From Herpetosiphon aurantiacus DSM 785 (GTDB lineage Bacteria > Chloroflexota > Chloroflexia > Chloroflexales > Herpetosiphonaceae): a stretch of 64,000 nt of DNA. Positions 1 through 64,000 of the stretch are shown piece by piece. Within the stretch, counting starts at the first letter, position 1; every line of letters begins with the position of its first letter. Position numbers and translations under genes: made by a program. The notes beneath the pieces were generated by a model. That model was not told the origin of the DNA, ran no database searches, and worked only from the letters and a program-made list of their open reading frames with translations. Location of the stretch: positions 5,781,199 through 5,845,198 of the forward strand of contig CP000875.1 in NCBI GenBank assembly GCA_000018565.1. Direction: 5' to 3'.

Positions 1-1188
1 CATCAACGAGCCATTCAACAAATACCACGGCTCAATTGCGCCAGCTTCCTTCACGCGGCCAACTTCAATCAAATAGAGATTATGGTTGGCAACAGTGTAG
101 CGGCCACATTCGGCGATGATCATGGGTGCTGCCACGCCATGCTCAGCACAAATTGCTTGGGTATTGGCCATCAAGTTGGTCAAAAAGCCCACATAATCAA
201 ATTGGAAGGCCAAATCGTAGCCTGAGGTGGGCATGCCCCCGCCAAAATTAAACATCGTTAGGCTTGGAGTAGTGCTGGCCAAAGCGGCATAGGCATTGGC
301 TGAACGAGCCAAACGAGCTTCCCATGCAGCTGCATCTTCAATTTGCGAGCCAACCATGGCGTGATACACCACCAATTGATGCTGCGTGCCAGCCAAGCGC
401 TGGGCGACAAGTTGCATTTCAGCGGGAGTTAAGCCAAAGCGCTCGGCTCCAGCATGGTTACGATCCACGACATCAGGGGCGTGGCGTTCACGAACACCGA
501 ACAACATCGGTACACGACAATGGGCCAAGATATAATCAAGTTCATCGAGATCATCAAGCACAGCCACAACTCGCTCGTAGCCAGCCTGGCGCAAAGCCAA
601 GATCCCGTCGAGATACATCGGCTCTTTCGAGCCATTACAGAAGATATAGCGATCTTCGGAAAGCACCCCTTGCCGCCAGAGATGGTGAGCGATCACCACA
701 TCGGCTGCCGCTGAGGTTTCGTAATGAGCACCAGCATTCAAGGCTGTGCGCACCACTTCCTCCGAAAAATTGGCCTTGGTAGCATAAGCATACAAGAACG
801 AGCCAGTATAGCTTGATGCCGCCTGTGCAGCCATCGCATAATCAAGCATATTCTGCACCTGCGTGGTAATTTGCGGGCAGAACGAAACCTCAAGGGGTGC
901 ACCAAATTGCTCAACCAATGCACCCAGATCGACCGTATCGCCTAAGAGCAAGCGCTCATTGCGGCGCGTTAGAAAATCGGTCAAAGCCCCAGCACCCGAA
1001 AAGCCAAACGAATCATTCAGGTAGCCAGCATAGGTTTGCTCGATCAACTGGACATGTCCCTCCAAGCCGTGATGTCCACGACGATAGTGCTCAGCCACAA
1101 CATGGGGCTGAGAGAACAAAGTGCAATCAAAATTAGCGGTGTTCGTGCGTGTGTTTATTGACGGAGACTCCCAAAGTGCTTTGTCCAT
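1..1188 (-). CDS. PLP-dependent decarboxylase, arginine decarboxylase-like (3' end beyond the window)
   Basis: The minus strand is open from the ATG at 1188 to the left edge, so only the N-terminal ~396 residues are visible. The probable PLP lysine lies in YATKANF, a glycine loop reads FNFGGG, and ECGRYTVANHN near the edge resembles the E-S/P-GR-x-A-H signature of fold-type III decarboxylases. CNGSKEPMY recalls the CNGYKD segment of SpeA. Arginine decarboxylase (agmatine and polyamine synthesis) is therefore the best guess; ornithine, lysine or diaminopimelate decarboxylase remain possible. The start codon has no clear Shine-Dalgarno sequence and lies 12 nt after the T-run of a terminator, so expression is probably controlled by read-through of the leader. 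Confidence 0.65.
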   Translation of the reverse strand, partial: MDKALWESPSINTRTNTANFDCTLFSQPHVVAEHYRRGHHGLEGHVQLIEQTYAGYLNDSFGFSGAGALTDFLTRRNERLLLGDTVDLGALVEQFGAPLEVSFCPQITTQVQNMLDYAMAAQAASSYTGSFLYAYATKANFSEEVVRTALNAGAHYETSAAADVVIAHHLWRQGVLSEDRYIFCNGSKEPMYLDGILALRQAGYERVVAVLDDLDELDYILAHCRVPMLFGVRERHAPDVVDRNHAGAERFGLTPAEMQLVAQRLAGTQHQLVVYHAMVGSQIEDAAAWEARLARSANAYAALASTTPSLTMFNFGGGMPTSGYDLAFQFDYVGFLTNLMANTQAICAEHGVAAPMIIAECGRYTVANHNLYLIEVGRVKEAGAIEPWYLLNGSLM

Positions 1189-1199
1189 TTTTTGGGCAT

Positions 1200-1228
1200 A
1201 AAAAAACCAAGTGTCGGGCGACATTTGG
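1200..1228 (-). terminator. Second of two tandem terminators before the decarboxylase
   Basis: On the minus strand a ten-pair arm (CCAAATGTCG / CGACACTTGG, one A-C mismatch, 2-nt loop) is followed by seven Ts. It lies between the promoter and the decarboxylase start, so it can only act as an attenuator or a translation-blocking hairpin for that gene. Confidence 0.6.
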
Positions 1229-1243
1229 CCTAAGCACTGGGCA

Positions 1244-1270
1244 TAAAAAACCTGCCCAATCGCGGCAGGT
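1244..1270 (-). terminator. First of two tandem terminators before the decarboxylase
   Basis: On the minus strand the perfect 7-bp stem ACCTGCC / GGCAGGT with a 7-nt loop is followed by six Ts. This is a canonical intrinsic terminator about 300 nt downstream of the putative transcription start and 56 nt upstream of the coding start. Confidence 0.7.
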
Positions 1271-1565
1271 GAGGAGATAGACAGAGAACCATTGCTAGTC
1301 TGCTAGCATGATTGCAAAGCTCACCAACCTAGATTGAGGGAGGTTCAGCACAGCGCCGCGTAATCTGTCGCAGCGTGCAAAAATTCTGTCTACCGTTCAT
1401 ATAGCCTCGTTGAAAGCCCGCTCGGAAGTCAAAAACCAGCGCTCAAAACGTTGTGATGCGCCCCAGAAAACAACTACACTCATCGTTACAATCGATGCAG
1501 CCCCCTGCTGCCGATGAGTGCCGAGAAGGCACGGAACCTGTTGGCGAATTCCTTCACCGCTGCAT
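1271..1565 (-). promoter_or_regulatory. Long structured 5' leader, candidate riboswitch or attenuator
   Basis: This gene-free stretch lies between the promoter and the tandem terminators. It holds a 9-bp perfect stem (CACTCATCG at 1512-1520 with CGATGAGTG at 1477-1485) enclosing a GCAGC/GCTGC hairpin. It also has a GTGCC/GGCAC hairpin at about 1520-1532 whose last bases overlap the 9-bp arm, and a TGCTAG/CTAGCA hairpin close to the first terminator. I compared it by eye with T-box, lysine, guanidine, TPP and cobalamin elements and could not assign it. Confidence 0.5.
1329..1400 (-). CDS. Possible 23-residue Arg-rich leader peptide
   Basis: An ATG at 1400, preceded by GAGG six bases upstream, opens a 23-codon frame ending in TAG at 1329-1331. 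The peptide has four arginines (AGA, CGA, CGG, CGC) and ends with Glu-Pro-Pro-Ser-Ile. Its place between promoter and tandem terminators, upstream of an arginine-decarboxylase-like gene, matches the layout of attenuation or arrest peptides such as E. coli SpeFL, which senses ornithine. It is short enough to be chance. Confidence 0.3.
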   Translation of the reverse strand: MNGRQNFCTLRQITRRCAEPPSI

Positions 1566-1593
1566 ATTTTAGCCTAATTTTGGTGCTTGTCAA
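1566..1593 (-). promoter_or_regulatory. Sigma-70-type promoter for the decarboxylase leader
   Basis: On the minus strand TTGACA (1588-1593) and TAAAAT (1566-1571) are separated by 16 bp. This near-consensus promoter fires into the structured leader. Confidence 0.7.
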
Positions 1594-1675
1594 ATAAGCA
1601 ATTCGTATGAATTTAGTGGCAAAACCATGGGGGATACTCGCAGCAATTCAGCCCATCACAAAGGTCTAAATCGGG

Positions 1676-2836
1676 TTACATAGCTGTAACAGGCGCTAAT
1701 TGAAACGCTGGCACAATTAATTGAAAATTCGAACCCTGCCCCAGCACGCTCTCAACCATAATATCGCCGCCTAAAAGCCGCGCCAGCGAACGACTAATTG
1801 CCAAGCCTAAACCAGTGCCGCCAAAGCGTGCCGCTGTCGATTGTTCGGCTTGGACAAAGGGCTGAAACAGGTTGGCAACGTGTTCGCTGCTCATGCCAAT
1901 CCCAGTATCAACCACTTCAAAATGCAGCCAATCGCCATCACGTTTGGCTCGTAAGGTAATTGTGCCTTGTTGGGTAAATTTGCTAGCATTAGTTAATAAA
2001 TTAAGTAAGATTTGGCGTAACTTTTGCAAATCACTGTGCATCACACCCAAATCCTTAGCTACATCCAACACAAGGCGATTGTTGTTCTTGGCAATTTGCG
2101 GCTGAATATACAATTCCAGATCGTTGATCAACTCAATCGCACGAAAATCTTGGCCGAACAATTCCATGCGGCCAGCCTCAATTTTCGAAAGATCCAGCAC
2201 ATCGTTGATTAAACCCAACAGATGCACGCCAGCGTTGCGAATGGTACTGAGATCTTGCACATAATTGGGTAATTGATCAGCCTCGGCATCTTCTTGCAGC
2301 AGCTCGCTATAGCCGATAATTGCATTCAGTGGCGTGCGCAACTCATGGCTCATCATGGCCAGAAATTGGCTTTTGGAGCGATTGGCCAACTCAGCCTCTT
2401 CTTTGGCAGCCAGTAACGATTGCTCAATCTGTTTGCGCTGGCTAATTTCGTTGGCCAACAATTCGCGCTCGCGCTGAAGCTCGGTAGTTTGAGTTTGAAT
2501 TTTATCGATCAGCGATCGCAACCAGCCAATTGCTCCGCCGACCACAAATGCCATCATCAAGCCAGGCCCGAGCGCCAGAATCTCAGCAAATGATGACCCA
2601 TTCAACAAAAATAAACCGATGTTGAGGCAAATCCCAATCAAGGCCGCGAGCAAACCACCGCGCCAACCCAAAAGCCATGCAGCTAAACCAACAGGGAGCA
2701 GTAATAGCGAACCAATCACGGCCCCCACCTGATCGTAGAACCACATAAAACCGAGGCTGTAGCCAACGAAAGCCATCCCAATAATCATGATATGGCGTAA
2801 CTGCTGGATTGATTGTTCAAGCGCTTGTTTGGGCAT
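1676..2836 (-). CDS. Membrane-bound sensor histidine kinase
   Basis: The 386-residue protein has four hydrophobic segments between about residues 17 and 107, then a coiled-coil linker and a kinase core. The H-box reads MSHELRTPLNA (His164), the N-box LLNLLTNASKF, and the G boxes DTGIGM and GGTGLGLAIS. No extracytoplasmic sensor domain is visible, so the membrane block itself is probably the sensor. The 11-nt gap after the DUF2721 gene suggests one transcript. No response regulator lies next to it, so its partner is elsewhere. Confidence 0.88.
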   Translation of the reverse strand: MPKQALEQSIQQLRHIMIIGMAFVGYSLGFMWFYDQVGAVIGSLLLLPVGLAAWLLGWRGGLLAALIGICLNIGLFLLNGSSFAEILALGPGLMMAFVVGGAIGWLRSLIDKIQTQTTELQRERELLANEISQRKQIEQSLLAAKEEAELANRSKSQFLAMMSHELRTPLNAIIGYSELLQEDAEADQLPNYVQDLSTIRNAGVHLLGLINDVLDLSKIEAGRMELFGQDFRAIELINDLELYIQPQIAKNNNRLVLDVAKDLGVMHSDLQKLRQILLNLLTNASKFTQQGTITLRAKRDGDWLHFEVVDTGIGMSSEHVANLFQPFVQAEQSTAARFGGTGLGLAISRSLARLLGGDIMVESVLGQGSNFQLIVPAFQLAPVTAM

Positions 2837-2847
2837 AACAAATCCAA

Positions 2848-3237
2848 TTACTCATCGAGATCGGCAATTTCAAGGCTAAGAGCATCGATTGAAACCTGAA
2901 TTTCACGCAATGATAAGCCCAACGAGGTCAAAAGTAATAACAAACTTATGGCAAATGTGCCTTTACCTAGTAGCTCTTGGCCTGCGAAAAGCACAAACAT
3001 ACACAGCACACAAAAGAAAAATGCTGCAACGCCGCAAATCTGCATGCTACGAATAATCCCAATCCGATAGCGCAAATTTTCCAACTGGCCGCGAATCCGT
3101 GGATCACGATCAAGTTTATAGCGACTTTTGAGTTCGCGCATGAGGGCGGCAATTGAAAGGAAACGATTGGTATAGGCCAAAAACAGCAACGAAATTGCTG
3201 GAAACAACAGCGCTGGCGTGGTGAAAGTCAGTTCCAT
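2848..3237 (-). CDS. DUF2721-type small membrane protein
   Basis: This 129-residue protein has an N-terminal hydrophobic stretch (about 8-25), a basic cytoplasmic segment with RELKSRYKLDRDPR, and two further hydrophobic stretches (about 64-85 and 90-108). Size and layout fit the DUF2721 family of unknown function. It is 11 nt upstream of the sensor kinase gene and probably cotranscribed, so it may support that kinase, but this is inference. Confidence 0.7.
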   Translation of the reverse strand: MELTFTTPALLFPAISLLFLAYTNRFLSIAALMRELKSRYKLDRDPRIRGQLENLRYRIGIIRSMQICGVAAFFFCVLCMFVLFAGQELLGKGTFAISLLLLLTSLGLSLREIQVSIDALSLEIADLDE

Positions 3238-3352
3238 GATGAGCCTGCTTTGATGCTAAATTGAACTCCATAACCAGATAGTTTAGCACTTTTAGCGCAG
3301 GCGATTGGATGCAAACCGACACCGTGCGGCGCTAGATCATCACAATTAACGC

Positions 3353-3384
3353 CAAAACCGCCCATTCGAGCGAAAGAGCGGTTT
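3353..3384 (-). terminator. Weak intrinsic terminator after the EspG-like gene
   Basis: On the minus strand AAACCGC and GCGGTTTT form a seven-pair stem with a large loop and a short T-run. It lies about 18 nt beyond the stop of the gene at 3402-4187 and would end the toxin-module transcript. Confidence 0.4.
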
Positions 3385-3401
3385 GGTACAGGCGAACCAA
3401 C

Positions 3402-4187
3402 TTATGAAAGCGACTCATAGATTATGCCGCCAAGCCCCATATAATCGATGCCCTTGAGTTGATAGCGCTCAATTTCAAGGTCGGCTTGGGTCATCAAAAA
3501 CGAGCCAATTTCATTTTTAAATAGGGTATATTCACGGGCCATGGCATGGCTGCCACTATATTGGATGGTTACAAATACGGTAGTAGTTGAAGGCAAGCGG
3601 AACATGCGCACCAACAATTCGGCTTCAGTCGGCGAAACACCGCTGCGCACCAAGGTATCGGCTGATTGCGCTGTTTGGCCTTGCTCAGCCAATTGGCGTG
3701 CCATCACTAATTTTTCGCGGCTAATATCAACATGCAAATTAACCGCTGGCGTGTTCGCAGCGTAATCGCTCAGTTGAAACACCGTTTCAATCAATCGATC
3801 AAGATTGGGCATCTGCGCGAGGTTGTGAACTTCCGGGTTAATCACCGTATGCACAACTAAAGAATCATCGCGCACATGGCCAAACCCTTGCAGCACCACC
3901 CCATCGGCACGAGTATGATAAACCACCAGTGAGCGTTGTGGATACGCGCAACTTGCCACAACTCCAAGTAAATCTCGAACAATTAATAATTGACCATTTT
4001 CATCTACCGCCGCAGCGTTGCGAGCACGGAGCGAATGTTCAGCCTGCAACAACTCCAAAGCGCGTTGATTCTCATCGGCGGTGGTCGCTTGAACACCCAT
4101 CAAAGCGGGAGCTTTCAAGAGTGCACTAATTAACAGCAATTCACTGCGTGAAAGTGTTACTGCGACCAAGGGTTGGGGGGTTGTCAT
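3402..4187 (-). CDS. Unknown protein, possibly EspG-like secretion-associated
   Basis: This soluble 261-residue protein has no signal peptide or catalytic motif that I recognise. The N-terminal SRSELLLISALL segment, the mixed alpha/beta make-up and its place directly after a WXG100-headed toxin and a lipoprotein recall EspG-type chaperones that bind WXG/PE-PPE cargo in ESX systems. The similarity is only in general layout. ATG at 4187 is supported by GGAG about 8 nt upstream. It is the third gene of a tight operon (gap 11 nt). It could also be a second immunity protein. Confidence 0.5.
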   Translation of the reverse strand: MTTPQPLVAVTLSRSELLLISALLKAPALMGVQATTADENQRALELLQAEHSLRARNAAAVDENGQLLIVRDLLGVVASCAYPQRSLVVYHTRADGVVLQGFGHVRDDSLVVHTVINPEVHNLAQMPNLDRLIETVFQLSDYAANTPAVNLHVDISREKLVMARQLAEQGQTAQSADTLVRSGVSPTEAELLVRMFRLPSTTTVFVTIQYSGSHAMAREYTLFKNEIGSFLMTQADLEIERYQLKGIDYMGLGGIIYESLS

Positions 4188-4198
4188 GCCCTAATCTC

Positions 4199-4843
4199 CT
4201 ACGGTACAACCGCAAAGGTACTGTCAATTGCAATCGGGTTGGAATATCGATGTTCCCATTCGTGGCCCGAAGCATTGCGATCATCGACCCCACGTTGGCG
4301 CGATTCACGAGTGTTCACCGCAATCCGTTGGACCGTTGGCCATTGCGCTTGTTCATTCGGGGCGATTGGAATCACAAATGTCCGTTTATTAAGTTTACTA
4401 ACTTTTAATGCTTCTAACCAACGAGTTTGATCTGGTTCTTCACGTTCAAATTCGATCGTTGTGAGTTCACCCATAACACGATCATCAACCAAGCCAACAA
4501 TTAGCCGATAGCCATCGATCTCGAATAAGGCTGTTTGCAGCGGGGCTTCGGGAAAGGTTTGCGTCAAAGGGAGCGCAAACGCCGCTGCATCAGCATTTGG
4601 CTCAAGGTAGGCAATCGTGGTTGGTTCGCCAGCCACAGTTTGCGCTCGAATCAAGCTTAAACGGCGATAGCGTGGTTTGTCACCCAACCACGGGCTGATA
4701 TCGAGTGTGCCAATTGTTTGAATCGACTGTTCGTCGAGGCCGTTACGCACGGCCTCGGGAACAGCACTTGATCCACATCCAAAGAGTGATGCCAACAAGC
4801 CCATTGCAAGCATCCCCCACCATACTCTACACACAACCTGCAT
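4199..4843 (-). CDS. Putative lipoprotein, candidate immunity protein for the lipase-like toxin
   Basis: The 214-residue protein begins with a hydrophobic leader ending in a lipobox (LLASLFGC, Cys about 23), so it should be lipid-anchored outside the cytoplasm. The rest has no motif I know. It starts 3 nt after the stop of the WXG100-lipase gene and is probably translationally coupled to it. Lipoproteins next to secreted phospholipase toxins often act as immunity proteins (the Tle/Tli pattern of type VI systems). The assignment here is inferred from position only. Confidence 0.55.
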   Translation of the reverse strand: MQVVCRVWWGMLAMGLLASLFGCGSSAVPEAVRNGLDEQSIQTIGTLDISPWLGDKPRYRRLSLIRAQTVAGEPTTIAYLEPNADAAAFALPLTQTFPEAPLQTALFEIDGYRLIVGLVDDRVMGELTTIEFEREEPDQTRWLEALKVSKLNKRTFVIPIAPNEQAQWPTVQRIAVNTRESRQRGVDDRNASGHEWEHRYSNPIAIDSTFAVVP

Positions 4844-4846
4844 GGA

Positions 4847-6121
4847 TTACTTCAGGTATGGAGCAACTTGGGGATAGCTGTTTTTAATGATGCTAACCAC
4901 ATCGTTGCTCGTCCAATAGGAGTTGTGATTGCTAATTGGGTTGCCCGCATTGGCATTGGTCGTAAAGTAATTGATCCCAGCATCGCGGGCGGCGTTATCG
5001 GCTCCAAGCACCCCTGGCACAACCAATGGCAAGGATTTCGGCGCTAAAATGCCAGTCATCAAGCCTGGAGTTAGGAAATTACGCCCTTCATCGGAGCGAA
5101 TCCATGGTTGGCCAATATAATCGCCTTTGTCGCTAACGCTGAGGAATTTGGCATATTGCATCGCCCGATCAGCATTGGCTACCGGCGACCCGAGCGTAAC
5201 CACCCCAGAAACATCAACGCCCATGTTATTTTCAAGCATTGGCGCGAGGTTACTGACAACTGCCCCACCGCCGCTATGCCCAATTAGCATGACGGTTTGG
5301 CCGGGCAATAATGGGTTACGGGCAAGGTCTTGTTGAATAAAGTTGTAGCTTTCCTGGGTATACTTGCCTTGATCTTGCATTGTATACTCTTGCACAACTT
5401 CGCTGACCCCGACTCCAGTATTAAACAACGCCGAAGCCCCATTGACAACACTGGCACCGGCACCCGTAACTCCATTCACGATCGAGGCTCCGGCTCCGGT
5501 CAGCCAATCGACGGGCGATAACCAACCACCATGATTGGTACCTTGCAAATCGGTGCCTTGCAAGTTGGTGGTGTAGTTGGTGTTGTAAATTGCCGGCATC
5601 GCCTTGATTTGGCTAGGATCATAGCCGTGGGCAGCCAACAAGCCGGCCAGTTGCTGTGGCCCTTCACCTGGAGTACCATCTGGCTCGCTGGCGTTAATCC
5701 CGTTGACAATGTACATGCGTGGTGGTGGCAACTGGTTCGCTGCCGCCGAGCCTGCCGCATTACCTGCTGCTGCGCTGAACGAAACACCACTGCCAGCACT
5801 TGAGCTAGCTCCACCATCAGCAAATGTGATCCCCTTAGCTGCCTCTTGTTCAGCTTGCTGGAAGATCGTACTAATTTGTTGGGTTACCGTTTGAGCTTCC
5901 CGCAATACACCTGTTAGACGTTGCATTGTGGGGAAAATTTCCGTCTGCATTTCATTGAAAAATGCCTTTGCCGCATCACCCATCCATCCGCCATTGGCTA
6001 ATGTTTCATAGCTCTGGCGAACTTGGCTGTTGATTTGATCAACTACCTCCGATTGCTTGCCAAACCGACTTGCAACTTGAGTGAGTTGGTCATACTGAGC
6101 TTGAACGATTTCAGCTCCCAT
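4847..6121 (-). CDS. WXG100-headed polymorphic toxin with alpha/beta-hydrolase (lipase-like) C-terminus
   Basis: Residues 1-100 form a helical hairpin with the WXG-type turn WMG at 46-48 and a conserved tail IFQQAEQEAA, the module that targets proteins to ESX/type VII secretion. A Ser/Ala/Gly-rich linker (101-130) leads to an alpha/beta hydrolase: nucleophile elbow GHSGGG with Ser283, candidate acids Asp331 or Asp334, and His399 in the SNHNSYW stretch. A lipase or esterase acting on a neighbour's membrane is the likely role. It heads an operon with a lipoprotein and an EspG-like protein. No secretion ATPase is present in the window. Confidence 0.75.
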   Translation of the reverse strand: MGAEIVQAQYDQLTQVASRFGKQSEVVDQINSQVRQSYETLANGGWMGDAAKAFFNEMQTEIFPTMQRLTGVLREAQTVTQQISTIFQQAEQEAAKGITFADGGASSSAGSGVSFSAAAGNAAGSAAANQLPPPRMYIVNGINASEPDGTPGEGPQQLAGLLAAHGYDPSQIKAMPAIYNTNYTTNLQGTDLQGTNHGGWLSPVDWLTGAGASIVNGVTGAGASVVNGASALFNTGVGVSEVVQEYTMQDQGKYTQESYNFIQQDLARNPLLPGQTVMLIGHSGGGAVVSNLAPMLENNMGVDVSGVVTLGSPVANADRAMQYAKFLSVSDKGDYIGQPWIRSDEGRNFLTPGLMTGILAPKSLPLVVPGVLGADNAARDAGINYFTTNANAGNPISNHNSYWTSNDVVSIIKNSYPQVAPYLK

Positions 6122-6372
6122 GCCAATACTCCTTAAAAGTGCGCTTCAACCTCGGGAATGCCCTTGCTCTCGTTGACCGAATGTGGGGTAAAAAACCGAA
6201 ATGTAGCAGTATCATCGTATAAAAACAAGCTTACGTCAAGATCTTTATTAAGAAAAAGCACCAATTTAGCAGCTAGCTAGTTAGTTATTGTTAAGTATCT
6301 TGATCAGGTTAGTCTTTTTTGTGCTCAAGCCTGTCTTGCTCCAATCAATCTGTTGCAAGAACAAGACCAAGC
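6122..6372 (-). other. Intergenic region upstream of the lipase-toxin gene
   Basis: There is no gene here. On the minus strand TTGACG (6234-6239) followed by an A/T-rich stretch is a possible promoter for the operon at 3402-6121, but no good -10 box sits at the right distance. Nothing else is recognised. Confidence 0.3.
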
Positions 6373-6400
6373 AAAACCCCTTGATTGTGCAATCAAGGGG
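6373..6400 (-). terminator. Intrinsic terminator of the RNase-toxin module
   Basis: On the minus strand CCCCTTGATT / AATCAAGGGG form a perfect 10-bp stem with a 4-nt loop followed by TTTT. It lies 33 nt beyond the stop of the gene at 6434 and separates the two toxin operons. Confidence 0.75.
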
Positions 6401-6433
6401 TAGTCTATGCGCTGTGGCTGTTTGGATTCCCTG

Positions 6434-6805
6434 TTAGGCCTTTTTACTGGCAAACCATTGATTAACGCTCAAATCAAGCCATTTGATCGGCGGTGCAACC
6501 GCAGGCAACTCGGCCTCAGGCCACAAGGTTTGGTAGATATAGTGCATAATCGCTTGCACTTCCTCAGGCTCAAATGGATAAGTACCACCGCTATAGCGCT
6601 CATAATCAACAGCATCAGTGGTCAAGGATTCTTCTAAGGCTGCCTTAAAGATTTGCTCATCGTGATGTTTGGTTAGGTGCAGTTTAAGTTCTTCGACATA
6701 GGCTTTATAGCCGCTCAAGTCTTCGGGTGGTAGATCGTTGCGACCAAACCAAGCAGCGGTTATATATTGCAGATAGTAATCAAAAACCTGTTGACTGAAT
6801 TGCAT
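6434..6805 (-). CDS. Small acidic protein, candidate immunity protein for the adjacent RNase-like toxin
   Basis: The 123-residue protein, read from the ATG at 6805 with AAGGAAG upstream, is acidic, appears helical and has no signal peptide. It follows the WXG100-BECR toxin gene by 38 nt and is closed by a strong terminator, so the two form a bicistron. A small acidic protein just after a toxin gene is typical of a cytoplasmic immunity protein. I do not recognise its family. A longer reading from an upstream start exists but lacks a ribosome-binding site. Confidence 0.6.
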   Translation of the reverse strand: MQFSQQVFDYYLQYITAAWFGRNDLPPEDLSGYKAYVEELKLHLTKHHDEQIFKAALEESLTTDAVDYERYSGGTYPFEPEEVQAIMHYIYQTLWPEAELPAVAPPIKWLDLSVNQWFASKKA

Positions 6806-6843
6806 AATGCTTCCTTGAAAAGTGATAGACCTTGATGTTTCAA

Positions 6844-8010
6844 TTATTTTGTGGGAAAGTGCTGAACCACATCCCAATTGTTGGTTGTTGGGTTCCACTC
6901 AACCGTAGTTTTGGTTTGGCTAATATCGCCAAGTGGCTGGGTGTTATCGTAGACCTTGATTTTGCCCGATCCGCCATTAGGATTAGGGATTTTCTTGCCA
7001 TCGACACCTTCAAAACCATTGCCAATCGGCGGATGCCCATGATCAACGGTGGTCATATAGCGGGTTGGTTCGCCAGGTGCTGGTGGCTTACTAAAATCAA
7101 CGCCATCACGTTTGGCAATATCATCAAGCGCCGATTGTCGTGTGCGCTCCCAATCTTGGTAGCTATTAAACTTGGTTGAGGCCGAAGTTGGGCTAAGTTT
7201 GCCATCAGGAGCATAGCCTGTCGTCAAGCGATCCTTTAATTGTTGATCACTGACCTCGGGGCCATGGCGGGCAATACTATGGCCACCATCGGCTGATTCC
7301 AATGCCAGCGCACGGGCTTTCGAGGCATCTTCAGCCGCTTTTGCCGCAGCAGCAGCTTCATCAGCAGCCTTGGTTGCATCGGCAGCCTTATCAATCCCTT
7401 TGGCAGCATCAGCAGCATCGTCGGCTTTATCAATTGCCCGACTAGCATCGCTCACTTTATCGACAACTTTGGCAACATCGGCTGCTTTATCAACACCTTT
7501 GGCAATATCCCCAATAATTGGAATTGCCGCAGCCCCTGATAATGCTGCATTGCCCCAATCACCTTCGATCGCATACAGGCCAGCATTGATTGCGTCGGGC
7601 ACAGCACCTAAGCCTGGAATAAAGCCGGCCCAATCAAGCACTTCGTGAACCACACCCATAACCGTTGGGCCATCGTCGTTGGTTGCAGGCTTAGCAGCAT
7701 TCGAATCACTATCGAACTTGATCAAATTAGCGGCCTCTTGTTCGGCTTGAGCAAAAATTTTGCTCACATTGAGCGTAACACTTTGGGCGGTTTCAAAGGC
7801 TACTGATAACCGCTTGAAGGTTGGCACAATGCTCGCTTGCATCTCTTGGGCAAAGGCCGTTGCCGCTTCGCCCTTCCAATCGCTTGCCAACATCTCAGCA
7901 GTTTTTTGCAATTGTTGTTGTAACTGTTGCACATCTGCTGCCAGCTTGCCAAAACGTTGCGCTACATTGGCAATCGTCTCGTACTCAATCTGGATAATCT
8001 CTGGAGCCAT
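6844..8010 (-). CDS. WXG100-headed polymorphic toxin with BECR-fold-like RNase C-terminus
   Basis: The 388-residue protein has four parts: a WXG100 head (WKG at 45-47) closely matching that of the toxin at 4847-6121; a pretoxin-like hydrophobic segment at about 118-172 (GFIPGLGAVPDAIN, then IPIIGDIAKG); a repetitive Ala/Asp/Lys helix (172-238); and a C-terminal domain starting GGHSIARHG (His244, His249). That HxxxxH start and the Ser-Ala-Ser-T-K-F element resemble the Barnase-EndoU-ColicinE5/D-RelE group of CdiA-type RNases. It would cleave RNA in a target cell after type VII-like export. The small gene downstream is the likely immunity gene. Confidence 0.7.
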   Translation of the reverse strand: MAPEIIQIEYETIANVAQRFGKLAADVQQLQQQLQKTAEMLASDWKGEAATAFAQEMQASIVPTFKRLSVAFETAQSVTLNVSKIFAQAEQEAANLIKFDSDSNAAKPATNDDGPTVMGVVHEVLDWAGFIPGLGAVPDAINAGLYAIEGDWGNAALSGAAAIPIIGDIAKGVDKAADVAKVVDKVSDASRAIDKADDAADAAKGIDKAADATKAADEAAAAAKAAEDASKARALALESADGGHSIARHGPEVSDQQLKDRLTTGYAPDGKLSPTSASTKFNSYQDWERTRQSALDDIAKRDGVDFSKPPAPGEPTRYMTTVDHGHPPIGNGFEGVDGKKIPNPNGGSGKIKVYDNTQPLGDISQTKTTVEWNPTTNNWDVVQHFPTK

Positions 8011-8031
8011 CGGTCATTTCCTCTAAAATTG

Positions 8032-8076
8032 CTATGCCTATAATGCATAGAAAAAGATCTTGAGGATTATACCATT
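8032..8076 (-). promoter_or_regulatory. -10 box and inverted repeat upstream of the RNase-toxin gene
   Basis: On the minus strand a TATAAT hexamer lies at about 8068-8073, followed by the 19-bp hyphenated dyad CTATGC...GCATAG (8032-8050) and the start codon at 8010. The dyad would fall in the 5' UTR. No convincing -35 box was found. Confidence 0.35.
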
Positions 8077-8104
8077 GAGCTTATTAATTTTGATGAGAAA
8101 CGGA

Positions 8105-8830
8105 TCACAAATCAGCTTTGGTTAGTTGCTGACGCATCCAATCGGCATCGTGGCGTTGGCTGCCATCGGCCTCAGGGCTGGCATCAAACCAACCAGTAAA
8201 CCGCCCACCCTCAATCACCACATCCTTGGCTTGCAAACCAGCTACCGCTACATGCTCAAAGCTTTTGAGCTGGCGCAAACTGGCTGCGTTTAAGTTTGCC
8301 CCGCGTAAATCGCAAGCGTAAATCGTCGCAAAATCAAGCATGGCATGATCAAGTTGGGCATTACGAGCTGAGCTACGGCTCAGACTAAAACGCACCGTAT
8401 GGGTATAACTAAGGATTGCCTGATCTAAAACGCTGCTCTCAAAACTAGTTTTGTTCAGATCAGCATAGGCTAGATTGGCGTGGCTAAAATCGCTGAGTTT
8501 AATGATTGCACTGATCAGATCAGCTTGTTGCCAATTGCTGTCGCGGGCATCAATTTGCTCGCAAAAGCTCGAAGCAAAGCAGGCTTTACGCAAATCGGCA
8601 GCCTGTAAATCGACCTTGCGCAACATTGCCCCAAAAAAATTACAATCACGCAGATCGCAGCCTGCCAACACCACGTTTTCCAACTGCACACGCATCAACG
8701 AACGCCCACGCAAATCCATGCCACGCAGATCACAATTGCACAAGCTCATGGCTTCGCCAACAGGTTCTTGTAACCATTCGGCGTGCGCAGCCAGTAGTTG
8801 ATCAAGCTTTTGTTGCGAAAAATAGCGCAT
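8105..8830 (-). CDS. Pentapeptide-repeat protein
   Basis: After about 28 helical residues the 241-residue protein runs through repeats of the A(D/N)LXX type (CDLRG, MDLRG, CDLRD, ADLRK, ANLAY, ADLNK, CDLRG, ANLNA), which build a right-handed quadrilateral beta-helix. Such proteins may bind partner proteins or mimic DNA (Qnr/MfpA); no specific target can be read here. It is the last gene of a compact series and follows the glycosyltransferase by 27 nt. Confidence 0.85.
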   Translation of the reverse strand: MRYFSQQKLDQLLAAHAEWLQEPVGEAMSLCNCDLRGMDLRGRSLMRVQLENVVLAGCDLRDCNFFGAMLRKVDLQAADLRKACFASSFCEQIDARDSNWQQADLISAIIKLSDFSHANLAYADLNKTSFESSVLDQAILSYTHTVRFSLSRSSARNAQLDHAMLDFATIYACDLRGANLNAASLRQLKSFEHVAVAGLQAKDVVIEGGRFTGWFDASPEADGSQRHDADWMRQQLTKADL

Positions 8831-8857
8831 TGCGAGCGCCTCACTACCATTCCAAAA

Positions 8858-10123
8858 CTAGGCTTGTATCCGTTGTTCAATAATTTCGACCGCGCGGCTG
8901 ATGCCCTGCTCAGCTTGCAGGGTTTTGGCCATGGCTTGGGCATTGTGTTGCATGCTCGGCGTGTTAGCGGCCTGCGAAATCGCCCAAGCCAACCGATCAA
9001 CCGTAAGTTTGTTGCGCGGAATCGCCTTTGGCCCTAAGCCCAAATCAAACACGCGCTGACCCCAACGCAGTTGATCGCCCAAGTGCGGCACGATGACGGT
9101 TGGCAAACCAGCCGCTAAGCTTGCAGCCGTTGTGCCAGCCCCGCCATGGTGTACCGCCGCTTTGACATGGCGAAAAAGCCGTTCATGCGGCGCTGAGCCA
9201 ATCCGAAAAACAGTTTTGGGCAATTCGATTTGGCCCAAGCCAGCCCAACCAGTTTGGATAATTGCCCGCTGGCCGCTATGTGCCACCGCCTTGAGCAACA
9301 ATTCGGTAAAAGCATCAGGGTTAGCTCCGGTCATGCTACCAAAGCCTATATAGATTGGAGTTGGGCCATCGGCCAAAAATTGCTCAAGCTCAGGCGGCAT
9401 TTGCCAAGCCTCATCGGGCGGCAACATCCAATAACCAACCGTCTGAATATTGGCGGGCCAATCGCTGGGATGCGGAATGATTGCCGGGCTATAGCCTTGA
9501 ATAATCGTGGTTTGACGCAAGCGTTGAGCATATTCGCGCACACTTTGGGCTGGCAATTTGAGCTGTTGCTGGCGAAACTGATTAATAAAATCGCCGCCAA
9601 CTTGCCACATAAATGGCTCAAGCACCCAGCGCCCAAACCAATAATTAATGATGCTCTCGTGGTTTGGTAGAATTGCCGCCGCACTAGCAGGGCCGCAACG
9701 GGTGGCCAACATGGCTGGTTGCAGTGGCGTGCTAATATGCACCACATTCAGCACTTCAGCCAACGTCACTGCAAAGACATCCGAGGTAAAACTGCTGATC
9801 AAAACATCGCAGTTTTGGGCGACTTGCCAAGCATCTTCAACCATGGTCAAGGCATGTTGCTTCAACAAACGGCGCATCGCATTGCGCTGTTTAATTGGAT
9901 TAGCCCCATGTTTGACCCAATCGTTGCCATGATCGCTCAACATCATCTGCTGAATATCGACCCGCGCAGTCGCCACTTGTAACCCAAACTCCTCAACCCA
10001 GCTTTTAAAATTGCTGCTGACCAACAGGGTTATCGAATGCCCACGCTCTTGCAAGGCCAAGCCCAAGGCCACCATCGGCTGAACATCGCCGCGTGTGCCA
10101 AAGGCAATAATTAAAATTCTCAC
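8858..10123 (-). CDS. GT1-family glycosyltransferase (MGT/sterol-glucosyltransferase-like)
   Basis: The N-terminal FGTRGDVQPMVALGLAL is the acceptor-domain signature of UDP-sugar-dependent GT1 enzymes. Near the C-terminus HHGGAGTTAASLAAGLPTVI and PHLGDQ form the donor-binding motif. The length (421 residues) is typical. It probably glycosylates a lipid or secondary metabolite; the acceptor cannot be read. Its start overlaps the stop of the esterase gene by 4 nt (ATGA), so the two are translationally coupled. Confidence 0.88.
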   Translation of the reverse strand: MRILIIAFGTRGDVQPMVALGLALQERGHSITLLVSSNFKSWVEEFGLQVATARVDIQQMMLSDHGNDWVKHGANPIKQRNAMRRLLKQHALTMVEDAWQVAQNCDVLISSFTSDVFAVTLAEVLNVVHISTPLQPAMLATRCGPASAAAILPNHESIINYWFGRWVLEPFMWQVGGDFINQFRQQQLKLPAQSVREYAQRLRQTTIIQGYSPAIIPHPSDWPANIQTVGYWMLPPDEAWQMPPELEQFLADGPTPIYIGFGSMTGANPDAFTELLLKAVAHSGQRAIIQTGWAGLGQIELPKTVFRIGSAPHERLFRHVKAAVHHGGAGTTAASLAAGLPTVIVPHLGDQLRWGQRVFDLGLGPKAIPRNKLTVDRLAWAISQAANTPSMQHNAQAMAKTLQAEQGISRAVEIIEQRIQA

Positions 10124-10953
10124 ACGCTCGCTCCCAATAAAAAGGCCAGTGGCAATTCAGCTCGTTCGCGCCAAGCCAGCTCAGAATGGCCCGCTCCCAC
10201 AAATTTCTGGGTAAGCCAATTATCGCCTTGAATATATCCCGCTGCCTGCATAAACCCATCCATCTCAATTTGATAGGGTTCGTACTCAGCGTCAAGATCC
10301 TCAGTGCCAAAATCGAAATAGATTCGATGCTTGCCAGCCTTAGGCAAACGTTTGCCCAGCCATGCCACCAACGAGCTAGCGCCAATCGGCCAGTGAGTTG
10401 AAACACACCCAGCATTACCAAAGATTTGGGGATATTCAACCAAGGCATACAGCGAAATCAGCCCACCCATACTTGCGCCCATAATGCTGGTATGTTCAGG
10501 CTCAGGGTGAGTGCGATAGCGTGTATCAATCTGCGGCTTGAGCGTTTTGACGATCCAAGCTAGATATTCGTCGGAAAGCGGGCCACCACCAACAGCTGTT
10601 TCAAATTGGGCTTGGATCGCGGCGCTAGCACTATAAAACGGCTTGGCTGGCAAATAATCGCGAATCCGTTGTTCGCTATTCCAAATGCCAACCACAATTG
10701 CCCCGTTGATTGTTTGGCTGGCAATCAGATTTTCGAGCGCCTCGTCAATTCCCCAATCAACTCCGATATAGGCCAAGGCTGGGTCAAACAAGTTTTGGCC
10801 ATCGTGCATATAAATTACCGGAAAAGCTTCGCTACTACTATGATAGTTGGCAGGCAACCAAACATCGACATTGCGTGGTAAAAGGCCACGAATCGGCATA
10901 TCGGCGTAGCGTTCTAAAAATCCAGTTGCATCGGATAATTCAATCGATTGCAT
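10120..10953 (-). CDS. Enterochelin-esterase-like alpha/beta hydrolase
   Basis: The 277-residue cytoplasmic hydrolase has the putative-esterase pattern: FPVIYMHDGQNLFD (oxyanion region), nucleophile elbow GASMGG, and a late GAGHSE histidine. It lacks a signal peptide. This family includes siderophore esterases, S-formylglutathione hydrolase-like and antigen-85-like enzymes, and the substrate cannot be told. It sits between an unknown gene (11-nt gap) and a glycosyltransferase (4-nt overlap), so it may cleave a glycosylated or esterified product of the same pathway. Confidence 0.8.
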   Translation of the reverse strand: MQSIELSDATGFLERYADMPIRGLLPRNVDVWLPANYHSSSEAFPVIYMHDGQNLFDPALAYIGVDWGIDEALENLIASQTINGAIVVGIWNSEQRIRDYLPAKPFYSASAAIQAQFETAVGGGPLSDEYLAWIVKTLKPQIDTRYRTHPEPEHTSIMGASMGGLISLYALVEYPQIFGNAGCVSTHWPIGASSLVAWLGKRLPKAGKHRIYFDFGTEDLDAEYEPYQIEMDGFMQAAGYIQGDNWLTQKFVGAGHSELAWRERAELPLAFLLGASV

Positions 10954-10964
10954 AGCTACCTCAA

Positions 10965-11477
10965 CTACGAATCTAAGGTTTTCAGCATTGTTTGGACGAA
11001 ATTAATCGCTATTTTGGGTGGCAGGCTTGAGCGCGGCCAAGTTCGCTGATGAATAATGCTATAGCCACGCGGGTTGAGCAAGATCATCGAACAAGAATAG
11101 CCACCAGTCCAAGCAAAAAAAGGTTGTTCAACCAATTTAATGCATTCGGCGCTAAATCTACGGGCGCTCACGGCAACCGTAATCGCACTCGGTAAATGCA
11201 AGCGCAGCCAGCGTTTCCGCGCAAAACCAGCCTCGACCAAGGTTAATTGGGCCAAATTGGCTTGTTCTAAGGCATAGGCTTGATGCTCAGGCTCAATCGC
11301 CAGCCGATCAAAATCCCAAAAAGCGAGATCATTGGTAACTTTGCCAATTAATGGCAGTGGCGCAACCCAACGCAGATGTACATCGGCGGCCTGCGGGTTG
11401 GTTTGCATCGGACGGGTATAATCCATGCCCCGCCGTTCCAGCCAGCGCGTTAATTGGTCAAAGAAGTAATAATTCAT
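10965..11477 (-). CDS. Unknown 170-residue protein
   Basis: I chose the ATG at 11477 because it overlaps the stop of the upstream transporter as ATGA; an upstream in-frame start adds six residues. The protein starts MNYYFFDQLTRWLERRG, has several Trp/Arg-rich stretches (RKRWLRLHLP, HQRTWPRSS), and no membrane segment or known motif. I do not recognise the family. Context is a tightly packed operon with an ArsB-like transporter, esterase and glycosyltransferase. Confidence 0.6.
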   Translation of the reverse strand: MNYYFFDQLTRWLERRGMDYTRPMQTNPQAADVHLRWVAPLPLIGKVTNDLAFWDFDRLAIEPEHQAYALEQANLAQLTLVEAGFARKRWLRLHLPSAITVAVSARRFSAECIKLVEQPFFAWTGGYSCSMILLNPRGYSIIHQRTWPRSSLPPKIAINFVQTMLKTLDS

Positions 11478-12733
11478 GCCATCAGCCACATCCAAAATGT
11501 ACCAATTAATAAGGATGGTAGCACAAACAGCAAGCCCAATTTAAAGTATTGTTTGGCACTAATTTCCAGACCTTTGCGCCGTAAAATCACCAACCACAGC
11601 ATTGTAGCCAACGAGCCAACAATTGTTAAATTTGGCCCAAGGTCAGCCCCAAAAATGGTGGCATAAATCAACGCAGGCTCAGGTGTGCTAGGCAAATGTT
11701 CAAGCGTCGAGGTCATCACCAAGGTCATCGGCACATTGTTGATCATGTTCGAGCCAAGTGCACTACCGAAAATTACCCGCGCAATATTGCCCAAACTCGC
11801 GCCGCTGCCCTGTAACAAACTCGCGCCAAAGCGTTCAGTCCAGCCTAATTGCTCAATCGCCCGTACCACCAAAAACATGCCGCTAATAAAGCCAAACAAG
11901 GCTGGAGATAATTCGTGCAAGGCTTGTTTGGGCTTAAACGTGCCATTCCACCAGCTAATTGCCGCTAAGAGAGCGGCTCCAGCCAACGCCACAAAGGCCA
12001 ATGGCACGTGCCACAACGAGCCAGCTACATAGGCCACAGCAATACTGCCCAAGCCAACAAGGGTTGTCCGATAAAGGCGTGGGTTGGCGATAGTTAAATC
12101 ATCAAGCAGTGCCAAATCGTAGCTGCCCTGCAAATCGCGCCGAAACAGCCAAGCAAATAGCCCAATATTCCAGCCAATACACACCAGTGACGGAACCAAC
12201 AAATAGGCCCAATATTCCAACAGCTCACGATTAAAGCGGGTTAGCACCAAAATATTAATCGGATTGGAAACGGGCAGCAATGCCGAAGCAGTATCGGCAA
12301 TAAAGGTGCAGGCAAACATAAATGGCAAGGCTGGCAAGCGCAAACGGCTGGCCAACGTCCAAACCACTGGAGTTAAAATCAAGGCTGTCGCATCGTTGGA
12401 GAGCACCGCTGTAATCAGCGTGCCCACCAAAAAGACCGCCAAATAGAGCCGCTGCGCCGAGCCATTGGCCCAACGTGCTGCCTGCAACGCCAAGGCCTGA
12501 AACACCCCAGCTTGCTCGGCAAAAAAGGCAATCAGCATCAAACCGGCAAAAAAACCATACACATTCCATTCGCGGGCAAGCGTCGGCAAAATTGCCTTCA
12601 GTGGCAAAATTCCGACCAATAACATGGCAACTGCGCCAAGTAACGCGACCCAAGCTTCCGAAATATTGCGCGGACGAACCATCACGCCTAAGAGCGTGGC
12701 TCCAAAAATTGTTCCACCAAGTAGCAGTTGCAT
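11474..12733 (-). CDS. ArsB/NhaD-type (ion transporter superfamily) membrane transporter
   Basis: The 419-residue protein has about 11 hydrophobic segments. The conserved loops SNDATALILTPV and LPVSNPINILVL are the paired signature loops of the ArsB/CitM superfamily, and GADLGPNLT repeats the pattern near the C-terminus. Arsenite efflux is one possibility, but there is no arsR, arsC or arsA nearby, so Na+/H+ or organic-anion exchange is equally possible. It is the first gene of a five-gene run down to 8105. Confidence 0.8.
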   Translation of the reverse strand: MQLLLGGTIFGATLLGVMVRPRNISEAWVALLGAVAMLLVGILPLKAILPTLAREWNVYGFFAGLMLIAFFAEQAGVFQALALQAARWANGSAQRLYLAVFLVGTLITAVLSNDATALILTPVVWTLASRLRLPALPFMFACTFIADTASALLPVSNPINILVLTRFNRELLEYWAYLLVPSLVCIGWNIGLFAWLFRRDLQGSYDLALLDDLTIANPRLYRTTLVGLGSIAVAYVAGSLWHVPLAFVALAGAALLAAISWWNGTFKPKQALHELSPALFGFISGMFLVVRAIEQLGWTERFGASLLQGSGASLGNIARVIFGSALGSNMINNVPMTLVMTSTLEHLPSTPEPALIYATIFGADLGPNLTIVGSLATMLWLVILRRKGLEISAKQYFKLGLLFVLPSLLIGTFWMWLMA

Positions 12734-12902
12734 GATCTTCCTATTAAATGAGGGGTTAGTTGTCGGGGTTCAGGGGCAAGATTTTTAACCGCGAAGCATG
12801 GATGGCTCTAGTTGGCTAGCGGAGTAATTGATGCTGTGCACACCAAAAAATCCCCAATGGCCCGTAGCCACGCATCTCTGCTTCTCTGCGTTAAAATTCT
12901 GA

Positions 12903-12931
12903 TCCACGAAGGACACGAAGATTCACGAAGG
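12903..12931 (-). repeat. 9-bp CTTCGTG-type imperfect tandem repeat
   Basis: On the minus strand CCTTCGTG, TCTTCGTG and CCTTCGTG follow at 9- to 10-nt spacing. Similar arrays occur at 17852-17879 and 51115-51142, so this is a dispersed intergenic repeat family. Confidence 0.6.
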
Positions 12932-13064
12932 GCTGAAACCGCGAAGCACCCGACGATCGCGAAGTAGCTGAATATCCAGCTTCCCGACCCCCGATGCCCA
13001 GCCCCTGACCCCAATTGCTATGTTCTATCTGTAATGGTTCATTGCATAAACAACGGACAACATT

Positions 13065-13166
13065 CCCTCACCCCCAACCCCTCGCCCACTGCGGCGGGCG
13101 AGGGGCGCATGCCTGGAGTGTTTCCCCCTCGCCTCGCGTGCGGGAGATGGGGCTAGGGGGTGAGGG
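13065..13166 (+). repeat. G-rich palindromic intergenic element, copy A
   Basis: The element starts CCCTCACCCC and ends GGGGTGAGGG. It contains two inverted arms, CCCCTCGCCC...GGGCGAGGGG and CCCTCGCC...GGGAGATGGGG, joined by a variable spacer. The same design recurs at 28632-28739 (opposite orientation) and 39762-39864. Confidence 0.8.
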
Positions 13167-13202
13167 AACAATGACGGTTGCCAACCTCATAAACCATTCC
13201 AT

Positions 13203-13246
13203 CTATGTTTTATGTTTTACGCTCTATGTTCTATGTTCTATGCTCT
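13203..13246 (+). repeat. 7-bp TCTATGT tandem repeat
   Basis: Imperfect units of period seven (TCTATGT, TCTATGT, TCTATGC) end just before the Asp23-family stop codon. A reverse copy lies at 17809-17832. Confidence 0.6.
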
Positions 13247-13247
13247 T

Positions 13248-13625
13248 TTAGCGATACCACAAACCAGCAATATGAATATGCACAGCGTGAACATTCAACT
13301 CGGTATATTGCTGAATGCTTTCGATCACCCGTTTGCGCAGCGCATTGACGATTGGCGGTAACGCTTCATTGATAAACGGAATTAATTTGAGATGCAAGAC
13401 AATGCTCGCTCGCTCATCAAAACGGGTTTGCGGCTCCTCATTCGATTTTGGTTCGTTTTCAGCCCGACCTTCAGCGACAAGCTCGGCGCTTTCAAGTTGG
13501 GTTTCATAAATGCCTTCAATCGAACCGCTGACCGACTGAACAATTTGACCGATCACACCGATATCGATCGTGGTTGTATGGCGATTACTGCGCACTGAGC
13601 GAACAATCGATTGTTGTTGAGGCAT
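13248..13625 (-). CDS. Asp23/Gls24-family envelope stress protein
   Basis: The 125-residue protein shows the family pattern of beta strands and helices: TTTIDIGVIGQIVQSVSGSIEGIYE at the N-terminus, ASIVLHLKLIPF in the middle, and LRKRVIESIQQYTELNVHAVHIHI at the end. Family members (Asp23, AmaP partners, YloU) bind membrane anchors at the cell surface in monoderm bacteria. It lies 10 nt after the coiled-coil membrane protein, which could be its anchor. Confidence 0.75.
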   Translation of the reverse strand: MPQQQSIVRSVRSNRHTTTIDIGVIGQIVQSVSGSIEGIYETQLESAELVAEGRAENEPKSNEEPQTRFDERASIVLHLKLIPFINEALPPIVNALRKRVIESIQQYTELNVHAVHIHIAGLWYR

Positions 13626-13635
13626 AGTTGGCTCC

Positions 13636-14208
13636 TTAACGAGTTGGGGTAGCGGTTGGTTGTGGGCTAGCGGTTGGCGCAGTCGCCCCTAAAGCGATTC
13701 GTAGCCGCTCCAAAGTACTGCCAATGCTGGCTAAATCTTGTTCAACGCTATCAAGCCGATTGGTCAAGGCCGCATTGGCAGGAATCGATTCAAGCTCATT
13801 CAGTCGCGATTGAATCGCCAATAAGGCATCAAGATTCGAGTCGATTTGTTTTTGCAAGCTATCAAGGTCGGTTTCGCGGGTATTGAGTTTGCTCTCAATC
13901 GTTTGCACCCGCTCGCGCAAGCCATCGACCGAGCCACGCAAATCGGCTAAGCCCCGCAAGGTCGCCGCCTGATCAGTTTGTTGGATGATTGCGGTTTGTT
14001 GGGCTTGTTCAAGCGCAGCGATCCGCCCAGTGCTATCGGGAAAGCTAACCCCAAAATTGCGCGGGCCATACCACATCACCAAGAGCGCCAAGGCCGCCCC
14101 AAGCCCTGCACTCACAATAATCGTCAAGGCCGAACCCACCAGGGTGGCCAAACATCCCCGTTTTTGTTTAATCACAATTGGCTTGGGAGCATCGCTTTGT
14201 TCGCTCAT
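13636..14208 (-). CDS. Membrane-anchored coiled-coil protein
   Basis: I chose the ATG at 14208 because GGAGAG lies about 8 nt upstream; a longer frame adds eight residues. A basic stretch (KQKRGC) precedes a transmembrane helix at about 20-42 (LVGSALTIIVSAGLGAALAL). A long heptad coiled coil follows (about 60-170), rich in Leu, Gln, Glu and Asp, and a Pro/Thr tail (ASPQPTATPTR). No enzyme motif is seen. It probably forms an oligomeric surface rod or scaffold working with the Asp23-type protein encoded 10 nt downstream. Confidence 0.7.
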   Translation of the reverse strand: MSEQSDAPKPIVIKQKRGCLATLVGSALTIIVSAGLGAALALLVMWYGPRNFGVSFPDSTGRIAALEQAQQTAIIQQTDQAATLRGLADLRGSVDGLRERVQTIESKLNTRETDLDSLQKQIDSNLDALLAIQSRLNELESIPANAALTNRLDSVEQDLASIGSTLERLRIALGATAPTASPQPTATPTR

Positions 14209-14366
14209 CGATTTGGCTCTCCATACCATCAACAGATGGTTGCATTTGGCTTAAATAATACTCGAATCTAGCCAATACTCAATATTGCCCAAAATGTAAA
14301 ATATAGCTTAAACATGACCATAATCAAGGCTTAACTTTGGGCTGCTAGCATTGGGCAATTTGAGTA

Positions 14367-15845
14367 ATGAGAATGGCTATGCAGTTGCACGCACGCGGTG
14401 GGTTGGCGCTCAATCAGCTAATTCGGCTGGTTTATCTGATGGCAATTGCCGTTGGGATGTTGGGGCTTGGTCTGATTGGCTATGGCCTTTGGCTGGCGCG
14501 TTTCGATTGGTGGCATTGGTTTTTGATCAGCCTTGGGGCTTTATGGTTGCTGCTGCACATTGGCTTAATCGTGATGCTGCAACGCAAACGCCGCGCAATT
14601 CAGCAATTAACTGCTGTCGTCGATGTGCTAGCAACCGCCGATTTAAGTGTGCGAGCACCCAATCTAGGCACTGATGAGTTGGGCGAATTGGCGCAATCGA
14701 TCAATTTGGCCGCCGAGCATTTTACCAGCTTGCTCGATACCCAGCGCCGCGAAACCCAGCGCGAACGGGCAATTTTGGCGGCAATCGACGATGGCGTGAT
14801 TGTTTGCGATCAGCTTGGTCAGATTATTTTGCTCAATACTGCTGCCTACAATATTATTGCCATGGCCGAAGCTGAACGCCTGCAAACCAACCACGAACAG
14901 CCTAATTTGAGTTTGCGCTTTTATGCTGCGCTCGAAGCCGTGCAACCAGCCTTGGATCAAGCGCTTGGCCGTCCGCATATCAAGCCTGCCGAACGAGTTT
15001 GTTTTGCTGGCCGCACCTATCGCCTCAGTGCTAACCCGATTTGGATCGACGATCGGCGGATTGGGGCGGTGGCAATTTTGCAAGATATTAGTGCCCGCGT
15101 CGAGAGCGAACGCTTACGCAGCGATTTTATGGCTTTGGCTGCCCATGAATTACGTTCGCCGTTGACCAGTATTCGTGGCTTTGCTGATATGCTATTGTGG
15201 AGCAACCCCGAGCATTTTAGTGCCGAAGAAATTAGCTACATCGAAGGCATCGGGCGCAACATCCAACGCCTAACCGAGCTGATGAACGATGTGGTTGAGT
15301 TGGCGCGATTGGAAACCCAACGCAATGAGCATACACCGCAGCCTGTTGATTTACGCCAGGTGTTGAGCGCAGTGCTTGATGAATTTCGGCCACGCGCTGA
15401 ACGCAAAAAATTACAATTAGATTGTTTATTGCCGAATGAATTACCGCTGTTGAGCCTTGACCCGCTGCATATTCGCCAAATTAGCCATCACCTGATTAGC
15501 AATGCGATCAAATATACCCCTGAGCAAGGCCAGATTCAAATTGAAGTGCAACAACGGATCGATGATATCTTAGTGGTGGTACGCGATACGGGGATTGGCA
15601 TTTCGCTGCGCGAACAGCCGCGCATTTTTGGGCGTTTTTTTCGCAACGATAATCCACTTTCACGCGCCGCAGGTGGCACAGGCTTAGGCTTATCGATCGC
15701 CAAAGCCCTCGTCGAAATGAACCATGGTTCAATCTATTTTGAAAGCATCGAGGAAGAAGGTACAACCTTTTATGTGGCGTTTCCCTTGGCTTTGGTATGC
15801 GAACCTTTGCCCTACAATCCAGCCGCCTTGGCCGATGCAGCCTAG
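14367..15845 (+). CDS. PhoR-like sensor histidine kinase with HAMP and PAS domains
   Basis: Two membrane helices (about 20-43 and 50-72) are separated by only a few residues, so there is no ectodomain. A HAMP-like segment (73-125), a PAS domain (about 132-245) and a kinase core follow. The H-box AAHELRSPLTSIRG has His260; the N-box LISNAIKYTPEQG and the G boxes DTGIGI and GGTGLGLSIA are intact. The stop codon shares the palindrome CTAG with the stop of the convergent kinase gene. No adjacent response regulator is seen. Confidence 0.88.
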   Translation: MRMAMQLHARGGLALNQLIRLVYLMAIAVGMLGLGLIGYGLWLARFDWWHWFLISLGALWLLLHIGLIVMLQRKRRAIQQLTAVVDVLATADLSVRAPNLGTDELGELAQSINLAAEHFTSLLDTQRRETQRERAILAAIDDGVIVCDQLGQIILLNTAAYNIIAMAEAERLQTNHEQPNLSLRFYAALEAVQPALDQALGRPHIKPAERVCFAGRTYRLSANPIWIDDRRIGAVAILQDISARVESERLRSDFMALAAHELRSPLTSIRGFADMLLWSNPEHFSAEEISYIEGIGRNIQRLTELMNDVVELARLETQRNEHTPQPVDLRQVLSAVLDEFRPRAERKKLQLDCLLPNELPLLSLDPLHIRQISHHLISNAIKYTPEQGQIQIEVQQRIDDILVVVRDTGIGISLREQPRIFGRFFRNDNPLSRAAGGTGLGLSIAKALVEMNHGSIYFESIEEEGTTFYVAFPLALVCEPLPYNPAALADAA

Positions 15846-17782
15846 CGTGGCCCCCAACCTAGCCCAAATTTATTGGCCTCGGAGATTGTAAAGGGCTTGG
15901 CTGGCCCGCCCTCGGTTGAGACAACCCACACATTGAAGCGCGGACGATTATTTTGTAAATCGTCGGGCATGCCCCACTTCGCCAAAAAGACAATCCATTT
16001 GCCATCGGGCGACCAACGCGGCTGAGTTACCCCACCAAGCCCCTTGGTCAGCGGATGCGGATTGGAGCCATCGGCGTTCATGACCCAAATTTGGCGGGTA
16101 ATTGTGCGCTGACTATCACCAGCCACATAGGCGATAGATTTGCCATCAGGCGACCATTCGGCATAATGTTCGTCGCGGTCGCGGGTTGGGTTGATAATTT
16201 TCAAGCCGCTACCATCGGGCTGAATAATGGCAAGACCAAGTTGCTCGATATTCTCAACAATATCGCGGCTGGTGAACACAATTCCTTGCTGGCCCCAGGT
16301 TGGCATTGTGCCCCACATTTTGGTTAATTGCTGGCCCTCGGTTTGATCAAGCGCTTGGATATAAATAGTTGAACTATTTTCCTTAAGATCATCAAGCCGC
16401 CGATGGGCATAGGCCAACTGTTTGCCATCAGGCGACCAACTTGGGTATTCGCAACGCCCAGGATCATTGGTCACGCGCCGCTGATCGCTGCCATCAACCT
16501 TCATCACATAGACTTGTTCGCGGCCATCGCGCTCAGAGGTAAAGGCGATTTGCCTACCATCAGGCGACACCACCCCACCATAATTTGAGCCAAGTGTGGT
16601 TAATTGCTGCGGTTCGCCGCCCATCGCCGGAATTCGATAAATTTGATAATCGCCATCCTCTTCGCGCATGCCCACAAAGAAATAGCCAGTTAATCCAGCA
16701 ATCAACGGCTGAATGGTCGAAGTTGGGGCGGGCGTAGCAGTTGGCGCGGGTGTGCTGGTTGGCGCGGGGGTTGGCGTGAGCAACGGAGCCGAAGTTGCAC
16801 TATTATTCAACAAGGCTGGAAAATAGGTTTGCCAATTGGGCGAGGCCTCAGCCGCATTTTGTTGATTGAGCAAGCTCCAAATCGTTGCACTAAAGCCACC
16901 CAAACTAAGGCTGCCAACCAAACCTAAACCCAACCAATGTCGCCAAGTGCGGGCTTGAATCAATGGTTTGGTACGGATATTGGGCAATTTGGGACTAGCT
17001 GGCTGCACCGAACGCCAAGCAGTCATCAATTCCAAGGCCAACTGACCTGCCGATTGCTGACGCGCTTCTGGCTCTATAGCCAGCCCACGTAACAACGGCT
17101 GATCTAAGGCGCTAGGCAAACTGGGGCGCAAGGCCGATGGCGCAGGCAAGCTTTCGCCAATCAACCGCGCGGGAGCTGCCAACGGCGCACGCCCAGTCAA
17201 TAAGGCATAAATCGTCGCTGTCAGGGCATAAATATCCGAACGCGCATCGGTTTGGCCGCGATATTGCTCTGGCGGCGAATAACCAGCAGTCACCGCTCGT
17301 CGCAAACCCAAGCTCGAAACCTTGAGGTCGCGGGCGATTCCAAAATCAATCAAGACCAAGCGACCATCAGGCGTGAGCTTGATATTCGATGGCTTGATAT
17401 CGCGGTGCAACACAGGTTGGGGCAGGGTGTGAATATATTGCACCGCAGTACACAATTGCTGTGCCCATTCAACCACCCGTTTGGGCGCAATTCCATCGTG
17501 CTCGGTTGCCAGCAACACACTCAGGTCAACACCCTCGATATAATCCATCACGACACAGGCACGGCCTTCGTGCACAAAATGATCGCGAATACGCGGCAAC
17601 GACGGATGGGCGAGGCCCGCCAAAATAGTGGCTTCGGCTTCGAGCATCTCGACAACTTCGGATTCGGCAGCAATACTTTGCTTAACCGCACATAGCCCAC
17701 CGATCTGTTGATCGTAGGCAAGCCAAACGGTGGCAAAACCACCTTTTCCAAGTTGTTCGACAAACCGATAACGTTCGCGCAT
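15842..17782 (-). CDS. Ser/Thr protein kinase with extracytoplasmic TolB-like propeller
   Basis: The N-terminal kinase looks intact: glycine loop GKGGFATV (12-19), Lys34 in AVK, catalytic HRDIKPSN (Asp128) and DFG at 146-148, then SPPEQY. A membrane helix lies at about 283-305, followed by a Pro/Thr-rich stalk. The outer part has repeated SPDGxxIAF / WSPDGKxIAY blades typical of TolB/PD40 propellers. It is a bacterial receptor-type kinase; the propeller probably binds an extracellular ligand. It is 128 nt downstream of a very similar kinase gene, which suggests duplication. Confidence 0.9.
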   Translation of the reverse strand: MRERYRFVEQLGKGGFATVWLAYDQQIGGLCAVKQSIAAESEVVEMLEAEATILAGLAHPSLPRIRDHFVHEGRACVVMDYIEGVDLSVLLATEHDGIAPKRVVEWAQQLCTAVQYIHTLPQPVLHRDIKPSNIKLTPDGRLVLIDFGIARDLKVSSLGLRRAVTAGYSPPEQYRGQTDARSDIYALTATIYALLTGRAPLAAPARLIGESLPAPSALRPSLPSALDQPLLRGLAIEPEARQQSAGQLALELMTAWRSVQPASPKLPNIRTKPLIQARTWRHWLGLGLVGSLSLGGFSATIWSLLNQQNAAEASPNWQTYFPALLNNSATSAPLLTPTPAPTSTPAPTATPAPTSTIQPLIAGLTGYFFVGMREEDGDYQIYRIPAMGGEPQQLTTLGSNYGGVVSPDGRQIAFTSERDGREQVYVMKVDGSDQRRVTNDPGRCEYPSWSPDGKQLAYAHRRLDDLKENSSTIYIQALDQTEGQQLTKMWGTMPTWGQQGIVFTSRDIVENIEQLGLAIIQPDGSGLKIINPTRDRDEHYAEWSPDGKSIAYVAGDSQRTITRQIWVMNADGSNPHPLTKGLGGVTQPRWSPDGKWIVFLAKWGMPDDLQNNRPRFNVWVVSTEGGPAKPFTISEANKFGLGWGPR

Positions 17783-17808
17783 AGTTTTAAGTAGGGGTCA
17801 GTAAATAA

Positions 17809-17832
17809 AGAACATAGAACATAGAGCATAGA
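17809..17832 (-). repeat. 7-bp TCTATGT tandem repeat, reverse copy
   Basis: On the minus strand the units TCTATGC TCTATGT TCTATGT match the array at 13203-13246. It occupies the gap between the two kinase genes. Confidence 0.6.
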
Positions 17833-17851
17833 ATTATAGCCAATAGCCACG

Positions 17852-17879
17852 TCCTTCGTGCTCTTCGTGTTCTTCGTGG
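17852..17879 (+). repeat. 9-bp TTCTTCGTG tandem repeat
   Basis: Three units of period nine (TCCTTCGTG, CTCTTCGTG, TTCTTCGTG) lie in the gap between the kinase genes. They are related to the arrays at 12903-12931 and 51115-51142. Confidence 0.65.
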
Positions 17880-17910
17880 TTTCGTTTCCCCAATCGCTAT
17901 TATAAACGCA

Positions 17911-19839
17911 TTACCATGATGGCCAGCGATCGTGGCGCGTGCCATCGGAGAGTGCTTCAACCTTGCCAGTTGCCAAATGTTGCAGATAAATGCCCCAATG
18001 ATCGTTGCGATAACTTTCGAAGGCCAAATAACGCCCATCCGGCGACCAACGCGGCCAACGATTTTTGCCAGTGCCAAGGTTGGTTAGCTCGCGTGGTTCG
18101 CCGCCGCTAGTTGGCACGGTGTAAATTTTGGTGCGGCTATCGTTATCACCAGTCATAAAGGCAATCGTCTGACCATCAGGCGACCAATCGGCCCAAAAAG
18201 CACTATCATCGACGCTAGCTAACAAATATTGCTTGTTGGTGGTCAAATCGAGCACCACAATTTCATAGAGGCCGCTGGTTTGGCTATGAAACGCCAGCTT
18301 TGTGCCATCGGGCGACCAGGCGGGGCCGCCTTGCCAACCGCCTTCCGCCGTCACCCGCTGCACATTCGAGCCATCAGCATCCATAATATAAATATCAAAA
18401 CTATTGTTATTGCTGTGATCACGGTCGCTTTCGAAGGCAATTTTACTACCATCAGGCGACCAACGGGGGGCACGGCTTTCGCCTGGAGCGCTGGTCAATT
18501 GCTGCTCATCACTGCCATTAGCGCTAATCGTAAAAATCTGCTCAAGCCCATCAACTCCATGCGAGTAGGCCACGCGGCCATCGCTCCGCCGCCGTGAGGC
18601 AATTGCATTATCATCGTGATGCGGCACAACTTCGCTCACTGCACCAGTTGGAATATCCAAACTGAGCAAATTATATGCGCCACTGTTGCCTTCGCGCGAG
18701 GAAATAATCAAATCGCCCTCGGCACTATCGGGCAAAGCACTAGGCAAAGTTGGCACGACGAGCGGTTGATCTGGCGTGCTTGAGCGATTTAGATACCACC
18801 AGCACGCCCCGCCACCACCAAACAACAGGACAAACAGCAGTAGCCAAGGCCAAATCTGAGCTTTGCGTGGGCTAAACTCAGGCTGTGGATTTGCTTGAAT
18901 TGGCTGGGGCGTAACGCTGGCATGCCCATAGCTTTGCTGTTGTTGCACCTGTGGATTGACCCGCGTTGGGGCTTCGGCATTGCGGTAGGGCGCGGCTTGC
19001 GGCACAATCGCAAAAGGATCGGCGATTGGCACAATTGGCGTGTCGCGAATTCGCTCCAATTCGGCACGCACAGCCGCCGCCGAAGCAGGCCGTTGATCAA
19101 TATGCAGCGAGGTTAACTGGGTAATCAAATCATCAAGCGCTGGCGAAACCCACTCTACACTTTGGCTAACGGGCGGCAAACGCAAGCCACTGGTCACGCG
19201 CTCGTTGGTCAATAACACATACATCGTCGAGCCAAGGCTATATAAATCGGAGCGTGGCTCGGTTTGGCCACCATATTGCTCAGGTGGCGCATAGCCAGGC
19301 GTGCCAATTTGAATCGTATCTTGATGCTGACCCTCTTTGAAGCGCCGCACAATCCCAAAATCGATCAAAATAACTTTGCCTTCGGGAGTACGCATAATAT
19401 TGGCAGGCTTGAGATCGCGGAAAATTAGTGGTGGGCGTTGGTTATGCAAATATTCCAACACATGGCACAACTCAATCGCCCAATCGATCACCTGTTGCTC
19501 GCCGAAGGGGCCGTTGAGCCGTTTTTGCAAGGCCGATAACGACTCGCCTGGCACATAGCCCATCACCAACATCCAACCATCATCAACCGCAAAATAATCA
19601 AGCACCGGAGCGAGATTGGGGTGACTCAAACTGGCCAACGTATGAGCTTCTTGCTGAAACAAATGCGCCAACGAATCGAGTTCATCGGGGCGCATATGGG
19701 CAGTAGCAAAATATTTAATCGCCACATTGCGCTGCCCCAAGCGACCATCGGTGGCCAAAAAGACCGCCCCAAAGCCGCCGCTGCCTAAGGGCCGCACAAT
19801 CGTGTAGCGATCCTGAATAATTGTGCCACTTTTCAACAT
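17911..19839 (-). CDS. Ser/Thr protein kinase with extracytoplasmic TolB-like propeller
   Basis: Kinase motifs are GSGGFGAV (19-26), Lys42 in VAIK, FRDLKPAN (Asp142, with Phe in place of the HRD histidine, common in bacterial kinases) and DFG (160-162), followed by APPEQYGG. A Pro/Gln-rich juxtamembrane region leads to a membrane helix at about 332-350. The outer half carries WSPDGSKIAF-type TolB/PD40 blades. Architecture and order match the gene at 15842-17782, so the pair probably arose by duplication. Confidence 0.9.
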   Translation of the reverse strand: MLKSGTIIQDRYTIVRPLGSGGFGAVFLATDGRLGQRNVAIKYFATAHMRPDELDSLAHLFQQEAHTLASLSHPNLAPVLDYFAVDDGWMLVMGYVPGESLSALQKRLNGPFGEQQVIDWAIELCHVLEYLHNQRPPLIFRDLKPANIMRTPEGKVILIDFGIVRRFKEGQHQDTIQIGTPGYAPPEQYGGQTEPRSDLYSLGSTMYVLLTNERVTSGLRLPPVSQSVEWVSPALDDLITQLTSLHIDQRPASAAAVRAELERIRDTPIVPIADPFAIVPQAAPYRNAEAPTRVNPQVQQQQSYGHASVTPQPIQANPQPEFSPRKAQIWPWLLLFVLLFGGGGACWWYLNRSSTPDQPLVVPTLPSALPDSAEGDLIISSREGNSGAYNLLSLDIPTGAVSEVVPHHDDNAIASRRRSDGRVAYSHGVDGLEQIFTISANGSDEQQLTSAPGESRAPRWSPDGSKIAFESDRDHSNNNSFDIYIMDADGSNVQRVTAEGGWQGGPAWSPDGTKLAFHSQTSGLYEIVVLDLTTNKQYLLASVDDSAFWADWSPDGQTIAFMTGDNDSRTKIYTVPTSGGEPRELTNLGTGKNRWPRWSPDGRYLAFESYRNDHWGIYLQHLATGKVEALSDGTRHDRWPSW

Positions 19840-20006
19840 GCCAATTGCCTCACCACACAGCTACTTAACCATAACATTGCTATTATAGTCGATTCATTCA
19901 TCAAAATATAGTTTAAATGGTCAGGCTAGCCCAAATTTCTGCAGCTTAATTCATCGTTATAGTTAGCTGAAAAGGAATATTTTACCTATATGCCGCCGTA
20001 TCGATC

Positions 20007-20041
20007 AAAAAAGCCCCTTGCCAGCGCTAGGCAAGGGGCTT
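20007..20041 (-). terminator. Intrinsic terminator of the FHA-pseudokinase operon
   Basis: On the minus strand AAGCCCCTTGCC / GGCAAGGGGCTT form a 12-bp perfect stem with a 7-nt loop and a T-run. It lies 16 nt after the stop at 20057. On the other strand the hairpin lacks a T-run. Confidence 0.8.
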
Positions 20042-20056
20042 GTAGGTAAAATGTGG

Positions 20057-22189
20057 CTATGGCTCTTCGCGCAGATCAACACTCAGAATATTTAGCACGG
20101 TCCACGGTGAGGCAATTGCGGTACGGCTTGGATTGCCAAACCAAAGTACTTGCGGCTGAGCGCCAGCTTGTTCGGTGAATAGCACGTTGCCATCAAGAAT
20201 GAAGGTTTGCTGACCATTCCGCTGTTGAATGATCAAGGTATGTTCGGTGGTATCAATTTGGCCGTTGCTGTAGGGCAAGCGAATATCTTTCAATTCGTTA
20301 TCAGCCGTTTGATCGCGATGGAATTCGACGATCAGCCCTTGAGTTCCGTCTTGCCAAATGCCGCCCCAACTTGTCCCCGCCCGATCGGTATCGCCACAGG
20401 GCGTAGCCATAGCATCCGCCAGCATAAAGCCTGTGCCCAAGGCTGTGACATCGGAGTAGCGGAAGGTCACGCTCAAGGTAAAGTTGTTGACCGGAAACAG
20501 CGTATCGGTGATCGTTCGCACGACTGGATAGCAGGTGGCACTAGTTGCCGCGAGTTGCAATTCGCCATTGGTTAATTGAATTGTGCCATCACGAGTTTCG
20601 CCAGCCCACAAACGCGGGTCAAGTGTGCTGCCATCGAAGCTATCGCCAACGATTTGGCCAATCGGCGTGGCAGTTGGGGTAGCTGGCAAAGCAGTTGGGC
20701 TTGGTTGAGCGACAGCGGTTGCCGTGCCGCCAGCAATCGTGGTTTGTTGCGGGCCAGCGGTGGCCGTGGCATCAAGAAAAATCTTAATTCGGTCGCGACG
20801 GGCCTGAGTATCTTTGTAGGTTGGGTCTTGGCGCAAGATTTCATCGTATTCGCTCAAGGCCAAGCCATATTGACCAGTTTCTTCGTAGGCCATACCACGC
20901 TGATAGCGGGCATCAAGCGCATCATCAAAGGCTAATTGGGTTGCAACGGTAAATGTTTGAATCGCATCAGCGGTCGCCCGTGGCACATCGAGGGTTGGAA
21001 TTTGGGTTGGAGGCGGAATTGCAGCCAAAGCGGTGGCAGTTTTGGCACTATCGCTTAGCAAAATCCCTTCATCACGGGTAACAGTTGGCAAGCCATTGTT
21101 GGCGACCTGTGTGGCATTAACAAAGACGTTGCTCTTGGGCTTGAATAATAGCCATGCGCCCGCTAATAAGGCCAAGCCAATAAACACCCCTAGCACAATC
21201 AACCCAGCCCGACTATTTTGCTGGGCTGGGCGTTTGGGCAAAATTGAAGGCGCTGGCCCAACATCGCGATCAGGTATGAGCAATTGCTCAAGCATCGCCT
21301 GATCATATTGAGCGGTAGAGCCACGCCCTGGCGGCACTGGAATTGGCGAGCTTTCCGAGGGCACATAGCGTTGAGTTGGGCCATCGGCTGGTGTGCTAGG
21401 CAAAATCGAAGGCGTAAAACCAATTACTGGCAAATCGCCCGCCGATTCGTGGGTGCTGCTGGTTTGGCTCAAGGCAACCACAAATTGCTCGATATTAGCA
21501 AAGCGTTGTTGTGGTTGTTGGCTCAGGGCTTTGACAATCGCATGCGAAACTGCTGGCGAAAGATCAGGCCGTCGCACATCAGGTGGAGCAAAGGCCATCA
21601 AGGGCTGGGTGTTGGGGTCAGTGCCAGTCAGCAAGTGGTGCAGCGTTGCGCCCAAAGCATAAATATCTGAGGCTGGCGTGGCCGTCGCGCCGCTCCAAAT
21701 TTCGGGCGCAGCATAGCGCGAACCAGCATTTTTGGGGCAGCCAGCGGGCAAACCACCAAGCAATTTAATGCGGCGGCCATCTTGCAGCACGATATTTTGC
21801 GGCTGAATATCGCCATGCACAAAGCCTTGGCTATGCAAATAGCGCAAGCCTTCGGCAATTTGCTTGGCCCAAGCCAGCACCACGCCCTCGCGCAAACGCG
21901 GCCCAAGCGCTACATCGGCCAAGGTTTGGCCACGCGGATATTCCAACACCAAATAGCGCTGGCCATGCTCCTCGAATAAATCATAGACCGAGGGCAAGGC
22001 TGCTTGGTTTAACTGCGCCAAGCGTTGCAACGAGGTTGCATCTAAAACACCATCATTGAGTTGGCGCAAGGCAACCTCGCGGCCTGCCATCTTGCCATCG
22101 ACCGCCAAATACATTACGCCGCATTCATCGCGAAAAAGCTCGTTGCGTACTTGGTAGCGTCCTTGTTGAAACGTGGCCTGTCCACTCAT
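20057..22189 (-). CDS. Receptor-like pseudokinase with TPR and lectin-like ectodomain
   Basis: The protein-kinase fold is recognisable (AAPEIWSG, SDIYALGATLHHLLTG), but key residues are changed. The glycine loop is lost, the VAxK lysine is Arg42, HRD reads HGD (125-127) with QPQN in place of KPxN, and the DFG aspartate is replaced (KLLGGLP). A membrane helix lies at about 327-346. The outer part has one TPR-like unit (YQRGMAYEETGQYGLALSEY) and a C-terminal concanavalin-like domain (about 520-705). It probably senses or scaffolds rather than phosphorylates. It starts 15 nt after the FHA gene. Confidence 0.8.
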   Translation of the reverse strand: MSGQATFQQGRYQVRNELFRDECGVMYLAVDGKMAGREVALRQLNDGVLDATSLQRLAQLNQAALPSVYDLFEEHGQRYLVLEYPRGQTLADVALGPRLREGVVLAWAKQIAEGLRYLHSQGFVHGDIQPQNIVLQDGRRIKLLGGLPAGCPKNAGSRYAAPEIWSGATATPASDIYALGATLHHLLTGTDPNTQPLMAFAPPDVRRPDLSPAVSHAIVKALSQQPQQRFANIEQFVVALSQTSSTHESAGDLPVIGFTPSILPSTPADGPTQRYVPSESSPIPVPPGRGSTAQYDQAMLEQLLIPDRDVGPAPSILPKRPAQQNSRAGLIVLGVFIGLALLAGAWLLFKPKSNVFVNATQVANNGLPTVTRDEGILLSDSAKTATALAAIPPPTQIPTLDVPRATADAIQTFTVATQLAFDDALDARYQRGMAYEETGQYGLALSEYDEILRQDPTYKDTQARRDRIKIFLDATATAGPQQTTIAGGTATAVAQPSPTALPATPTATPIGQIVGDSFDGSTLDPRLWAGETRDGTIQLTNGELQLAATSATCYPVVRTITDTLFPVNNFTLSVTFRYSDVTALGTGFMLADAMATPCGDTDRAGTSWGGIWQDGTQGLIVEFHRDQTADNELKDIRLPYSNGQIDTTEHTLIIQQRNGQQTFILDGNVLFTEQAGAQPQVLWFGNPSRTAIASPWTVLNILSVDLREEP

Positions 22190-22204
22190 AACTGCTACAT
22201 CACA

Positions 22205-23101
22205 CTAGCGTTGCCATTGCAACACACATCGTCCAAGGCGAATTTCATCGCCAACATTTAAATTAACTACTTGGCGAGCTTGGAGCCGTTGTTTATTCAC
22301 GGTTGTTCCGTTGGTGCTATCCAAATCTTCAAGTTGCACCACGCCAGCCCGCACAAAAATTCGGGCATGACGACGGCCAACGCCATCGGCCAAGCCATTA
22401 TGGGGGTTTAAATCAACATCAGGATAATTATTCGAGACAGCATCTTCGCGGCCTACCACAATCTCGGCTTTGGCTGGCAAATTGATGCGTGTGCCTGCCG
22501 CCGTTACCAGCACAAACCCCGCCAACGATTGAATGCCAACCGCTGCCGGAGCAACGGGCGCTGCCACAGGTGGCTTTGGCACAACTGGCGCTGGTGGTGG
22601 CATGTAAACTGGTGCTGCTGGCACAACCGGAGCAGCTTGGACTGGCGGCGCATAGCTTGGCTGCACGGGCGCTGGCGCAACTGGCCGAGCGGCTGGAGCA
22701 GCAGGTGCACCCGCCAATAACGAAGCACCACAGTTATCGCAAAAAGCCTCGCCAGGAATAACCGCCGCGCGACAGCTTGGGCAGCTTGGTGCTGCATTGG
22801 CAATCGGTTGCGGTGCAGGATAACTGGGCTGCGGCGCGGGCTGCACACTTGGTGCAATTGGGGCGGGAGCAACTGGCACAGCGGGGGCAGCGGCAACCCC
22901 AACATTCAACGGCGTACCACATTCATCACAAAAAGCCTCGCCAGGTGTAGCAATATGCTTGCAGGTTGGGCATTGAACGCCACCGGCAACCGCACGCGGT
23001 GGGGTTACCGCCGCCGCCACGGTTGGCAAACGATGGCCACACATTTCACAAAATAAGGCACCTGTTTGGTTGGTCGCATTACAGACAGGACAAGCAATCA
23101 T
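22205..23101 (-). CDS. Zinc-ribbon and FHA-domain protein
   Basis: I chose the ATG at 23101 because GGAG lies about 10 nt upstream; a TTG start would add six residues. Three Cys4 zinc ribbons (CPVC...CEMCG, CPTC...CDECG, CPSC...CDNCG) are separated by Pro/Ala-rich linkers. An FHA domain follows, with the phosphothreonine-binding signatures GRE, GRRHARI and STNGT. FHA domains read phosphothreonine from Ser/Thr kinases. This is the first gene of an operon with a pseudokinase and lies next to two active kinases, so it is the likely phospho-reader of this block. Confidence 0.88.
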   Translation of the reverse strand: MIACPVCNATNQTGALFCEMCGHRLPTVAAAVTPPRAVAGGVQCPTCKHIATPGEAFCDECGTPLNVGVAAAPAVPVAPAPIAPSVQPAPQPSYPAPQPIANAAPSCPSCRAAVIPGEAFCDNCGASLLAGAPAAPAARPVAPAPVQPSYAPPVQAAPVVPAAPVYMPPPAPVVPKPPVAAPVAPAAVGIQSLAGFVLVTAAGTRINLPAKAEIVVGREDAVSNNYPDVDLNPHNGLADGVGRRHARIFVRAGVVQLEDLDSTNGTTVNKQRLQARQVVNLNVGDEIRLGRCVLQWQR

Positions 23102-23137
23102 ACAACGATCACTCCACAATCATGAGACTCTGTGGCA

Positions 23138-23167
23138 ACGATAGCACGCCGCGTTCCTTGATGTCAA
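23138..23167 (-). promoter_or_regulatory. Sigma-70-type promoter of the FHA-pseudokinase operon
   Basis: On the minus strand TTGACA (23162-23167) and TATCGT (23138-23143) are 18 bp apart, about 37 bp upstream of the FHA start codon and just past the hisC stop. Confidence 0.55.
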
Positions 23168-23173
23168 TGCAAT

Positions 23174-24268
23174 TTAGCGATAACCCAAATCGGCTAACGC
23201 TGCAAGCAAGGCATCATGATGTTCTGGTAGGCCAATACTCACCCGAATACAATTGGCAAGCTCTGGGTTGCGATAGTAGCGCAGCAAAATTCCCCGTTTG
23301 GCAAGGTCGGCTTTGAGTTGGGCGGCATCGCCACGCTCAACCCGACACAGAATAAAATTTGCCTGCGATGGAAATGGCGTAAGGCCGTCGATTGTTTGCA
23401 AGGCAGCAAATAGACGTTCTCGCTCAGCAACCATAATTTTGGCGCGGGCATTAAGCGCCTCGGTTTCGGCCAACGATTGCAACACCGCGACCTCAGCTGC
23501 GACATTGGTATTGTAGGGCTGCTTGATTTTCCACAGGTGGGTAATCAACCACTCGGGAATTAGCCCATAGCCCAAGCGCAACCCCGCTAAACCAGCCCAT
23601 TTGGAAAAGGTGCGTAACACGACCAAATTGGGATAGTGCCCAACCAAATCGGCGACACTCCCCGAACTAAACTCGGCGTAGGCTTCGTCCAACACGAGCA
23701 TTGTTGGCAATTTCAATAGCCGTAGGACGTGTTCACGGGCTAAAAGGTTGCCAGTTGGATTGTTGGGCGAGGGCAAAAACACCATTTTGGCCTGATGCTC
23801 TAGCACTGCATCGGCCAGCGCCTCGATATCGACATCGAAGTTGTCATCGCGTGGCACTGCCACAAACCGCCCGCCAACCACGCCAGTATTGAAGCTATAC
23901 ATGCCAAAGGTTGGTGGGCAGGCAATGACCACATCGTTGGGCTGCACCAGCACTCGCATCAACAGATCGATAATTTCATCTGAGCCATTGCCACATAAAA
24001 TTCGTTCAATTGGCTGGCCAATAAATGGGCTAATTGCTCGCCGCAAACGGGTTTGATCAGGGTCGGGATAAATTGCATAAAACGGGCAATCGCGCAGTGC
24101 TTCGGCAACGCTGGGCGCTGGCCCGTAAGGATTTTCATTGGCATCAAGTTTAATAATGTGCTCAATTGGAATGCCCAATTGTTCGCTAAGCACATCGAAT
24201 GGTTGAATCGGAGTATAGGCTTCGAGCGCCGCAATATCAGGCCGCACAAACTGAGTTACATCAGCCAT
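23174..24268 (-). CDS. hisC: Histidinol-phosphate aminotransferase
   Basis: The 364-residue class I/II aminotransferase has [11 protein letters not shown] at the N-terminus, [36 protein letters not shown] and the PLP-lysine motif [15 protein letters not shown] (Lys about 226). These are the usual HisC signatures. It transfers an amino group from glutamate to imidazole-acetol phosphate in histidine synthesis. The inositol-phosphatase-family gene 68 nt upstream could supply the following histidinol-phosphatase step. No other his genes are in the window. Confidence 0.92.
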
Positions 24269-24336
24269 CAGTTGGTTCCTTCGCTGAGGTGGCTTTAATC
24301 TGGCCTATGATACCATGGTGCGATCAAAGCTGCTGA

Positions 24337-25128
24337 TTAAATTGCGCCTTGAGCCAAGTCGATCATTGCCCGCATATTGGCATAATTGTTGTTGCTGGCA
24401 GCAAATAATGGCTCGTTGGCCGATGCGCCTTGGTAAAAACGCTGCCAATCGAATGGCCCGCCCGAAAATGTTGATAGCTTACCACCAGCCCGCTCTAAAA
24501 TTGGCCATGCTCCGGCAATATCCCACAAGCTGGCGTTGCCCAAAATTGCGGCACACGCGCGGCTACTAGCCACATAGCAAACATTGGCGGCCGTGCTGCC
24601 AAGTGAGCGAGTTTTACCTGGATAGCTAATTTTGTAGCGACGATGGGCATTCGATGGCACAGCCATCCACGATTGGCTATCGAGAAAATCTGGGTTTTCG
24701 GCGTTGATGATTTGGCCGTTGAGGGTTGCATCACCAGTTAATCCCGCCAAATAACATTCATCGAGCACTGGCAAATACACGCAGCCAGCCGCTGGATAGC
24801 CATCGACCAACAAGCCAATCGAAACGCACCACACTGGCAAACGCTTAACAAACGAACCAGTGCCATCAATTGGATCAAGCACCCAAATCCGCCCGCTGTT
24901 GCTGGCTTGGCCGCCGCCCTCTTCGCCCATAATCAGATCATCGGGAAAGGCTTGAGCAATGTGTTGGCGCAGCATCTGTTCAATTGTTTCATCAACCTCG
25001 GTTACCCACGAGTTATCAGCTTTGCGGCGTGGCGCGGCTGCATTGTAATCATGAAAAATATCGAGGGCATAGGCTCCTGCTTGGCGTGCCCAAGTTTCCA
25101 TCAATTGAGCTTCGTTGGGTGATTGCAT
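24337..25128 (-). CDS. Inositol-monophosphatase-family phosphatase, possibly HisN
   Basis: Metal-binding and catalytic motifs of the family are present: GEEGG, the LDPIDGTGSF core and a late WDIAGAWPILERAGG. The protein is 263 residues, a normal length. Family members dephosphorylate inositol phosphates, histidinol phosphate (HisN) or 3'-phosphoadenosine phosphates. Because hisC follows on the same strand after 68 nt, histidinol-phosphatase is the favoured role, inferred from context only. Confidence 0.8.
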   Translation of the reverse strand: MQSPNEAQLMETWARQAGAYALDIFHDYNAAAPRRKADNSWVTEVDETIEQMLRQHIAQAFPDDLIMGEEGGGQASNSGRIWVLDPIDGTGSFVKRLPVWCVSIGLLVDGYPAAGCVYLPVLDECYLAGLTGDATLNGQIINAENPDFLDSQSWMAVPSNAHRRYKISYPGKTRSLGSTAANVCYVASSRACAAILGNASLWDIAGAWPILERAGGKLSTFSGGPFDWQRFYQGASANEPLFAASNNNYANMRAMIDLAQGAI

Positions 25129-25215
25129 TGTTGTATCCTTTATTCGCGACCAACAAAGCTACCGCGATCAGCACAATGCTGGTCACGGTGAGTGGCTTCG
25201 TCGTCACAGATTGAA

Positions 25216-28200
25216 TTATTCGTCGTCTTCGGCTTGAATCTCAGGGCGTAGGATGCGTACAGCATTGACTGCTGGATCAACCCGTAGATCACCTAGCTCT
25301 GGAAATTGTACCAGCAATAGCTCACGGCCATCGCGGATGCGCGTTTTTTGCACCACGCCCTCGCCGTAGGGCACGCAATGCACCCGATCGCCTTGTTTGA
25401 AGCGCGATTCGCTTGGCTCGGCGGCTTGATTGGTGCTTGGCCGCGTGATTGGCTGCGCTACGCGGGCTTCGGCTTCGCGTTGCTCACGTAAACGCCGCGC
25501 TTTTTCAAGCATTGTCTGTGGATCAGCAGTGGCTTCCACGGGCTTGGCTGGTTGCTCATTACGTTGATATGGCCGCACTGGCTCGGCCAAGTTTGGCTGT
25601 ACTGGCCGTTGCTCAGGTTGAAGCGGGCGCTGTGGCGGCTGAATTTCGCGCGGCATCGGTTTGGTCGGCTGATCGTTGCGCTGATACGGTCGCGCTGGTT
25701 GTTGCTCGCGCTGAATCGGACGCTGCTGCGACTGGCTTTCGCGCGGCATCGGTTTGGTCGGCTGATCGTTGCGCTGATACGGTCGGGTCGGTTGTTGCTC
25801 ACGCTGAATCGGACGCTGCTGCGGCTGATTTTCGCGCTGGACAGGCCGCGAGCTTGGACGCTGAGCCGCTGGTTTTTCTGGAGGGTTGCGCTGTTGAAAC
25901 GGTGGTCGTTCGTAGGGCGGCGGCTCGTTGGCCACCGGCATCACCACCGAACCGCGTTCAGGCGGTAAAGGCTGGCTTGGCGCTGGCGTTTTGGGCTGCA
26001 CTAAGGGCTGGGTTGAGCGTTGCGCCTCATTGCGCCCAACGTTAGCCTTGCGCCGTGACGGTCGGGTCAGGTTGGCCTTGGCTTTTTCAGGGCTAGGCGG
26101 CGCTGGCGGGGCTTCGTTGCGCACCGCTGGACGTTGGTTGGTCAGCGGCTTGTTGGCTGGCGGTTGTTGGGCGGCCAAACGCATGGGCTGAGCAGGCAAC
26201 GCTGGTTGGTTTGGCACAGGGTTGGTTTGGCTACGCTTGAGCGCTTCGCCTTGCTTGGGTAGCGAACGCGGCAGCGCAAACACATTGCCACGTCCACGGC
26301 GGCGGGCATTCAAATCGTTGGTGCTAATTACCATCGATTGACGGCTCGCTCGCTCGACCCGTGGCGGTGCAACTTGGGCTGGCTCTGGTGGCATATCGGC
26401 GCGTAACGGCGCAGCGAGTGGTACCAAAATCTTTTCAAGCCAACGCAATTCGGCCTGAGCATAACTAGCATACAACGGGTCTTTGCTCAGAGTGCGGGCC
26501 GCCAAGCCAGCCAAATGTAGCCAAGCCTCAAATTGGCTATACAACTGCTCAACTATGCCGCGCCCGCCTGGTTGAGCTTCGACCAAATACAAATGTTGTT
26601 CGCTGACACACGCCACCATCGCATCAGGCTGGCAGTGCAGCAATAATGGCAACACGCCAAGCAGGATTTCGCCCAAGCCAGCCCCAGCTTCTGGCGCAGC
26701 CAACCACAGCGCTGGGGCATTCCACTGCAGCTGAATCGGCGGCTCAAACGGCACACGCCGAATGCTGCCATCATCAGCCAGGCTGCGCCGTGCCACAATT
26801 TCTTCGGTTGCCACCACACGGCCAATCATCAACTCGATCTCGGCGCGTGCTCCATCAAGCGGGCGTTGGCCAAATTGCTCGCGCACCGCAACACTACAGC
26901 GATGTTCAGCCAAGGTTGGCGCAACATCCTGCAAACGCAAACCCAATGAACCATCATCATTCCAGCCAATTACTCGCCCGCCGAGCACGCTAGCGCCGCT
27001 AAATAAACGCCGCTCAACCGTCACCGAATCAAGTTCGGCCAAGAAGGTGCCTTCGTGATCGACGATCTGTACTGGTATATCACTAATTGTGGTTGGATGC
27101 AGCGTGGCATAAATATCGCTGCGCTGCTGCAAATTGGCGACTGGTTGCCAAGTTGGGCTATCGGGCAACTGGGCTAGCTGATTGCGCTGGGTCAAACGCT
27201 CAACCAGATCGCTCACTTCCCACGCGCTAATTTCGCTTTGTTGCAAGGGCCGTTCTTCGGCGGCGCAGCGCAAATGCCCACTGCTGATGTAGTTGTTTTG
27301 GGTGGCTACGGGCAAGGCTGGCGGCACAGTTGGGGTGAGCAAGGCTGGTTGAGCCAAGGCGGTTTGGGCAGCAATCGATTGATCGGTCACCAACACCACG
27401 GCGCGATGGCCGCTGGCGAGTAAACTTGGCAGGCTGGTAGCATTCACGCCACCCAACATCACCAACACATGGGCCGGAGCCGCTGCCCGTGGCACTAAAC
27501 TCAGGCCTTGAGCCGCGCCACGTTGGGCCAACATTGCTCGCTCTAGCCTATCGGGCGCATCAAGCTGCACGCTTAAACCTGCTTGGCGCAAGGCCAAGGC
27601 CAATTTCAAAGCTGCATCAACTGGCTGCGTGCCACCATTCCACAAAGCCCAAGTCAAGGGAATGCGGGCGGTATTGGCATAAACCAGCGGCGGCAGGTGG
27701 TCAAACACTCGCGCCAGCAATTCATCAATCTCGGCAACGGGCGCTAAACTGGCATAGAGCGTCAATGGTCGGGCACGCGGGCGCAAGCGTTCGATCCGCC
27801 GCATCAACCAACGGCAATGGCCAAAAATCGTACTACTGGCTTGATCGAAAGCTGGCAACACCACCCCATTCAGATGCGGCCAGATATTCGACCATCCACG
27901 ATGGTGCGAGCGCAGCATGCGTTGATGCAAAATTGTAGGAGTAGTCAAAATCAAACGCGGTGGACTGTGAGGTGGGCGCGTACTTTGCTCAACGACCAAA
28001 TGGGGAAAGCCGCCACCAAGCAGCGCATCAATATTATTCGCTGTTTGCGCCAAATCGTGCAAGCTAGCAGCATCGGGAGCCAACAGCAACAAACTACCTT
28101 GATTGGTGCTCACATGCTCGGCAGCCAACAGCAACAAACATGCTGGGCCAAGTGGGGCTGGCGCAACCAAGGCCAAGCCCAAGCCACGCCGCACGGTCGC

Positions 28201-28413
28201 CAACGCTTCAGCTTGCCAAGGCCAACCAGTTTCGCCGAGCAAGGCCCGCCAAGCTACCGCTAACTCCGGAGCCAAGGGCAGCGGTTGGGTGCTAGCATCG
28301 GGTAAGGCTAATTCACCACTCCTCAACAAAGGCGAGCGGCTGCTTTGGGCGAAACGTTGGGCAATTTGCTGCAACACGTCGCCAATTGGGGTTGAGGCAG
28401 ACGATATACTCAT
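25216..28413 (-). CDS. Degenerate MrfA/DUF1998-like helicase (pseudohelicase) with repetitive linker and C-terminal tudor-like domain
   Basis: Residues 64-210 keep the outline of MrfA/YprA-type DEAD helicases: WQAEAL, then ILTTPTILHQRML and HLNGVVLP..FGHCRWLMRRIERL, which line up with the NPDMLH and DExH/FGSHVANVLRRLRR regions. But Walker A has become APAPLGPAC (84-92) and the DExH box VLPAFDQ, so ATP hydrolysis is unlikely. The middle (about 440-680) resembles the DUF1998 half, without its cysteines. A long Pro/Gln/Arg linker (about 700-960) contains repeats with RPYQRNDQPTKPMPRE, and the end (FKQGDRVHCVPYGEGVVQ) resembles the UvrD/PcrA C-terminal tudor fold. The role is unknown, perhaps a DNA-repair scaffold. 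Confidence 0.6.
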   Translation of the reverse strand: MSISSASTPIGDVLQQIAQRFAQSSRSPLLRSGELALPDASTQPLPLAPELAVAWRALLGETGWPWQAEALATVRRGLGLALVAPAPLGPACLLLLAAEHVSTNQGSLLLLAPDAASLHDLAQTANNIDALLGGGFPHLVVEQSTRPPHSPPRLILTTPTILHQRMLRSHHRGWSNIWPHLNGVVLPAFDQASSTIFGHCRWLMRRIERLRPRARPLTLYASLAPVAEIDELLARVFDHLPPLVYANTARIPLTWALWNGGTQPVDAALKLALALRQAGLSVQLDAPDRLERAMLAQRGAAQGLSLVPRAAAPAHVLVMLGGVNATSLPSLLASGHRAVVLVTDQSIAAQTALAQPALLTPTVPPALPVATQNNYISSGHLRCAAEERPLQQSEISAWEVSDLVERLTQRNQLAQLPDSPTWQPVANLQQRSDIYATLHPTTISDIPVQIVDHEGTFLAELDSVTVERRLFSGASVLGGRVIGWNDDGSLGLRLQDVAPTLAEHRCSVAVREQFGQRPLDGARAEIELMIGRVVATEEIVARRSLADDGSIRRVPFEPPIQLQWNAPALWLAAPEAGAGLGEILLGVLPLLLHCQPDAMVACVSEQHLYLVEAQPGGRGIVEQLYSQFEAWLHLAGLAARTLSKDPLYASYAQAELRWLEKILVPLAAPLRADMPPEPAQVAPPRVERASRQSMVISTNDLNARRRGRGNVFALPRSLPKQGEALKRSQTNPVPNQPALPAQPMRLAAQQPPANKPLTNQRPAVRNEAPPAPPSPEKAKANLTRPSRRKANVGRNEAQRSTQPLVQPKTPAPSQPLPPERGSVVMPVANEPPPYERPPFQQRNPPEKPAAQRPSSRPVQRENQPQQRPIQREQQPTRPYQRNDQPTKPMPRESQSQQRPIQREQQPARPYQRNDQPTKPMPREIQPPQRPLQPEQRPVQPNLAEPVRPYQRNEQPAKPVEATADPQTMLEKARRLREQREAEARVAQPITRPSTNQAAEPSESRFKQGDRVHCVPYGEGVVQKTRIRDGRELLLVQFPELGDLRVDPAVNAVRILRPEIQAEDDE
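25560..25850 (-). repeat. Tandem coding repeats in the linker of the pseudohelicase
   Basis: Units that translate to QRPIQREQQP / RPYQRNDQPTKPMPRE recur three to four times with small changes. The second and third copies are nearly identical in DNA, so the stretch probably expands and contracts by slippage or recombination. Confidence 0.6.
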
Positions 28414-28743
28414 AGCACCATTTTAACATGATCCTGAACAATTGAGCGAGGGGTATTTAGGCTGATTTTAGAATGGATGGGTTCTGCATTCACTCGACAA
28501 ATCATCATGGTTCGCCACCCTTCCGTCCCTCCGCCGGAGGGAAACGCAGGGTGTTTTCATCCCCCTGCACCCCCTAAAGTTCAATTTGTGGTAAATAATG
28601 ATTGAGTGGGATCTGAAGTCGATTTGGATGCCTTCACCCCCTAGCCCCCGCTCCCGCCCGCGAGGCGAGGGGGAACCCTCAATCATGATCGTTGGCTCTC
28701 CCCTCGCCCGCCGCAGTGGGAGAGGGGTTGGGGTGAGGGCATA
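28414..28743. other. Gene-free intergenic region with palindromic element
   Basis: About 330 bp with no credible gene. The right half is palindromic element copy B (28632-28739). The left half includes a further short G/C-rich inverted segment near 28520-28545 (CCCTCCGCCGGAGGG), and nothing else is recognised. Confidence 0.6.
28632..28739 (-). repeat. G-rich palindromic intergenic element, copy B (reverse orientation)
   Basis: This matches copies A and C when read on the minus strand: terminal CCCTCACCCC, arms CCCCTCTCCC...GGCGAGGGG and CCCCTCGCC...GGGAGCGGGG, and a variable AT-richer spacer of about 30 bp. It abuts the stop of the gene at 28744. Confidence 0.8.
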
Positions 28744-29205
28744 TCATCCCAAGCGTTTGCAAGTCTGAATTAATTCATCAATACTCGCAACTTGGGGAAT
28801 TTGGTAACGAGCGCAGATAATATCGACGTTACCTTTGCGCCAAAAGCCTTCAGGACAGCAAACCACAACTTTTCCGCTCCTCGCGAATAAGCCCAGTTCG
28901 AGCAGGCTGATTGGAGCTTGAGTTTGCGGCGCAAAATAAATCACAATCAAATCGGCCAAGGCTAGGCCGTCAAGCTCCCATTCAACTTGGCCGCGAAACA
29001 GCGGATTCTCAATCGTCTGCTCCCACGAGCTATCCCAAGCATCACGGCGTGGGTTGAGCAGCAACAACTCGTCGTTGGTCAATTGACGTTCGATTTCAGC
29101 TTGCCAATCGATTGCACTGCCCATATCGATCGAGCCGGCCAAAAAAATCGTGGGCATGGTTTTGGTGGCGGGCAAAGCAGTTGGTGGTTTGAGCACAACA
29201 GCCAT
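28744..29205 (-). CDS. Nucleoside 2-deoxyribosyltransferase-fold protein
   Basis: The 153-residue protein shows IFLAGSIDMG at the start, NPRRDAWDSSW in the middle and a late LELGLFARSGKVVVCCPEGFWRKGNV. This pattern fits the Nuc_deoxyrib_tr2 (Rossmann-like) family, which acts on N-glycosidic bonds of nucleosides or sits in nucleotide-signalling and defence proteins. The start is supported by AAAGGAG. The stop of the Dam-type methylase gene is one base upstream, so the two are translationally coupled and probably act together. Confidence 0.7.
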   Translation of the reverse strand: MAVVLKPPTALPATKTMPTIFLAGSIDMGSAIDWQAEIERQLTNDELLLLNPRRDAWDSSWEQTIENPLFRGQVEWELDGLALADLIVIYFAPQTQAPISLLELGLFARSGKVVVCCPEGFWRKGNVDIICARYQIPQVASIDELIQTCKRLG

Positions 29206-29206
29206 C

Positions 29207-30001
29207 TCAAGCTCCTTTGAAGGCCAGCATTTCGAGCGCTGGTTGACGGTCGCCGTTGCAGGCGATACGCCGTGGTGCAGGCAAGATCTCGATTGAAAAG
29301 CCCAAATTGCGATACAAATCTAAAATACGTTGGGTTGCTTGATTCGATGCCAGCACCGGGCCAGGGTGTTGCGCTAGCCATTCAGCCAATTGCACCTGTT
29401 CGCTCCAATTAAATCCTTGCTGGCTATAGGCGCGAAATGGCACATCGTAGGGTGGGTCGGCATAAATTAAGGCTTGAGCCGGGATTTGCATTTCAATAAA
29501 ATGGCCCCGCTGAAACCGCCATTGGCGCAAGGTTTCGGCATAATGGCTAAAATCATAACAATAACGAATGCGTTTGTAGCGCCCAAATGGCACATTAAAC
29601 AAGCCACGCTGATTAAAACGACACAGCCCATTATAGCCCGTGCGATTGAGATAATAAAACAACCCAGCAGCCTCAGCAGTTTGCTCAGCCCCAGCACGAA
29701 TTAATTGATTGAATTGGTCACGATAACGATAATAATAAGTTTGGTCGTTATGTAATTCAAAATCGATCACCAAGCCATGCTGCAACCAGTGATAAAAATT
29801 AATCACATGTGGATTAATATCATTCAAAAGTGCCTGTTGTGGTTGCAAACCCAACGCAATCGCCAAACCACCAACAAATGGCTCAACCAAGGTATAATCT
29901 TGATAGTTCTGCCAAAAATCGCTCAGGCGGGGAATTAGCCAGCGTTTACCACCAGCCCATTTGAGCGGTGGATTGAGCAGTGGTAGAGCTTGGGTCAGCA
30001 T
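29207..30001 (-). CDS. Dam-family (D12 class) DNA adenine N6-methyltransferase
   Basis: I chose the ATG at 30001 because AGGAAG lies just upstream; an upstream in-frame start adds ten residues. The protein (264 residues) has PPLKWAGGKRWLIP at the N-terminus, the SAM-binding VEPFVGGLAIALGL, and catalytic DPPY (YADPPYDVPF). This is the Dam/M.DpnII-A layout, with GATC a typical target. No restriction endonuclease is adjacent. The gene ends one base before a deoxyribosyltransferase-fold gene. It could be an orphan housekeeping methylase or part of a small defence or modification pair. Confidence 0.85.
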   Translation of the reverse strand: MLTQALPLLNPPLKWAGGKRWLIPRLSDFWQNYQDYTLVEPFVGGLAIALGLQPQQALLNDINPHVINFYHWLQHGLVIDFELHNDQTYYYRYRDQFNQLIRAGAEQTAEAAGLFYYLNRTGYNGLCRFNQRGLFNVPFGRYKRIRYCYDFSHYAETLRQWRFQRGHFIEMQIPAQALIYADPPYDVPFRAYSQQGFNWSEQVQLAEWLAQHPGPVLASNQATQRILDLYRNLGFSIEILPAPRRIACNGDRQPALEMLAFKGA

Positions 30002-30055
30002 AGGCTTCCTGTTGGTCGATAATTTGCCCAACTATACCATACTGACACAGACATG

Positions 30056-30604
30056 CTATTCCTGCGCGAGTGCTTCGAGTCGAAAATCGCGAAATTCGGC
30101 AGTAAAACCACTTTGGATTGGCGCGGCAGCCATCGGGCCAACTTGCACCGGCAAAGCAGGCGGAAAGTAGCCTAAACGCACCATCGTTGGGGTGGCATCA
30201 GCCTCAGTCGCATAGAGCACTTGGAGCGTATCGCCGTTGCGTGTGACTGTTAGCCAAAGTTCTTCCGGCGCTTCAGCCAACTTTACCACCGACCAATCCG
30301 AGTGTTCCAGCGTCAATACGGCACTCACATGGTAAATGCCATCGACGTATTCGATGCCACATTTGAGCCAATTATATTCATCGAGCCGCACCATCAGCCC
30401 AGCTTGATCATATTGATTCTGATAGTTGGCCTTAACTCGCACGCTACAGTTAAAGTTATTCTCGGCAACTTGATAGTAAAAATGGCCTGAATCAAAAATA
30501 AAACCATAGTGGGTTGTGCGCCAAAAATCGCTTTTCGTTTCAGCCGTAATACTCAGGACATCATCGCTGAATGACCATTGTTGCGGTTCGTTTAACCATT
30601 GCAT
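30056..30604 (-). CDS. DUF1349-family concanavalin-like protein
   Basis: I chose the ATG at 30604 because AAGGAG lies upstream; a longer frame adds 13 residues. The 182-residue protein has the DUF1349 pattern: WRTTHYGFIFDSGHFYY, the DQAGLMVRLDEYNWLKCGIE core and SVVTxx-like strands ending in FTAEFRDFRLE. The family has a jelly-roll lectin-like fold and unknown biochemical role, related to yeast Ree1. It is not closely coupled to its neighbours (54 nt before the methylase start). Confidence 0.8.
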   Translation of the reverse strand: MQWLNEPQQWSFSDDVLSITAETKSDFWRTTHYGFIFDSGHFYYQVAENNFNCSVRVKANYQNQYDQAGLMVRLDEYNWLKCGIEYVDGIYHVSAVLTLEHSDWSVVKLAEAPEELWLTVTRNGDTLQVLYATEADATPTMVRLGYFPPALPVQVGPMAAAPIQSGFTAEFRDFRLEALAQE

Positions 30605-30660
30605 CGGGTTTGCTCCTTCGAAAAATAAGCTGGATCTGAGCAAGTACCGCTATTATAGCG

Positions 30661-31551
30661 CTAGATTAATAGATCCAGAATCAAGGGCGTGATCTGGCTA
30701 ATATCTTCGACTTTGGCTGCGGCTTGGGCCTTGGCTCCAACTACCAACAGCGGCACAGGATTGCGGCTATGGCTGGTGTGCTCGATCATCTCAAGGTTGC
30801 CATGATCGCTAACCAGAATCAAACTATCGCTGGGTTGCATTTGGCTGATGATCGCCCCAAGCATGGTATCGATCAATTCAAGCGTATGTTCGGGCGTTTC
30901 AACAATGCGCCGATGGCCAACGAAATCGGGCAAATAGCACTCGTAATGCACCAGATCGGCCAAACGCAGCGCTTGCCCAAGTCGCAAGCCTGCTTCGTGG
31001 GCAGTAATCGTGGGCAAGCCCGCCAATGCGCCCCATTGTTGCAAATAATAGCCCGTAATGTCCCAAGTCACTGCTTGACCAGCCAGCCATTCGGGTGTAG
31101 CAGGCAAGTTCAAATCGACGACTTGAGCGGCGAGGGCGGCGGCAGTTGCCCGTTGCTCACGCTTGGCGACTAGCTCCCAATAGCGATCACGATGGACGGT
31201 GGCGATCAGACTGGTTCGGCCAAGTTGCTGAACTTTGGCAAACAAGCTTTGTTCGGCGATCATCGGGCGTTGCGAGGGCGCAGGATAGGCTGGATAATGC
31301 CGTCCCAACAAGGCCGAAGCATTCACGCCTGTCCATAAACTGGTATGGCCCGTGCCACTTTGCGGCAAGCCCTCCACCCCCAAAGTGGCATCAATCGCCC
31401 GAAAATAGAGATTAGGCTGCTCAATCTGCAAATTACTGTGTGGTAAATCGCCCAGCAAGTTGGTGAGTGTTGGCAGATGGGCGGTCGTCCAGGGCGCGGC
31501 GGCGTGCGGCAACAAACCAACCCCATCAATAAAACAGACAATCACGCTCAT
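30661..31551 (-). CDS. Alkaline-phosphatase-superfamily metalloenzyme (phosphomutase-like)
   Basis: The 296-residue protein begins VIVCFIDGVG (metal-binding Asp), has the nucleophile-type motif LPQSGTGHTSLWTG, and a late SDHGNLEMIEHTSHSRNPVP, the metal-binding end of the phosphopentomutase/iPGM family. It is much shorter than true iPGM (about 510) and lacks that enzyme's inserted domain, so it is probably a phosphatase or small phosphomutase of unknown substrate. Its start overlaps the PHP gene stop by 4 nt (ATGA). Confidence 0.75.
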   Translation of the reverse strand: MSVIVCFIDGVGLLPHAAAPWTTAHLPTLTNLLGDLPHSNLQIEQPNLYFRAIDATLGVEGLPQSGTGHTSLWTGVNASALLGRHYPAYPAPSQRPMIAEQSLFAKVQQLGRTSLIATVHRDRYWELVAKREQRATAAALAAQVVDLNLPATPEWLAGQAVTWDITGYYLQQWGALAGLPTITAHEAGLRLGQALRLADLVHYECYLPDFVGHRRIVETPEHTLELIDTMLGAIISQMQPSDSLILVSDHGNLEMIEHTSHSRNPVPLLVVGAKAQAAAKVEDISQITPLILDLLI

Positions 31552-32387
31552 AACACATCAATTCCAAAACGAGCCAAAAGATCGCGACAACGTGCGGCTG
31601 GCTGTGGGCTGAAAGGATCACGCGGGCCATGCGAATCGCCGCCAGCGCTGATCAAAAAGCCATGCAGCGCCGCCTGCTGCACGAAAAATGCCACTTGCTC
31701 AGAGCTGTGCATCGGATAATAAACCTCGATGCCATCAAGCCCAATCGCCGCCAATGCCACAAAATCAGCGGCAGTCGCTGGAATGGCATAAACACTTTTT
31801 TCACGACCAGGATGGGCTAAAATTGCCACTCCGCCAGCAGCATGAGCGACTTGCACAATCTCGTCCACGCTCAAGGGATTATAGGCCTCAGGCTGGTTGG
31901 TTAGTAAATAAGCCATGCCCGCCGATTCAGGATCAACGCCGGTTTGGCTGGGCCAGATGCCATCGCGCACCAAGCCATGAGCCACATCGGCCAAATTGGC
32001 AGGCCGATCAACGGCAATCTGGGCTAGGCTTGGGAGATCGTGGCCTGCACTGCGCGTTTGCTCCAGCAGGCGTTGAGCATCGGCATGGTTGCGCCGAACC
32101 ACGGCCTCGCACAAACCCAAAATGCCAGGATCGTTAGGGTTTGCGCCGTAGACCAAGGTATGCCAAAGCTTGCCATTGAAGGCGCTATCAAATTCAACTC
32201 CGCCGATAAAATCCAAGCCTGCTGCTTGGGCAGCCTCAGCAAAGGCCGTCACTTGGCTGGTCGTGTTGTGGTCGGCGATGCCAATAACCTGAATGCCAGC
32301 CGCTTGAGCCGCTGCCATTAATTCGGTGGGTGTCCAATGCGAATGATGGGGTGTCGCAATTGTGTGACAATGTAAATCGAGCAACAT
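31548..32387 (-). CDS. PHP-domain phosphoesterase (RNase AM/TrpH-like)
   Basis: The 279-residue protein has the four PHP motifs: LDLHCHT, IADHNTT, ILAHPGREK and a final SAGGDSHG, all metal ligands. This matches the COG0613 group, which includes E. coli RNase AM (YciV/TrpH), a 5'-3' exonuclease and nucleotide phosphoesterase. GGGAGG lies just upstream of the start. It is translationally coupled to the metalloenzyme downstream, so the two may act in one nucleotide-turnover step. Confidence 0.85.
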   Translation of the reverse strand: MLLDLHCHTIATPHHSHWTPTELMAAAQAAGIQVIGIADHNTTSQVTAFAEAAQAAGLDFIGGVEFDSAFNGKLWHTLVYGANPNDPGILGLCEAVVRRNHADAQRLLEQTRSAGHDLPSLAQIAVDRPANLADVAHGLVRDGIWPSQTGVDPESAGMAYLLTNQPEAYNPLSVDEIVQVAHAAGGVAILAHPGREKSVYAIPATAADFVALAAIGLDGIEVYYPMHSSEQVAFFVQQAALHGFLISAGGDSHGPRDPFSPQPAARCRDLLARFGIDVL

Positions 32388-32406
32388 TTAAGCCTCCCAA
32401 CACAAA

Positions 32407-32432
32407 GGGCCAAGAGCACTAGCTCTTAGCCC
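32407..32432 (-). terminator. Hairpin after the DUF4349 gene, weak terminator
   Basis: On the minus strand GGGCTAAGAGC / GCTCTTGGCCC form an 11-pair stem with one G-T pair and a TAGT loop, followed by TTTG. It lies between the DUF4349 stop and the PHP start. Confidence 0.5.
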
Positions 32433-32463
32433 TGCGATGGCGTTGCCAAAATGGTACCACAAT

Positions 32464-33561
32464 TTAGGGTTGATTAACTGGGGGATTTTGATTAGTGATT
32501 GGGGAATTTTGGCTTTGGTTTTGGCTATATTTACGCCATTTGCGCCAGCCAAACCATGCGGCCAAAACCAACGGCAACCAAATTGGAAGCCAAACCGCCC
32601 AAACAACCAAGGTTTCAGCAACATCTTTGCCAATTTCCAACACATCGTCCCAAGCACCAGTTGCGGCGGCGAGCGGTGTCCAGCCTGGACGTTCGGCTTT
32701 AGCTAAGGCATTGCGAATATTTTGACCAATATCAATTTTGGTAAACATGCTGTAATCAGCGGTTTTGGGCCGAATCAACAAGGTAATCATGCTCATCGAA
32801 GCGCTATCGCTTAGATATTTTTGGCGGCCTTTAATCATTTCGATTTGGCTTTCGTATTGCGCCAAAGTTTCATTGATTTTAATCGTGTCGGCGATGGTTT
32901 CGGCTTTGGCCAGCAATTCACGAATGCGTGCAGCAGTGGCTTCTAAGTTGGTTAATCGTGATTGATTATCGACAAATTCTTCGGTAACATCTTGGCCAGA
33001 AACTTCACGGCGCACAACTTCGAGTTTATTTTCTTCAAAGGCATTCAAGGCTTTTTCAAATTGATCAGCCGGAACCCGAAAGGCCAGCGAAATATAGGCT
33101 TGATCTTCGTCATTGCTGCTAGCATCGTCAGTCAAAACAATGTAGCCACCCAAGCGTAGCACCATATTTTCAATTTGGGTACTGGCCAAACGCATTTGCT
33201 TATAATCAATTAAGGCTTCAACATCAGCATTTTTAATTACCAAACGATCAGTAGCTTGGTTGGGGGCGGCACTTGGTTCTTGTGAATTTTCAGCATCGGC
33301 AGGAGCAGCCCCGCCAAGTGCCGGCGCAGCAGCAACATCGGATTCATCCATTAAACCATCGGTAGTTACTTGACGCTCCATCTCAGCGGCTGGCGCAGAT
33401 TCCGGCATTGCAGCTTGATCCAAAGCATCGGAAACAGTTTGGAATTTATCGCTTGCTGAATTACCCGAACCATTTAACAACGTTGTCACGATAAAAAAGA
33501 ACACCAAGACAGCAGCGCCAATCGCCAATAAACGTTTGCGTGAGCGAATTTGGGTTAACAT
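32464..33561 (-). CDS. DUF4349-family membrane protein
   Basis: The 365-residue protein has an N-terminal membrane helix (about 11-30), an Ala/Pro-rich acidic linker, then the DUF4349 core with VNLRVPADQFEKAL-like residues (FRVPADQFEKALNAF), a coiled-coil hairpin (NQSRLTNLEATAARIREL) and a second membrane helix near 330-348. The tail is Asn/Gln-rich. The family is common in Gram-positives and Chloroflexota, and its function is unknown. The start is supported by AAAGGA. Confidence 0.8.
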   Translation of the reverse strand: MLTQIRSRKRLLAIGAAVLVFFFIVTTLLNGSGNSASDKFQTVSDALDQAAMPESAPAAEMERQVTTDGLMDESDVAAAPALGGAAPADAENSQEPSAAPNQATDRLVIKNADVEALIDYKQMRLASTQIENMVLRLGGYIVLTDDASSNDEDQAYISLAFRVPADQFEKALNAFEENKLEVVRREVSGQDVTEEFVDNQSRLTNLEATAARIRELLAKAETIADTIKINETLAQYESQIEMIKGRQKYLSDSASMSMITLLIRPKTADYSMFTKIDIGQNIRNALAKAERPGWTPLAAATGAWDDVLEIGKDVAETLVVWAVWLPIWLPLVLAAWFGWRKWRKYSQNQSQNSPITNQNPPVNQP

Positions 33562-33687
33562 ACCAATTTCCTTTCGCGGGATGGGTCAAATTTTGGATTG
33601 TCGCGACGTTTCTAGAGCATCAACGTTACGAATGTTCAATTTGTTCCCGACTAAATAGCTATTTAGCCATCCGCTCAAAAATTGATA

Positions 33688-34833
33688 CTAGATCCCTTGA
33701 CGTTTGCGCAATGTGGGGCGGCGACGCAATTGAGTTCGGCGCACGATTGGAGCTTTAGCCTGAACGGCTAGCGACTCCGCCGCAGGTTGGGCTTCACGAA
33801 TCCGTTTGATCCAAAATTCTTCAACCAATGCTTGGCCAACCACCGCCAATGGAATCGCAATCACCCCGCCGATAATCCCCAAAAGCTCGATCCCGCTAAA
33901 CAAGGCCAAAATCGTGATCACTGGATGGGTTTCGACTGCGTGGCCCATGACTTTTGGCGCAATGATATGCACTTCAATATTGCCAACAATCAAATGCAAC
34001 ACCAGCACCCAAACCGCCAACATCGGCTGCACCGTGAAGGCCACGAGCATGGTCAGAATGGTGGCCACGAAACCGCCAACATAGGGAATTAGCTCAAGCA
34101 TGCCGCCAATTACGCCTAAGGCGACCGGATAGGGTACGCCCAACATCCACAAGCCCATACCAAAACAAACGGCATAGAAGGTGGCAACTGTCAGTTGCGC
34201 CCAAACCCAACGCCCAAGGCGGCGGCCAATCACATTGGTCACATTGATTAAGCGTTCTTGAAAGCGATTGGGAATCATCAATTTGATAAAATTGCTGGCA
34301 ACATTGGCGCGGCTAACCAGGAAAAAAGCTAAAACCAACACCACAATAAAATTAATAATCACACCCATCAAGGTGCGCCCAAAAGTGAAGGCTGCGCCAC
34401 TAAACCCACCAACGACTGTACCCGCGTAATGTGCCGCCTGACCAGCCAAATCGCCAGTGGGCAAGGGTACACGCAAGGTTGGAAACTGTTGGGCCAGCCA
34501 AGCGCTAGCTTGTTGGGTTGGTTGGCGCACCAAATTAGGGAATTGCTCAGCCAGAAGTCGCACCTGTTGACTAACCATTGGCACTAGCACAAAGCCCAAA
34601 CTAATAAACATCGCAATAATGATTGTATAAATCACCAAAATTGTGATGGGGCGGGCGATGCGCAATTGTTCAAAGCGTTGCACCACCCCCGAAATTGCCA
34701 CTGCTAGCAGCACCGCCACAAAAAACAGCACCAACACATGATTCAGCAGAATCGTAATCCAGACCCCTGAAAAAATCAGCAGTGTCCAGCCGACGGTGCG
34801 GGCACTCACTCGCACGGTTAATTCTTTGGGCAT
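33688..34833 (-). CDS. AI-2E-family (PerM-type) membrane transporter
   Basis: The 381-residue protein has paired N-terminal helices, a central amphipathic region with LLAEQFPNLVRQ, and the conserved C-terminal block GGMLELIPYVGGFVATILTML and HIIAPKVMGHAVETHPVITIL. These are the signatures of the AI-2E transporter family, whose members export AI-2, act as Na+/H+ antiporters or have unknown cargo. The cargo is not readable here. It follows the fur gene by 29 nt in a dprA-fur-transporter series, so it may be Fur-linked. Confidence 0.85.
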   Translation of the reverse strand: MPKELTVRVSARTVGWTLLIFSGVWITILLNHVLVLFFVAVLLAVAISGVVQRFEQLRIARPITILVIYTIIIAMFISLGFVLVPMVSQQVRLLAEQFPNLVRQPTQQASAWLAQQFPTLRVPLPTGDLAGQAAHYAGTVVGGFSGAAFTFGRTLMGVIINFIVVLVLAFFLVSRANVASNFIKLMIPNRFQERLINVTNVIGRRLGRWVWAQLTVATFYAVCFGMGLWMLGVPYPVALGVIGGMLELIPYVGGFVATILTMLVAFTVQPMLAVWVLVLHLIVGNIEVHIIAPKVMGHAVETHPVITILALFSGIELLGIIGGVIAIPLAVVGQALVEEFWIKRIREAQPAAESLAVQAKAPIVRRTQLRRRPTLRKRQGI

Positions 34834-34862
34834 ATGCGCTACCTTCCATCGACCCGAAACAC

Positions 34863-35306
34863 TTAGCCTAGCCGTGGGTTTAGCCGCAGTTCAGGGCGAT
34901 TATGTTGACATTGACCACACAGGCCAAAGGCTTCGAGGGCATGACCTTGAATCACAAAGCCAGTCGATTTCCCAAGCTGATTCAAAATGCCATCGAGATC
35001 GCAGGTATTAAAAGCAACCGCAGTGCCACAACGGGTACAAACTAATTGATGTTGATGGGGGTGGGCTGGCAAATAGGCATGATCACCTTCATCGTGGTGA
35101 ATCCGAGCCAACCAATGGCTAGCCGCCAGCATATCCAAGGTGCGATAAATCGTGGCGCGACCAACATCGGGCAATTCGACCACAAGTTGTTCAGCGGTAA
35201 ATGCTTCGCGGCGGCTGGCAATCGTGCGAACAATCAAGCGCCGTGGGCCAGTCATGCGACAACCTTGCTCGTTCAGCGAGCGTAAAACATCATTTTCCCA
35301 AGCCAT
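34863..35306 (-). CDS. Fur-family metalloregulator
   Basis: The 147-residue protein has an N-terminal winged helix (about 10-80, with TAEQLVVELPDVGRATIYRTL), the metal-sensing stretch HPHQHQLVCTRC and a second CGQC pair near the C-terminus, which together make the structural Zn site. Whether it senses iron, zinc or peroxide cannot be told. It lies 20 nt after dprA and 29 nt before an AI-2E transporter. The HPHQHQ segment and intact cysteines suggest a working repressor. Confidence 0.85.
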   Translation of the reverse strand: MAWENDVLRSLNEQGCRMTGPRRLIVRTIASRREAFTAEQLVVELPDVGRATIYRTLDMLAASHWLARIHHDEGDHAYLPAHPHQHQLVCTRCGTAVAFNTCDLDGILNQLGKSTGFVIQGHALEAFGLCGQCQHNRPELRLNPRLG

Positions 35307-35326
35307 ACAAAAATTTCCTTACTAGG

Positions 35327-36436
35327 TTATGAGAGATCATAGGGTGCAGGCGTTTCGCGAGCAAGCACATAATGCATTCCACCAACATGGCGAACCATGC
35401 CTTTGAGTTCCATCAAGCCCAAGGTTGCCGCCAGATCATGGGCCGCTAGCCCACACGAGCGCCCTAATTCGTCGATGTGGGTGGGCTGACCACTCAAATG
35501 GGGCAAGAGCAAGGCCTCAGCGGGTGTTTCGGGCACAATCGTACTGACCGTTTGTTGGGCTTGCGCTTGATGCAGATTCAGCTGCTCCAGCAATTGCTCG
35601 ACTGAACGCAAGGGTGTTGCACCATCGACGATTAATTGATTTGGTCCATCGCTGCTATGACTGAGAATTGAGCCAGGCACGGCAAACACATCACGACCTT
35701 GTTCGAGCGCAAAGCGGGCAGTAATTAATGCGCCGCTACGTTCGCCTGCTTCAACTACAATTGTTGCCAAACTTAGCCCGCTAATCAAGCGATTACGCGC
35801 GGGGAAGTTGCCACTCAATGGCTCGGTCGTCGGGGCATACTCCGAAAGCAAGGCTCCCTGTTGGCTCACATCAGCCGCTAATTGGCGATGTTGGGAAGGG
35901 TAAATCTGTTGCAGCCCGCTGCCAAGCACCGCCAAGGTGCGCCCATTATTATCTAAGGCGGTGCGATGGGCGATTGCATCGATGCCCAAGGCCAAACCAG
36001 AAACCACCGTCAACCCTGCGCGGGCTAACTCGCCAGCAAACTTATAGGTGACCTCACGACCATAGGGGGTAGGGTTGCGCGTACCGACAATTGCTACCGC
36101 CCAACGATCAGTTTCAATCAGTGAACCACGCAAATACAGCAACGGCGGCACAGGATCAATTGTGTGCAGCATGGCTGGAAAGTCCGAATCAGTTTGCAGC
36201 ACAACCTTGATGTTTTGTTCAGCAATTGTGCGCAGCTCGGCCTCAAGGTCTAAATGTTGTTGCGCATGCTGCAAGGCTTGAATGCTGCGACGATCCAAAC
36301 CCGCCGCCCGCCAATCGTCGAGCGTAGCCGACCAAGCTGCCGCCGCCGAGCCACAATGCTTAATCAGGGCTTGGAGGCGCTGTGGTCCTATACCAGGAGT
36401 GAGATTAAAGGCAATGTAGGCATGACGTTCATCCAT
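35327..36436 (-). CDS. dprA: DNA-processing protein DprA
   Basis: I chose the ATG at 36436 because GGGAG lies 6 nt upstream; a longer frame adds five residues. The Rossmann-like core is intact: VGTRNPTPYG, VVSGLALGIDAIAH, GSGLQQIYP, FPARNRLISGLS and EAGERSGALITA. There is a C-terminal winged-helix-like domain (about 295-365). DprA loads RecA onto incoming single-stranded DNA in natural transformation. It heads an operon with fur and an AI-2E transporter. Confidence 0.92.
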   Translation of the reverse strand: MDERHAYIAFNLTPGIGPQRLQALIKHCGSAAAAWSATLDDWRAAGLDRRSIQALQHAQQHLDLEAELRTIAEQNIKVVLQTDSDFPAMLHTIDPVPPLLYLRGSLIETDRWAVAIVGTRNPTPYGREVTYKFAGELARAGLTVVSGLALGIDAIAHRTALDNNGRTLAVLGSGLQQIYPSQHRQLAADVSQQGALLSEYAPTTEPLSGNFPARNRLISGLSLATIVVEAGERSGALITARFALEQGRDVFAVPGSILSHSSDGPNQLIVDGATPLRSVEQLLEQLNLHQAQAQQTVSTIVPETPAEALLLPHLSGQPTHIDELGRSCGLAAHDLAATLGLMELKGMVRHVGGMHYVLARETPAPYDLS

Positions 36437-36583
36437 TGCAGACTCCCACACATGTGTAACGCTTTAATTATACATCAGTCAAGTAGGTAGCAAAAGCAAA
36501 TAGGAATTGCGGGCGGTATCAAAAGCTATGTGCTTCACGGTATAATGAAGCTATTATGGCTTTTTTCCACACTGGCCGAGTTT

Positions 36584-39466
36584 ATGAATAGTTTTAGCGC
36601 TACGTCCTTCCAACCAGCCATGGAGCAACCAACGCTCGCTGAATTAACCCAAACTATCGCTCGTTTAGAGGCTGAGCTGGCTGCTACCAAGCAGGCCTTG
36701 CTCGCCAGCGAACAGCGCAATCTGCAATTTTTTCAACAAACTCAAGCGATTGAGTTAATTGTTGAGCCTGATACTTGGCGAGTTTTGGCGGCCAATGCTG
36801 CTGCTTGCCGTTTTTATGGCTATAGCCAAGCCGAGTTTAGTAATCTCAACGTTCGCGATTTAAATGTATTGACCAGTAAAGAACATCGGGTGGCCATTCG
36901 CAACGGTGAGCTTGGTGGTAGCAATCGCTATGAGTTTCGCCATCGCTTACGTTCAGGAATGGTCTGCGATGTTGAAGTTTATATCACTCCCTTTGAATAT
37001 CAACAGCAACCAGCCTTATTTTGTTTAATTCACGACGTAACTGCCCATAAACAGACGATTCGCCAAATGCAACGCCAAAATGCCTATCTTGGCTCGCTGC
37101 ACGATGTGACCTTGGCCTTGATCGATCAGGCCGCCCTGCCCGATTTGCTCGAAATTATTCTGTGGAAGGCAACCGATTTGGTCGGCAGCGAATATGGTGT
37201 GATGTATATTCGCAGCGCCGATGGTCAAGCCATGGAATCTGTCGTGAGTCGCGGGGCGATCAACGTAATCCAGCACATCGAATTAGGCCAAGGTGCAGTT
37301 GGCACGGTCGGCCTTAGCGGTCAGCCATTAATTATTGATGATTACTCCGCCTGGAGTGAGCGTTTATTTACGCCGCAAGATGGTTTTGGTAATGGCCTGT
37401 TGGTATTACCATTATTCCGTGAACAAACAGTCGCTGGCGCACTAGCGATTATCTACGAGCCAAGTCAGATTCAAATTAGCATTACGATGCTTGAAATGGT
37501 GCAACAATTTGCCCGCTTTGCCTCGCTTGCACTGGAGAAGCATATGCTCTACACCGCAGCCCAAACTGAACTGGCCGAACGTCGGCGGGTCGAACAGCAG
37601 TTGCGTTCGCTGAATGAGCGGTTTGAATTGGCCCAAACGGTGCTGAATGGCGGCATCTACGATTGGGATATGATTCAGCAGACCACAGTGGTGAATCGGA
37701 GCTTTACAACGGTGTTTGGCTATACCAGTGAAGAGGTTGCCAGCAGCCCAACCTGGTGGGAAGAACATCTGCACCCCGATGATCGTGAGTTGTTCATCCA
37801 ACGAACTGCCGATATTTTCGCTGGCCATAGCGATGTTTTTTCGGCTGAATATCGCTTTCTCGATCAACATCAACATTATCGCTTTGTGCAGGATCGCGGC
37901 CATGTGCTGCGTGATCCCGATGGCCAAGCTTTGCGTATGGTTGGCACACTGATCGATATCTCCGAGGAATATCGCCATATTGTTGAGATGCTGCCCTTGC
38001 CGCTGTTTGTAGTGCAGGATGATCGAATTGTCTATGCCAATCAGGCTGGACTGGCGTTGACCCAAACCACCAGCAGCGAATTGCTTAGCCAGTCGGTGCT
38101 TAGTGGCTTACGGCCACAAGATCCTGATGATTTTTATGTGCTGATTCGCCATGCCAGCACCATGCCCACCAGTTTTATTGAAACAACCTTTTTGCGCCGT
38201 GATGGCACGCCAATTTATGGCGAATGTTCAACCTCAGCAATTTTATTTGAGCATCGAAATTCAGTCCAAGTGATTATTCGCGATATTAGCGAACGCAAGC
38301 AGGCCGAGCAAAAACGCCTAGAAATTGAACAACACTTTTCAGAAACCCAAAAATTAGAAAGCCTTGGCGTGTTTGCTGGCGGGATTGCCCACGATTTCAA
38401 TAATGTGTTCATGTCAATTCTTGGTAATACCCATTTAGCTATGCTCGAACTGCCTGAGCAAGCCAACCTGCGTCCGCTTTTAGCCGAAATCGAACAATCG
38501 GCCAAACGGGCAGCGCAAATCACCAAGCAAATGGTTGCCTACACCGGCCAAAATCTTGATGTGCGGCGCAGCCTGATGATCAACGAATTAGTTCAGACCT
38601 CAATTCGTTTGCTGCCCTCAAGCCTAACCCAGCAACGTCATATTCAGAGCAACTTAGCTGATAACTTGCCGCTGATCGAGGGTGATCAACAACATCTGCG
38701 CCAAGCGATCAGCAATGTACTGATCAATGCGCTTGAAGCGTCGAGCAGCGGAACGCTTACAGTTACCACCAGCTTGCGCGATTTGCAAGGAGCACCCGAG
38801 GGCCACACCTATACGACAGGCACATTTTTGCCCGCCCAATATATCGCGATTGAAATTAGCGATCAAGGCTTAGGCATGGATCATGCGACGATCTCGCGCA
38901 TGTTCGACCCATTTTTTACCACCAAATTTACTGGACGCGGGTTGGGTTTAGCGGTTACTTTAGGGATTGTGCGCGGCCATCGCGGTGGCATTGCGGTCAA
39001 GAGTCGCCCTCAACAGGGCACGACAATAGGAATTTATCTGCCAATTATGACAGCAGTACAAACTGAACTAGCCAGCGAACAACCAGCCTTAGTCGATTCT
39101 GGCCCAGGCAAAATTTTGGTGATCGACGACGAGCCTGATGTACGAATCGTGATTGATCGGATTTTGCGTCGTTTGGGCTACGAAACCTTACTAGCCGAGG
39201 GTGGTAATCGGGGCATTAGCCTCTTCCGCGACCATCATCAAGAAATTGCGGGCGTTTTTCTCGACCTAACCATGCCCGATCTCGATGGTCAAAGCACGCT
39301 CGAAGTGCTCAAACAGATTCAGCCTGAGATTCGCGTGGTGATTATGAGCGGCTATAATGAACAACAAGTGAGCCAACAATTTGGTACTACTGGTACAACC
39401 CAATTTCTGGCAAAACCATTTATGATTGAGGAGATCCGCGATAAGCTCACGGCATTACGGCTCTAG
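36584..39466 (+). CDS. Hybrid sensor histidine kinase (PAS-GAF-PAS-PAS-kinase-receiver)
   Basis: I prefer the ATG at 36584, because a TATAAT box at 36541-36546 lies inside the longer frame that begins with GTG at 36530. From this start (960 residues) come a coiled coil, PAS (about 35-155), GAF (190-330), two PAS domains (345-465 and 465-580), a kinase with GGIAHDFNNVFMSILG and GRGLGLAVTLG, and a receiver with ILVIDDEPDVRIV, FLDLTMPDLDG and KPFM. There are no membrane helices, so it is a soluble sensor. The DFNN-type H-box is typical of PAS-rich hybrid kinases. Confidence 0.88.
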   Translation: MNSFSATSFQPAMEQPTLAELTQTIARLEAELAATKQALLASEQRNLQFFQQTQAIELIVEPDTWRVLAANAAACRFYGYSQAEFSNLNVRDLNVLTSKEHRVAIRNGELGGSNRYEFRHRLRSGMVCDVEVYITPFEYQQQPALFCLIHDVTAHKQTIRQMQRQNAYLGSLHDVTLALIDQAALPDLLEIILWKATDLVGSEYGVMYIRSADGQAMESVVSRGAINVIQHIELGQGAVGTVGLSGQPLIIDDYSAWSERLFTPQDGFGNGLLVLPLFREQTVAGALAIIYEPSQIQISITMLEMVQQFARFASLALEKHMLYTAAQTELAERRRVEQQLRSLNERFELAQTVLNGGIYDWDMIQQTTVVNRSFTTVFGYTSEEVASSPTWWEEHLHPDDRELFIQRTADIFAGHSDVFSAEYRFLDQHQHYRFVQDRGHVLRDPDGQALRMVGTLIDISEEYRHIVEMLPLPLFVVQDDRIVYANQAGLALTQTTSSELLSQSVLSGLRPQDPDDFYVLIRHASTMPTSFIETTFLRRDGTPIYGECSTSAILFEHRNSVQVIIRDISERKQAEQKRLEIEQHFSETQKLESLGVFAGGIAHDFNNVFMSILGNTHLAMLELPEQANLRPLLAEIEQSAKRAAQITKQMVAYTGQNLDVRRSLMINELVQTSIRLLPSSLTQQRHIQSNLADNLPLIEGDQQHLRQAISNVLINALEASSSGTLTVTTSLRDLQGAPEGHTYTTGTFLPAQYIAIEISDQGLGMDHATISRMFDPFFTTKFTGRGLGLAVTLGIVRGHRGGIAVKSRPQQGTTIGIYLPIMTAVQTELASEQPALVDSGPGKILVIDDEPDVRIVIDRILRRLGYETLLAEGGNRGISLFRDHHQEIAGVFLDLTMPDLDGQSTLEVLKQIQPEIRVVIMSGYNEQQVSQQFGTTGTTQFLAKPFMIEEIRDKLTALRL

Positions 39467-39502
39467 CCATGCCGCGTTGGCAATTTTTTGAAAGGGGCAG
39501 TT

Positions 39503-39709
39503 ATGTCTCGGCGTTCTCCCAAACCATCACCATGGCCACGGCGGTTTATGTACATTACAGGCATTGTGATGGTGATTTTCTTTGCGGTAGCATTGACGGG
39601 CTTATACAGTGGTAATTTTGCCTTAGCCTTCCCGATGTTTGTTGGTTTGACTGCGTTGATGTTGTTTATGATTATTTTGCTCTTTTTACACAACCGCCTC
39701 AATCGTTAG
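39503..39709 (+). CDS. Small two-helix membrane protein
   Basis: The ATG at 39503 is preceded by GAAAGGGG. The 68-residue product has a basic N-terminus (SRRSPKPSPWPRR) and two membrane helices (about 18-38 and 42-62). It lies 36 nt after the hybrid kinase and may be cotranscribed. The function is unknown. Confidence 0.65.
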   Translation: MSRRSPKPSPWPRRFMYITGIVMVIFFAVALTGLYSGNFALAFPMFVGLTALMLFMIILLFLHNRLNR

Positions 39710-39761
39710 CCAAGCCTAAATCCCCTCAACCTTACTCCTTCCATGAATGATTGCTTGCGTT

Positions 39762-39864
39762 CCCTCACCCCAACCCCTCTCCCACTGCGGCGGGAGAGGG
39801 GCATTCCAATCTGATGAGATGGTTTCCCTCGCCTGCTGGGCGGGAGAGGGGCTAGGGGTGAGGG
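39762..39864 (+). repeat. G-rich palindromic intergenic element, copy C
   Basis: CCCTCACCCC to GGGGTGAGGG, with a perfect hairpin CCCCTCTCCC...GGGAGAGGGG and a second arm CCCTCGCC...GGGAGAGGGG. Each arm is G4-capable on one strand. It lies between the small membrane protein and ung. Confidence 0.8.
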
Positions 39865-39912
39865 CATGAAAATCGGCTACAAATCCTCCCCAGTCATTGT
39901 TCAAAACCTACC

Positions 39913-40590
39913 TTATAAATTTGGAATTTGCCAATCGATTTGGCTTTGACCATGAGCCTCAAGGGCTGCGTTGATTTTAGAGAATGGGCGGCTGCCAAAA
40001 AAACCATTATCGGCCGAAAGTGGCGAGGGATGCGCCGATTGAATAATCGTATGGCGGCTGTTGTCGATTAAGCTAGCCTTCTTTTGGGCATATGCTCCCC
40101 ACAATACAAACACTACATGCTCTGGTTTGGCATTGACCTGGCGAATCACGGCATCGGTGAATTTCTCCCAGCCGCGATTTTTATGTGAATTGGCGGTATG
40201 CGCCCGTACCGTCATCACCGCATTGATCATTAACATACCTTGTTTGGCCCACGGTAGCAGGTAGCCATTATTAGGCACAACACAACCAAGATCAGTTTTG
40301 AGTTCCTTGAACATATTTTTGAGCGATGGCGGCGCTTTGATCCCAGGCAGCACCGAGAAACATAAGCCATGCGCTTGGCCTGGGCCATGGTAAGGATCTT
40401 GCCCCAACAACAGCACTTTGGTTTGCTCAGGCGAGGTTAATTCTAAAGCTGAAAAAACTTGATCTTCTGGCGGGAACACCTGTTGTTCAGCCCGTTCGGC
40501 GGCGACAAATGCTTCGAGATCGTTCCAATAGGGCTTGCTGGTTTCGTCGGCGAGCACTGGTTGCCACAAAGCAGGAATCGTTAATGCCAT
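39913..40590 (-). CDS. ung: Uracil-DNA glycosylase, family 1
   Basis: I chose the ATG at 40590 because GAGGA lies 8 nt upstream; a longer frame would add 31 unrelated residues. The catalytic and uracil-binding motifs are intact: GQDPYHGPGQAHGLCFSV (Asp water-activating), the LLPWAKQGMLMINAV region, and HPSPLSADNGFFGSRPFSKIN (His). The length (225 residues) is typical. It removes uracil from DNA to begin base-excision repair. Confidence 0.95.
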   Translation of the reverse strand: MALTIPALWQPVLADETSKPYWNDLEAFVAAERAEQQVFPPEDQVFSALELTSPEQTKVLLLGQDPYHGPGQAHGLCFSVLPGIKAPPSLKNMFKELKTDLGCVVPNNGYLLPWAKQGMLMINAVMTVRAHTANSHKNRGWEKFTDAVIRQVNAKPEHVVFVLWGAYAQKKASLIDNSRHTIIQSAHPSPLSADNGFFGSRPFSKINAALEAHGQSQIDWQIPNL

Positions 40591-40737
40591 CGTTGTTGTC
40601 CTCATATTCACACAAAGTTGGCTCTTGCATCTGCACAAGTTGCCCATATCATACAGCTTAAGAATCACCCAAGCCTGTGTCAATGGTTGTCACAAGCTTG
40701 GAGTAGCTGAAGTTGGCTTTGAGTAAGGAGTATCAGT

Positions 40738-43326
40738 GTGCTGAATCGGTTTCGAACACCTCGCATGTTCTCGTTCGTAACATTGCTCTCGCTATTTAGC
40801 CTTGTCGTTGGTCTAAACTTAGCCCAAGCAGCCCCGCGCACCACTCAAGGCGGTGGTGGCTTTACCCCAGGCAATTTGGTGGTAGTACGGGTTGGTAATG
40901 GCAGTGGCACGCTTTCAAATGCTGCAACTCCAGTTTTTCTCGATGAGTACACCCCCAACGGCGATTTTGTGCAAGCTGTTGCTATGCCAACTGCCTTGAA
41001 TGGCAATAATCGCCGCCTTACCATGTCGGGTTCGGCAACCTCGGAGGGTGCACTCAGCCTTTCAGGCGATGGTCAGTGGTTATTGCTAGCAGGCTACGAT
41101 GCTGATGTTGGTACGACGAGTGTTGCATCAAGCAATAGTGCCACGGTCAATCGGGTGGTTGCCAAAGTCAGCCTCAGTAGCCTAATTGATACAACCAACG
41201 TGATTACTGATGCCTATAGCGCTAACAATATTCGTGGCGCAACAGGTAACGGCGACAACCTTTGGGCAACCGGAACTGGTAATCCGGGCGGAGTACGTTT
41301 TCTGAATGGGATGGGCACAACCACAACCTTGATCACCCCAACCAACACCCGCGTTGTACATACCTATGGTGGTAATCTCTACTTCTCGTCATCATCAGCT
41401 ACATCGCGTGGTATTTTCCAAATTGGCAATGGCCTGCCAACCAGCGCAGGCCAAACGATTACGCCAATCGCTAGCGCAACCTCGCCCTATGGCTTTGTCT
41501 TTTTAGATCGTGAGCCAAGTGTGGCAGGCGTTGACACGTTGTATGTGGTTGATGATACATCAACAAACTTGCGTAAATTCTCCTTCGATGGCACAACCTG
41601 GACATTGCAAGGTGTTTGGGCTGAGCCAAGCACTGGGTTTCATATTGCAGCCCAAGATAATGGAGCCAACGGCGTTGATTTATACCTGACTCGCGGAACC
41701 AATAGCCTGAGCAAATTGACCGATACCGCAGCTTATAACCAACCAATTAATGCTGCGGCCCTAAATCCCATCGTTCCGGTTGGGGCCAACACAGCGTTTC
41801 GTGGAATTATCGTTGTGCCCAGCCCAGTTCAAGCTACGCCAACTCCCACTGAAACTGCGACAGTAACGCCGAGCGAAACCCCATCGCCAACCGCCGTGCC
41901 AAGCTGTTTGCGCTTTATGGTTAGTTTGGAAGGCTCGCAAGAAGTACCACCAAGTGGCAGCAATGCAACTGGCGGTGGCACAGTCGATGTTGATACCGTC
42001 AACAATATTTTGAGCTATAACCTCAGCTACCAAGGCTTGAGCGGCACCGAAACGGCTGCGCATATTCACGGTTTTGCTCCACGCGGAGCCAATGCTGGCG
42101 TTTTAGTTGGCTTGAGCACTGGTTCGCCCAAAGTTGGCATCTTCAACTACAGCGAAGCCCAAGAAGCCAATATTTTGGCCGGCCAAGCCTACGTCAATAT
42201 TCATACCGATAGTTTCCCTGGTGGCGAAATTCGCGGTCAAATCGATGGTGCAACGATTAATTGTCCACCGCCAACCGCTACGCCAACCGAAACGACTACT
42301 CCAACTGCCACTGAAACCCCATCTGCTACGCCAATTCCAAGCTGTTTGCGCTTTATGGTTAGTTTGGAAGGTTCGCAGGAAGTGCCGCCAAGCGGCAGCA
42401 CTGCAACTGGCGGCGGCACAGTCGATGTTGATACCGTCAACAATATTTTGAGCTATAACCTCAGCTACCAGGGCTTGAGCGGCACCGAAACGGCTGCGCA
42501 TATTCACGGTTTTGCCCCACGTGGAGCCAATGCTGGAGTCTTAATTGGCTTGAGCACTGGTTCGCCCAAAGTTGGCACCTTCAACTACGCTGAGAATCAA
42601 GAAGCCAATATTTTGGCCGGCCAAACCTACGTTAATATTCATACCGATAGTTTCCCTGGTGGCGAAATTCGCGGCCAAATCGATGGTGCGACGATTAATT
42701 GTCCACCGCCAACCGCAACCCCGACCGAAACTGTTACGCCAAGCGCTACGGCAACTGCGACCGCAACCGCAACAGGCACGGCCACACCAAGCCTAACCCC
42801 AATCGTTACACCACCACCAAGCTGTATCACCATGACGGTAAGTGGCAGTGGTTCGCAAGAAGTACCACCGAATAACAGCAATGGCATGGTGATGGGCATG
42901 ATTGAAATTAATACGGTTGCCAACACGATCAACTACAATCTCAGCTACCACGATTTGAGCAGCGCCGAAACTGCCGCGCATATTCATGGTTTTGCGCCGC
43001 GTGGCTCGAATGCTGGCGTATTATTCAACTTGCCGCTTGGTGCTAGCAAAGTTGGCTCGGTCAGCTACGCCGAAAATCAAGAAGCCAATATTTTGGCCGG
43101 CCAGACCTACATTAATATTCATAGCAGCAATTTCCCGGGTGGCGAGCTTCGCGCCCAGCTTGATGGTGCAACCGCCTTATGTGCCACCCCAACACCTACG
43201 GCGACAGGGACTGCTACGAACACGCCAACCAACACAGCGACGGCGACAGTGACCAATACCCCAACTAATACCGCCACTGCTGTGCCGCCAACCTTTAGAA
43301 TCTACCTGCCATTGACCATGAAATAA
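40738..43326 (+). CDS. Secreted protein with three CHRD domains and Pro/Thr linkers
   Basis: The start is GTG, with TAAGGAG 7 nt upstream. A signal peptide ends near residue 31 (LNLAQA-APR). An Asn/Thr-rich beta-propeller-like region (about 40-350) is followed by three CHRD domains (about 387-507, 533-653 and 695-815), each with SLEGSQEVPP-type and GGEIRGQIDG-type motifs and an HIHGFAPRG segment. TPTET-type linkers join them. The first two are nearly identical. The C-terminus reads FRIYLPLTMK, resembling a tail common on surface proteins of the phylum, possibly a sorting signal. CHRD modules bind metals or matrix in other proteins; the role here is unknown. Confidence 0.82.
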   Translation: MLNRFRTPRMFSFVTLLSLFSLVVGLNLAQAAPRTTQGGGGFTPGNLVVVRVGNGSGTLSNAATPVFLDEYTPNGDFVQAVAMPTALNGNNRRLTMSGSATSEGALSLSGDGQWLLLAGYDADVGTTSVASSNSATVNRVVAKVSLSSLIDTTNVITDAYSANNIRGATGNGDNLWATGTGNPGGVRFLNGMGTTTTLITPTNTRVVHTYGGNLYFSSSSATSRGIFQIGNGLPTSAGQTITPIASATSPYGFVFLDREPSVAGVDTLYVVDDTSTNLRKFSFDGTTWTLQGVWAEPSTGFHIAAQDNGANGVDLYLTRGTNSLSKLTDTAAYNQPINAAALNPIVPVGANTAFRGIIVVPSPVQATPTPTETATVTPSETPSPTAVPSCLRFMVSLEGSQEVPPSGSNATGGGTVDVDTVNNILSYNLSYQGLSGTETAAHIHGFAPRGANAGVLVGLSTGSPKVGIFNYSEAQEANILAGQAYVNIHTDSFPGGEIRGQIDGATINCPPPTATPTETTTPTATETPSATPIPSCLRFMVSLEGSQEVPPSGSTATGGGTVDVDTVNNILSYNLSYQGLSGTETAAHIHGFAPRGANAGVLIGLSTGSPKVGTFNYAENQEANILAGQTYVNIHTDSFPGGEIRGQIDGATINCPPPTATPTETVTPSATATATATATGTATPSLTPIVTPPPSCITMTVSGSGSQEVPPNNSNGMVMGMIEINTVANTINYNLSYHDLSSAETAAHIHGFAPRGSNAGVLFNLPLGASKVGSVSYAENQEANILAGQTYINIHSSNFPGGELRAQLDGATALCATPTPTATGTATNTPTNTATATVTNTPTNTATAVPPTFRIYLPLTMK
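41901..42718 (+). repeat. Two near-identical 380-bp CHRD-encoding direct repeats
   Basis: The units at 41901-42280 and 42339-42718 are about 438 bp apart (start to start) and share long identical stretches including linker codons. This indicates recent duplication or gene conversion. The third CHRD copy (about 42825-43190) is clearly more diverged. Confidence 0.85.
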
Positions 43327-43330
43327 ACCA

Positions 43331-43365
43331 AAAAGCCGCTGGATCAAGCTTGATCCAGCGGCTTT
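43331..43365. terminator. Bidirectional terminator, perfect 34-bp palindrome
   Basis: AAAGCCGCTGGATCAAG and its complement form a hairpin with T-runs of three to four on each side. It serves the CHRD gene (plus) and the small membrane gene (minus, stop at 43379). Confidence 0.75.
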
Positions 43366-43378
43366 GAATTTAATCGGG

Positions 43379-43573
43379 TTAATGCCAGAAATTAATTCCC
43401 AAGAAGCCGAGCAGACCTCCAACCAACAACGTGCTAGTCAGGGTTACGCCCAAAAGCATAAATAACACTAGAGCTGCCAGCAAATAACCTGCACTGAAAA
43501 AGAAGATTCCTTCCCAACCAACATCGTGAGGAGGCAAATCGAAGAGTTTTGAGGGTTCGGGTGATTGTTGCAT
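43379..43573 (-). CDS. Small two-helix membrane protein
   Basis: The 64-residue protein starts MQQSPEPSKLF and has two hydrophobic segments (about 24-41 and 44-62) ending in GINFWH. The function is unknown. It has its own promoter and terminator and an unusual G/C-rich leader, so it is likely real. No SD was seen near the start, so the leader may control translation. Confidence 0.6.
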   Translation of the reverse strand: MQQSPEPSKLFDLPPHDVGWEGIFFFSAGYLLAALVLFMLLGVTLTSTLLVGGLLGFLGINFWH

Positions 43574-43692
43574 GAATTAGGCTACCTCGGGGTGGTCACG
43601 CTGATTTCGGCAGGGCGGAGGGCCGGGACTCCCACCGCCGCACGCCAGTCACGGACACACCAGACCACTTCTGGTCTATGAATTCGATTATA
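43574..43692 (-). promoter_or_regulatory. -10 box and G/C-rich folded leader of the small membrane gene
   Basis: A TATAAT box (43687-43692, minus strand) is followed by a ~105-nt G/C-rich leader. It contains the perfect hairpin AGACCA-GAAG-TGGTCT and a GGCGG...CCGCC stem. The start of the leader core (GTGACTGGCG, then GGTGGGA) resembles the first half of the ZTP riboswitch consensus, but the second half is absent, so I leave it unassigned. Confidence 0.4.
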
Positions 43693-43788
43693 GGGTGGTT
43701 TAAAACAATTAACTATGGTCAGATTGCCATAAGCTCATGGCCCAATTGTTGTGGAAAGTATACAAGATTGTGCAATTTGCCAAGCAAC

Positions 43789-44319
43789 TTACCAAACTTC
43801 GCCTTCGCGCCATTCGGCTGAAATTGGCGCATCCAGATCGATCAGACCGGTTTTGGGCAAACGCAGAACCATTACTTCTTCATCAGGAGTTGGCTCAATG
43901 CCTTGCTCGGTGCGAATCGACAACCGCCCGCGCCAGAGTTCCCAACCAAGCCGCTGATAAAACGCTGCATCCGATGGACTAAGCGCGGCTAGCTCAAAAT
44001 CGTTGATAGCATTGGCTAAATGACGCAAGACGTGGCTGGCATAGCCCTTTTTTTGATGATCGGGATGGGTGGCGACCGCTTCGATATAAGCAGTCCGGCG
44101 GGGAGCTTCGTCGCCAATTTGCAACCAGCGCTCAACCCACATCGCATGGCTGACCAACTCTGAGCCAAGCCAGCCCAGTACATGCACCGGATTTTCATAA
44201 ATCAGGTAAGGCGCAAAATCTTCTTCGTAGGCTAAACTACATAGTTCTAAAATCGCCCGTGCTTGATCAGTGGTTAAATCGGCACTTTTGCAAATTTGCA
44301 GAGTTAATTCGCCAGCCAT
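43789..44319 (-). CDS. GNAT acetyltransferase of the AAC(2')-like type
   Basis: I chose the ATG at 44319 because GGAAGG lies 8 nt upstream. The 176-residue GNAT protein matches the AAC(2')-I outline: DLTTDQARAILELC, HVLGWLGSELVSHA, the acetyl-CoA loop VATHPDHQKKGYAS, LSPSDAAFYQRLGWELWRG and the tail WREGEVW, close to the WRDGDVW end of AAC(2')-I enzymes. It may acetylate aminoglycosides at the 2'-amino group, or a cell-wall or metabolite amine as suggested for the mycobacterial form. There is no mobile element nearby. Confidence 0.72.
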   Translation of the reverse strand: MAGELTLQICKSADLTTDQARAILELCSLAYEEDFAPYLIYENPVHVLGWLGSELVSHAMWVERWLQIGDEAPRRTAYIEAVATHPDHQKKGYASHVLRHLANAINDFELAALSPSDAAFYQRLGWELWRGRLSIRTEQGIEPTPDEEVMVLRLPKTGLIDLDAPISAEWREGEVW

Positions 44320-44451
44320 TGCAGCATCCTTCCAAATCAAAAAAAGCTTAGGGAAGCCTAGCATAGCCTGAGCAAATTGGCATGCAACTCAAGGCCGATC
44401 GGGGTAGTGCAAATCGCATGCTGCTGGCGCGAAAGCATTACCGCCTAAGCT

Positions 44452-44482
44452 AGCGTTGTGTAGTATACTAAGCCACAACGCT
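44452..44482 (+). promoter_or_regulatory. 9-bp inverted repeat around a -10 box
   Basis: AGCGTTGTG and CACAACGCT flank the sequence TAGTATACTAAGC, which contains TATACT (44464-44469) and the 8-bp palindrome AGTATACT. It lies upstream of the gene starting at 44513 and is a candidate repressor site or hairpin. Confidence 0.45.
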
Positions 44483-44512
44483 ATTCTATTCTTCTCTAGC
44501 TGGTGTGCTGCT

Positions 44513-45070
44513 ATGACGAACGCTGCGTACACACGCCTAAAACCGCAGATCATCACCGGTCGCCGGATTCTGCTGACGGCTTTTGTTACCCCGAATGACG
44601 ATTATTTTGAGCCGCCCGACGGATGGATCGACCCGATTGAAGTTGCGCTCTATGGCAATAGTTTTGGCTGTAATTTGGCAACGCCCAATGGCAACAAACG
44701 CTATATCGATTCCTACAACCGCGATGAGGTGTTGTGGACGACCAATAGTTTGATGCAAAATTGCCAGTTGCGGCCAGATTGGGGCTACTCCAATAATTCA
44801 ACTCTTGATCTGAGCCGCTTGGCTCGGTTCGTTGGGCGGTTTACCAAGGCATGTGTGGCAATCTATCGCCATAATCATCCTCCAGTTACGGTTGGGATGG
44901 CAATTATTCCTGCTCAAGGGCTACAATTGCTCGATAGTCAGACCAATTCGCCATTTGGGCCGTTGGTAACCCAAGCGCGGGTGGTGGCGCAAACGGCGCT
45001 TGAGGCAGGAGCCGACGAACGTTTGCTGCAAACGATTCGCGATGGTTTATTATCTAGTGCAGGCAGCTAA
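44513..45070 (+). CDS. Unknown 185-residue protein
   Basis: A longer frame begins at 44456, but the ATG at 44513 lies downstream of the putative -10 box and is preferred; the ribosome-binding site is weak. The protein has no signal peptide or membrane helix, and is rich in Asn, Thr and aromatic residues (PPDGWIDPIEVALYGNSFG, LWTTNSLMQN). I do not recognise a family. It lies 43 nt before methylmalonyl-CoA mutase, so cotranscription is possible. Confidence 0.55.
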   Translation: MTNAAYTRLKPQIITGRRILLTAFVTPNDDYFEPPDGWIDPIEVALYGNSFGCNLATPNGNKRYIDSYNRDEVLWTTNSLMQNCQLRPDWGYSNNSTLDLSRLARFVGRFTKACVAIYRHNHPPVTVGMAIIPAQGLQLLDSQTNSPFGPLVTQARVVAQTALEAGADERLLQTIRDGLLSSAGS

Positions 45071-45113
45071 AATGGTAGCTCAGTTAGCGCTCGCAGACAC
45101 AACGAGGTGATTG

Positions 45114-46679
45114 ATGGGCAGTCAAATTACAACTGATGCTGGCATTCCAGTTGAGCCAATTTATCGTGATAACGACCGCCAGCCCGAACCTGATGCTGGC
45201 CAGTTTCCCTATACACGCGGCATTTACCCCACGATGTATCGAGGCCGTTTGTGGACGATGCGTCAATATGCTGGCTTTGCTTCAGCCCACGAAACCAACG
45301 AACGCTTCCGCTATTTGCTCAACCAAGGTCAAATGGGGCTTTCCGTCGCTTTCGATCTACCAACCCAGCTTGGCCTCGACTCGGATGATCCACGAGCTGA
45401 GGGCGAGGTTGGCAAGGTCGGGGTGGCAATCGATTCAATCGACGATATGGCAACCTTATTCGCGGGCATTCCGCTGGATAAAGTTAGTACCTCGATGACG
45501 ATTAATGCGCCCGCCAGTGTGCTGTTGCTGTTATACGAGTTGGTTGGCGCTCAACAAGGCGCGGCCTCGAAAACGCTCACGGGCACAATTCAAAATGATA
45601 TTCTCAAGGAATACGCTGCTCGTGGCACCTATATCTTTCCGCCACGGCCTTCGATGCGGCTGATTACCGATACCTTTGCTTATTGCGCCGAGCGGATTCC
45701 ACGCTGGAACACGATTAGCATCAGCGGCTATCATATTCGCGAGGCTGGGGCAACGGCGGTGCAAGAATTGGCCTTTACCTTGGCCAACGGCATTGCCTAC
45801 GTTCAGGGCGCAATTGATGCTGGCTTGCATGTCGATGAATTTGGCCCACGCTTATCGTTCTTCTTCAATGCCCACAACAATTTCTTCGAAGAAATCGCCA
45901 AATTCCGCGCTGCTCGCCGCATGTGGGCCACAATTATGCGTGAGCGTTTTGGTGCAACCGATGAACGCGCCTTGACCTTGCGCTTCCACACCCAAACTGG
46001 CGGCTCGACCTTAACCTCACAGCAACCACTCAATAACGTGGTGCGGGTAACCTTGCAAGCGTTGGCGGCGGTGATGGGCGGCACGCAATCGCTGCACACC
46101 AACGGCTTTGATGAAGCGCTTTCGTTGCCCACCACCGAAGCTGCAACCCTCGCCTTGCGCACCCAACAGGTCATCGCCTATGAAAGTGGCGTGACAGCTA
46201 GCGCCGATCCCTTGGGTGGTTCGTATTTGGTCGAAAGCATGACCGACGAGATCGAGCAACGCGCCTTGGAATTAATTCGGCATATCGATGATTTGGGCGG
46301 CGCAGTACGGGCTGTCGAAGATGGTTTCGTGCAAGCTCAAATTATGGACACCGCCTACGATTATCAAAATCGGGTTGAAAGTGGCGAGCAACTGGTGATT
46401 GGGGTCAACAAATTTGTAACCGATGATGCCCCAGTGCCAATCTTCAAGCCTAACGAAGCGGTAGCCGCCGAACAATGTGCCAAATTGGCCAAACTGCGGG
46501 CCGAGCGCGATCAAGCGGCGGTTGATGCGGCTTTGGCCGATTTGCAACGCGCCGCCGAGGGCAGTGCCAATGTGCTGTATCCAATGCGCGAAGCCTTGAG
46601 CCAACGGGCAACGGTGGGCGAGGTTTGTGGGGTATTGCGCCGAATTTGGGGAGAATATCGACCTGATGTGGCGATCTAA
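45114..46679 (+). CDS. Methylmalonyl-CoA mutase, catalytic (TIM-barrel) subunit
   Basis: The ATG at 45114 is preceded by GAGGTG; an in-frame TTG is just before it. The 521-residue protein has [59 protein letters not shown] and [11 protein letters not shown]. It ends before any cobalamin-binding domain, so the B12 subunit must be a separate gene, not in this window. The Tyr in TMYR and the Arg in ARGTYIFPP fit methylmalonyl- rather than isobutyryl-CoA mutase, judged from memory of those families. It interconverts succinyl-CoA and methylmalonyl-CoA. Confidence 0.88.
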
Positions 46680-46839
46680 GGGTGTTATTTTAGCAAGTGT
46701 GGTGCTGATCGTGCTGATCATCACCACACTTGCCCCAAATTTATTTGAGCAGATCGATGGCAACGTTGGCAGTTATCTGATGGTTGGGGTTGCGCTAGCG
46801 GCGGTTGCTGCTTGGTGGTGGCGACGCAAACAAGCCTAG
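46666..46839 (+). CDS. Small membrane protein overlapping the mutase end
   Basis: The ATG at 46666 lies 14 nt inside the mutase gene and is preceded by GGGGAG. The 57-residue product has two hydrophobic stretches (about 5-20 and 34-51) and a basic end (WWWRRKQA). Its stop and that of recQ share the palindrome CTAG. The function is unknown. Confidence 0.6.
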
Positions 46840-49430
46840 TTTGTCGGCTTGCCAGTTGTAATTAAACTCAGCAAATCTGCACCCCACTGGGCTAATTTTT
46901 GGCTGCCAATGCCTTTGATTGTGCTTAATTCTTGGGTATTGGTTGGTTGATAGGCCGCCAAATCAAATAACACGCTATCTGGAATAATCATATAGTGCGG
47001 TAGATTGAGTTTGCGGGCCTGCTCGGAGCGCCAGCTTTTGAGCAAGAGCAACAATTCGCCATCAGCCTGAAGCTGCTCATCTTTGGCCGAATCACGTTTG
47101 CCCTGAATGTTGAGCACTGGCAAGCTCTGAGGATCATTCAAAACCGCACGGCCTGCACTATTCAAGGCCAACAACGGATATAAGCCCTGCTGCTGGCGAT
47201 CCAACAACTGAGCCTCAACCAACGCCTCAACCACCACCTCAATTTGCTCCATCGTGGCATGGGCTAAAACGCCATGATCCGGCGAACGTTTGGCATCGCT
47301 GACCCCTTTGAGCAAGCGCACCAAGCCAGTTCGCCCCAAGGGATAGGGCAAACGAGTCAGCGTCGCTAACACTTGCAACGCGATATCACGTTGTTGATTG
47401 CCTGTGCGTTTGGGCGCTGCCACGACTGCCACCAAGGTTGCGCCTTGATAAGCCAACGTCCCTGCATCGACCAACACATCAATCTCGGCGCGAATCGAGT
47501 CAAACGAGCGTTCGGCGAGTGCCCCAAACAACGGATGCGAACTATAACCGCGTGAGCCAGCCAAAATATGCGCCAAATCGCGACTGGTTAATTGTTGGGG
47601 ATGTTCGCGCACCGCCTCAACCATAATTCGTTGATGGTCGCTGATCGCCCCGCCATTGCCCCAATTGGAGCCAACCAGCGGCATGGTTTGGGGCTGCAAA
47701 ACATTTGGTGGTCGGCTGATGGTGATGCGGCCTGATTGGCAAATATCACAGGCATTGCCACAAGCAGGCAGACGTTGACCAAACTGCGCCGCCAAAATTC
47801 GATGGCGGCAATGGCTGGCCTCAACATATTGGGTTAATGAATCGAGTTGGCGTTCTTGGGTGCTGCGCCATTGCTTCAAAACTTGATACATGCGTTCGCG
47901 CGTATCTTTGGGTGAGGGCAAAACTTCGAGCAAGACTTCCCGCGCCACGCCTTCGTAGCCCAGCAAGCCTTGTTCTTGCCAAGCGAGCAAGGTTGGCTCA
48001 AGCTGGCTAGGGGCAATCCGCAGTGCAGCGGCTAAATCGAGGCTGCTCACATCTTGCCACCAACGCCCCAAGCTAAACCACTCGCAAAGTTGGTTGATTT
48101 CGGGTGTAGCTGGAGCTTCGCCACGACGTAATTTGCAAACTCGCGGCAGATCGAAATGGCGACGCACCAGCCCAACATGCTCCAAAATACCCAAGCCCAC
48201 GCGCAAACGGGTTTCATCAAAGCCCGAAAGCTCCATCAGCTGAGCTTGATTGATTGTGCCTTGGCCTTTGCCGATTTGCCCCAAAACTGCCTTGTAGAGT
48301 TCGCGTAATTCTTCGACTCCGAAATGGCTGCTTTCGAGCCATTCCTTGAGTTGGCGTTTATCGAAAAAGTTGTAGAGCATAATGCAGCGCGAAATTTGGC
48401 CATCGCGGCCTGCTCGTCCGGCCTCTTGGGCATAATCTTCTAGCGATTTGGGCAAATTGGCGTGAATCACCGCCCGCACATCACGCTTATCAACACCCAT
48501 GCCAAAAGCGATGGTCGCGACAATCACGCGAGTTTCGCCACGCATAAAGCGATCTTGAATGGCATCACGGTCGGGGCAGCCAGCATGATAGGCTTCGGCC
48601 ACAACGCCAGTTTTGCGCAGCTGCTCGGCCAATTCTTCACAACTATTGCGCGAACGGGCATAGACAATAATTGCCCCATCAATTTGGCTGCACAAACTAA
48701 GAATCGCCGCTTGTTTTTTCTCTTTATTCGAGGCTTTGATCAACTCGAAATGTAAATTTGGCCGAAATACGTTGGTTCGCACAGTTTCTAAATCGCCAAG
48801 TTGCTCGCAGATAGCTTTTTCGGTGGCTGGGCTAGCAGTTGCCGTCAAGCCCAACACCAACGGATTGCCAAGCTCGCGCAGCGCTTCGCGAATAAACAGA
48901 TAATCGGGGCGAAACGAGAAACCCCACAACGAAACACAATGGGCTTCATCGACCACAAACAACGAAATGCCAACTTGTTGCAAGGCATAAAGAAATTGGC
49001 GTTGGCGCAAACGTTCGGGCGCAACATACACCAATTTATAGCGACCCTCGCTCAAACCGCGCAAGCGTGTGCGAACTTCATCGAAGGGAATTGCGCTGTT
49101 GATAAAGGTTGCTCGTTCGCGCACCGCCTCAGGCAAGCCATCAAGCTGATCTTTCATCAAGGCAATCAGCGGCGAGATCACGATCGTGGCGTGAGGCAGC
49201 AGCAATGCAGGCAATTGGTAGCACAACGATTTACCAGCGCCAGTCGGCATCAAAGCCAGAGTTGATCGGCCAGCCATTACCCGTTCGATTACTTGTTGCT
49301 GACCACTACGAAAGCCAGGCAAGCCAAAATGCTCGCGTAAGGCTTCGGTCAACTCATTGGCTAAGGCCGTCGGCTGGGCTTCAGCTTCATCGAAGGTAAA
49401 CAGCGGCGTTTCAGGATCAACCAATGTCAT
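46836..49430 (-). CDS. recQ: RecQ-family ATP-dependent DNA helicase
   Basis: I chose the ATG at 49430 because GAGG lies 6 nt upstream; a longer frame adds 35 residues. The 864-residue protein keeps the helicase motifs (LMPTGAGKSLCYQLPALL, VVDEAHCVSLWG with FRPDY, TIAFGMGVDK, QEAGRAGRDG), the RecQ zinc site (CRHR...CGNACDIC) and a winged-helix region. A C-terminal HRDC-like domain (PTNTQELSTIKGIGSQKL) is reached through about 150 extra residues. E. coli RecQ has 609 residues, so the insert is unusual. It acts in recombination repair. Confidence 0.92.
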   Translation of the reverse strand: MTLVDPETPLFTFDEAEAQPTALANELTEALREHFGLPGFRSGQQQVIERVMAGRSTLALMPTGAGKSLCYQLPALLLPHATIVISPLIALMKDQLDGLPEAVRERATFINSAIPFDEVRTRLRGLSEGRYKLVYVAPERLRQRQFLYALQQVGISLFVVDEAHCVSLWGFSFRPDYLFIREALRELGNPLVLGLTATASPATEKAICEQLGDLETVRTNVFRPNLHFELIKASNKEKKQAAILSLCSQIDGAIIVYARSRNSCEELAEQLRKTGVVAEAYHAGCPDRDAIQDRFMRGETRVIVATIAFGMGVDKRDVRAVIHANLPKSLEDYAQEAGRAGRDGQISRCIMLYNFFDKRQLKEWLESSHFGVEELRELYKAVLGQIGKGQGTINQAQLMELSGFDETRLRVGLGILEHVGLVRRHFDLPRVCKLRRGEAPATPEINQLCEWFSLGRWWQDVSSLDLAAALRIAPSQLEPTLLAWQEQGLLGYEGVAREVLLEVLPSPKDTRERMYQVLKQWRSTQERQLDSLTQYVEASHCRHRILAAQFGQRLPACGNACDICQSGRITISRPPNVLQPQTMPLVGSNWGNGGAISDHQRIMVEAVREHPQQLTSRDLAHILAGSRGYSSHPLFGALAERSFDSIRAEIDVLVDAGTLAYQGATLVAVVAAPKRTGNQQRDIALQVLATLTRLPYPLGRTGLVRLLKGVSDAKRSPDHGVLAHATMEQIEVVVEALVEAQLLDRQQQGLYPLLALNSAGRAVLNDPQSLPVLNIQGKRDSAKDEQLQADGELLLLLKSWRSEQARKLNLPHYMIIPDSVLFDLAAYQPTNTQELSTIKGIGSQKLAQWGADLLSLITTGKPTN

Positions 49431-49651
49431 AAGCGCCTCAAAAGTAGCAAATCCGTTTCTAAGCATATCACATGATTGAATTGTAGATGGCAGTGGGGTG
49501 GGAAAATGATGGTGGTTGTTAACCTCATAAATCAATCTAGCTATTGGCTATTGATATGGCAATCAAGCCTGATCATTGGGTTCTTTGGAGTTTCATGAGT
49601 TTCGGCTTTATGCTGACCTTGCCTTTTGATTTTTGGCTTTCAAGAAAGTGC

Positions 49652-49657
49652 TACAAT
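49652..49657 (+). promoter_or_regulatory. Possible -10 box of argD
   Basis: TACAAT lies about 45 bp upstream of the argD start, with only a weak -35 region (TTTTTG) 16 bp before it. Confidence 0.35.
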
Positions 49658-49701
49658 GCACGCCAATTGATTGTTTGCTAGCACGGGATGGAATCTAGGC
49701 C

Positions 49702-50916
49702 ATGACACAAAGCGAACACGAAGCGATTATTGCGCAGAGTGATACATTTTTGTTGCCGCTTTACAAACGAGCCAAACTCGCTTTAGTTGGTGGCGAAGGC
49801 GCATGGTTACATGCTGCCGATGGACGACGTTTGTTGGATGCAACCGCAGGGATTGCGGTCAATGCCTTGGGTTATGGCGATGCTGAAGTGGTGGCTGCAA
49901 TTCAACAAGCAGCAACAGGCTTGCTGCATACTTCAAATTTGTATTACACTGCGTCGGTCGCCGAATTGGCCCAACGTTTGGTTGATTTAACCCCATGGGC
50001 TAGTAAGGCCTTTTTCTGCAATTCGGGTACCGAGGCGATTGAAGCTAGCCTGAAATTTGCCCGCCGCTATACCTACAACCAACGCCCTGAGCAACAAACG
50101 GGCTTTGTGGCCTTTAACGATGCATTCCATGGTCGTTCGATGGGCGCGTTATCAGTTACCTCACGCGAGGCCTACCGTACTCCTTTTAATCCATTAATCC
50201 CAGGCGTGCGCTTTATCAATCTTGAATGCGATCAAGCGACGCTCGAAGCGACAATCGATGCGAGTGTTGCTGCCGTGATTGTTGAGCCAATTCAAGGTGA
50301 GGGCGGAATTCGGCCAATTAGCCCTGAATTTGCCCAGGCCTTGCGCCGCCGTTGCGATCAAGTCGATGCCTTATTGATTTTCGATGAAATTCAATGTGGC
50401 ATGGGCCGAACTGGCGATGTTTGGGCACACCAAGCTTTGGGGGTCAATCCTGATATTATGGCGCTTGCCAAGCCGCTTGGTGGTGGTTTGCCGATTGGCG
50501 CAGTCTTGGTTAACGAACGGGCAGCCAAAGCGTTGAATTATGGTGATCATGGCACAACCTTTGGTGGCAACCCCTTTATTTGTAGCGTTGCCAACGTTGT
50601 TTTGCAAAAAGTTACCCATCCCACCATGTTGGATCATGTGCGCTCAGTTGGCGCAGAATTAGGGGCAGGCCTGCGCGATTTAGGCGAACGCTTTGATGTA
50701 ATTAGTGCTGTACGTGGGCGTGGCTTAATGTGGGGTGTTGAATTCCAAGGCCCAACGGCGGCCCACATTACCGAAGCAGCGTTTGATCAAGGCTTGTTGT
50801 TGGTTGGTTCGGGCGCTGATGTCGTGCGGGTTATTCCACCATTGGTTATTGGACATAATGATGTTGAGCAGCTCATCACCCGTTTGGGCGATGCAATTAG
50901 CCAAGTTGTGAGCTAA
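49702..50916 (+). CDS. argD: Acetylornithine/succinyldiaminopimelate-type class III aminotransferase
   Basis: The 404-residue enzyme has ATAGIAVNALGYGD, FFCNSGTEAIEASLKFAR, FHGRSMGALSVT, the PLP-proximal FDEIQCGMGRTG and ALAKPLGGGLPIGA (Lys about 254), then GTTFGGNPF. These are hallmarks of ArgD. It transaminates N-acetylglutamate semialdehyde in arginine synthesis and may also serve lysine synthesis. There are no other arg genes in the window. Confidence 0.88.
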   Translation: MTQSEHEAIIAQSDTFLLPLYKRAKLALVGGEGAWLHAADGRRLLDATAGIAVNALGYGDAEVVAAIQQAATGLLHTSNLYYTASVAELAQRLVDLTPWASKAFFCNSGTEAIEASLKFARRYTYNQRPEQQTGFVAFNDAFHGRSMGALSVTSREAYRTPFNPLIPGVRFINLECDQATLEATIDASVAAVIVEPIQGEGGIRPISPEFAQALRRRCDQVDALLIFDEIQCGMGRTGDVWAHQALGVNPDIMALAKPLGGGLPIGAVLVNERAAKALNYGDHGTTFGGNPFICSVANVVLQKVTHPTMLDHVRSVGAELGAGLRDLGERFDVISAVRGRGLMWGVEFQGPTAAHITEAAFDQGLLLVGSGADVVRVIPPLVIGHNDVEQLITRLGDAISQVVS

Positions 50917-51114
50917 ATCTGGCTGAATGAAGGCACTCGGCTATCGGAATATTTTGGGGAATTGTAATGACTCCAACATCCGATAGCCAATGTGCTTTTT
51001 TGATGGATCAGTAGAATTAGTGCAGAGAGTAGGGATGAGGGATGATGAGCTAGGTGTCGCGATTCAACAATCAAATAATCAAGCAAATCTGTGCAATCTG
51101 TGGCTAAAACTTAA

Positions 51115-51142
51115 CCTTCGTGTTCTTCGCGCTCTTCGTGGA
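51115..51142 (+). repeat. 9-bp CTTCGTG-type imperfect tandem repeat
   Basis: CCTTCGTG, TTCTTCGCG and CTCTTCGTG follow in tandem 30 bp before the macrodomain start. They are related to the arrays at 12903-12931 and 17852-17879. Confidence 0.6.
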
Positions 51143-51171
51143 TTAGCAATTAAACTGAGAGGGAATTTCCA

Positions 51172-51693
51172 ATGAACCAACGCATCGAAATTTTGCAAGG
51201 CGATATTACCAAATTTGCTGGTGCAGCGATTGTTAATGCTGCTAATAGCTCGTTGCTTGGTGGTGGTGGCGTTGATGGGGCGATTCATCGGGCAGCCGGC
51301 CCAAAACTTGGCTTGGAATGCCTTATGTTGGGTGGTTGTAAAACTGGCCAAGCTAAAATGACCAAAGGCTATCGCTTACCTGTTCGCTCAATCATTCATA
51401 CGGTTGGGCCAGTTTGGCAGGGTGGTAATAAACACGAAGCCGAATTGCTGACCAACTGCTATCAACAGAGCCTCGAACTTGCTGCCAAACATCAGCTTGA
51501 AACGCTGGCCTTTCCAGCGATTAGCTGTGGAATTTATGGCTATCCAGTCGAATTAGCCGCCCCAATTGCGATCCAAACGATTGCCAACTTTCTTACGACC
51601 AATTCAATCCCCGAAAAAGTCAGCTTGATCTGTTTTGAAGCCACAGTTTATCAAGCCTATTGCGTCGCGTGGGAAGCCTATCAAGCCAAGTGA
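51172..51693 (+). CDS. Macrodomain protein (ADP-ribose-binding/hydrolase, YmdB-like)
   Basis: The 173-residue single-domain protein has GDITKFAGAAIVNAANSSLLGGGGVDGAIHRAAG, RSIIHTVGPVW and AFPAISCGIYGYP, the full ADP-ribose pocket of the MacroD/YmdB class. It can deacetylate O-acetyl-ADP-ribose and remove ADP-ribose from proteins. A start at 51172 with GAGAGGGAA upstream is good. An unrelated small gene follows after 340 nt. Confidence 0.9.
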   Translation: MNQRIEILQGDITKFAGAAIVNAANSSLLGGGGVDGAIHRAAGPKLGLECLMLGGCKTGQAKMTKGYRLPVRSIIHTVGPVWQGGNKHEAELLTNCYQQSLELAAKHQLETLAFPAISCGIYGYPVELAAPIAIQTIANFLTTNSIPEKVSLICFEATVYQAYCVAWEAYQAK

Positions 51694-52033
51694 TAGCTCA
51701 TGCATCCAATTTGCTAAACCTCAATGTATATAGCTATATAAGGCTTAATCCACAATCAATACCAACCGCATACCAACGAACCAATTGATCAGTTGTCGGC
51801 GGGTGATTCAATTGTGGTATGGTTCATGCTTTGGATTCCTGACACACTATTGATAGTGGATTAAGCCAAATTCGGCCAAAAATCCCTTGATTAATCACCA
51901 AATTTCATGCAAAATTAAAATCTGATTTGTATCTAAATAGATGTGGAATAATTTGAGTGTGATGTGACCTTTAAACGATACGTTATAGCTTCTTACAATC
52001 ACACCTTGGTGGCACAAGGGAAAGGACAAGCAG
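51694..52033. other. Gene-free intergenic region
   Basis: This A/T-rich stretch of 340 bp has no open frame of credible size. A short dyad (TATATAGCTATATA, 51727-51740) and a GTAT-rich area were noted, with no clear promoter or terminator. Confidence 0.5.
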
Positions 52034-52444
52034 ATGATCCTATATCGACCTGTTGGGTTAGAAGAACTAACATTAATTGCGCAAGCGGGCTATCGTTCAT
52101 TCCCAGCACAATTGGCCGAGCCACCAATTGCTTATCCAATCCTCAACCTTGAGTATGCCAGCCATGTTGCTGAATCAGTCAAAACCAAGGATGCTGAGGC
52201 TGGTTATGCTGGATTTGTGGCCGAATTTGAAATAAGCGAACAATATGCTCGCCAATTTGCGGTTAAATCGGTGGGCATTCGTCGCCGTCATCGTGAACTT
52301 TTAGTGCCAATCGAAGAATTTCACAATTTCAACACCCGCATTCTTGGCCATATCAAGGTCATTGCCTCGTTCTATGGCAAGCAATTTCGCGGGATGGTCA
52401 ACCCCGTAACCGCCCTCCCCACCTTCATCTCACCTGTTTTGTAA
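52034..52444 (+). CDS. Unknown small soluble protein
   Basis: The 136-residue protein starts MILYRPVGLEELTLIAQAG with AAAGGAC upstream, and contains YPILNLEYASHVAE, YAGFVAEFEIS and HRELLVPIEEFHNFNTRI. The pattern matches a small family I recall from other bacteria as unnamed, with no known function. It has no signal or membrane segment. A strong bidirectional terminator follows. Confidence 0.6.
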   Translation: MILYRPVGLEELTLIAQAGYRSFPAQLAEPPIAYPILNLEYASHVAESVKTKDAEAGYAGFVAEFEISEQYARQFAVKSVGIRRRHRELLVPIEEFHNFNTRILGHIKVIASFYGKQFRGMVNPVTALPTFISPVL

Positions 52445-52446
52445 CT

Positions 52447-52486
52447 AAACCAAGGCTTCTGATCAACTGATCAGGAGCCTTGGTTT
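52447..52486. terminator. Bidirectional intrinsic terminator
   Basis: AAACCAAGGCT / AGCCTTGGTTT with an inner CTGATC / GATCAG stem form a long hairpin with T or A runs on both sides. It ends the genes at 52034-52444 (plus) and 52485-53393 (minus). Confidence 0.75.
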
Positions 52487-53393
52487 ATTCGTGAAAAGCA
52501 CTCACTGGCAGGAAATCAAGGTACTTTTTAACGGCAAGATCGTCGTTAAACGGTGGCGAAAATACTTGTAATGGCAAAATAAATGTTTGAGCCACAGTTT
52601 GGCCTTGTTTATAGTTAATTGTAGGCTGAATTGCCAAAAAATCAGTTGGCAATTGCTCGATCCCATGCAATTGAAAAATGATATTTTGGCTTTGTTTTGG
52701 CTGGAGATCGATCATCGTCACTTCTACAGTTGATAGGGGTTGGGGTGGCGCATCACCAAGCATCGGTTGGCTTGCCACAGCCTTGGTTTGGGCTATGTGT
52801 AGGGTTGCTGAAATCGGATATTTAGTGCCTTTGATGCTACTAGCAAAGAGTTGGATCGCCTGATCAGTTGGATTAATCAACTCAGCTTCAAACCGTTCAG
52901 CCCGCCCCATCGTTACCACGCTATGACTACCAAGTTTGAGTGTCGCGATTGGCAAATCAAGCACTGTAAGCTCCCAATCGCCTACGGTGATAGTTTGCTC
53001 ACGCTGCTGTTCATCAAGATAGCGAATTTGACTAAAGTGATAACTGCCTGGATTAAGCCCATCAAGCATTGCCAAAACCGAGAAAAACCGCGAATTGGCT
53101 GTTGCTGGCGATGGTGAAAGGGTTACTGACTGGGTGGTTAATTCGCCCTGATCGCTCACGATGGTTAATTGATTGAATTGGGGTTCGCTGGTACGGCGTG
53201 GAGTCCCAACATCAATAAATGCTAGCTGGATTGGGATTGGCTCATGAGCTTTCGCTGTAACTATTCCAACAAACTGTACCGCATAACGTCCAGCTTTATG
53301 CCAAACATCATCTGCTGCTTGGTTACCACAACTGCTAAGCAGCAAATAACATAACATGCCAATCTGCTCAATCCATCCTCGTTTAGAAAACAT
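52485..53393 (-). CDS. Putative lipoprotein
   Basis: I chose the ATG at 53393 because GGAGAG lies upstream; a longer frame adds seven residues. The leader MFSKRGWIEQIGM leads to a lipobox YLLLSSC (Cys about 22). The mature part (about 280 residues) is beta-rich, with two similar halves that each contain a surface Ig-like pattern. No known motif was found. It is likely a surface-anchored protein of unknown role. Confidence 0.6.
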   Translation of the reverse strand: MFSKRGWIEQIGMLCYLLLSSCGNQAADDVWHKAGRYAVQFVGIVTAKAHEPIPIQLAFIDVGTPRRTSEPQFNQLTIVSDQGELTTQSVTLSPSPATANSRFFSVLAMLDGLNPGSYHFSQIRYLDEQQREQTITVGDWELTVLDLPIATLKLGSHSVVTMGRAERFEAELINPTDQAIQLFASSIKGTKYPISATLHIAQTKAVASQPMLGDAPPQPLSTVEVTMIDLQPKQSQNIIFQLHGIEQLPTDFLAIQPTINYKQGQTVAQTFILPLQVFSPPFNDDLAVKKYLDFLPVSAFHE

Positions 53394-53438
53394 AAATCTC
53401 TCCATCTTTGCCAATTATTGGTATAGTAATGTATTGCA

Positions 53439-54332
53439 TTATATTTGGATAGAAGGAAGATTTTGCTCTTTGCTAGAGGTTCTATCTTGGCTTGATTTCG
53501 TTCGTTGCCAAACCAACCACGCTAATACTCCCACGACGAGCGCCAAACCAACTCCAAATTCATCGATTACATAGGGCGTGATGGCATTTTTGCTGGTCAG
53601 TGGATTAAAAACAGTTTGGATGAAAATATTATGGCTGGCATGCAACAACACTGCCGGCCAAACACTGGCCGATTTCAAGCGCAACCACGCCATCACAAAG
53701 CTCAGGCCAACCACTAAAATTGTGAAACAGCATAAGCCAAACCACAGCGGTGCACCAGCATTGTTATACTCAACCAGCAAAATTGCCGGATAATGCCAGA
53801 TCGCCCAAATAAGCCCACTGATTGTCGCGGTTGCAGCGAGCGAATAGCGTTTGCTCAACTCTGGCACTAAAAATCCGCGCCAACCCAATTCCTCGCCAAA
53901 TGCCAAGATTGCTGATCGAACGATGCCCAGTGTTGCAGCCTCGCCCAAATAGCCCCAAAAGCCGCTGATTGCTAAAGGTGTGGCGAGGCCAACCTGGCTT
54001 GCTAAGGCTTGCAACGAAAAATCACCGATGCCGCTCAGCCAAACCACGCTATACACCACTAAGCCATAGCCCAACGGCAAACTATAGCTCAGCAATAAAT
54101 CCTTGGGTGCGGCGATTTTCCAGCCTAAACCTGCCAATCGTCGCTCGAAAACGAATTGGGTGATGATTGCGGCTAGCGCTGGACTGAAGATCAAACCTAA
54201 TCCAAACACCTCTTGAGGATTTGGGCCAACCAAAAAATAATAACAAATTGCCGTCAAAACTGTGGTTAGCAGTAAAAATGTACTAATTTTCGCACCATTA
54301 GTAGCTGTTTGAGTTGATTGAGGCTGGTTCAA
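53439..54332 (-). CDS. CPBP-family intramembrane protease
   Basis: I chose the TTG at 54332 because AGGAG lies 7 nt upstream; longer frames add up to 16 residues. The 297-residue protein has about eight hydrophobic segments. The Abi/CPBP motifs are present: FGEELGWRGFLVPEL (motif 1, EExxxR), the IWAIWHYPAIL region (motif 2 His) and the HASHNIFIQ region (motif 3 His). The family cleaves prenylated or other membrane substrates; some members protect against bacteriocins. The substrate is unknown. Confidence 0.85.
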   Translation of the reverse strand: MNQPQSTQTATNGAKISTFLLLTTVLTAICYYFLVGPNPQEVFGLGLIFSPALAAIITQFVFERRLAGLGWKIAAPKDLLLSYSLPLGYGLVVYSVVWLSGIGDFSLQALASQVGLATPLAISGFWGYLGEAATLGIVRSAILAFGEELGWRGFLVPELSKRYSLAATATISGLIWAIWHYPAILLVEYNNAGAPLWFGLCCFTILVVGLSFVMAWLRLKSASVWPAVLLHASHNIFIQTVFNPLTSKNAITPYVIDEFGVGLALVVGVLAWLVWQRTKSSQDRTSSKEQNLPSIQI

Positions 54333-54413
54333 GGCAATGCTCCTATGCGCAAAAACGAACATCCTGAGCATACTTGCCACTTGTCACAAGCCAATCGCAG
54401 CGTTGTCGCAGAA

Positions 54414-54442
54414 TTGTCGTAAGCAAAAGCGCGTATTATAGG
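54414..54442 (+). promoter_or_regulatory. Promoter of the racemase gene
   Basis: TTGTCG (54414-54419) and TATAGG (54437-54442) are 17 bp apart, about 66 bp upstream of the start at 54508. Confidence 0.45.
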
Positions 54443-54507
54443 CGGCGTAGCATATGGCCAACCAACCATTGCTCCATATTGATGTTTGCTGTACCAAGGA
54501 GCTTTGC

Positions 54508-55203
54508 ATGAAAACGATTGGCCTCATTGGCGGGATGAGTTGGGAATCGAGCGTCAGTTATTATCAGGTGCTCAACCAAACGATCAAACAGCGTTTTGGG
54601 GGATTGCATTCAGCCAAATGTGTCTTGTATTCAGTTGATTTTGCTGAAATTGCCGCGTTGCAAAAGGCTGATCAATGGGAAACTGCTGGGGAAATTTTGG
54701 CCCAAGCTGCTCGTAATTTAGTCGCGGCTGGCGCTGAATGTATTGTGCTTTGCACGAACACGATGCATTTAGTGGCAACTGCAATTGAGCAAGCTGTCGA
54801 AGTGCCATTTATTCATATTGTCGATCCAACGGCAGCGGCGATTCAGCAGCAACAATTAACCACGATTGGTTTGCTTGGAACCCGATTCACCATGGAGCAC
54901 GATTTTTATGCTGGGCGTTTGCGCCAACGCTATGGCTTAGCAGTCGTCACGCCTGAACCCGAACAGCGCGATGAAATTCATCGGATTATTTTCGATGAAT
55001 TGTGCCTTGGCAAAATCGACGCTAGCTCCAAAACCTACTATTTGGCGGTGATTAACGATCTGGTGGCAGCCGGAGCACAGGGCATTATTTTGGGCTGCAC
55101 CGAAATTGGCTTGTTGATTAACCAAGCTGATTGCGATGTTCCACTGTTCGATACCACCCTGTTGCATGGTCAGGCAGCGGTCGCTTGGAGTTTAGCAAAA
55201 TAG
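54508..55203 (+). CDS. Aspartate/glutamate racemase-family amino-acid racemase
   Basis: The ATG at 54508 has AAGGAG 6 nt upstream; a longer frame adds 18 residues. The 231-residue protein has MKTIGLIGGMSWESS, the first catalytic cysteine in LCTNTMH (Cys82) and the second in ILGCTEIG (Cys197). The paired cysteines and LIGGMSW start define the cofactor-independent AspR/YgeA type. It interconverts L- and D-amino acids; aspartate, glutamate or a broader substrate is possible. Confidence 0.88.
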   Translation: MKTIGLIGGMSWESSVSYYQVLNQTIKQRFGGLHSAKCVLYSVDFAEIAALQKADQWETAGEILAQAARNLVAAGAECIVLCTNTMHLVATAIEQAVEVPFIHIVDPTAAAIQQQQLTTIGLLGTRFTMEHDFYAGRLRQRYGLAVVTPEPEQRDEIHRIIFDELCLGKIDASSKTYYLAVINDLVAAGAQGIILGCTEIGLLINQADCDVPLFDTTLLHGQAAVAWSLAK

Positions 55204-55213
55204 CACAAATTTT

Positions 55214-55244
55214 CAAGGTTGTGACACTCGTTGTCACAACCTTG
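55214..55244. other. Perfect 13-bp hairpin without T-run
   Basis: CAAGGTTGTGACA and its complement with a 5-nt loop lie 11 nt after the racemase stop. No T-run follows on either strand, so this may be an mRNA-stabilising or factor-dependent terminator hairpin. Confidence 0.55.
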
Positions 55245-55291
55245 GGCGATACTTAACCCTGATACGAGTATATATAACAAGGGGTTGAGCT

Positions 55292-56170
55292 ATGGCAACA
55301 ATCATGACGGCGCAACGGCAGGAACGACGACAGCTAACCACTGGAATACGGGTTGGTCGAGCGGTGATGCTAATGCCAGAACTTGTGGTGTTTCCAGCGC
55401 TCTGTGGCTTGTACTTTTTAACCAATCAGGCAGTTGGCGTGGCTTTGCTCGGCGAGTTGTTGATTGGCTTATTTGTTGCTCGGATTGCCTTGGTTTGGTA
55501 TGCCGGACGTGCTTGGGCACGCGGTTCGTATGCCCAAGCTGAACGCCTCGTTTTATGGTCGTTACGCATTTACCCTGATTCAGCTGATGCTTGGTTGGCC
55601 ATGGGTTCGATTCAATTGGCGCAAGGCGAAACCGAAGCCGCCATCAAAGCGATCGAACGCGCCGACCAACTGTATCCATTTCACGCCCCAATTTATTTAG
55701 AAATGAGCCGCGCTTTGGCTGCTCACGGCGACTGGAACGAAGCTCGCCATTATGCCAGCATGGCCTTGGTGTTGGACGAGCAATTGGCCTTGAGCTATAG
55801 CCATAACGCGTTGTTGAGCTTGCATTTCGATGAAGCCAGCCAAACCACCAAACAATGGATCGAAGCAGGCTTGGCCTTAGCGCCGCATGTTGCCGCCAAA
55901 GCCAGCCTGTATGTCGCCCGCGCTGAATTGGCTTTTTTGGCTAACGACGAACGTCAAGTCCAATTAGCCTTGGATCAAGCTGAACTTTTGTTGAATGGCT
56001 GCCCAATTCCGCAACAAGCTGAATTGCTCTATCGAATTGGCCAATTGCAACGTAGCTTGGGTCAGGTTGATGCCGCCCGCTCAAGCTTTGAACGAATCGA
56101 ATACTCCGACCGCGAAGGTGGCTATGTTCATGCGGCATGGCGAGCCAAAGTTGAAACCAGCGTCAGCTAA
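55292..56170 (+). CDS. Membrane-anchored TPR protein
   Basis: The 292-residue protein has a basic N-terminus, two hydrophobic helices (about 28-47 and 50-70) and then a TPR-like solenoid (about 80-285) with units ending in AWLAMGSIQLAQGETEAA and APIYLEMSRALAAHGDW. It probably scaffolds other proteins at the membrane face. It has no enzyme motif. Its end overlaps the end of the convergent GlpC-like gene by 8 nt. Confidence 0.7.
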   Translation: MATIMTAQRQERRQLTTGIRVGRAVMLMPELVVFPALCGLYFLTNQAVGVALLGELLIGLFVARIALVWYAGRAWARGSYAQAERLVLWSLRIYPDSADAWLAMGSIQLAQGETEAAIKAIERADQLYPFHAPIYLEMSRALAAHGDWNEARHYASMALVLDEQLALSYSHNALLSLHFDEASQTTKQWIEAGLALAPHVAAKASLYVARAELAFLANDERQVQLALDQAELLLNGCPIPQQAELLYRIGQLQRSLGQVDAARSSFERIEYSDREGGYVHAAWRAKVETSVS

Positions 56171-57527
56171 GTTGGCGCTGCTGATCAAATCGGCGATAGG
56201 CCTCGGCTAAAAGCTCCACGGGATGACGGGTCGCCAAGCCCGTCCCGTGGCTAATTTGCCAGCGACAAGTTTCGCTATCACACAGCACCGTATCAGCGGG
56301 ATGCTGGCTGGCCCATTCAAACAACGGTTTACCCACATCCATTGCGATTGGGTATTTTTCGGTTTTTAGGCCATAGGTGCCAGCAATTCCACAACAGGCT
56401 GCTTGGCTTCGCTCAATTTGCAAACCTGGAATATGCGCCAAAATATCGCGAGCTGGCAAGCCGATGCGATGGGCTTTTAATTGACAAGGTGGATGGTAGG
56501 GCAATGTTTCTTCGATTGCGCCCAAGTTGCGATCAAATTTGCCTGCCTCGTCGAGCAAACGCAAATATTCAAAAATATCGTAGGTTTGTTCGGCCACCAA
56601 TTGAACCTCAGGATCATGCCAGCCCAACAATTCGGGGGCTTCATCTTTGAGGGTCAAGGTACAACTGGTCGAAGTACCCACCACCACATAGCCTTGACGA
56701 ATCCATGGCAGTAAGGCATGGACATTAGCGGCGTGATAACGGCGGGCAGCCTTAAATTCACCATTGGAAAGCATCGGCAAGCCACAACAGCCTTGATTAG
56801 CCAACACCACCTCGCAACCATTGCGGGTCAGCACTTCTAGGGCAGCCTTGCCAACATGTGGCTCATAATAATTGGTTGAGCAACCATGAAAATAAACGAC
56901 TTTGCGCGAAATTGTCGAAGTTGCTGGTTTTTGAGTTTGAGTTTGCACCAAACGACGTTGCTCAAGTGGCACAAGTGCAGTGCGGCTGAGCCATGAACGC
57001 AGGCCATAGGTCCAGCGCAACGGCGTGGCAGCACGCGGCAGATGTTTGCGTGCCCAGCCGCGCAAGGTATAGCCAGCCCACTGGGGCAGCGGCGCACGCC
57101 TATCGATCTTAAATAATTTTTCAATTAGCCAACGAATTGGCCGATTGCTCATTGTCCAGTTGGCTAGCGGGGCGAAGGGTGTGCCCAGCATGCCCAGTAA
57201 CTCCGAGCGCCCAAGCATGCGGTTGCGCAAGGGCAAGCCATGTTCGCGCACCATCTGTGCGCGGGCACGGGCATTGAGTTCAGCGATTGGCACGCCAGTT
57301 GGGCAAACCTCGTTGCAAACTCGACAGCCCGAGCAATAATCCACCGAATGATCGGGTGAATGCTCAGCTTGATCGTGGCGAAAACGCCCAGCTTGCGGCC
57401 CGACATACTTGGGGCCAGGAAACTGATCGGTGACCGCTGCCACCGGACATGCGGTAGTACAAATATTACATTTAATACAAAAATCGAGTGATTGCTCCAG
57501 CCTGATTGATAATCGATCATCCATAGC
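56163..57527 (-). CDS. GlpC/LutA-like Fe-S oxidoreductase subunit
   Basis: I chose the ATG at 57527; a longer frame adds four residues. The 454-residue protein has two 4Fe-4S ferredoxin motifs (CIKCNICTTACPV and CSGCRVCNEVCPTG) at the N-terminus, and two CCG domains (GCSTNYYEP...NQGCCGLPM and HPPCQLKAH...QAACCGIAG). This is the layout of anaerobic glycerol-3-phosphate dehydrogenase subunit C and lactate/glycolate-oxidase Fe-S subunits. It should pass electrons from a flavoprotein to quinone or heterodisulfide. No glpA or lutB gene is adjacent. Confidence 0.82.
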   Translation of the reverse strand, partial: AMDDRLSIRLEQSLDFCIKCNICTTACPVAAVTDQFPGPKYVGPQAGRFRHDQAEHSPDHSVDYCSGCRVCNEVCPTGVPIAELNARARAQMVREHGLPLRNRMLGRSELLGMLGTPFAPLANWTMSNRPIRWLIEKLFKIDRRAPLPQWAGYTLRGWARKHLPRAATPLRWTYGLRSWLSRTALVPLEQRRLVQTQTQKPATSTISRKVVYFHGCSTNYYEPHVGKAALEVLTRNGCEVVLANQGCCGLPMLSNGEFKAARRYHAANVHALLPWIRQGYVVVGTSTSCTLTLKDEAPELLGWHDPEVQLVAEQTYDIFEYLRLLDEAGKFDRNLGAIEETLPYHPPCQLKAHRIGLPARDILAHIPGLQIERSQAACCGIAGTYGLKTEKYPIAMDVGKPLFEWASQHPADTVLCDSETCRWQISHGTGLATRHPVELLAEAYRRFDQQRQLS

Positions 57528-57608
57528 GACAAGCCTCAATTACGATTTAAAGCTTTAGAATGGCCTAAATCGCATTCTATCATAAAACAGTCATGTTTGT
57601 TTGTTGTC

Positions 57609-57637
57609 TTGACAAAGTACCAAATAGTTGCTAAAAT
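57609..57637 (+). promoter_or_regulatory. Near-consensus promoter of the ROK regulator with overlapping dyad
   Basis: TTGACA (57609-57614) and TAAAAT (57632-57637) are exactly 17 bp apart. TTGTC-TT-GACAA (57604-57615) is a small inverted repeat over the -35 box, and ACTTACCAAGT lies just downstream. Either could be an operator. Confidence 0.7.
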
Positions 57638-57667
57638 CGGAGCCACTTACCAAGTAGGAGCTTGCAA

Positions 57668-58912
57668 ATGAATCGTCCTTCGGCATTGACAGCTGATCTG
57701 AGTTTGATGCGAGAACTCAACCGCGCCCTGGTACTCCAGTTAATTCGGCGTGAAGGACGGATTTCGCGGGCAGATATCGCCAAGCACACCAAGTTAAGTC
57801 GTTCGACCGTTTCAAGCATCATTAACGATCTGATTGACGCAAGCCTTGTTACGGAAACGGGTATTGGTACCTCAAAAGGTGGCCGACGGCCAATTATCCT
57901 CGAATTCAATTATCAAGCCAATTATATTATTGGGCTTGATGTTTCGCGCAACGCCGTTAGCGCCGTTATTACCGATTTGAACGCCCGAATCTGTTCACGC
58001 CGTCAAATTTCCTTCAATGTTAACGACGGCCCCACCGTTGGCATGCCGCTGATCAAACAATTGATTAGCACGATGCTGACCGAATCGCCGGTTGGTCGTG
58101 GCCGCATTAGTGCAATTGGAGTTGGCGTGCCTGGCCCATTGGATTTTCGCAATGGCCGCACAATTGCCCCGCCAGTTATGCCTGGTTGGGATAACGTGCC
58201 AATTCGCGAAGAGTTAAGCCAAACCTTCCGTTTGCCCGTATCAATTGATAACGATGCCAACTTGGCCGCGATGGCCGAGTATCGTTGGGGCGCAGGCCAA
58301 GGCGCTCAAAACATGGTCTACTTATATATGAGTAGCGCCGGGATTGGTGCTGGCTTGATTATTGATAGTCATTTATTCCGTGGCTCGATCGGCAGCGCTG
58401 GCGAGGTTGGCCATACCACTCTCAGCGTCGAAAACGATGAATCATTTGGGCCAATCAACGCTGGCTCGCTCGAAGCCTTGGCTTCACAAATCACGGTTTT
58501 ACGGCTGGCCCGCGAGCAAAAGCTGATTAGTGCCGATGATGATGTGCATACCTTGGTGCGTAAAGCCGAGAGCAGCCCTGAAATTCAAGCTATTTTGCGG
58601 CGAACTGCCCACTATCTTGGTGTGGCAATTGCCAGTATCATTAATATATTCAATCCTGATCGGGTTGTGATTGGCGGGGTTATTCCGGAAACCTCACCAT
58701 TATTAATCGAGACGATTCGAGCAACGGTGGCGCGACGCGCTTTATCGATTGCAGTGAATAATACCTCGATTGTACCAGGCGCACTAGGCCGCAATGTCGC
58801 AGCTTTAGGAGCCGCAGCCCTTGCTACCGAGCGCTTATTTGCGCCGCCAGCCCTGGAACGCCCCGCAACTTTAGGGGTGCATTCCAACGAGGTTGGTTCG
58901 TTGGCAAGCTAA
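57668..58912 (+). CDS. ROK-family transcriptional regulator
   Basis: The ATG at 57668 has TAGGAG 7 nt upstream; an in-frame TTG adds two residues. An N-terminal winged helix (about 10-70, with GRISRADIAKHTKLSRSTVS) precedes a ROK sugar-kinase-fold domain with GVGVPGPLD and DNDANLAAMAEYRWGAG. The usual CxCGxxGCxE zinc cluster is replaced by INAGSLEALAS, so the structural zinc is lost. It probably regulates the sugar ABC genes 110 nt downstream on the same strand and may be autoregulated. Confidence 0.85.
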   Translation: MNRPSALTADLSLMRELNRALVLQLIRREGRISRADIAKHTKLSRSTVSSIINDLIDASLVTETGIGTSKGGRRPIILEFNYQANYIIGLDVSRNAVSAVITDLNARICSRRQISFNVNDGPTVGMPLIKQLISTMLTESPVGRGRISAIGVGVPGPLDFRNGRTIAPPVMPGWDNVPIREELSQTFRLPVSIDNDANLAAMAEYRWGAGQGAQNMVYLYMSSAGIGAGLIIDSHLFRGSIGSAGEVGHTTLSVENDESFGPINAGSLEALASQITVLRLAREQKLISADDDVHTLVRKAESSPEIQAILRRTAHYLGVAIASIINIFNPDRVVIGGVIPETSPLLIETIRATVARRALSIAVNNTSIVPGALGRNVAALGAAALATERLFAPPALERPATLGVHSNEVGSLAS

Positions 58913-59021
58913 CAATTGCCTTTGCTGGAGCGTGGCCTAGCGTCACGCGCTACTATTCACCTGTTCGCCCTAATCGGCACGGTAACAGATTTCTCAATAT
59001 GGTACAAAGGAGTGTACAGCA

Positions 59022-60341
59022 ATGAAGCGTATTTTGAGCTTCCTGCTCGTCAGTATCATGATGGTCGGTTTATTGGCAGCTTGTGGTGGCGAAACTACCC
59101 CAACCACTGCTCCAACCACTGCAGCAGAACCAACCGCCGCCCCAACCACTGCGGCAGAAGCAACCGCTGTTCCAGAAGCAACCGCCGCTGCAACTACAGA
59201 AGCAACCGCTGCTCCCGAAGCAACTACCGCCCCTGCAACTGGTGGCGACACGATGGCAGCAACTGGCGATATCACTTTGTGGCACGCTTACAGCACCGGT
59301 GGCGCTGAAGATGCAACCTTAACCGAGTTGATTGAAAAAGCCAAAGCTGCTTTCCCAGATGCTAACATCAGCGTCTTGCAAGTACCATTCGACCAAGTAT
59401 TCAGCAAGTTTGAAAATGACGTTGCTGCTGCTGGCGGCCCAGACTTGCTCTTGGCTCCAAACGATAGCTTGGGCGATTTGGCTCGCAAGAACTTGTTGGC
59501 CGACCTTGATGCTTACAAAGCTAACTTGACCAACATCGCTCCTGCTGGCGTTGCTGGGATGTCGGTTGATGGCAAGCTCTATGGTATTCCAGAATCATTC
59601 AAAGCGGTTGCTTTGTACTACAACAAATCAACGATTGCCACCCCACCATCAACCACCGACGAGTTGTTGCAATTGGTCAAAGATGGCAAGAAATTGGTCT
59701 TGAACCAAAGCGCTTACCACAACTTTGGCTTCTTCCAAGCTTTCGGTGCTAGCTTGTTCACCGCTGACAAGGCTTGTGGCTTGGTCAATGGTGGCGGCGA
59801 TGCCTTGAAGTATTTGCAAGATCTCAAAGCTGCTGGCGCAACCTTCTCAACCGATGGTGCTCAAGCTGATGCGCTCTTCCGCGAAGGCCAAGCTGACATG
59901 ATCATCAACGGGCCATGGGTTTTGGCCGACTACCAAGCTGCTTTGAGCGACAAACTTGGTGTTGCCGCAATGCCTGCTGGTCCTAAGGGTCCTGCTGGTC
60001 CATTGACTGGCGTTGACGGTTTCTATGTCAACATCAACAGCCAAAATGTTGAAGGTGCAGTTGCTTTGGCAATGTACTTGACCAACACCGAATCACAAAA
60101 AATCTACACCGAAAAAGCTGGCCACGTTCCAGCTGATGTCAACGTTGTACCAACCGATGCGTTGGTGCTCGGCTTCAGCCAAGCTGCTTCAACTGGCTAT
60201 GCTCGCCCACAAGACCAAGAACTTAACAACTTCTGGACTCCAGTTGGCGATGCTGTAACCAAAGCACTTGATGGCGGCGAAGATGCAACCAAGGCGATCA
60301 CTGATGCCTGTGCTGCAATGGATACCGCTAACGGTAAATAA
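59022..60341 (+). CDS. Sugar ABC transporter substrate-binding lipoprotein (MalE-like)
   Basis: The ATG at 59022 has AAAGGAG upstream. The signal peptide ends at a lipobox (GLLAAC, Cys about 21). A repetitive Thr/Ala/Glu/Pro linker (about 25-80) precedes the binding domain, with ITLWHAYSTGG, VPFDQVFSKFEND, GIPESFKAVALYYNKS and FREGQADMIINGPW, the pattern of maltose/maltodextrin binding proteins. It captures an oligosaccharide outside the cell. The permeases follow after 168 nt. Confidence 0.9.
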   Translation: MKRILSFLLVSIMMVGLLAACGGETTPTTAPTTAAEPTAAPTTAAEATAVPEATAAATTEATAAPEATTAPATGGDTMAATGDITLWHAYSTGGAEDATLTELIEKAKAAFPDANISVLQVPFDQVFSKFENDVAAAGGPDLLLAPNDSLGDLARKNLLADLDAYKANLTNIAPAGVAGMSVDGKLYGIPESFKAVALYYNKSTIATPPSTTDELLQLVKDGKKLVLNQSAYHNFGFFQAFGASLFTADKACGLVNGGGDALKYLQDLKAAGATFSTDGAQADALFREGQADMIINGPWVLADYQAALSDKLGVAAMPAGPKGPAGPLTGVDGFYVNINSQNVEGAVALAMYLTNTESQKIYTEKAGHVPADVNVVPTDALVLGFSQAASTGYARPQDQELNNFWTPVGDAVTKALDGGEDATKAITDACAAMDTANGK

Positions 60342-60351
60342 GGCAATCAAC

Positions 60352-60384
60352 CGACCCGTTCCTTCCTTGCGAGGGAACGGGTCG
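60352..60384. other. Strong hairpin between the binding protein and permease genes
   Basis: CGACCCGTTCC / GGAACGGGTCG is an 11-bp stem without a following T-run. Such hairpins between binding-protein and permease genes often stabilise the upstream mRNA and set higher expression of the binding protein. Confidence 0.65.
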
Positions 60385-60508
60385 AGCCAAGGCTATGGTG
60401 GGCTTACCGAAAGATAGTGCTGTAACGATGCCGTAGTCTGGCCTGTTCCTCGCTCACGCGATACCAAATCATCACAGACCCCGCCCCTGTCAGCAAAGGA
60501 GCCACGCC

Positions 60509-61546
60509 ATGGCATCGGCAGAAAGTAGCGTCGAGCGTGCTAGTGATAGCGCCATCCCACGACCTTCGTGGTGGGCACGCACCAGAACCTCGCGAACAGC
60601 CTATACGTATCTTTTTCCCGCTCTGATCGTGATGTCGATCATCACGTTCTATCCCATTCTCTACCAATTTTGGATGTCGCTAACCGACTTTGGCCCATCC
60701 AGCATCAACCCTCTTGCCAAAAACTATACGCCACCCAAATATGTGGGCTTTGAAAACTATCAATTAATTTTGCAAGATAAGTTGGCTACCAAAAATGCCG
60801 ACTTAGCCAGCTTCAAATTCTGGCGCACCTTGGGCTTCAACATTTGGTGGACATTCTCGAATGTGATTTTTCACGTTTCACTGGGGATCGTCATCGCCGT
60901 GATGTTGAACGTCGAGGGTTTGTGGTTTAAAAAGATCTATCGCGCAATTTATATCTTACCCATGGTGCTGCCACAGTTGGTTATTGCCACGATTTGGCGC
61001 AATATGTTCGATGGGCAATATGGCGCGATCAATTTGATGTTGAAGATCTTTCTTGGCCCAGCCTTCCCCAGCGGTGGGATTGATTGGCTCCAGCGGATTG
61101 AGCCAGTCGCCTTTGGCTTACCACTTTCGTACTTTGCCATGTTGATCGCCAATATTTGGCTGGGCTGGCCGTTTATGACGATTGTGGCCACTGGTGCACT
61201 CCAAAGTATCCCCAAAGAATTGTATGAGGCGGCCTCGATCGATGGCGCAACTGGCTGGAATAAATTCTGGACAATTACCCTGCCATTGCTCCGCCCCGCC
61301 ATGGTTCCGGCAACCATTTTGGGGATTATCCAAACCTTCAATCTGTTCCATGTGATTTATTTTATCAGCGGCGGCGGCCCACTCGGCCAAACCGAAATCT
61401 TGGTGACCCAAGCCTATAAGCTGATCAATAATAACTCCTTGTTTGGGATTGGGGCCGCATTTAGCGTCTTTATCTTTATTATTCTTGGCTGTATCTCGGC
61501 AATTACCGCCAGAATTTCACGAGTAGCGGAGTCATACGATGGCTAA
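60509..61546 (+). CDS. Sugar ABC transporter permease (MalF-like)
   Basis: The 345-residue protein has six membrane helices and the ATPase-coupling EAA loop EAASIDGATGWNKFWTITLP. The first cytoplasmic stretch (about 1-28) is followed by the helix YTYLFPALIVMSIITFYP. It forms a heterodimeric channel with the next permease. The GGAG-type ribosome-binding site lies before 60509. Confidence 0.9.
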   Translation: MASAESSVERASDSAIPRPSWWARTRTSRTAYTYLFPALIVMSIITFYPILYQFWMSLTDFGPSSINPLAKNYTPPKYVGFENYQLILQDKLATKNADLASFKFWRTLGFNIWWTFSNVIFHVSLGIVIAVMLNVEGLWFKKIYRAIYILPMVLPQLVIATIWRNMFDGQYGAINLMLKIFLGPAFPSGGIDWLQRIEPVAFGLPLSYFAMLIANIWLGWPFMTIVATGALQSIPKELYEAASIDGATGWNKFWTITLPLLRPAMVPATILGIIQTFNLFHVIYFISGGGPLGQTEILVTQAYKLINNNSLFGIGAAFSVFIFIILGCISAITARISRVAESYDG

Positions 61547-62681
61547 TTCATCTATTGCACAACCGACCAGCCGCAAAGGCCTGTTTGCTCGTGGGCGCGG
61601 TGCTGGCCGTCAATTGGAATGGTGGCAACAATTGCTGTTGCAAGCCTTTTGCTTGACAGTGGCAGTTTCAGTCTTGTTTCCAATTATGTGGATCGTCACG
61701 CTTTCGTTCAAGGAAGCAGGTAGTGCCCGACCACTCAAATTGGAAGTTATTCCACCGTCACTTTCATCAATCACATTAAGCTCCTATCAGGCAGTGATTG
61801 AGCAGCCGCTGTCGAAATCGGCAGGTGATATTTCGTTCTGGAAGTTGATGGGCAATAGCTTTTTCTTGGCAGCAGGGGTCTCGTTCTTCTCGGTGATGAT
61901 CGGGGTTGCCGCAGCCTATGCCTTCTCGCGCTTGAACTTCGTCGGACGCAAGTTGATTTTCTTGAGCATTGGCTTTATTTTGCTGATGCCAGGCATTGCC
62001 ACACTTGCGCCACTTTTTGCGATGTTGGCTAAAATTAGCACCAGCCTTGAAGTGTTGCGGATCATTTATTTCACGATGGCAGGCTTGTTAATAGCAGGCT
62101 TAGCTTTAATGACGATCTCACGGATTCGTTCCGATGATTTTCGGGCTGGCTCAGCTGCCTTCTTGGTTGGTGGTTTAGCGGTGGCTGCGCTGTTCTTATG
62201 GGGCGGCACGCAGATTGAAATTCCTAAAAATGCCCGACCATTTGAGCTTGGCCGTTCGCTGTATGGCGTAGGCTTGGCTATGATTTCCGGCGCGTTGCCA
62301 TTCGCGATCTGGAATCTCAAAGGCTATCTGGATACGATTCCCAAGGAGTTGGAAGAAGCCGCGATTATTGACGGCGCTTCACCCAACCAAATCTTCTTCC
62401 GAATTATTCTGCCGTTGGCAACCCCAGCCTTAGCCGTAACTGCCTTCTTGGGCTTTATGGCTGGCTGGACAGAGTTTGCTTTGACCGCACGCTTTATCAA
62501 CAAGGCCGACAATTATACCTTGGCAATTGCTCTGCAAACCATGACCGGCCAATATGCCACGGTTTCTTGGTCGAATTTTGCGGCGATGTCGATTATGATT
62601 TCGCTGCCGGTCTCGATTGTCTATCTAGCGTTGCAAAAATATATCGTTGGCGGCTTAACCTTGGGCGGGGTAAAAGGTTAA
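61539..62681 (+). CDS. Sugar ABC transporter permease (MalG-like) with extra membrane insert
   Basis: The EAA loop EEAAIIDGASPNQIFFRIIL and ALPFAIWNLKGYLDTIP show a MalG-type permease. At 380 residues it is longer than the usual 270-300. The excess is about 75 residues (168-242) between APLFAMLAK and the GALPFAIW helix, and includes two likely extra helices (about 173-193 and 206-222). It overlaps the malF-like gene by 8 nt. The ATPase subunit is not nearby and is probably a shared MsmK/MalK-type protein. Confidence 0.88.
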   Translation: MANSSIAQPTSRKGLFARGRGAGRQLEWWQQLLLQAFCLTVAVSVLFPIMWIVTLSFKEAGSARPLKLEVIPPSLSSITLSSYQAVIEQPLSKSAGDISFWKLMGNSFFLAAGVSFFSVMIGVAAAYAFSRLNFVGRKLIFLSIGFILLMPGIATLAPLFAMLAKISTSLEVLRIIYFTMAGLLIAGLALMTISRIRSDDFRAGSAAFLVGGLAVAALFLWGGTQIEIPKNARPFELGRSLYGVGLAMISGALPFAIWNLKGYLDTIPKELEEAAIIDGASPNQIFFRIILPLATPALAVTAFLGFMAGWTEFALTARFINKADNYTLAIALQTMTGQYATVSWSNFAAMSIMISLPVSIVYLALQKYIVGGLTLGGVKG

Positions 62682-62712
62682 TCAGCTTCAGCGGGCTTTT
62701 GGTATCGCAAAC

Positions 62713-62746
62713 AAAAAAACCACTCCAGCAATTGGAGTGGTTTTTT
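62713..62746. terminator. Bidirectional intrinsic terminator
   Basis: AAAAAACCACTCCA and TGGAGTGGTTTTTT flank a short loop, giving a stem of up to 15 bp with T-runs on both strands. It ends the ABC operon (plus) and sucD (minus). Confidence 0.85.
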
Positions 62747-62763
62747 CGTGCCAATCAATTGGC

Positions 62764-63645
62764 TTATTTGCCAAGGCTTTCGGCGACCAATTTCGCGATA
62801 TCGGTGGGCAATTTGGCAACTTTCGCGCCAACTGCTTCCAAGGCTTCGATTTTTTCTTGGGCAGTGCCTTCGCCACCAGCGCCGATAATTGCGCCAGCAT
62901 GGCCCATGCGCTTGCCTGGAGGGGCCGATTGACCAGCAATAAACGAGACCACTGGCTTGGTGACATTTTCCTTGATAAAGGCGGCGGCATCTTGTTCAGC
63001 GTTACCGCCAATTTCACCGATCAACACAATCGCTTCGGTGGCTGGGTCGGCTTGGAACATCGCCAAAACATCGATGAAGTTGGTGCCGATAATTGGGTCG
63101 CCACCAATCCCGACGATTGAGGTTTGGCCAAGGCCAATGCGGGTCAAGGCATCGACCGCTTCATAGGTCAATGTACCTGATTTTGAGACCACGCCAACTG
63201 GGCCTGGTTTGGCGATTGAGCCGGGGATAATTCCCAATTTGGCTTCGCCGGGGGTCAGCAAGCCCGGGCAGTTTGGCCCGATCAAGCGTGAACCTTTGAG
63301 CTTAACAAACTCATAGGTTGCCACCATATCCAGCGCTGGCACGCCTTCAGTAATACAAACGATCAACGGAATGCCTGCATCAGCGGCCTCGCGGACGGCA
63401 TCAGGAGCAAACGCAGCGGGCACATAAATTACCGTAGCGTTTGCGCCAGTTTCTTTGACGGCTTGCTTGACCGTGTTGAACACAGGCACACGGCCATCAA
63501 CGGCTTTTTGGCCGCCGCGACCAGGTGTAACCCCACCGACCAAATTTGTGCCATATTCCAGCATTTGGCGCGAATGAAACTCACCTTCGCGGCCTGTAAT
63601 CCCCTGCACAATCAGGCGGGTATTTTTATCAGCCAAAATACTCAA
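62764..63645 (-). CDS. sucD: Succinyl-CoA synthetase alpha subunit
   Basis: I chose the TTG at 63645 because AGGAGG lies 9 nt upstream and the protein then starts [17 protein letters not shown], as usual; the longer ATG frame reads through the ribosome-binding site. The 293-residue protein has [14 protein letters not shown] (CoA-binding), [17 protein letters not shown], and the phosphohistidine motif [18 protein letters not shown]. It makes succinate and ATP/GTP from succinyl-CoA in the TCA cycle. The beta subunit (sucC) is not in the window. Confidence 0.93.
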
Positions 63646-63666
63646 TGGAAATGTCCTCCTTGACAG

Positions 63667-63850
63667 AAAATCAAAAGGCAAAAGTCAAAAGGCAAAATGA
63701 CACTGAAAATCAAAGGGCAAAAGTCAAAAGGCAAAATGGCTATGATTAGTAGATCTATTTTTGGCTTCTTACTTCTGCCGCAATGAAAATCAAAGAGCCA
63801 TCTTCATTCAGTAATCGTACTTTTTGACTTTTTACTTCTGCCTTTTGCCT

Positions 63851-63851
<1 letters not shown>
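63667..63851. repeat. Heptamer (CAAAAGG/CAAAAGT) repeat region
   Basis: At 63667-63737 imperfect 7-bp units (CAAAAGG, CAAAAGT) recur. At 63820-63851 the complementary units (CTTTTGC) appear in reverse orientation, so the two blocks could pair. The region separates sucD from the dehydratase gene and abuts the stop codon of the latter. No gene is seen here. Confidence 0.65.

Positions 63852-64000
<149 letters not shown>

Follow-up and report, generated by a model that had tools for sequence, protein, structure and literature searches.

A probable new family of attenuators coupled to translation of an upstream ORF in front of an arginine decarboxylase-like gene of the Chloroflexales

The leaders of the trp, his, leu and thr operons are built on a short ORF that is followed by a mutually exclusive antiterminator and intrinsic terminator, which overlap the ORF or lie just after it. 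A second arrangement is found in the speF leader of Salmonella and E. coli, where orf34, an ORF with two consecutive arginine codons, is located within a long structured leader, and where translation of orf34 prevents Rho-dependent termination (PMC6386406). Additionally, SpeFL has been described as an arrest peptide that senses ornithine (PMC8429421). For Chloroflexi, we found no paper on such a leader in the open-access literature. Here we describe a leader in front of an arginine decarboxylase-like gene that probably represents a new family of transcription attenuators coupled to translation of an upstream ORF (uORF). If this is true, then an order for which little RNA regulation is known would have a lineage-wide regulator of a polyamine-type enzyme that arose independently of the proteobacterial speF leaders, and the leader would constitute an attenuator that seems to take uORF initiation, as opposed to codon stalling, as its input. 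How these bacteria sense arginine or polyamines would consequently become a directly testable question.

The window that we analyzed is a stretch of 64,000 nt (G000:C1:5781199-5845198) within a 6.8-Mb genome whose nearest named relatives are Herpetosiphon species. All features of the leader and of the decarboxylase are on the minus strand (Table 1), with a histidine kinase gene (2836-1676) upstream of the leader and the SpeA-like decarboxylase gene downstream of it, the latter extending past the window edge in what is a monocistronic-looking unit. An initial annotation of this DNA had described a near-consensus TTGACA/TAAAAT promoter, about 300 nt of strongly folded leader and two tandem intrinsic terminators. 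The promoter is confirmed with 11 of 12 consensus matches and would start transcription near position 1558, and both terminators are confirmed as well and are conserved in the genus. Folding of the ~300 nt leader (MFE -130) also holds up, though it is only somewhat better than that of shuffled sequences (z -2.1, with 2 of 100 shuffles equally good). The folding score on its own is weak evidence, and it is conservation that makes the leader real. For example, the promoter, the folded leader and both terminators are conserved in six genomes of the genus, and the leader core is 97.5% identical to that of three distant congeners. In the same comparison, identity drops to 75-78% when third codon positions of the decarboxylase gene are considered, and to 32-40% in the intergenic stretch that directly precedes the promoter, which, judged from these identities, puts conservation of the leader within the genus far beyond chance. 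Terminator 2 is called by a hairpin-plus-T-run search in all six Herpetosiphon genomes and in one MAG of the family (L071). A shared GGTTTTTTATGCCCA-like stretch comes after each of the two Herpetosiphon terminators (window 1252-1237 and 1208-1193), suggesting that terminator 2 is a duplication of terminator 1. Elsewhere in the window, positions 4847-6121 of the minus strand encode a 424-aa protein that, by eye, appears to combine a WXG100-type N-terminal domain with a downstream lipase/esterase-like region (GHSGGG).

Table 1. Features of the leader and the decarboxylase gene, in window positions
Feature	Position	Strand	Basis or remark
Sigma-70-type promoter TTGACA-16-TAAAAT	1566..1593	-	scan; 11/12 consensus matches
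P1, 5'-terminal hairpin GGUGAA-GGAA-UUCGCC	1543..1558	-	covariation
P2 5' strand GCCUUCUCGG	1521..1530	-	covariation
P2 3' strand CCGAGCGGGC	1416..1425	-	ends 16 nt before uORF ATG
uORF Shine-Dalgarno GAGG	1405..1408	-	column conservation
uORF ATGAACGG..TAG, peptide MNGRQNFCTLRQITRRCAEPPSI	1329..1400	-	23 codons; own Shine-Dalgarno; homologues open
Putative antiterminator left strand (distal uORF and first nt past its stop)	1319..1347	-	species-specific complementarity
Intrinsic terminator 1	1245..1270 (hairpin 1270-1250, T-run to 1245)	-	scan; order-wide conserved
Intrinsic terminator 2	1200..1228 (hairpin 1228-1207, T7)	-	read directly from sequence
Decarboxylase Shine-Dalgarno GGAGGG	1058..1063	-	kept in orthologues
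SpeA-like PLP decarboxylase	1..1047	-	start TTG 1047-1045; 517 aa; runs off window

The downstream protein carries an Orn/Arg/DAP decarboxylase domain, and it matches SpeA best both in sequence and in fold, with LysA close behind (predicted fold, pLDDT 77). It contains the SpeA-type active-site motif TCDSD, aligned with 3n2o and 3nzq. Its scores against the SpeA equivalogs PRK05354 and TIGR01273 are 133 and 115 bits versus cut-offs of 369 and 624, respectively, and it is also below the LysA equivalog cut-off. Judged by domain, motif and predicted fold, the protein is a likely arginine decarboxylase. A second and stronger Orn_Arg_deC_N protein is located elsewhere in the genome (C1:14925) and is presumably LysA. 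The genome additionally encodes two arginase/agmatinase proteins, and contains no PF04371 agmatine deiminase. In three of six congeners, 1-nt indels have removed the ATG located 12 nt past the second T-run, which had been taken as the start of the decarboxylase, or have shifted it out of frame. Orthologues across the order have a Shine-Dalgarno sequence GGAGG that is followed by TTG or GTG and then by x-x-Q-T-Y. The start could be placed in 44 of 46 loci and is TTG in 39, GTG in 5 and ATG in none, and conservation of such a weak start codon suggests that low translation has been selected. Because the decarboxylase begins at this TTG, behind its own Shine-Dalgarno sequence, the leader is ~510 nt long when measured to the start codon.

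Leaders in other genomes were found by reading the upstream regions of orthologues, with a contig scan adding named loci. The leader occurs in nearly all loci that have enough upstream sequence (86 redundant matches), with L095 and L125 being without the leader motif and L112 scoring only with a looser pattern. Reduction of 83 leaders gave 46 non-redundant leaders and 60 distinct uORFs. Across the order Chloroflexales these share a plan composed of promoter, P1, P2, Shine-Dalgarno sequence, UAUGGACG, uORF, terminator and a non-ATG start of the gene. The promoter is present in nearly all orthologous leaders at 137-233 nt ahead of the uORF ATG (uATG), and in most leaders the terminator lies 115-190 nt past the uATG. 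A feature confined to the genus was considered on the basis of blastn, which gave no match at E<=0.001 outside the genus, but this was rejected since the upstream regions of orthologues show an order-wide leader.

Helices were tested by comparing the pairing of a segment with its own partner to the pairing with a permuted partner from another species, because RNAalifold on an L-INS-i alignment returned an empty structure as a result of misaligned variable regions. By this measure P1 covaries across 21 divergent leaders (z -6.3, p 5e-5). P2, a helix of up to 10 bp in which the first 45 nt are paired with a segment that ends 14-18 nt before the uATG, also covaries (z -8.5, p 5e-5), with the caveat that these tests treat leaders as independent after removal of near-duplicates and that relatedness may inflate z somewhat; control segments of the same leaders show no such signal. 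Both strands of P2 change in many lineages, as in GCUCAUCUGG/CCAGAUGAGC, GCUUAUCUGG/CCAGAUAAGC, ACCCACUCGA/UCGAGUGGGU and GUUCAUCUGG/CCAGGUGAAC, versus GCCUUCUCGG/CCGAGCGGGC in the window. When 1083 window pairs were scanned without bias, P2 came out on top (z -7.8), followed by the terminator (z -7.4) and by the pairing of uATG+54 with the terminator (z -5.3), and zero pairs were above z +3. There are thus two helices upstream of orthologues that covary across the order, but these are not the stems that the initial annotation had named as sensor and switch. For example, the 9-bp CACTCATCG/CGATGAGTG stem that was proposed as the sensing part is kept within the genus only (A-U to G-U), and its region is variable outside of it. 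Chloroflexaceae leaders have a highly conserved insert of ~95 nt between the P2 strands (CCCGUUACGUUUUGGUGACGGG...CGCAACACGCAACACCGAACACGAAACGG, for example L044:2936-3070 on the minus strand) that gives no Rfam match. This inner domain was rejected as an independent RNA, as it is restricted almost entirely to the decarboxylase leader and its extra matches are only weak or at contig ends.

The most conserved nucleotides surround the uORF start. GAGG occupies -8 to -5 of the uATG, and the sequence UAUG[G/A]ACG is nearly invariant in the 46 leaders, with U at -1 in all 46, codon 2 being GAC or AAC only, and G at +6 nearly invariant. The invariance of UAUGGACG is partly circular, as the search pattern required ATG[GA]AC[GA]; a looser first search that admitted GAT/AAT, while scoring in favour of GAC/AAC, picked zero GAT/AAT. 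Conservation at these positions seems to go beyond coding need and, taken together with the covariation of P1 and P2 and with the short distance from P2 to the uATG, it would fit a strict riboswitch in which an aptamer for arginine, agmatine or a polyamine is built from P1, P2 and the invariant UAUGGACG, with the ligand gating the uORF ribosome-binding site or tipping the terminator/antiterminator choice. We nevertheless consider this rather unlikely, as the interior of P2 varies in length and sequence between families, which is unlike a typical aptamer core, and as we found no conserved pocket-lining nucleotides aside from the ribosome-binding region.

The uORF (1400-1329) is absent from the description in the initial annotation. 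Its ATG was picked from a sequence motif and irrespective of ORF length, and the frame is open for at least 22 codons in 46/46 non-redundant leaders, while shuffled leaders are open in a mean of 23.8 and a maximum of 34 of 46. Within the first 22 codons of the 46 leaders, frame 0 contains 0 stops, while frames 1 and 2 contain 32 and 27, respectively. The length of the uORF is 22-42 codons (median 34) across the order, and its stop is 13-58 nt (median 27) ahead of the terminator hairpin in all 42 leaders that were measured. This comparative evidence argues for a short ORF with a Shine-Dalgarno sequence that is translated. Regarding the encoded peptide, the first residues M-[DN]-[GVA]-x-x-N are mostly kept and sequences diverge after codon 7. 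The pN/pS of the 60 distinct uORFs is 0.71 versus 0.93 and 0.82 in the wrong frames, which suggests that the peptide is weakly constrained and nearly free to change. These features bear on classical amino-acid attenuation or an arrest peptide, whereby ribosomes stall at uORF codons either upon arginine shortage or upon binding of a ligand as in SpeFL. Such stalling would account for a conserved uORF with a mostly kept N-terminus, and for the RR pair in the Herpetosiphon peptide, a pair that is present only in Herpetosiphonaceae and a few others. However, arginine codons are not enriched in the uORFs (10.5%, compared with 11.6 and 12.1% when frames 1 and 2 are read), on which basis arginine-codon attenuation was rejected, and the free divergence past codon 7 means that the uORFs do not encode a conserved leader peptide with consecutive arginine codons as in speF. 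A strongly selected arrest peptide was likewise rejected given the pN/pS value, and a conserved C-terminal arrest motif is absent from the peptides. Stalling at specific codons is consequently an improbable explanation of this leader.

A model built solely from the sequence around the uORF start was also searched against 400 Chloroflexota genomes. The model matches 39 Chloroflexales genomes once each, with one genome having a second copy at a contig end. There is therefore essentially one match per Chloroflexales genome, located at the decarboxylase gene; the match in G044 and the second match in G065 are at contig ends, where the gene is beyond the visible sequence. No credible match was found elsewhere in the 400 genomes, and Anaerolineae homologues of the decarboxylase (36-39% identity) are without the motif. 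The sole match outside of the order, G175:C42:37526-37561, is marginal (E 0.009). The proposal that the leader belongs to no known class is upheld by Rfam release 15, which gave 0 matches over the gathering cut-off in the window, no credible match to the leader at E<=10, and none at E<=1 in 12 orthologous loci. As a candidate, 6S RNA was rejected, with the 6S RNA of this genome being located at G000:C1:5436559-5436726 (63.9 bits, over the Rfam cut-off). The strong promoter and the terminators could in principle yield a discrete small RNA of ~300 nt that ends at the terminators, with the decarboxylase transcribed from elsewhere, but this is very improbable given that the leader occurs only before the decarboxylase gene at 250-670 nt from uATG to gene start in every lineage, that 6S RNA is encoded elsewhere, and that no Rfam family matches.

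The clearest functional part of the leader is the uORF, whose distal end pairs with the terminator. In 32 leaders with distinct terminators, the segment from uATG+40 to +95 pairs better with the terminator region of its own leader than with that of another species (z -6.35, p 5e-5). Most of this signal comes from the 5' flank and 5' arm of the terminator (z -4.5 for these alone), and the 3' arm by itself gives no significant pairing. For leader segments that lie upstream of the uATG or past +60, z against the terminator ranges from -0.4 to +0.45, and pairing of the terminator with P1/P2 segments was rejected as there is no signal. In the window, the duplex is formed by 1347-1319 against 1274-1248. 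When the window segment uATG+40 to +160 is folded alone, the antiterminator forms and not the terminator. The MFE structure of the full-length leader contains the terminator, with the terminator flank paired to the 5' end, and because of this the switch is not settled by thermodynamics alone. Taken together, these pairings point to the distal uORF acting as an antiterminator strand. In L045, L091 and L093, which are Roseiflexaceae relatives, the best complement of the terminator is located earlier, at uATG+22 to +40 (CGAAUGGGUGGCUAUGUCU vs GACAGAGCCACCCGUUCAUC).

Comparison among leaders shows the overall architecture, an open uORF, covariation of P1, P2 and the terminator, pairing between uORF and terminator, and one-to-one linkage to the gene. 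Conditional read-through of terminators located between a promoter and its own gene, as initially proposed, is well supported. The initial annotation had left a choice between a riboswitch and an attenuator; the pairing of the distal end of the uORF with the terminator supports the attenuator, and a plain riboswitch is not the best description. In the attenuation mechanism that we propose, the RNA would fold P1 and P2, with the ribosome-binding site of the uORF (GAGG, UAUG[G/A]ACG) directly after P2. If the uORF is translated to its end, then ribosomes would cover codons ~15-30 and mask the antiterminator strand, allowing the terminator to fold 13-58 nt past the uORF stop and transcription to end. 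If the uORF is not initiated, or if the ribosome is halted early, then this strand would pair with the 5' flank and 5' arm of the terminator, and polymerase would read through to the decarboxylase, whose Shine-Dalgarno sequence and TTG are located further down. Translation of the uORF would therefore favour termination, and, by analogy with established attenuators, the spacing between stop and terminator fits a finishing ribosome that masks the antiterminator while leaving the terminator free. Since nucleotide conservation is strongest around the ribosome-binding site and the peptide can change almost freely, we infer that the input acts at uORF initiation. As a guess, the signal may report polyamine or arginine supply as feedback on the enzyme. 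We tentatively put forward as one possible form of this attenuator that P1/P2 and the UAUGGACG ribosome-binding site sense arginine or a polyamine and set uORF initiation, with ribosome traffic masking the antiterminator and the peptide hardly mattering.

Comparison with known systems reveals similarities as well as key differences. Like transcriptional riboswitches such as SAM-I, lysine and guanidine, the Chloroflexales leader combines a structured 5' domain with a terminator/antiterminator switch that lies between this domain and the gene. It differs from these in having a uORF inside the expression platform and in having no Rfam match. Like the trp, his, leu and thr attenuators, it has a short ORF followed by an antiterminator and an intrinsic terminator. 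In contrast to those systems, the uORF has no series of codons for a single amino acid, conservation is concentrated in two 5' helices and around the site where the uORF is initiated, and there is no match to an Rfam leader. The speF leader is similar in that a short uORF is located within a long structured leader, that the gene encodes a basic-amino-acid decarboxylase of polyamine synthesis, and that ribosome progress decides expression at speF and probably does so in the Chloroflexales leader. However, speF is an ornithine decarboxylase whereas the Herpetosiphon target is arginine decarboxylase-like, and termination at speF is Rho-dependent whereas the Chloroflexales leader has an intrinsic terminator with translation predicted to favour termination. 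Furthermore, a general arginine codon pair is lacking in Chloroflexales uORFs, and the leader structures differ. Because terminator type, predicted sense and sequence all differ, the leader is placed outside of the speF class, as well as outside of T-box and any Rfam class, and is filed under ribosome-mediated attenuation.

Follow-up and report, generated by a model that had tools for sequence, protein, structure and literature searches.

The question raised by this locus is what the last ten residues of a predicted secreted protein of Herpetosiphon aurantiacus, FRIYLPLTMK, are for, and what might read them. The DNA analyzed, here called the window, is a stretch of 64,000 nucleotides (G000:C1:5781199-5845198) from a genome that comprises 3 contigs and 6,785,430 bases. 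The features of the gene and of the DNA immediately downstream are as follows, in window coordinates.

40738-43326, + strand: whole ORF, 862 amino acids plus stop, GTG start (ORF call and translation).
40738-40833, + strand: predicted N-terminal signal peptide, MLNRFRTPRMFSFVTLLSLFSLVVGLNLAQAA, with a likely AxA-type site (reading of the translation; positive by a home-made heuristic).
40834-41832, + strand: N-terminal region, predicted secreted, without a Pfam or NCBIfam match, 70-74% identical in congeners (profile searches, congener comparison).
41905-42264, + strand: CHRD domain 1 (Pfam PF07452; boundaries by repeat comparison).
42343-42702, + strand: CHRD domain 2, 93.1% nucleotide identity to CHRD 1 (Pfam PF07452; repeat comparison).
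42823-43182, + strand: CHRD domain 3, about 70% nucleotide identity to CHRD 1 and 2 (Pfam PF07452; repeat comparison).
43183-43293, + strand: Thr/Pro-rich spacer preceding the tail; like spacers separate the CHRD domains (translation).
43294-43323, + strand: C-terminal tail FRIYLPLTMK, YLP-box-like (translation, genome pattern searches, NF050076 score).
43332-43365, no strand assigned (scored on the - strand): palindrome with a perfect 15-bp stem, terminator-like, directly after the stop codon (palindrome search).

Three CHRD domains had been claimed for this protein, and Pfam family PF07452 did match it in three stretches, with 240.2 bits in total against a gathering cut-off of 24.1. The CHRD sequence also gave weak but significant matches to the human chordin structures PDB 9qvv, 9igm and 9rd6 (E values 1e-5 to 1e-4, best 1.1e-5), although the bacterial copies differ in standing in tandem on Thr/Pro linkers. 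The CHRD domains of chordin are described as binding sulfated glycans (PMC13382577), and by analogy the bacterial domains may be adhesive or scaffold modules. The N-terminal region, of about 335 residues, matched no family in Pfam or NCBIfam, and the assignment of a fold to it was dropped when a single-sequence AlphaFold2 model proved useless (pLDDT 34). The gene appears to form a single-gene unit. Its divergently oriented neighbor, at 39913-40683, resembles a uracil-DNA glycosylase, as judged by reading of the sequence rather than by a family search.

The first two CHRD cores, of 360 nt each, are 93.1% identical overall and 85.8% identical at third codon positions, whereas the third core has 69.7-70.3% nucleotide identity to the other two. 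An ungapped repeat finder, whose 300-nt reference starts inside the linker, gave 88% and 65% identity. The sequence-only reading had described two almost identical 380-bp units and a diverged third; the near-identity and the divergence hold, but the unit size does not, as successive copies start 438 and 480 bp apart. Three CHRD domains are also found in two sister species (G078 and G274), where the whole protein is 92% identical, and two in three other congeners (G034, G102 and G043); a genome of another genus (G405) has a nearly identical CHRD pair of its own. Third-position identity of CHRD 1 between species is 70-83%, near that between the two copies of H. aurantiacus, and in G078 the two copies group with each other. 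Thus the expansion, which had been called recent, is indeed recent and yet older than the species H. aurantiacus, probably with later gene conversion, as the grouping of the G078 copies suggests.

The C-terminus reads FRIYLPLTMK in the translation, as had been reported. The pattern (I/V)YLPL(V/T)(M/L)(K/R), by which the sequence-only reading had advised collecting proteins, is too narrow for this genome: the tails of H. aurantiacus vary as [ILV][YF][LI]P[LMIV]xx[KR], more than those of its relatives. A looser search, [phi][YF][phi]P[phi]xx[KRQHSN]-stop, found 22 genome sites against 15 for the reversed pattern, and another loose pattern found 10 against 6. Counts so near the reversed control are weak evidence on their own and, like the variability of these tails, are what one would expect if the tail were a chance resemblance or a functionless remnant. 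That reading is nevertheless scarcely credible, given that 17/22 and 7/10 of these sites close long ORFs, that the motif is enriched in secreted ORFs and that the tail is conserved in relatives, where the linker varies.

Altogether a YLP-type tail ends 18 proteins of this genome including the CHRD protein, 17 from the search that gave 22 sites and one from the search that gave 10. Among the 17 others, 15 have a signal peptide by our home-made rule; the N-terminus of one (L091) lies outside the fetched stretch, and that of another (L097) fails the rule though its start reads like a signal peptide. Fifteen of the 17 have Pfam matches, to unrelated families that include GH9, M4 and C11 peptidases, 5'-nucleotidase, beta-helix, laminin-G and FG-GAP.

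Enrichment of the tail at the C-termini of secreted proteins, on which the proposal had been staked in advance, was assessed in 41 stretches, 40 of them evenly spaced and the other being the window. Of the 706 ORFs, the home-made signal-peptide rule marked 146, or 20.7%, a share close to the 18.9% published for the H. aurantiacus genome (PMC3368417). The motif was present in the last 14 residues of 9/146 predicted secreted ORFs and 2/560 others (Fisher p = 2e-5), and in 11/3328 internal windows of the secreted set (binomial p 2e-9). One of the two matches outside the secreted set is the tail protein of L091 and L128, the start of which the stretch does not include, and at least one of the nine secreted matches (52485-53414, ending LDFLPVSAFHE) looks like a chance match.

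The sorting role of the tail had been called undescribed. NCBIfam already holds two models, NF050076 (sort_motif_YLP) and NF053834 (ultrashort_CTERM), both named 'YLP-box putative sorting motif-containing protein', so that claim stands only insofar as a literature search found no paper with the name 'YLP-box'; searches on YLPL, on a sorting signal or sortase in Chloroflexi and on PorU in Chloroflexi gave nothing relevant among the matches listed. The CHRD protein resembles the YLP-box proteins in its motif and shares with them a predicted signal peptide and an extreme C-terminal position. Its own tail differs in scoring 13.1 and 13.0 bits with NF050076, below the cut-off of 15. With NF053834 (cut-off 10 bits) it does not appear among the matches listed, and may have been lost in the HMMER filters. 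The orthologous tails L066, L067, L069 and L070 score 16.4-20.7 bits with NF050076 and pass both models, and several sibling tail proteins also pass the YLP-box cut-offs. As judged from these relationships, the CHRD protein belongs to the YLP-box proteins by descent and not by curated score, and the gene reads as that of a new putative surface protein which combines CHRD domains and a YLP-box-like tag, of a kind already named in NCBIfam.

The strict tail pattern was found in 53 of 400 Chloroflexota genomes, and summed over the 40 genomes of the order to which H. aurantiacus belongs it matched 90 times, against 3 for the reversed pattern. A search of GTDB genomes with [VI]YLPL[VIM][VIM]R-stop gave 83 stretches; among the 80 listed, 72 had titles of Chloroflexota lineages, 7 of others and 1 was unplaced. 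In these listed matches an ORF of at least 60 amino acids terminates at 70 of the 74 Chloroflexota sites and at one of the six sites elsewhere that have a true stop; two more sites outside the phylum have no stop. A signal peptide is predicted for 31 of the 41 Chloroflexota tail ORFs with an upstream stop. The tail is therefore nearly confined to Chloroflexota, and the suggestion that it recurs at the C-termini of secreted proteins of that phylum is supported by its recurrence, enrichment and range. One outlying match, at a contig end of an Elioraea MAG (L164), ends in residues identical to those of a Roseiflexus protein (L183) and is probably binning contamination.

Several other observations were made during these searches. 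Four small secreted Anaerolineae proteins (L151, L159, L178 and L179), of about 100 amino acids, have a signal peptide and a YLP tail as their only recognizable features, and might possibly serve as minimal reporters. One genome (G230:C1:822314-830446) has a tandem array of tailed genes, with four YLP-tail sites on a single strand at intervals of about 2.7 kb. Another genome of the same class (G281) has five near-identical YFPFFLN-stop sites, probably a repeated element.

The sequence-only reading had advised a search for a shared processing enzyme, and neither sortase nor exosortase turned out to be general. The tail, with its L-P-x-[TAV] core, bears some resemblance to LPXT and could be imagined as a sortase signal that lacks the membrane helix. 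Like LPXTG signals, it places a short Leu-Pro motif C-terminally in surface proteins; that of the CHRD protein reads LPLT, and sortase (PF04203) is present in 45/45 genomes of the order. Differences are found both in the tail and in the genomes. The CHRD chain ends two residues past LPLT and has no helix, YLP tails in general lack both the helix and an LPXTG core, and proteins of LPxTG-TM-basic type exist separately within the phylum. Sortase was found in 0/3 genomes of genus g127 (G168, G343 and G200; 95-97% complete), where ten stretches of G168 contain 12 ORFs that end in a YLP-type tail; a signal peptide is predicted for 9 of these. We therefore regard the sortase reading as very improbable. 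Sortase as the general reader had been suggested by the few sortases in the tail-poor g6 genomes, and was rejected on the tail-bearing, sortase-free g127.

The tripartite PEP-CTERM, GlyGly-CTERM, PGF-CTERM and MYXO-CTERM tags, described as consisting of a motif, a hydrophobic region and a basic end (PMC11980579), offer another comparison. Like the YLP tail, each recurs within a single lineage, on secreted proteins that number in the dozens and are unrelated to one another; unlike them, the YLP tail lacks a hydrophobic helix, and exosortase (PF09721) was found in 0/16 genomes tested, on which ground it was rejected as the reader. Since sortase is missing from g127 and exosortase from all genomes tested, the usual enzymes do not fit. 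The C11 clostripains were likewise rejected, being present in only 11/22 genomes and absent from the tail-bearing G070, G200 and G276. Gene neighborhoods around the tails showed no common partner, the recurrent clusters consisting mostly of tail proteins and response regulators, and comparison by eye of sortase positions with those of tail genes showed one close pair (G222, 2.5 kb) and nothing general.

The C25 peptidases (PF01364) gave a different result. With genomes classified as tail-bearing or tail-poor before the search, C25 was found in 13/14 tail-bearing genomes, 0/8 tail-poor genomes and 0/14 control genomes; the status of G022 is doubtful (7 model matches, no strict match) and that of G200 rests on one strict match. 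Counted by genus, the figures are 10/11 and 0/4 (Fisher p 0.004, with no correction for kinship). The exception, G276, has two strict sites, of which the one read ends a long ORF. Most tail-poor genomes are smaller or belong to other lineages, and a poorer secretome may be all that sets them apart. The C25 proteins pass the PF01364 cut-off, and the active-site His and Cys are present in 16/16. The NCBIfam PorU model NF033707 was the best match of the three C25 proteins scanned (190.0, 165.5 and 220.8 bits), all below its cut-off of 420 bits, and a PDB search with one C25 protein matched only PorU (6za2, E 1.4e-4), with His and Cys aligned. By co-occurrence the C25 peptidases are a candidate for the shared enzyme.

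As read by eye, all 16 C25 proteins except G343b, G200 and G088b end in a YLP-like tail. Two of these tails were scored with the YLP models and both were below the cut-offs (no match; 14.0 bits), which might fit a tag that is retained. Because most carry the tail, the C25 peptidases may be cargo, conserved clients of a system whose real reader is some unrecognized protein, and the tail-bearing G276, which has no C25, is in keeping with this. We give this explanation a little less than an even chance. It is countered by the better match of C25 than of C11 to the distribution of the tail, and by the type IX system itself, in which Porphyromonas PorU is described as carrying the type IX tag and keeping it uncleaved (PMC5562754, PMC10202324).

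The likeness to type IX sorting in Bacteroidota goes further, in that in both cases unrelated Sec-exported proteins bear a C-terminal tag that lacks a membrane helix, and the same genomes encode a PorU-like C25 peptidase, often tagged itself. The differences are that the YLP tail is some 8-10 residues long rather than an Ig-like domain, and that the scores of the C25 proteins fall short of the PorU cut-off. The CHRD protein, for its part, gave no Pfam or NCBIfam match to the type A or type B C-terminal Ig-like domain of type IX cargo.

From these comparisons we propose that the gene product is a Sec-exported surface or matrix protein, made up of an orphan N-terminal domain, three CHRD beta-domains and Thr/Pro spacers, and that the final 8-10 residues serve as a sorting tag of the YLP-box type, a portable label rather than a feature of CHRD proteins. 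After export by Sec, an extracytoplasmic factor would recognize the tag and fix the protein to the cell surface, probably with cleavage of the tag. The best candidate for this factor is a PorU-like C25 cysteine transpeptidase, acting as PorU does on type IX cargo. Taken as a whole, we consider this proposal to be evenly poised between right and wrong; the reading of the tail by a PorU-like enzyme is put forward as a testable hypothesis and not as a result. Its most specific form, in which Chloroflexota possess a minimal PorU-type system whose ultrashort, helix-free YLP box is cut and transpeptidated by a self-tagged PorU-like C25 peptidase, is distinctly doubtful.

The tail might instead stay on the protein uncut, as a beta-strand inserted non-covalently into a surface receptor or layer protein. 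A short, beta-like sequence without a hydrophobic helix, which follows folded domains directly or is carried on flexible Thr/Pro spacers, would suit such docking, and the cognate enzyme is only a candidate; however, a fixed basic residue at the very end and a strictly C-terminal placement agree at least equally well with recognition by an enzyme. Docking of this kind seems to us unlikely.

In filamentous, gliding, predatory and phototrophic Chloroflexota, many secreted proteins bear the tail. The envelope of these bacteria is debated; we know of no established mode by which their proteins are fixed to the surface, and of no attribution of type IX secretion to the phylum. As far as their names and cut-offs tell, the NCBIfam YLP-box entries name a motif and no enzyme; what is added here is the tail-bearing genus without sortases (3/3), the lack of exosortase (16/16) and the co-occurrence with C25. 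If PorU-like peptidases do read the tail, this would explain how a phylum sorts its surface proteins. The YLP system would then be a helix-free counterpart of the sortase and exosortase tags, would suggest a PorU sorting step able to exist without the type IX translocon, and would offer in its very short C-terminal tag a possible tool for protein ligation.

The surroundings of the C25 genes show some recurrent arrangements. In 6 of 16 C25 regions the product of the direct neighbor has a signal peptide and a C-terminal membrane helix, and LPxTG-like motifs (LPQTAG, LPNTG, LPETG) are found in several of the neighboring proteins, with TIGR01167 scoring 18.6 bits in L350 against a cut-off of 15.9. 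A sortase is the direct neighbor in 3 of 16 regions. Both anchoring systems therefore occur side by side. In L348, L350, L351, L353, L354 and L358, which come from several Chloroflexota genera, the C25 gene adjoins one for a Thr/Pro- or DUF11-repeat protein with a C-terminal helix, several of these being LPxTG-like, and in L348, L350 and L354 a YLP-tailed protein is encoded two genes upstream of C25. A sortase directly follows the PorU-like C25 in H. aurantiacus (G000:C1:5931505-5933870; L344:5479-9629), G078 (L345) and G070 (L346), which represent two genera of Herpetosiphonaceae; by NCBIfam these sortases are closest to class E, below the cut-off. In Herpetosiphon the C25-sortase pair is followed next by a protein of 810-830 amino acids with two membrane helices.
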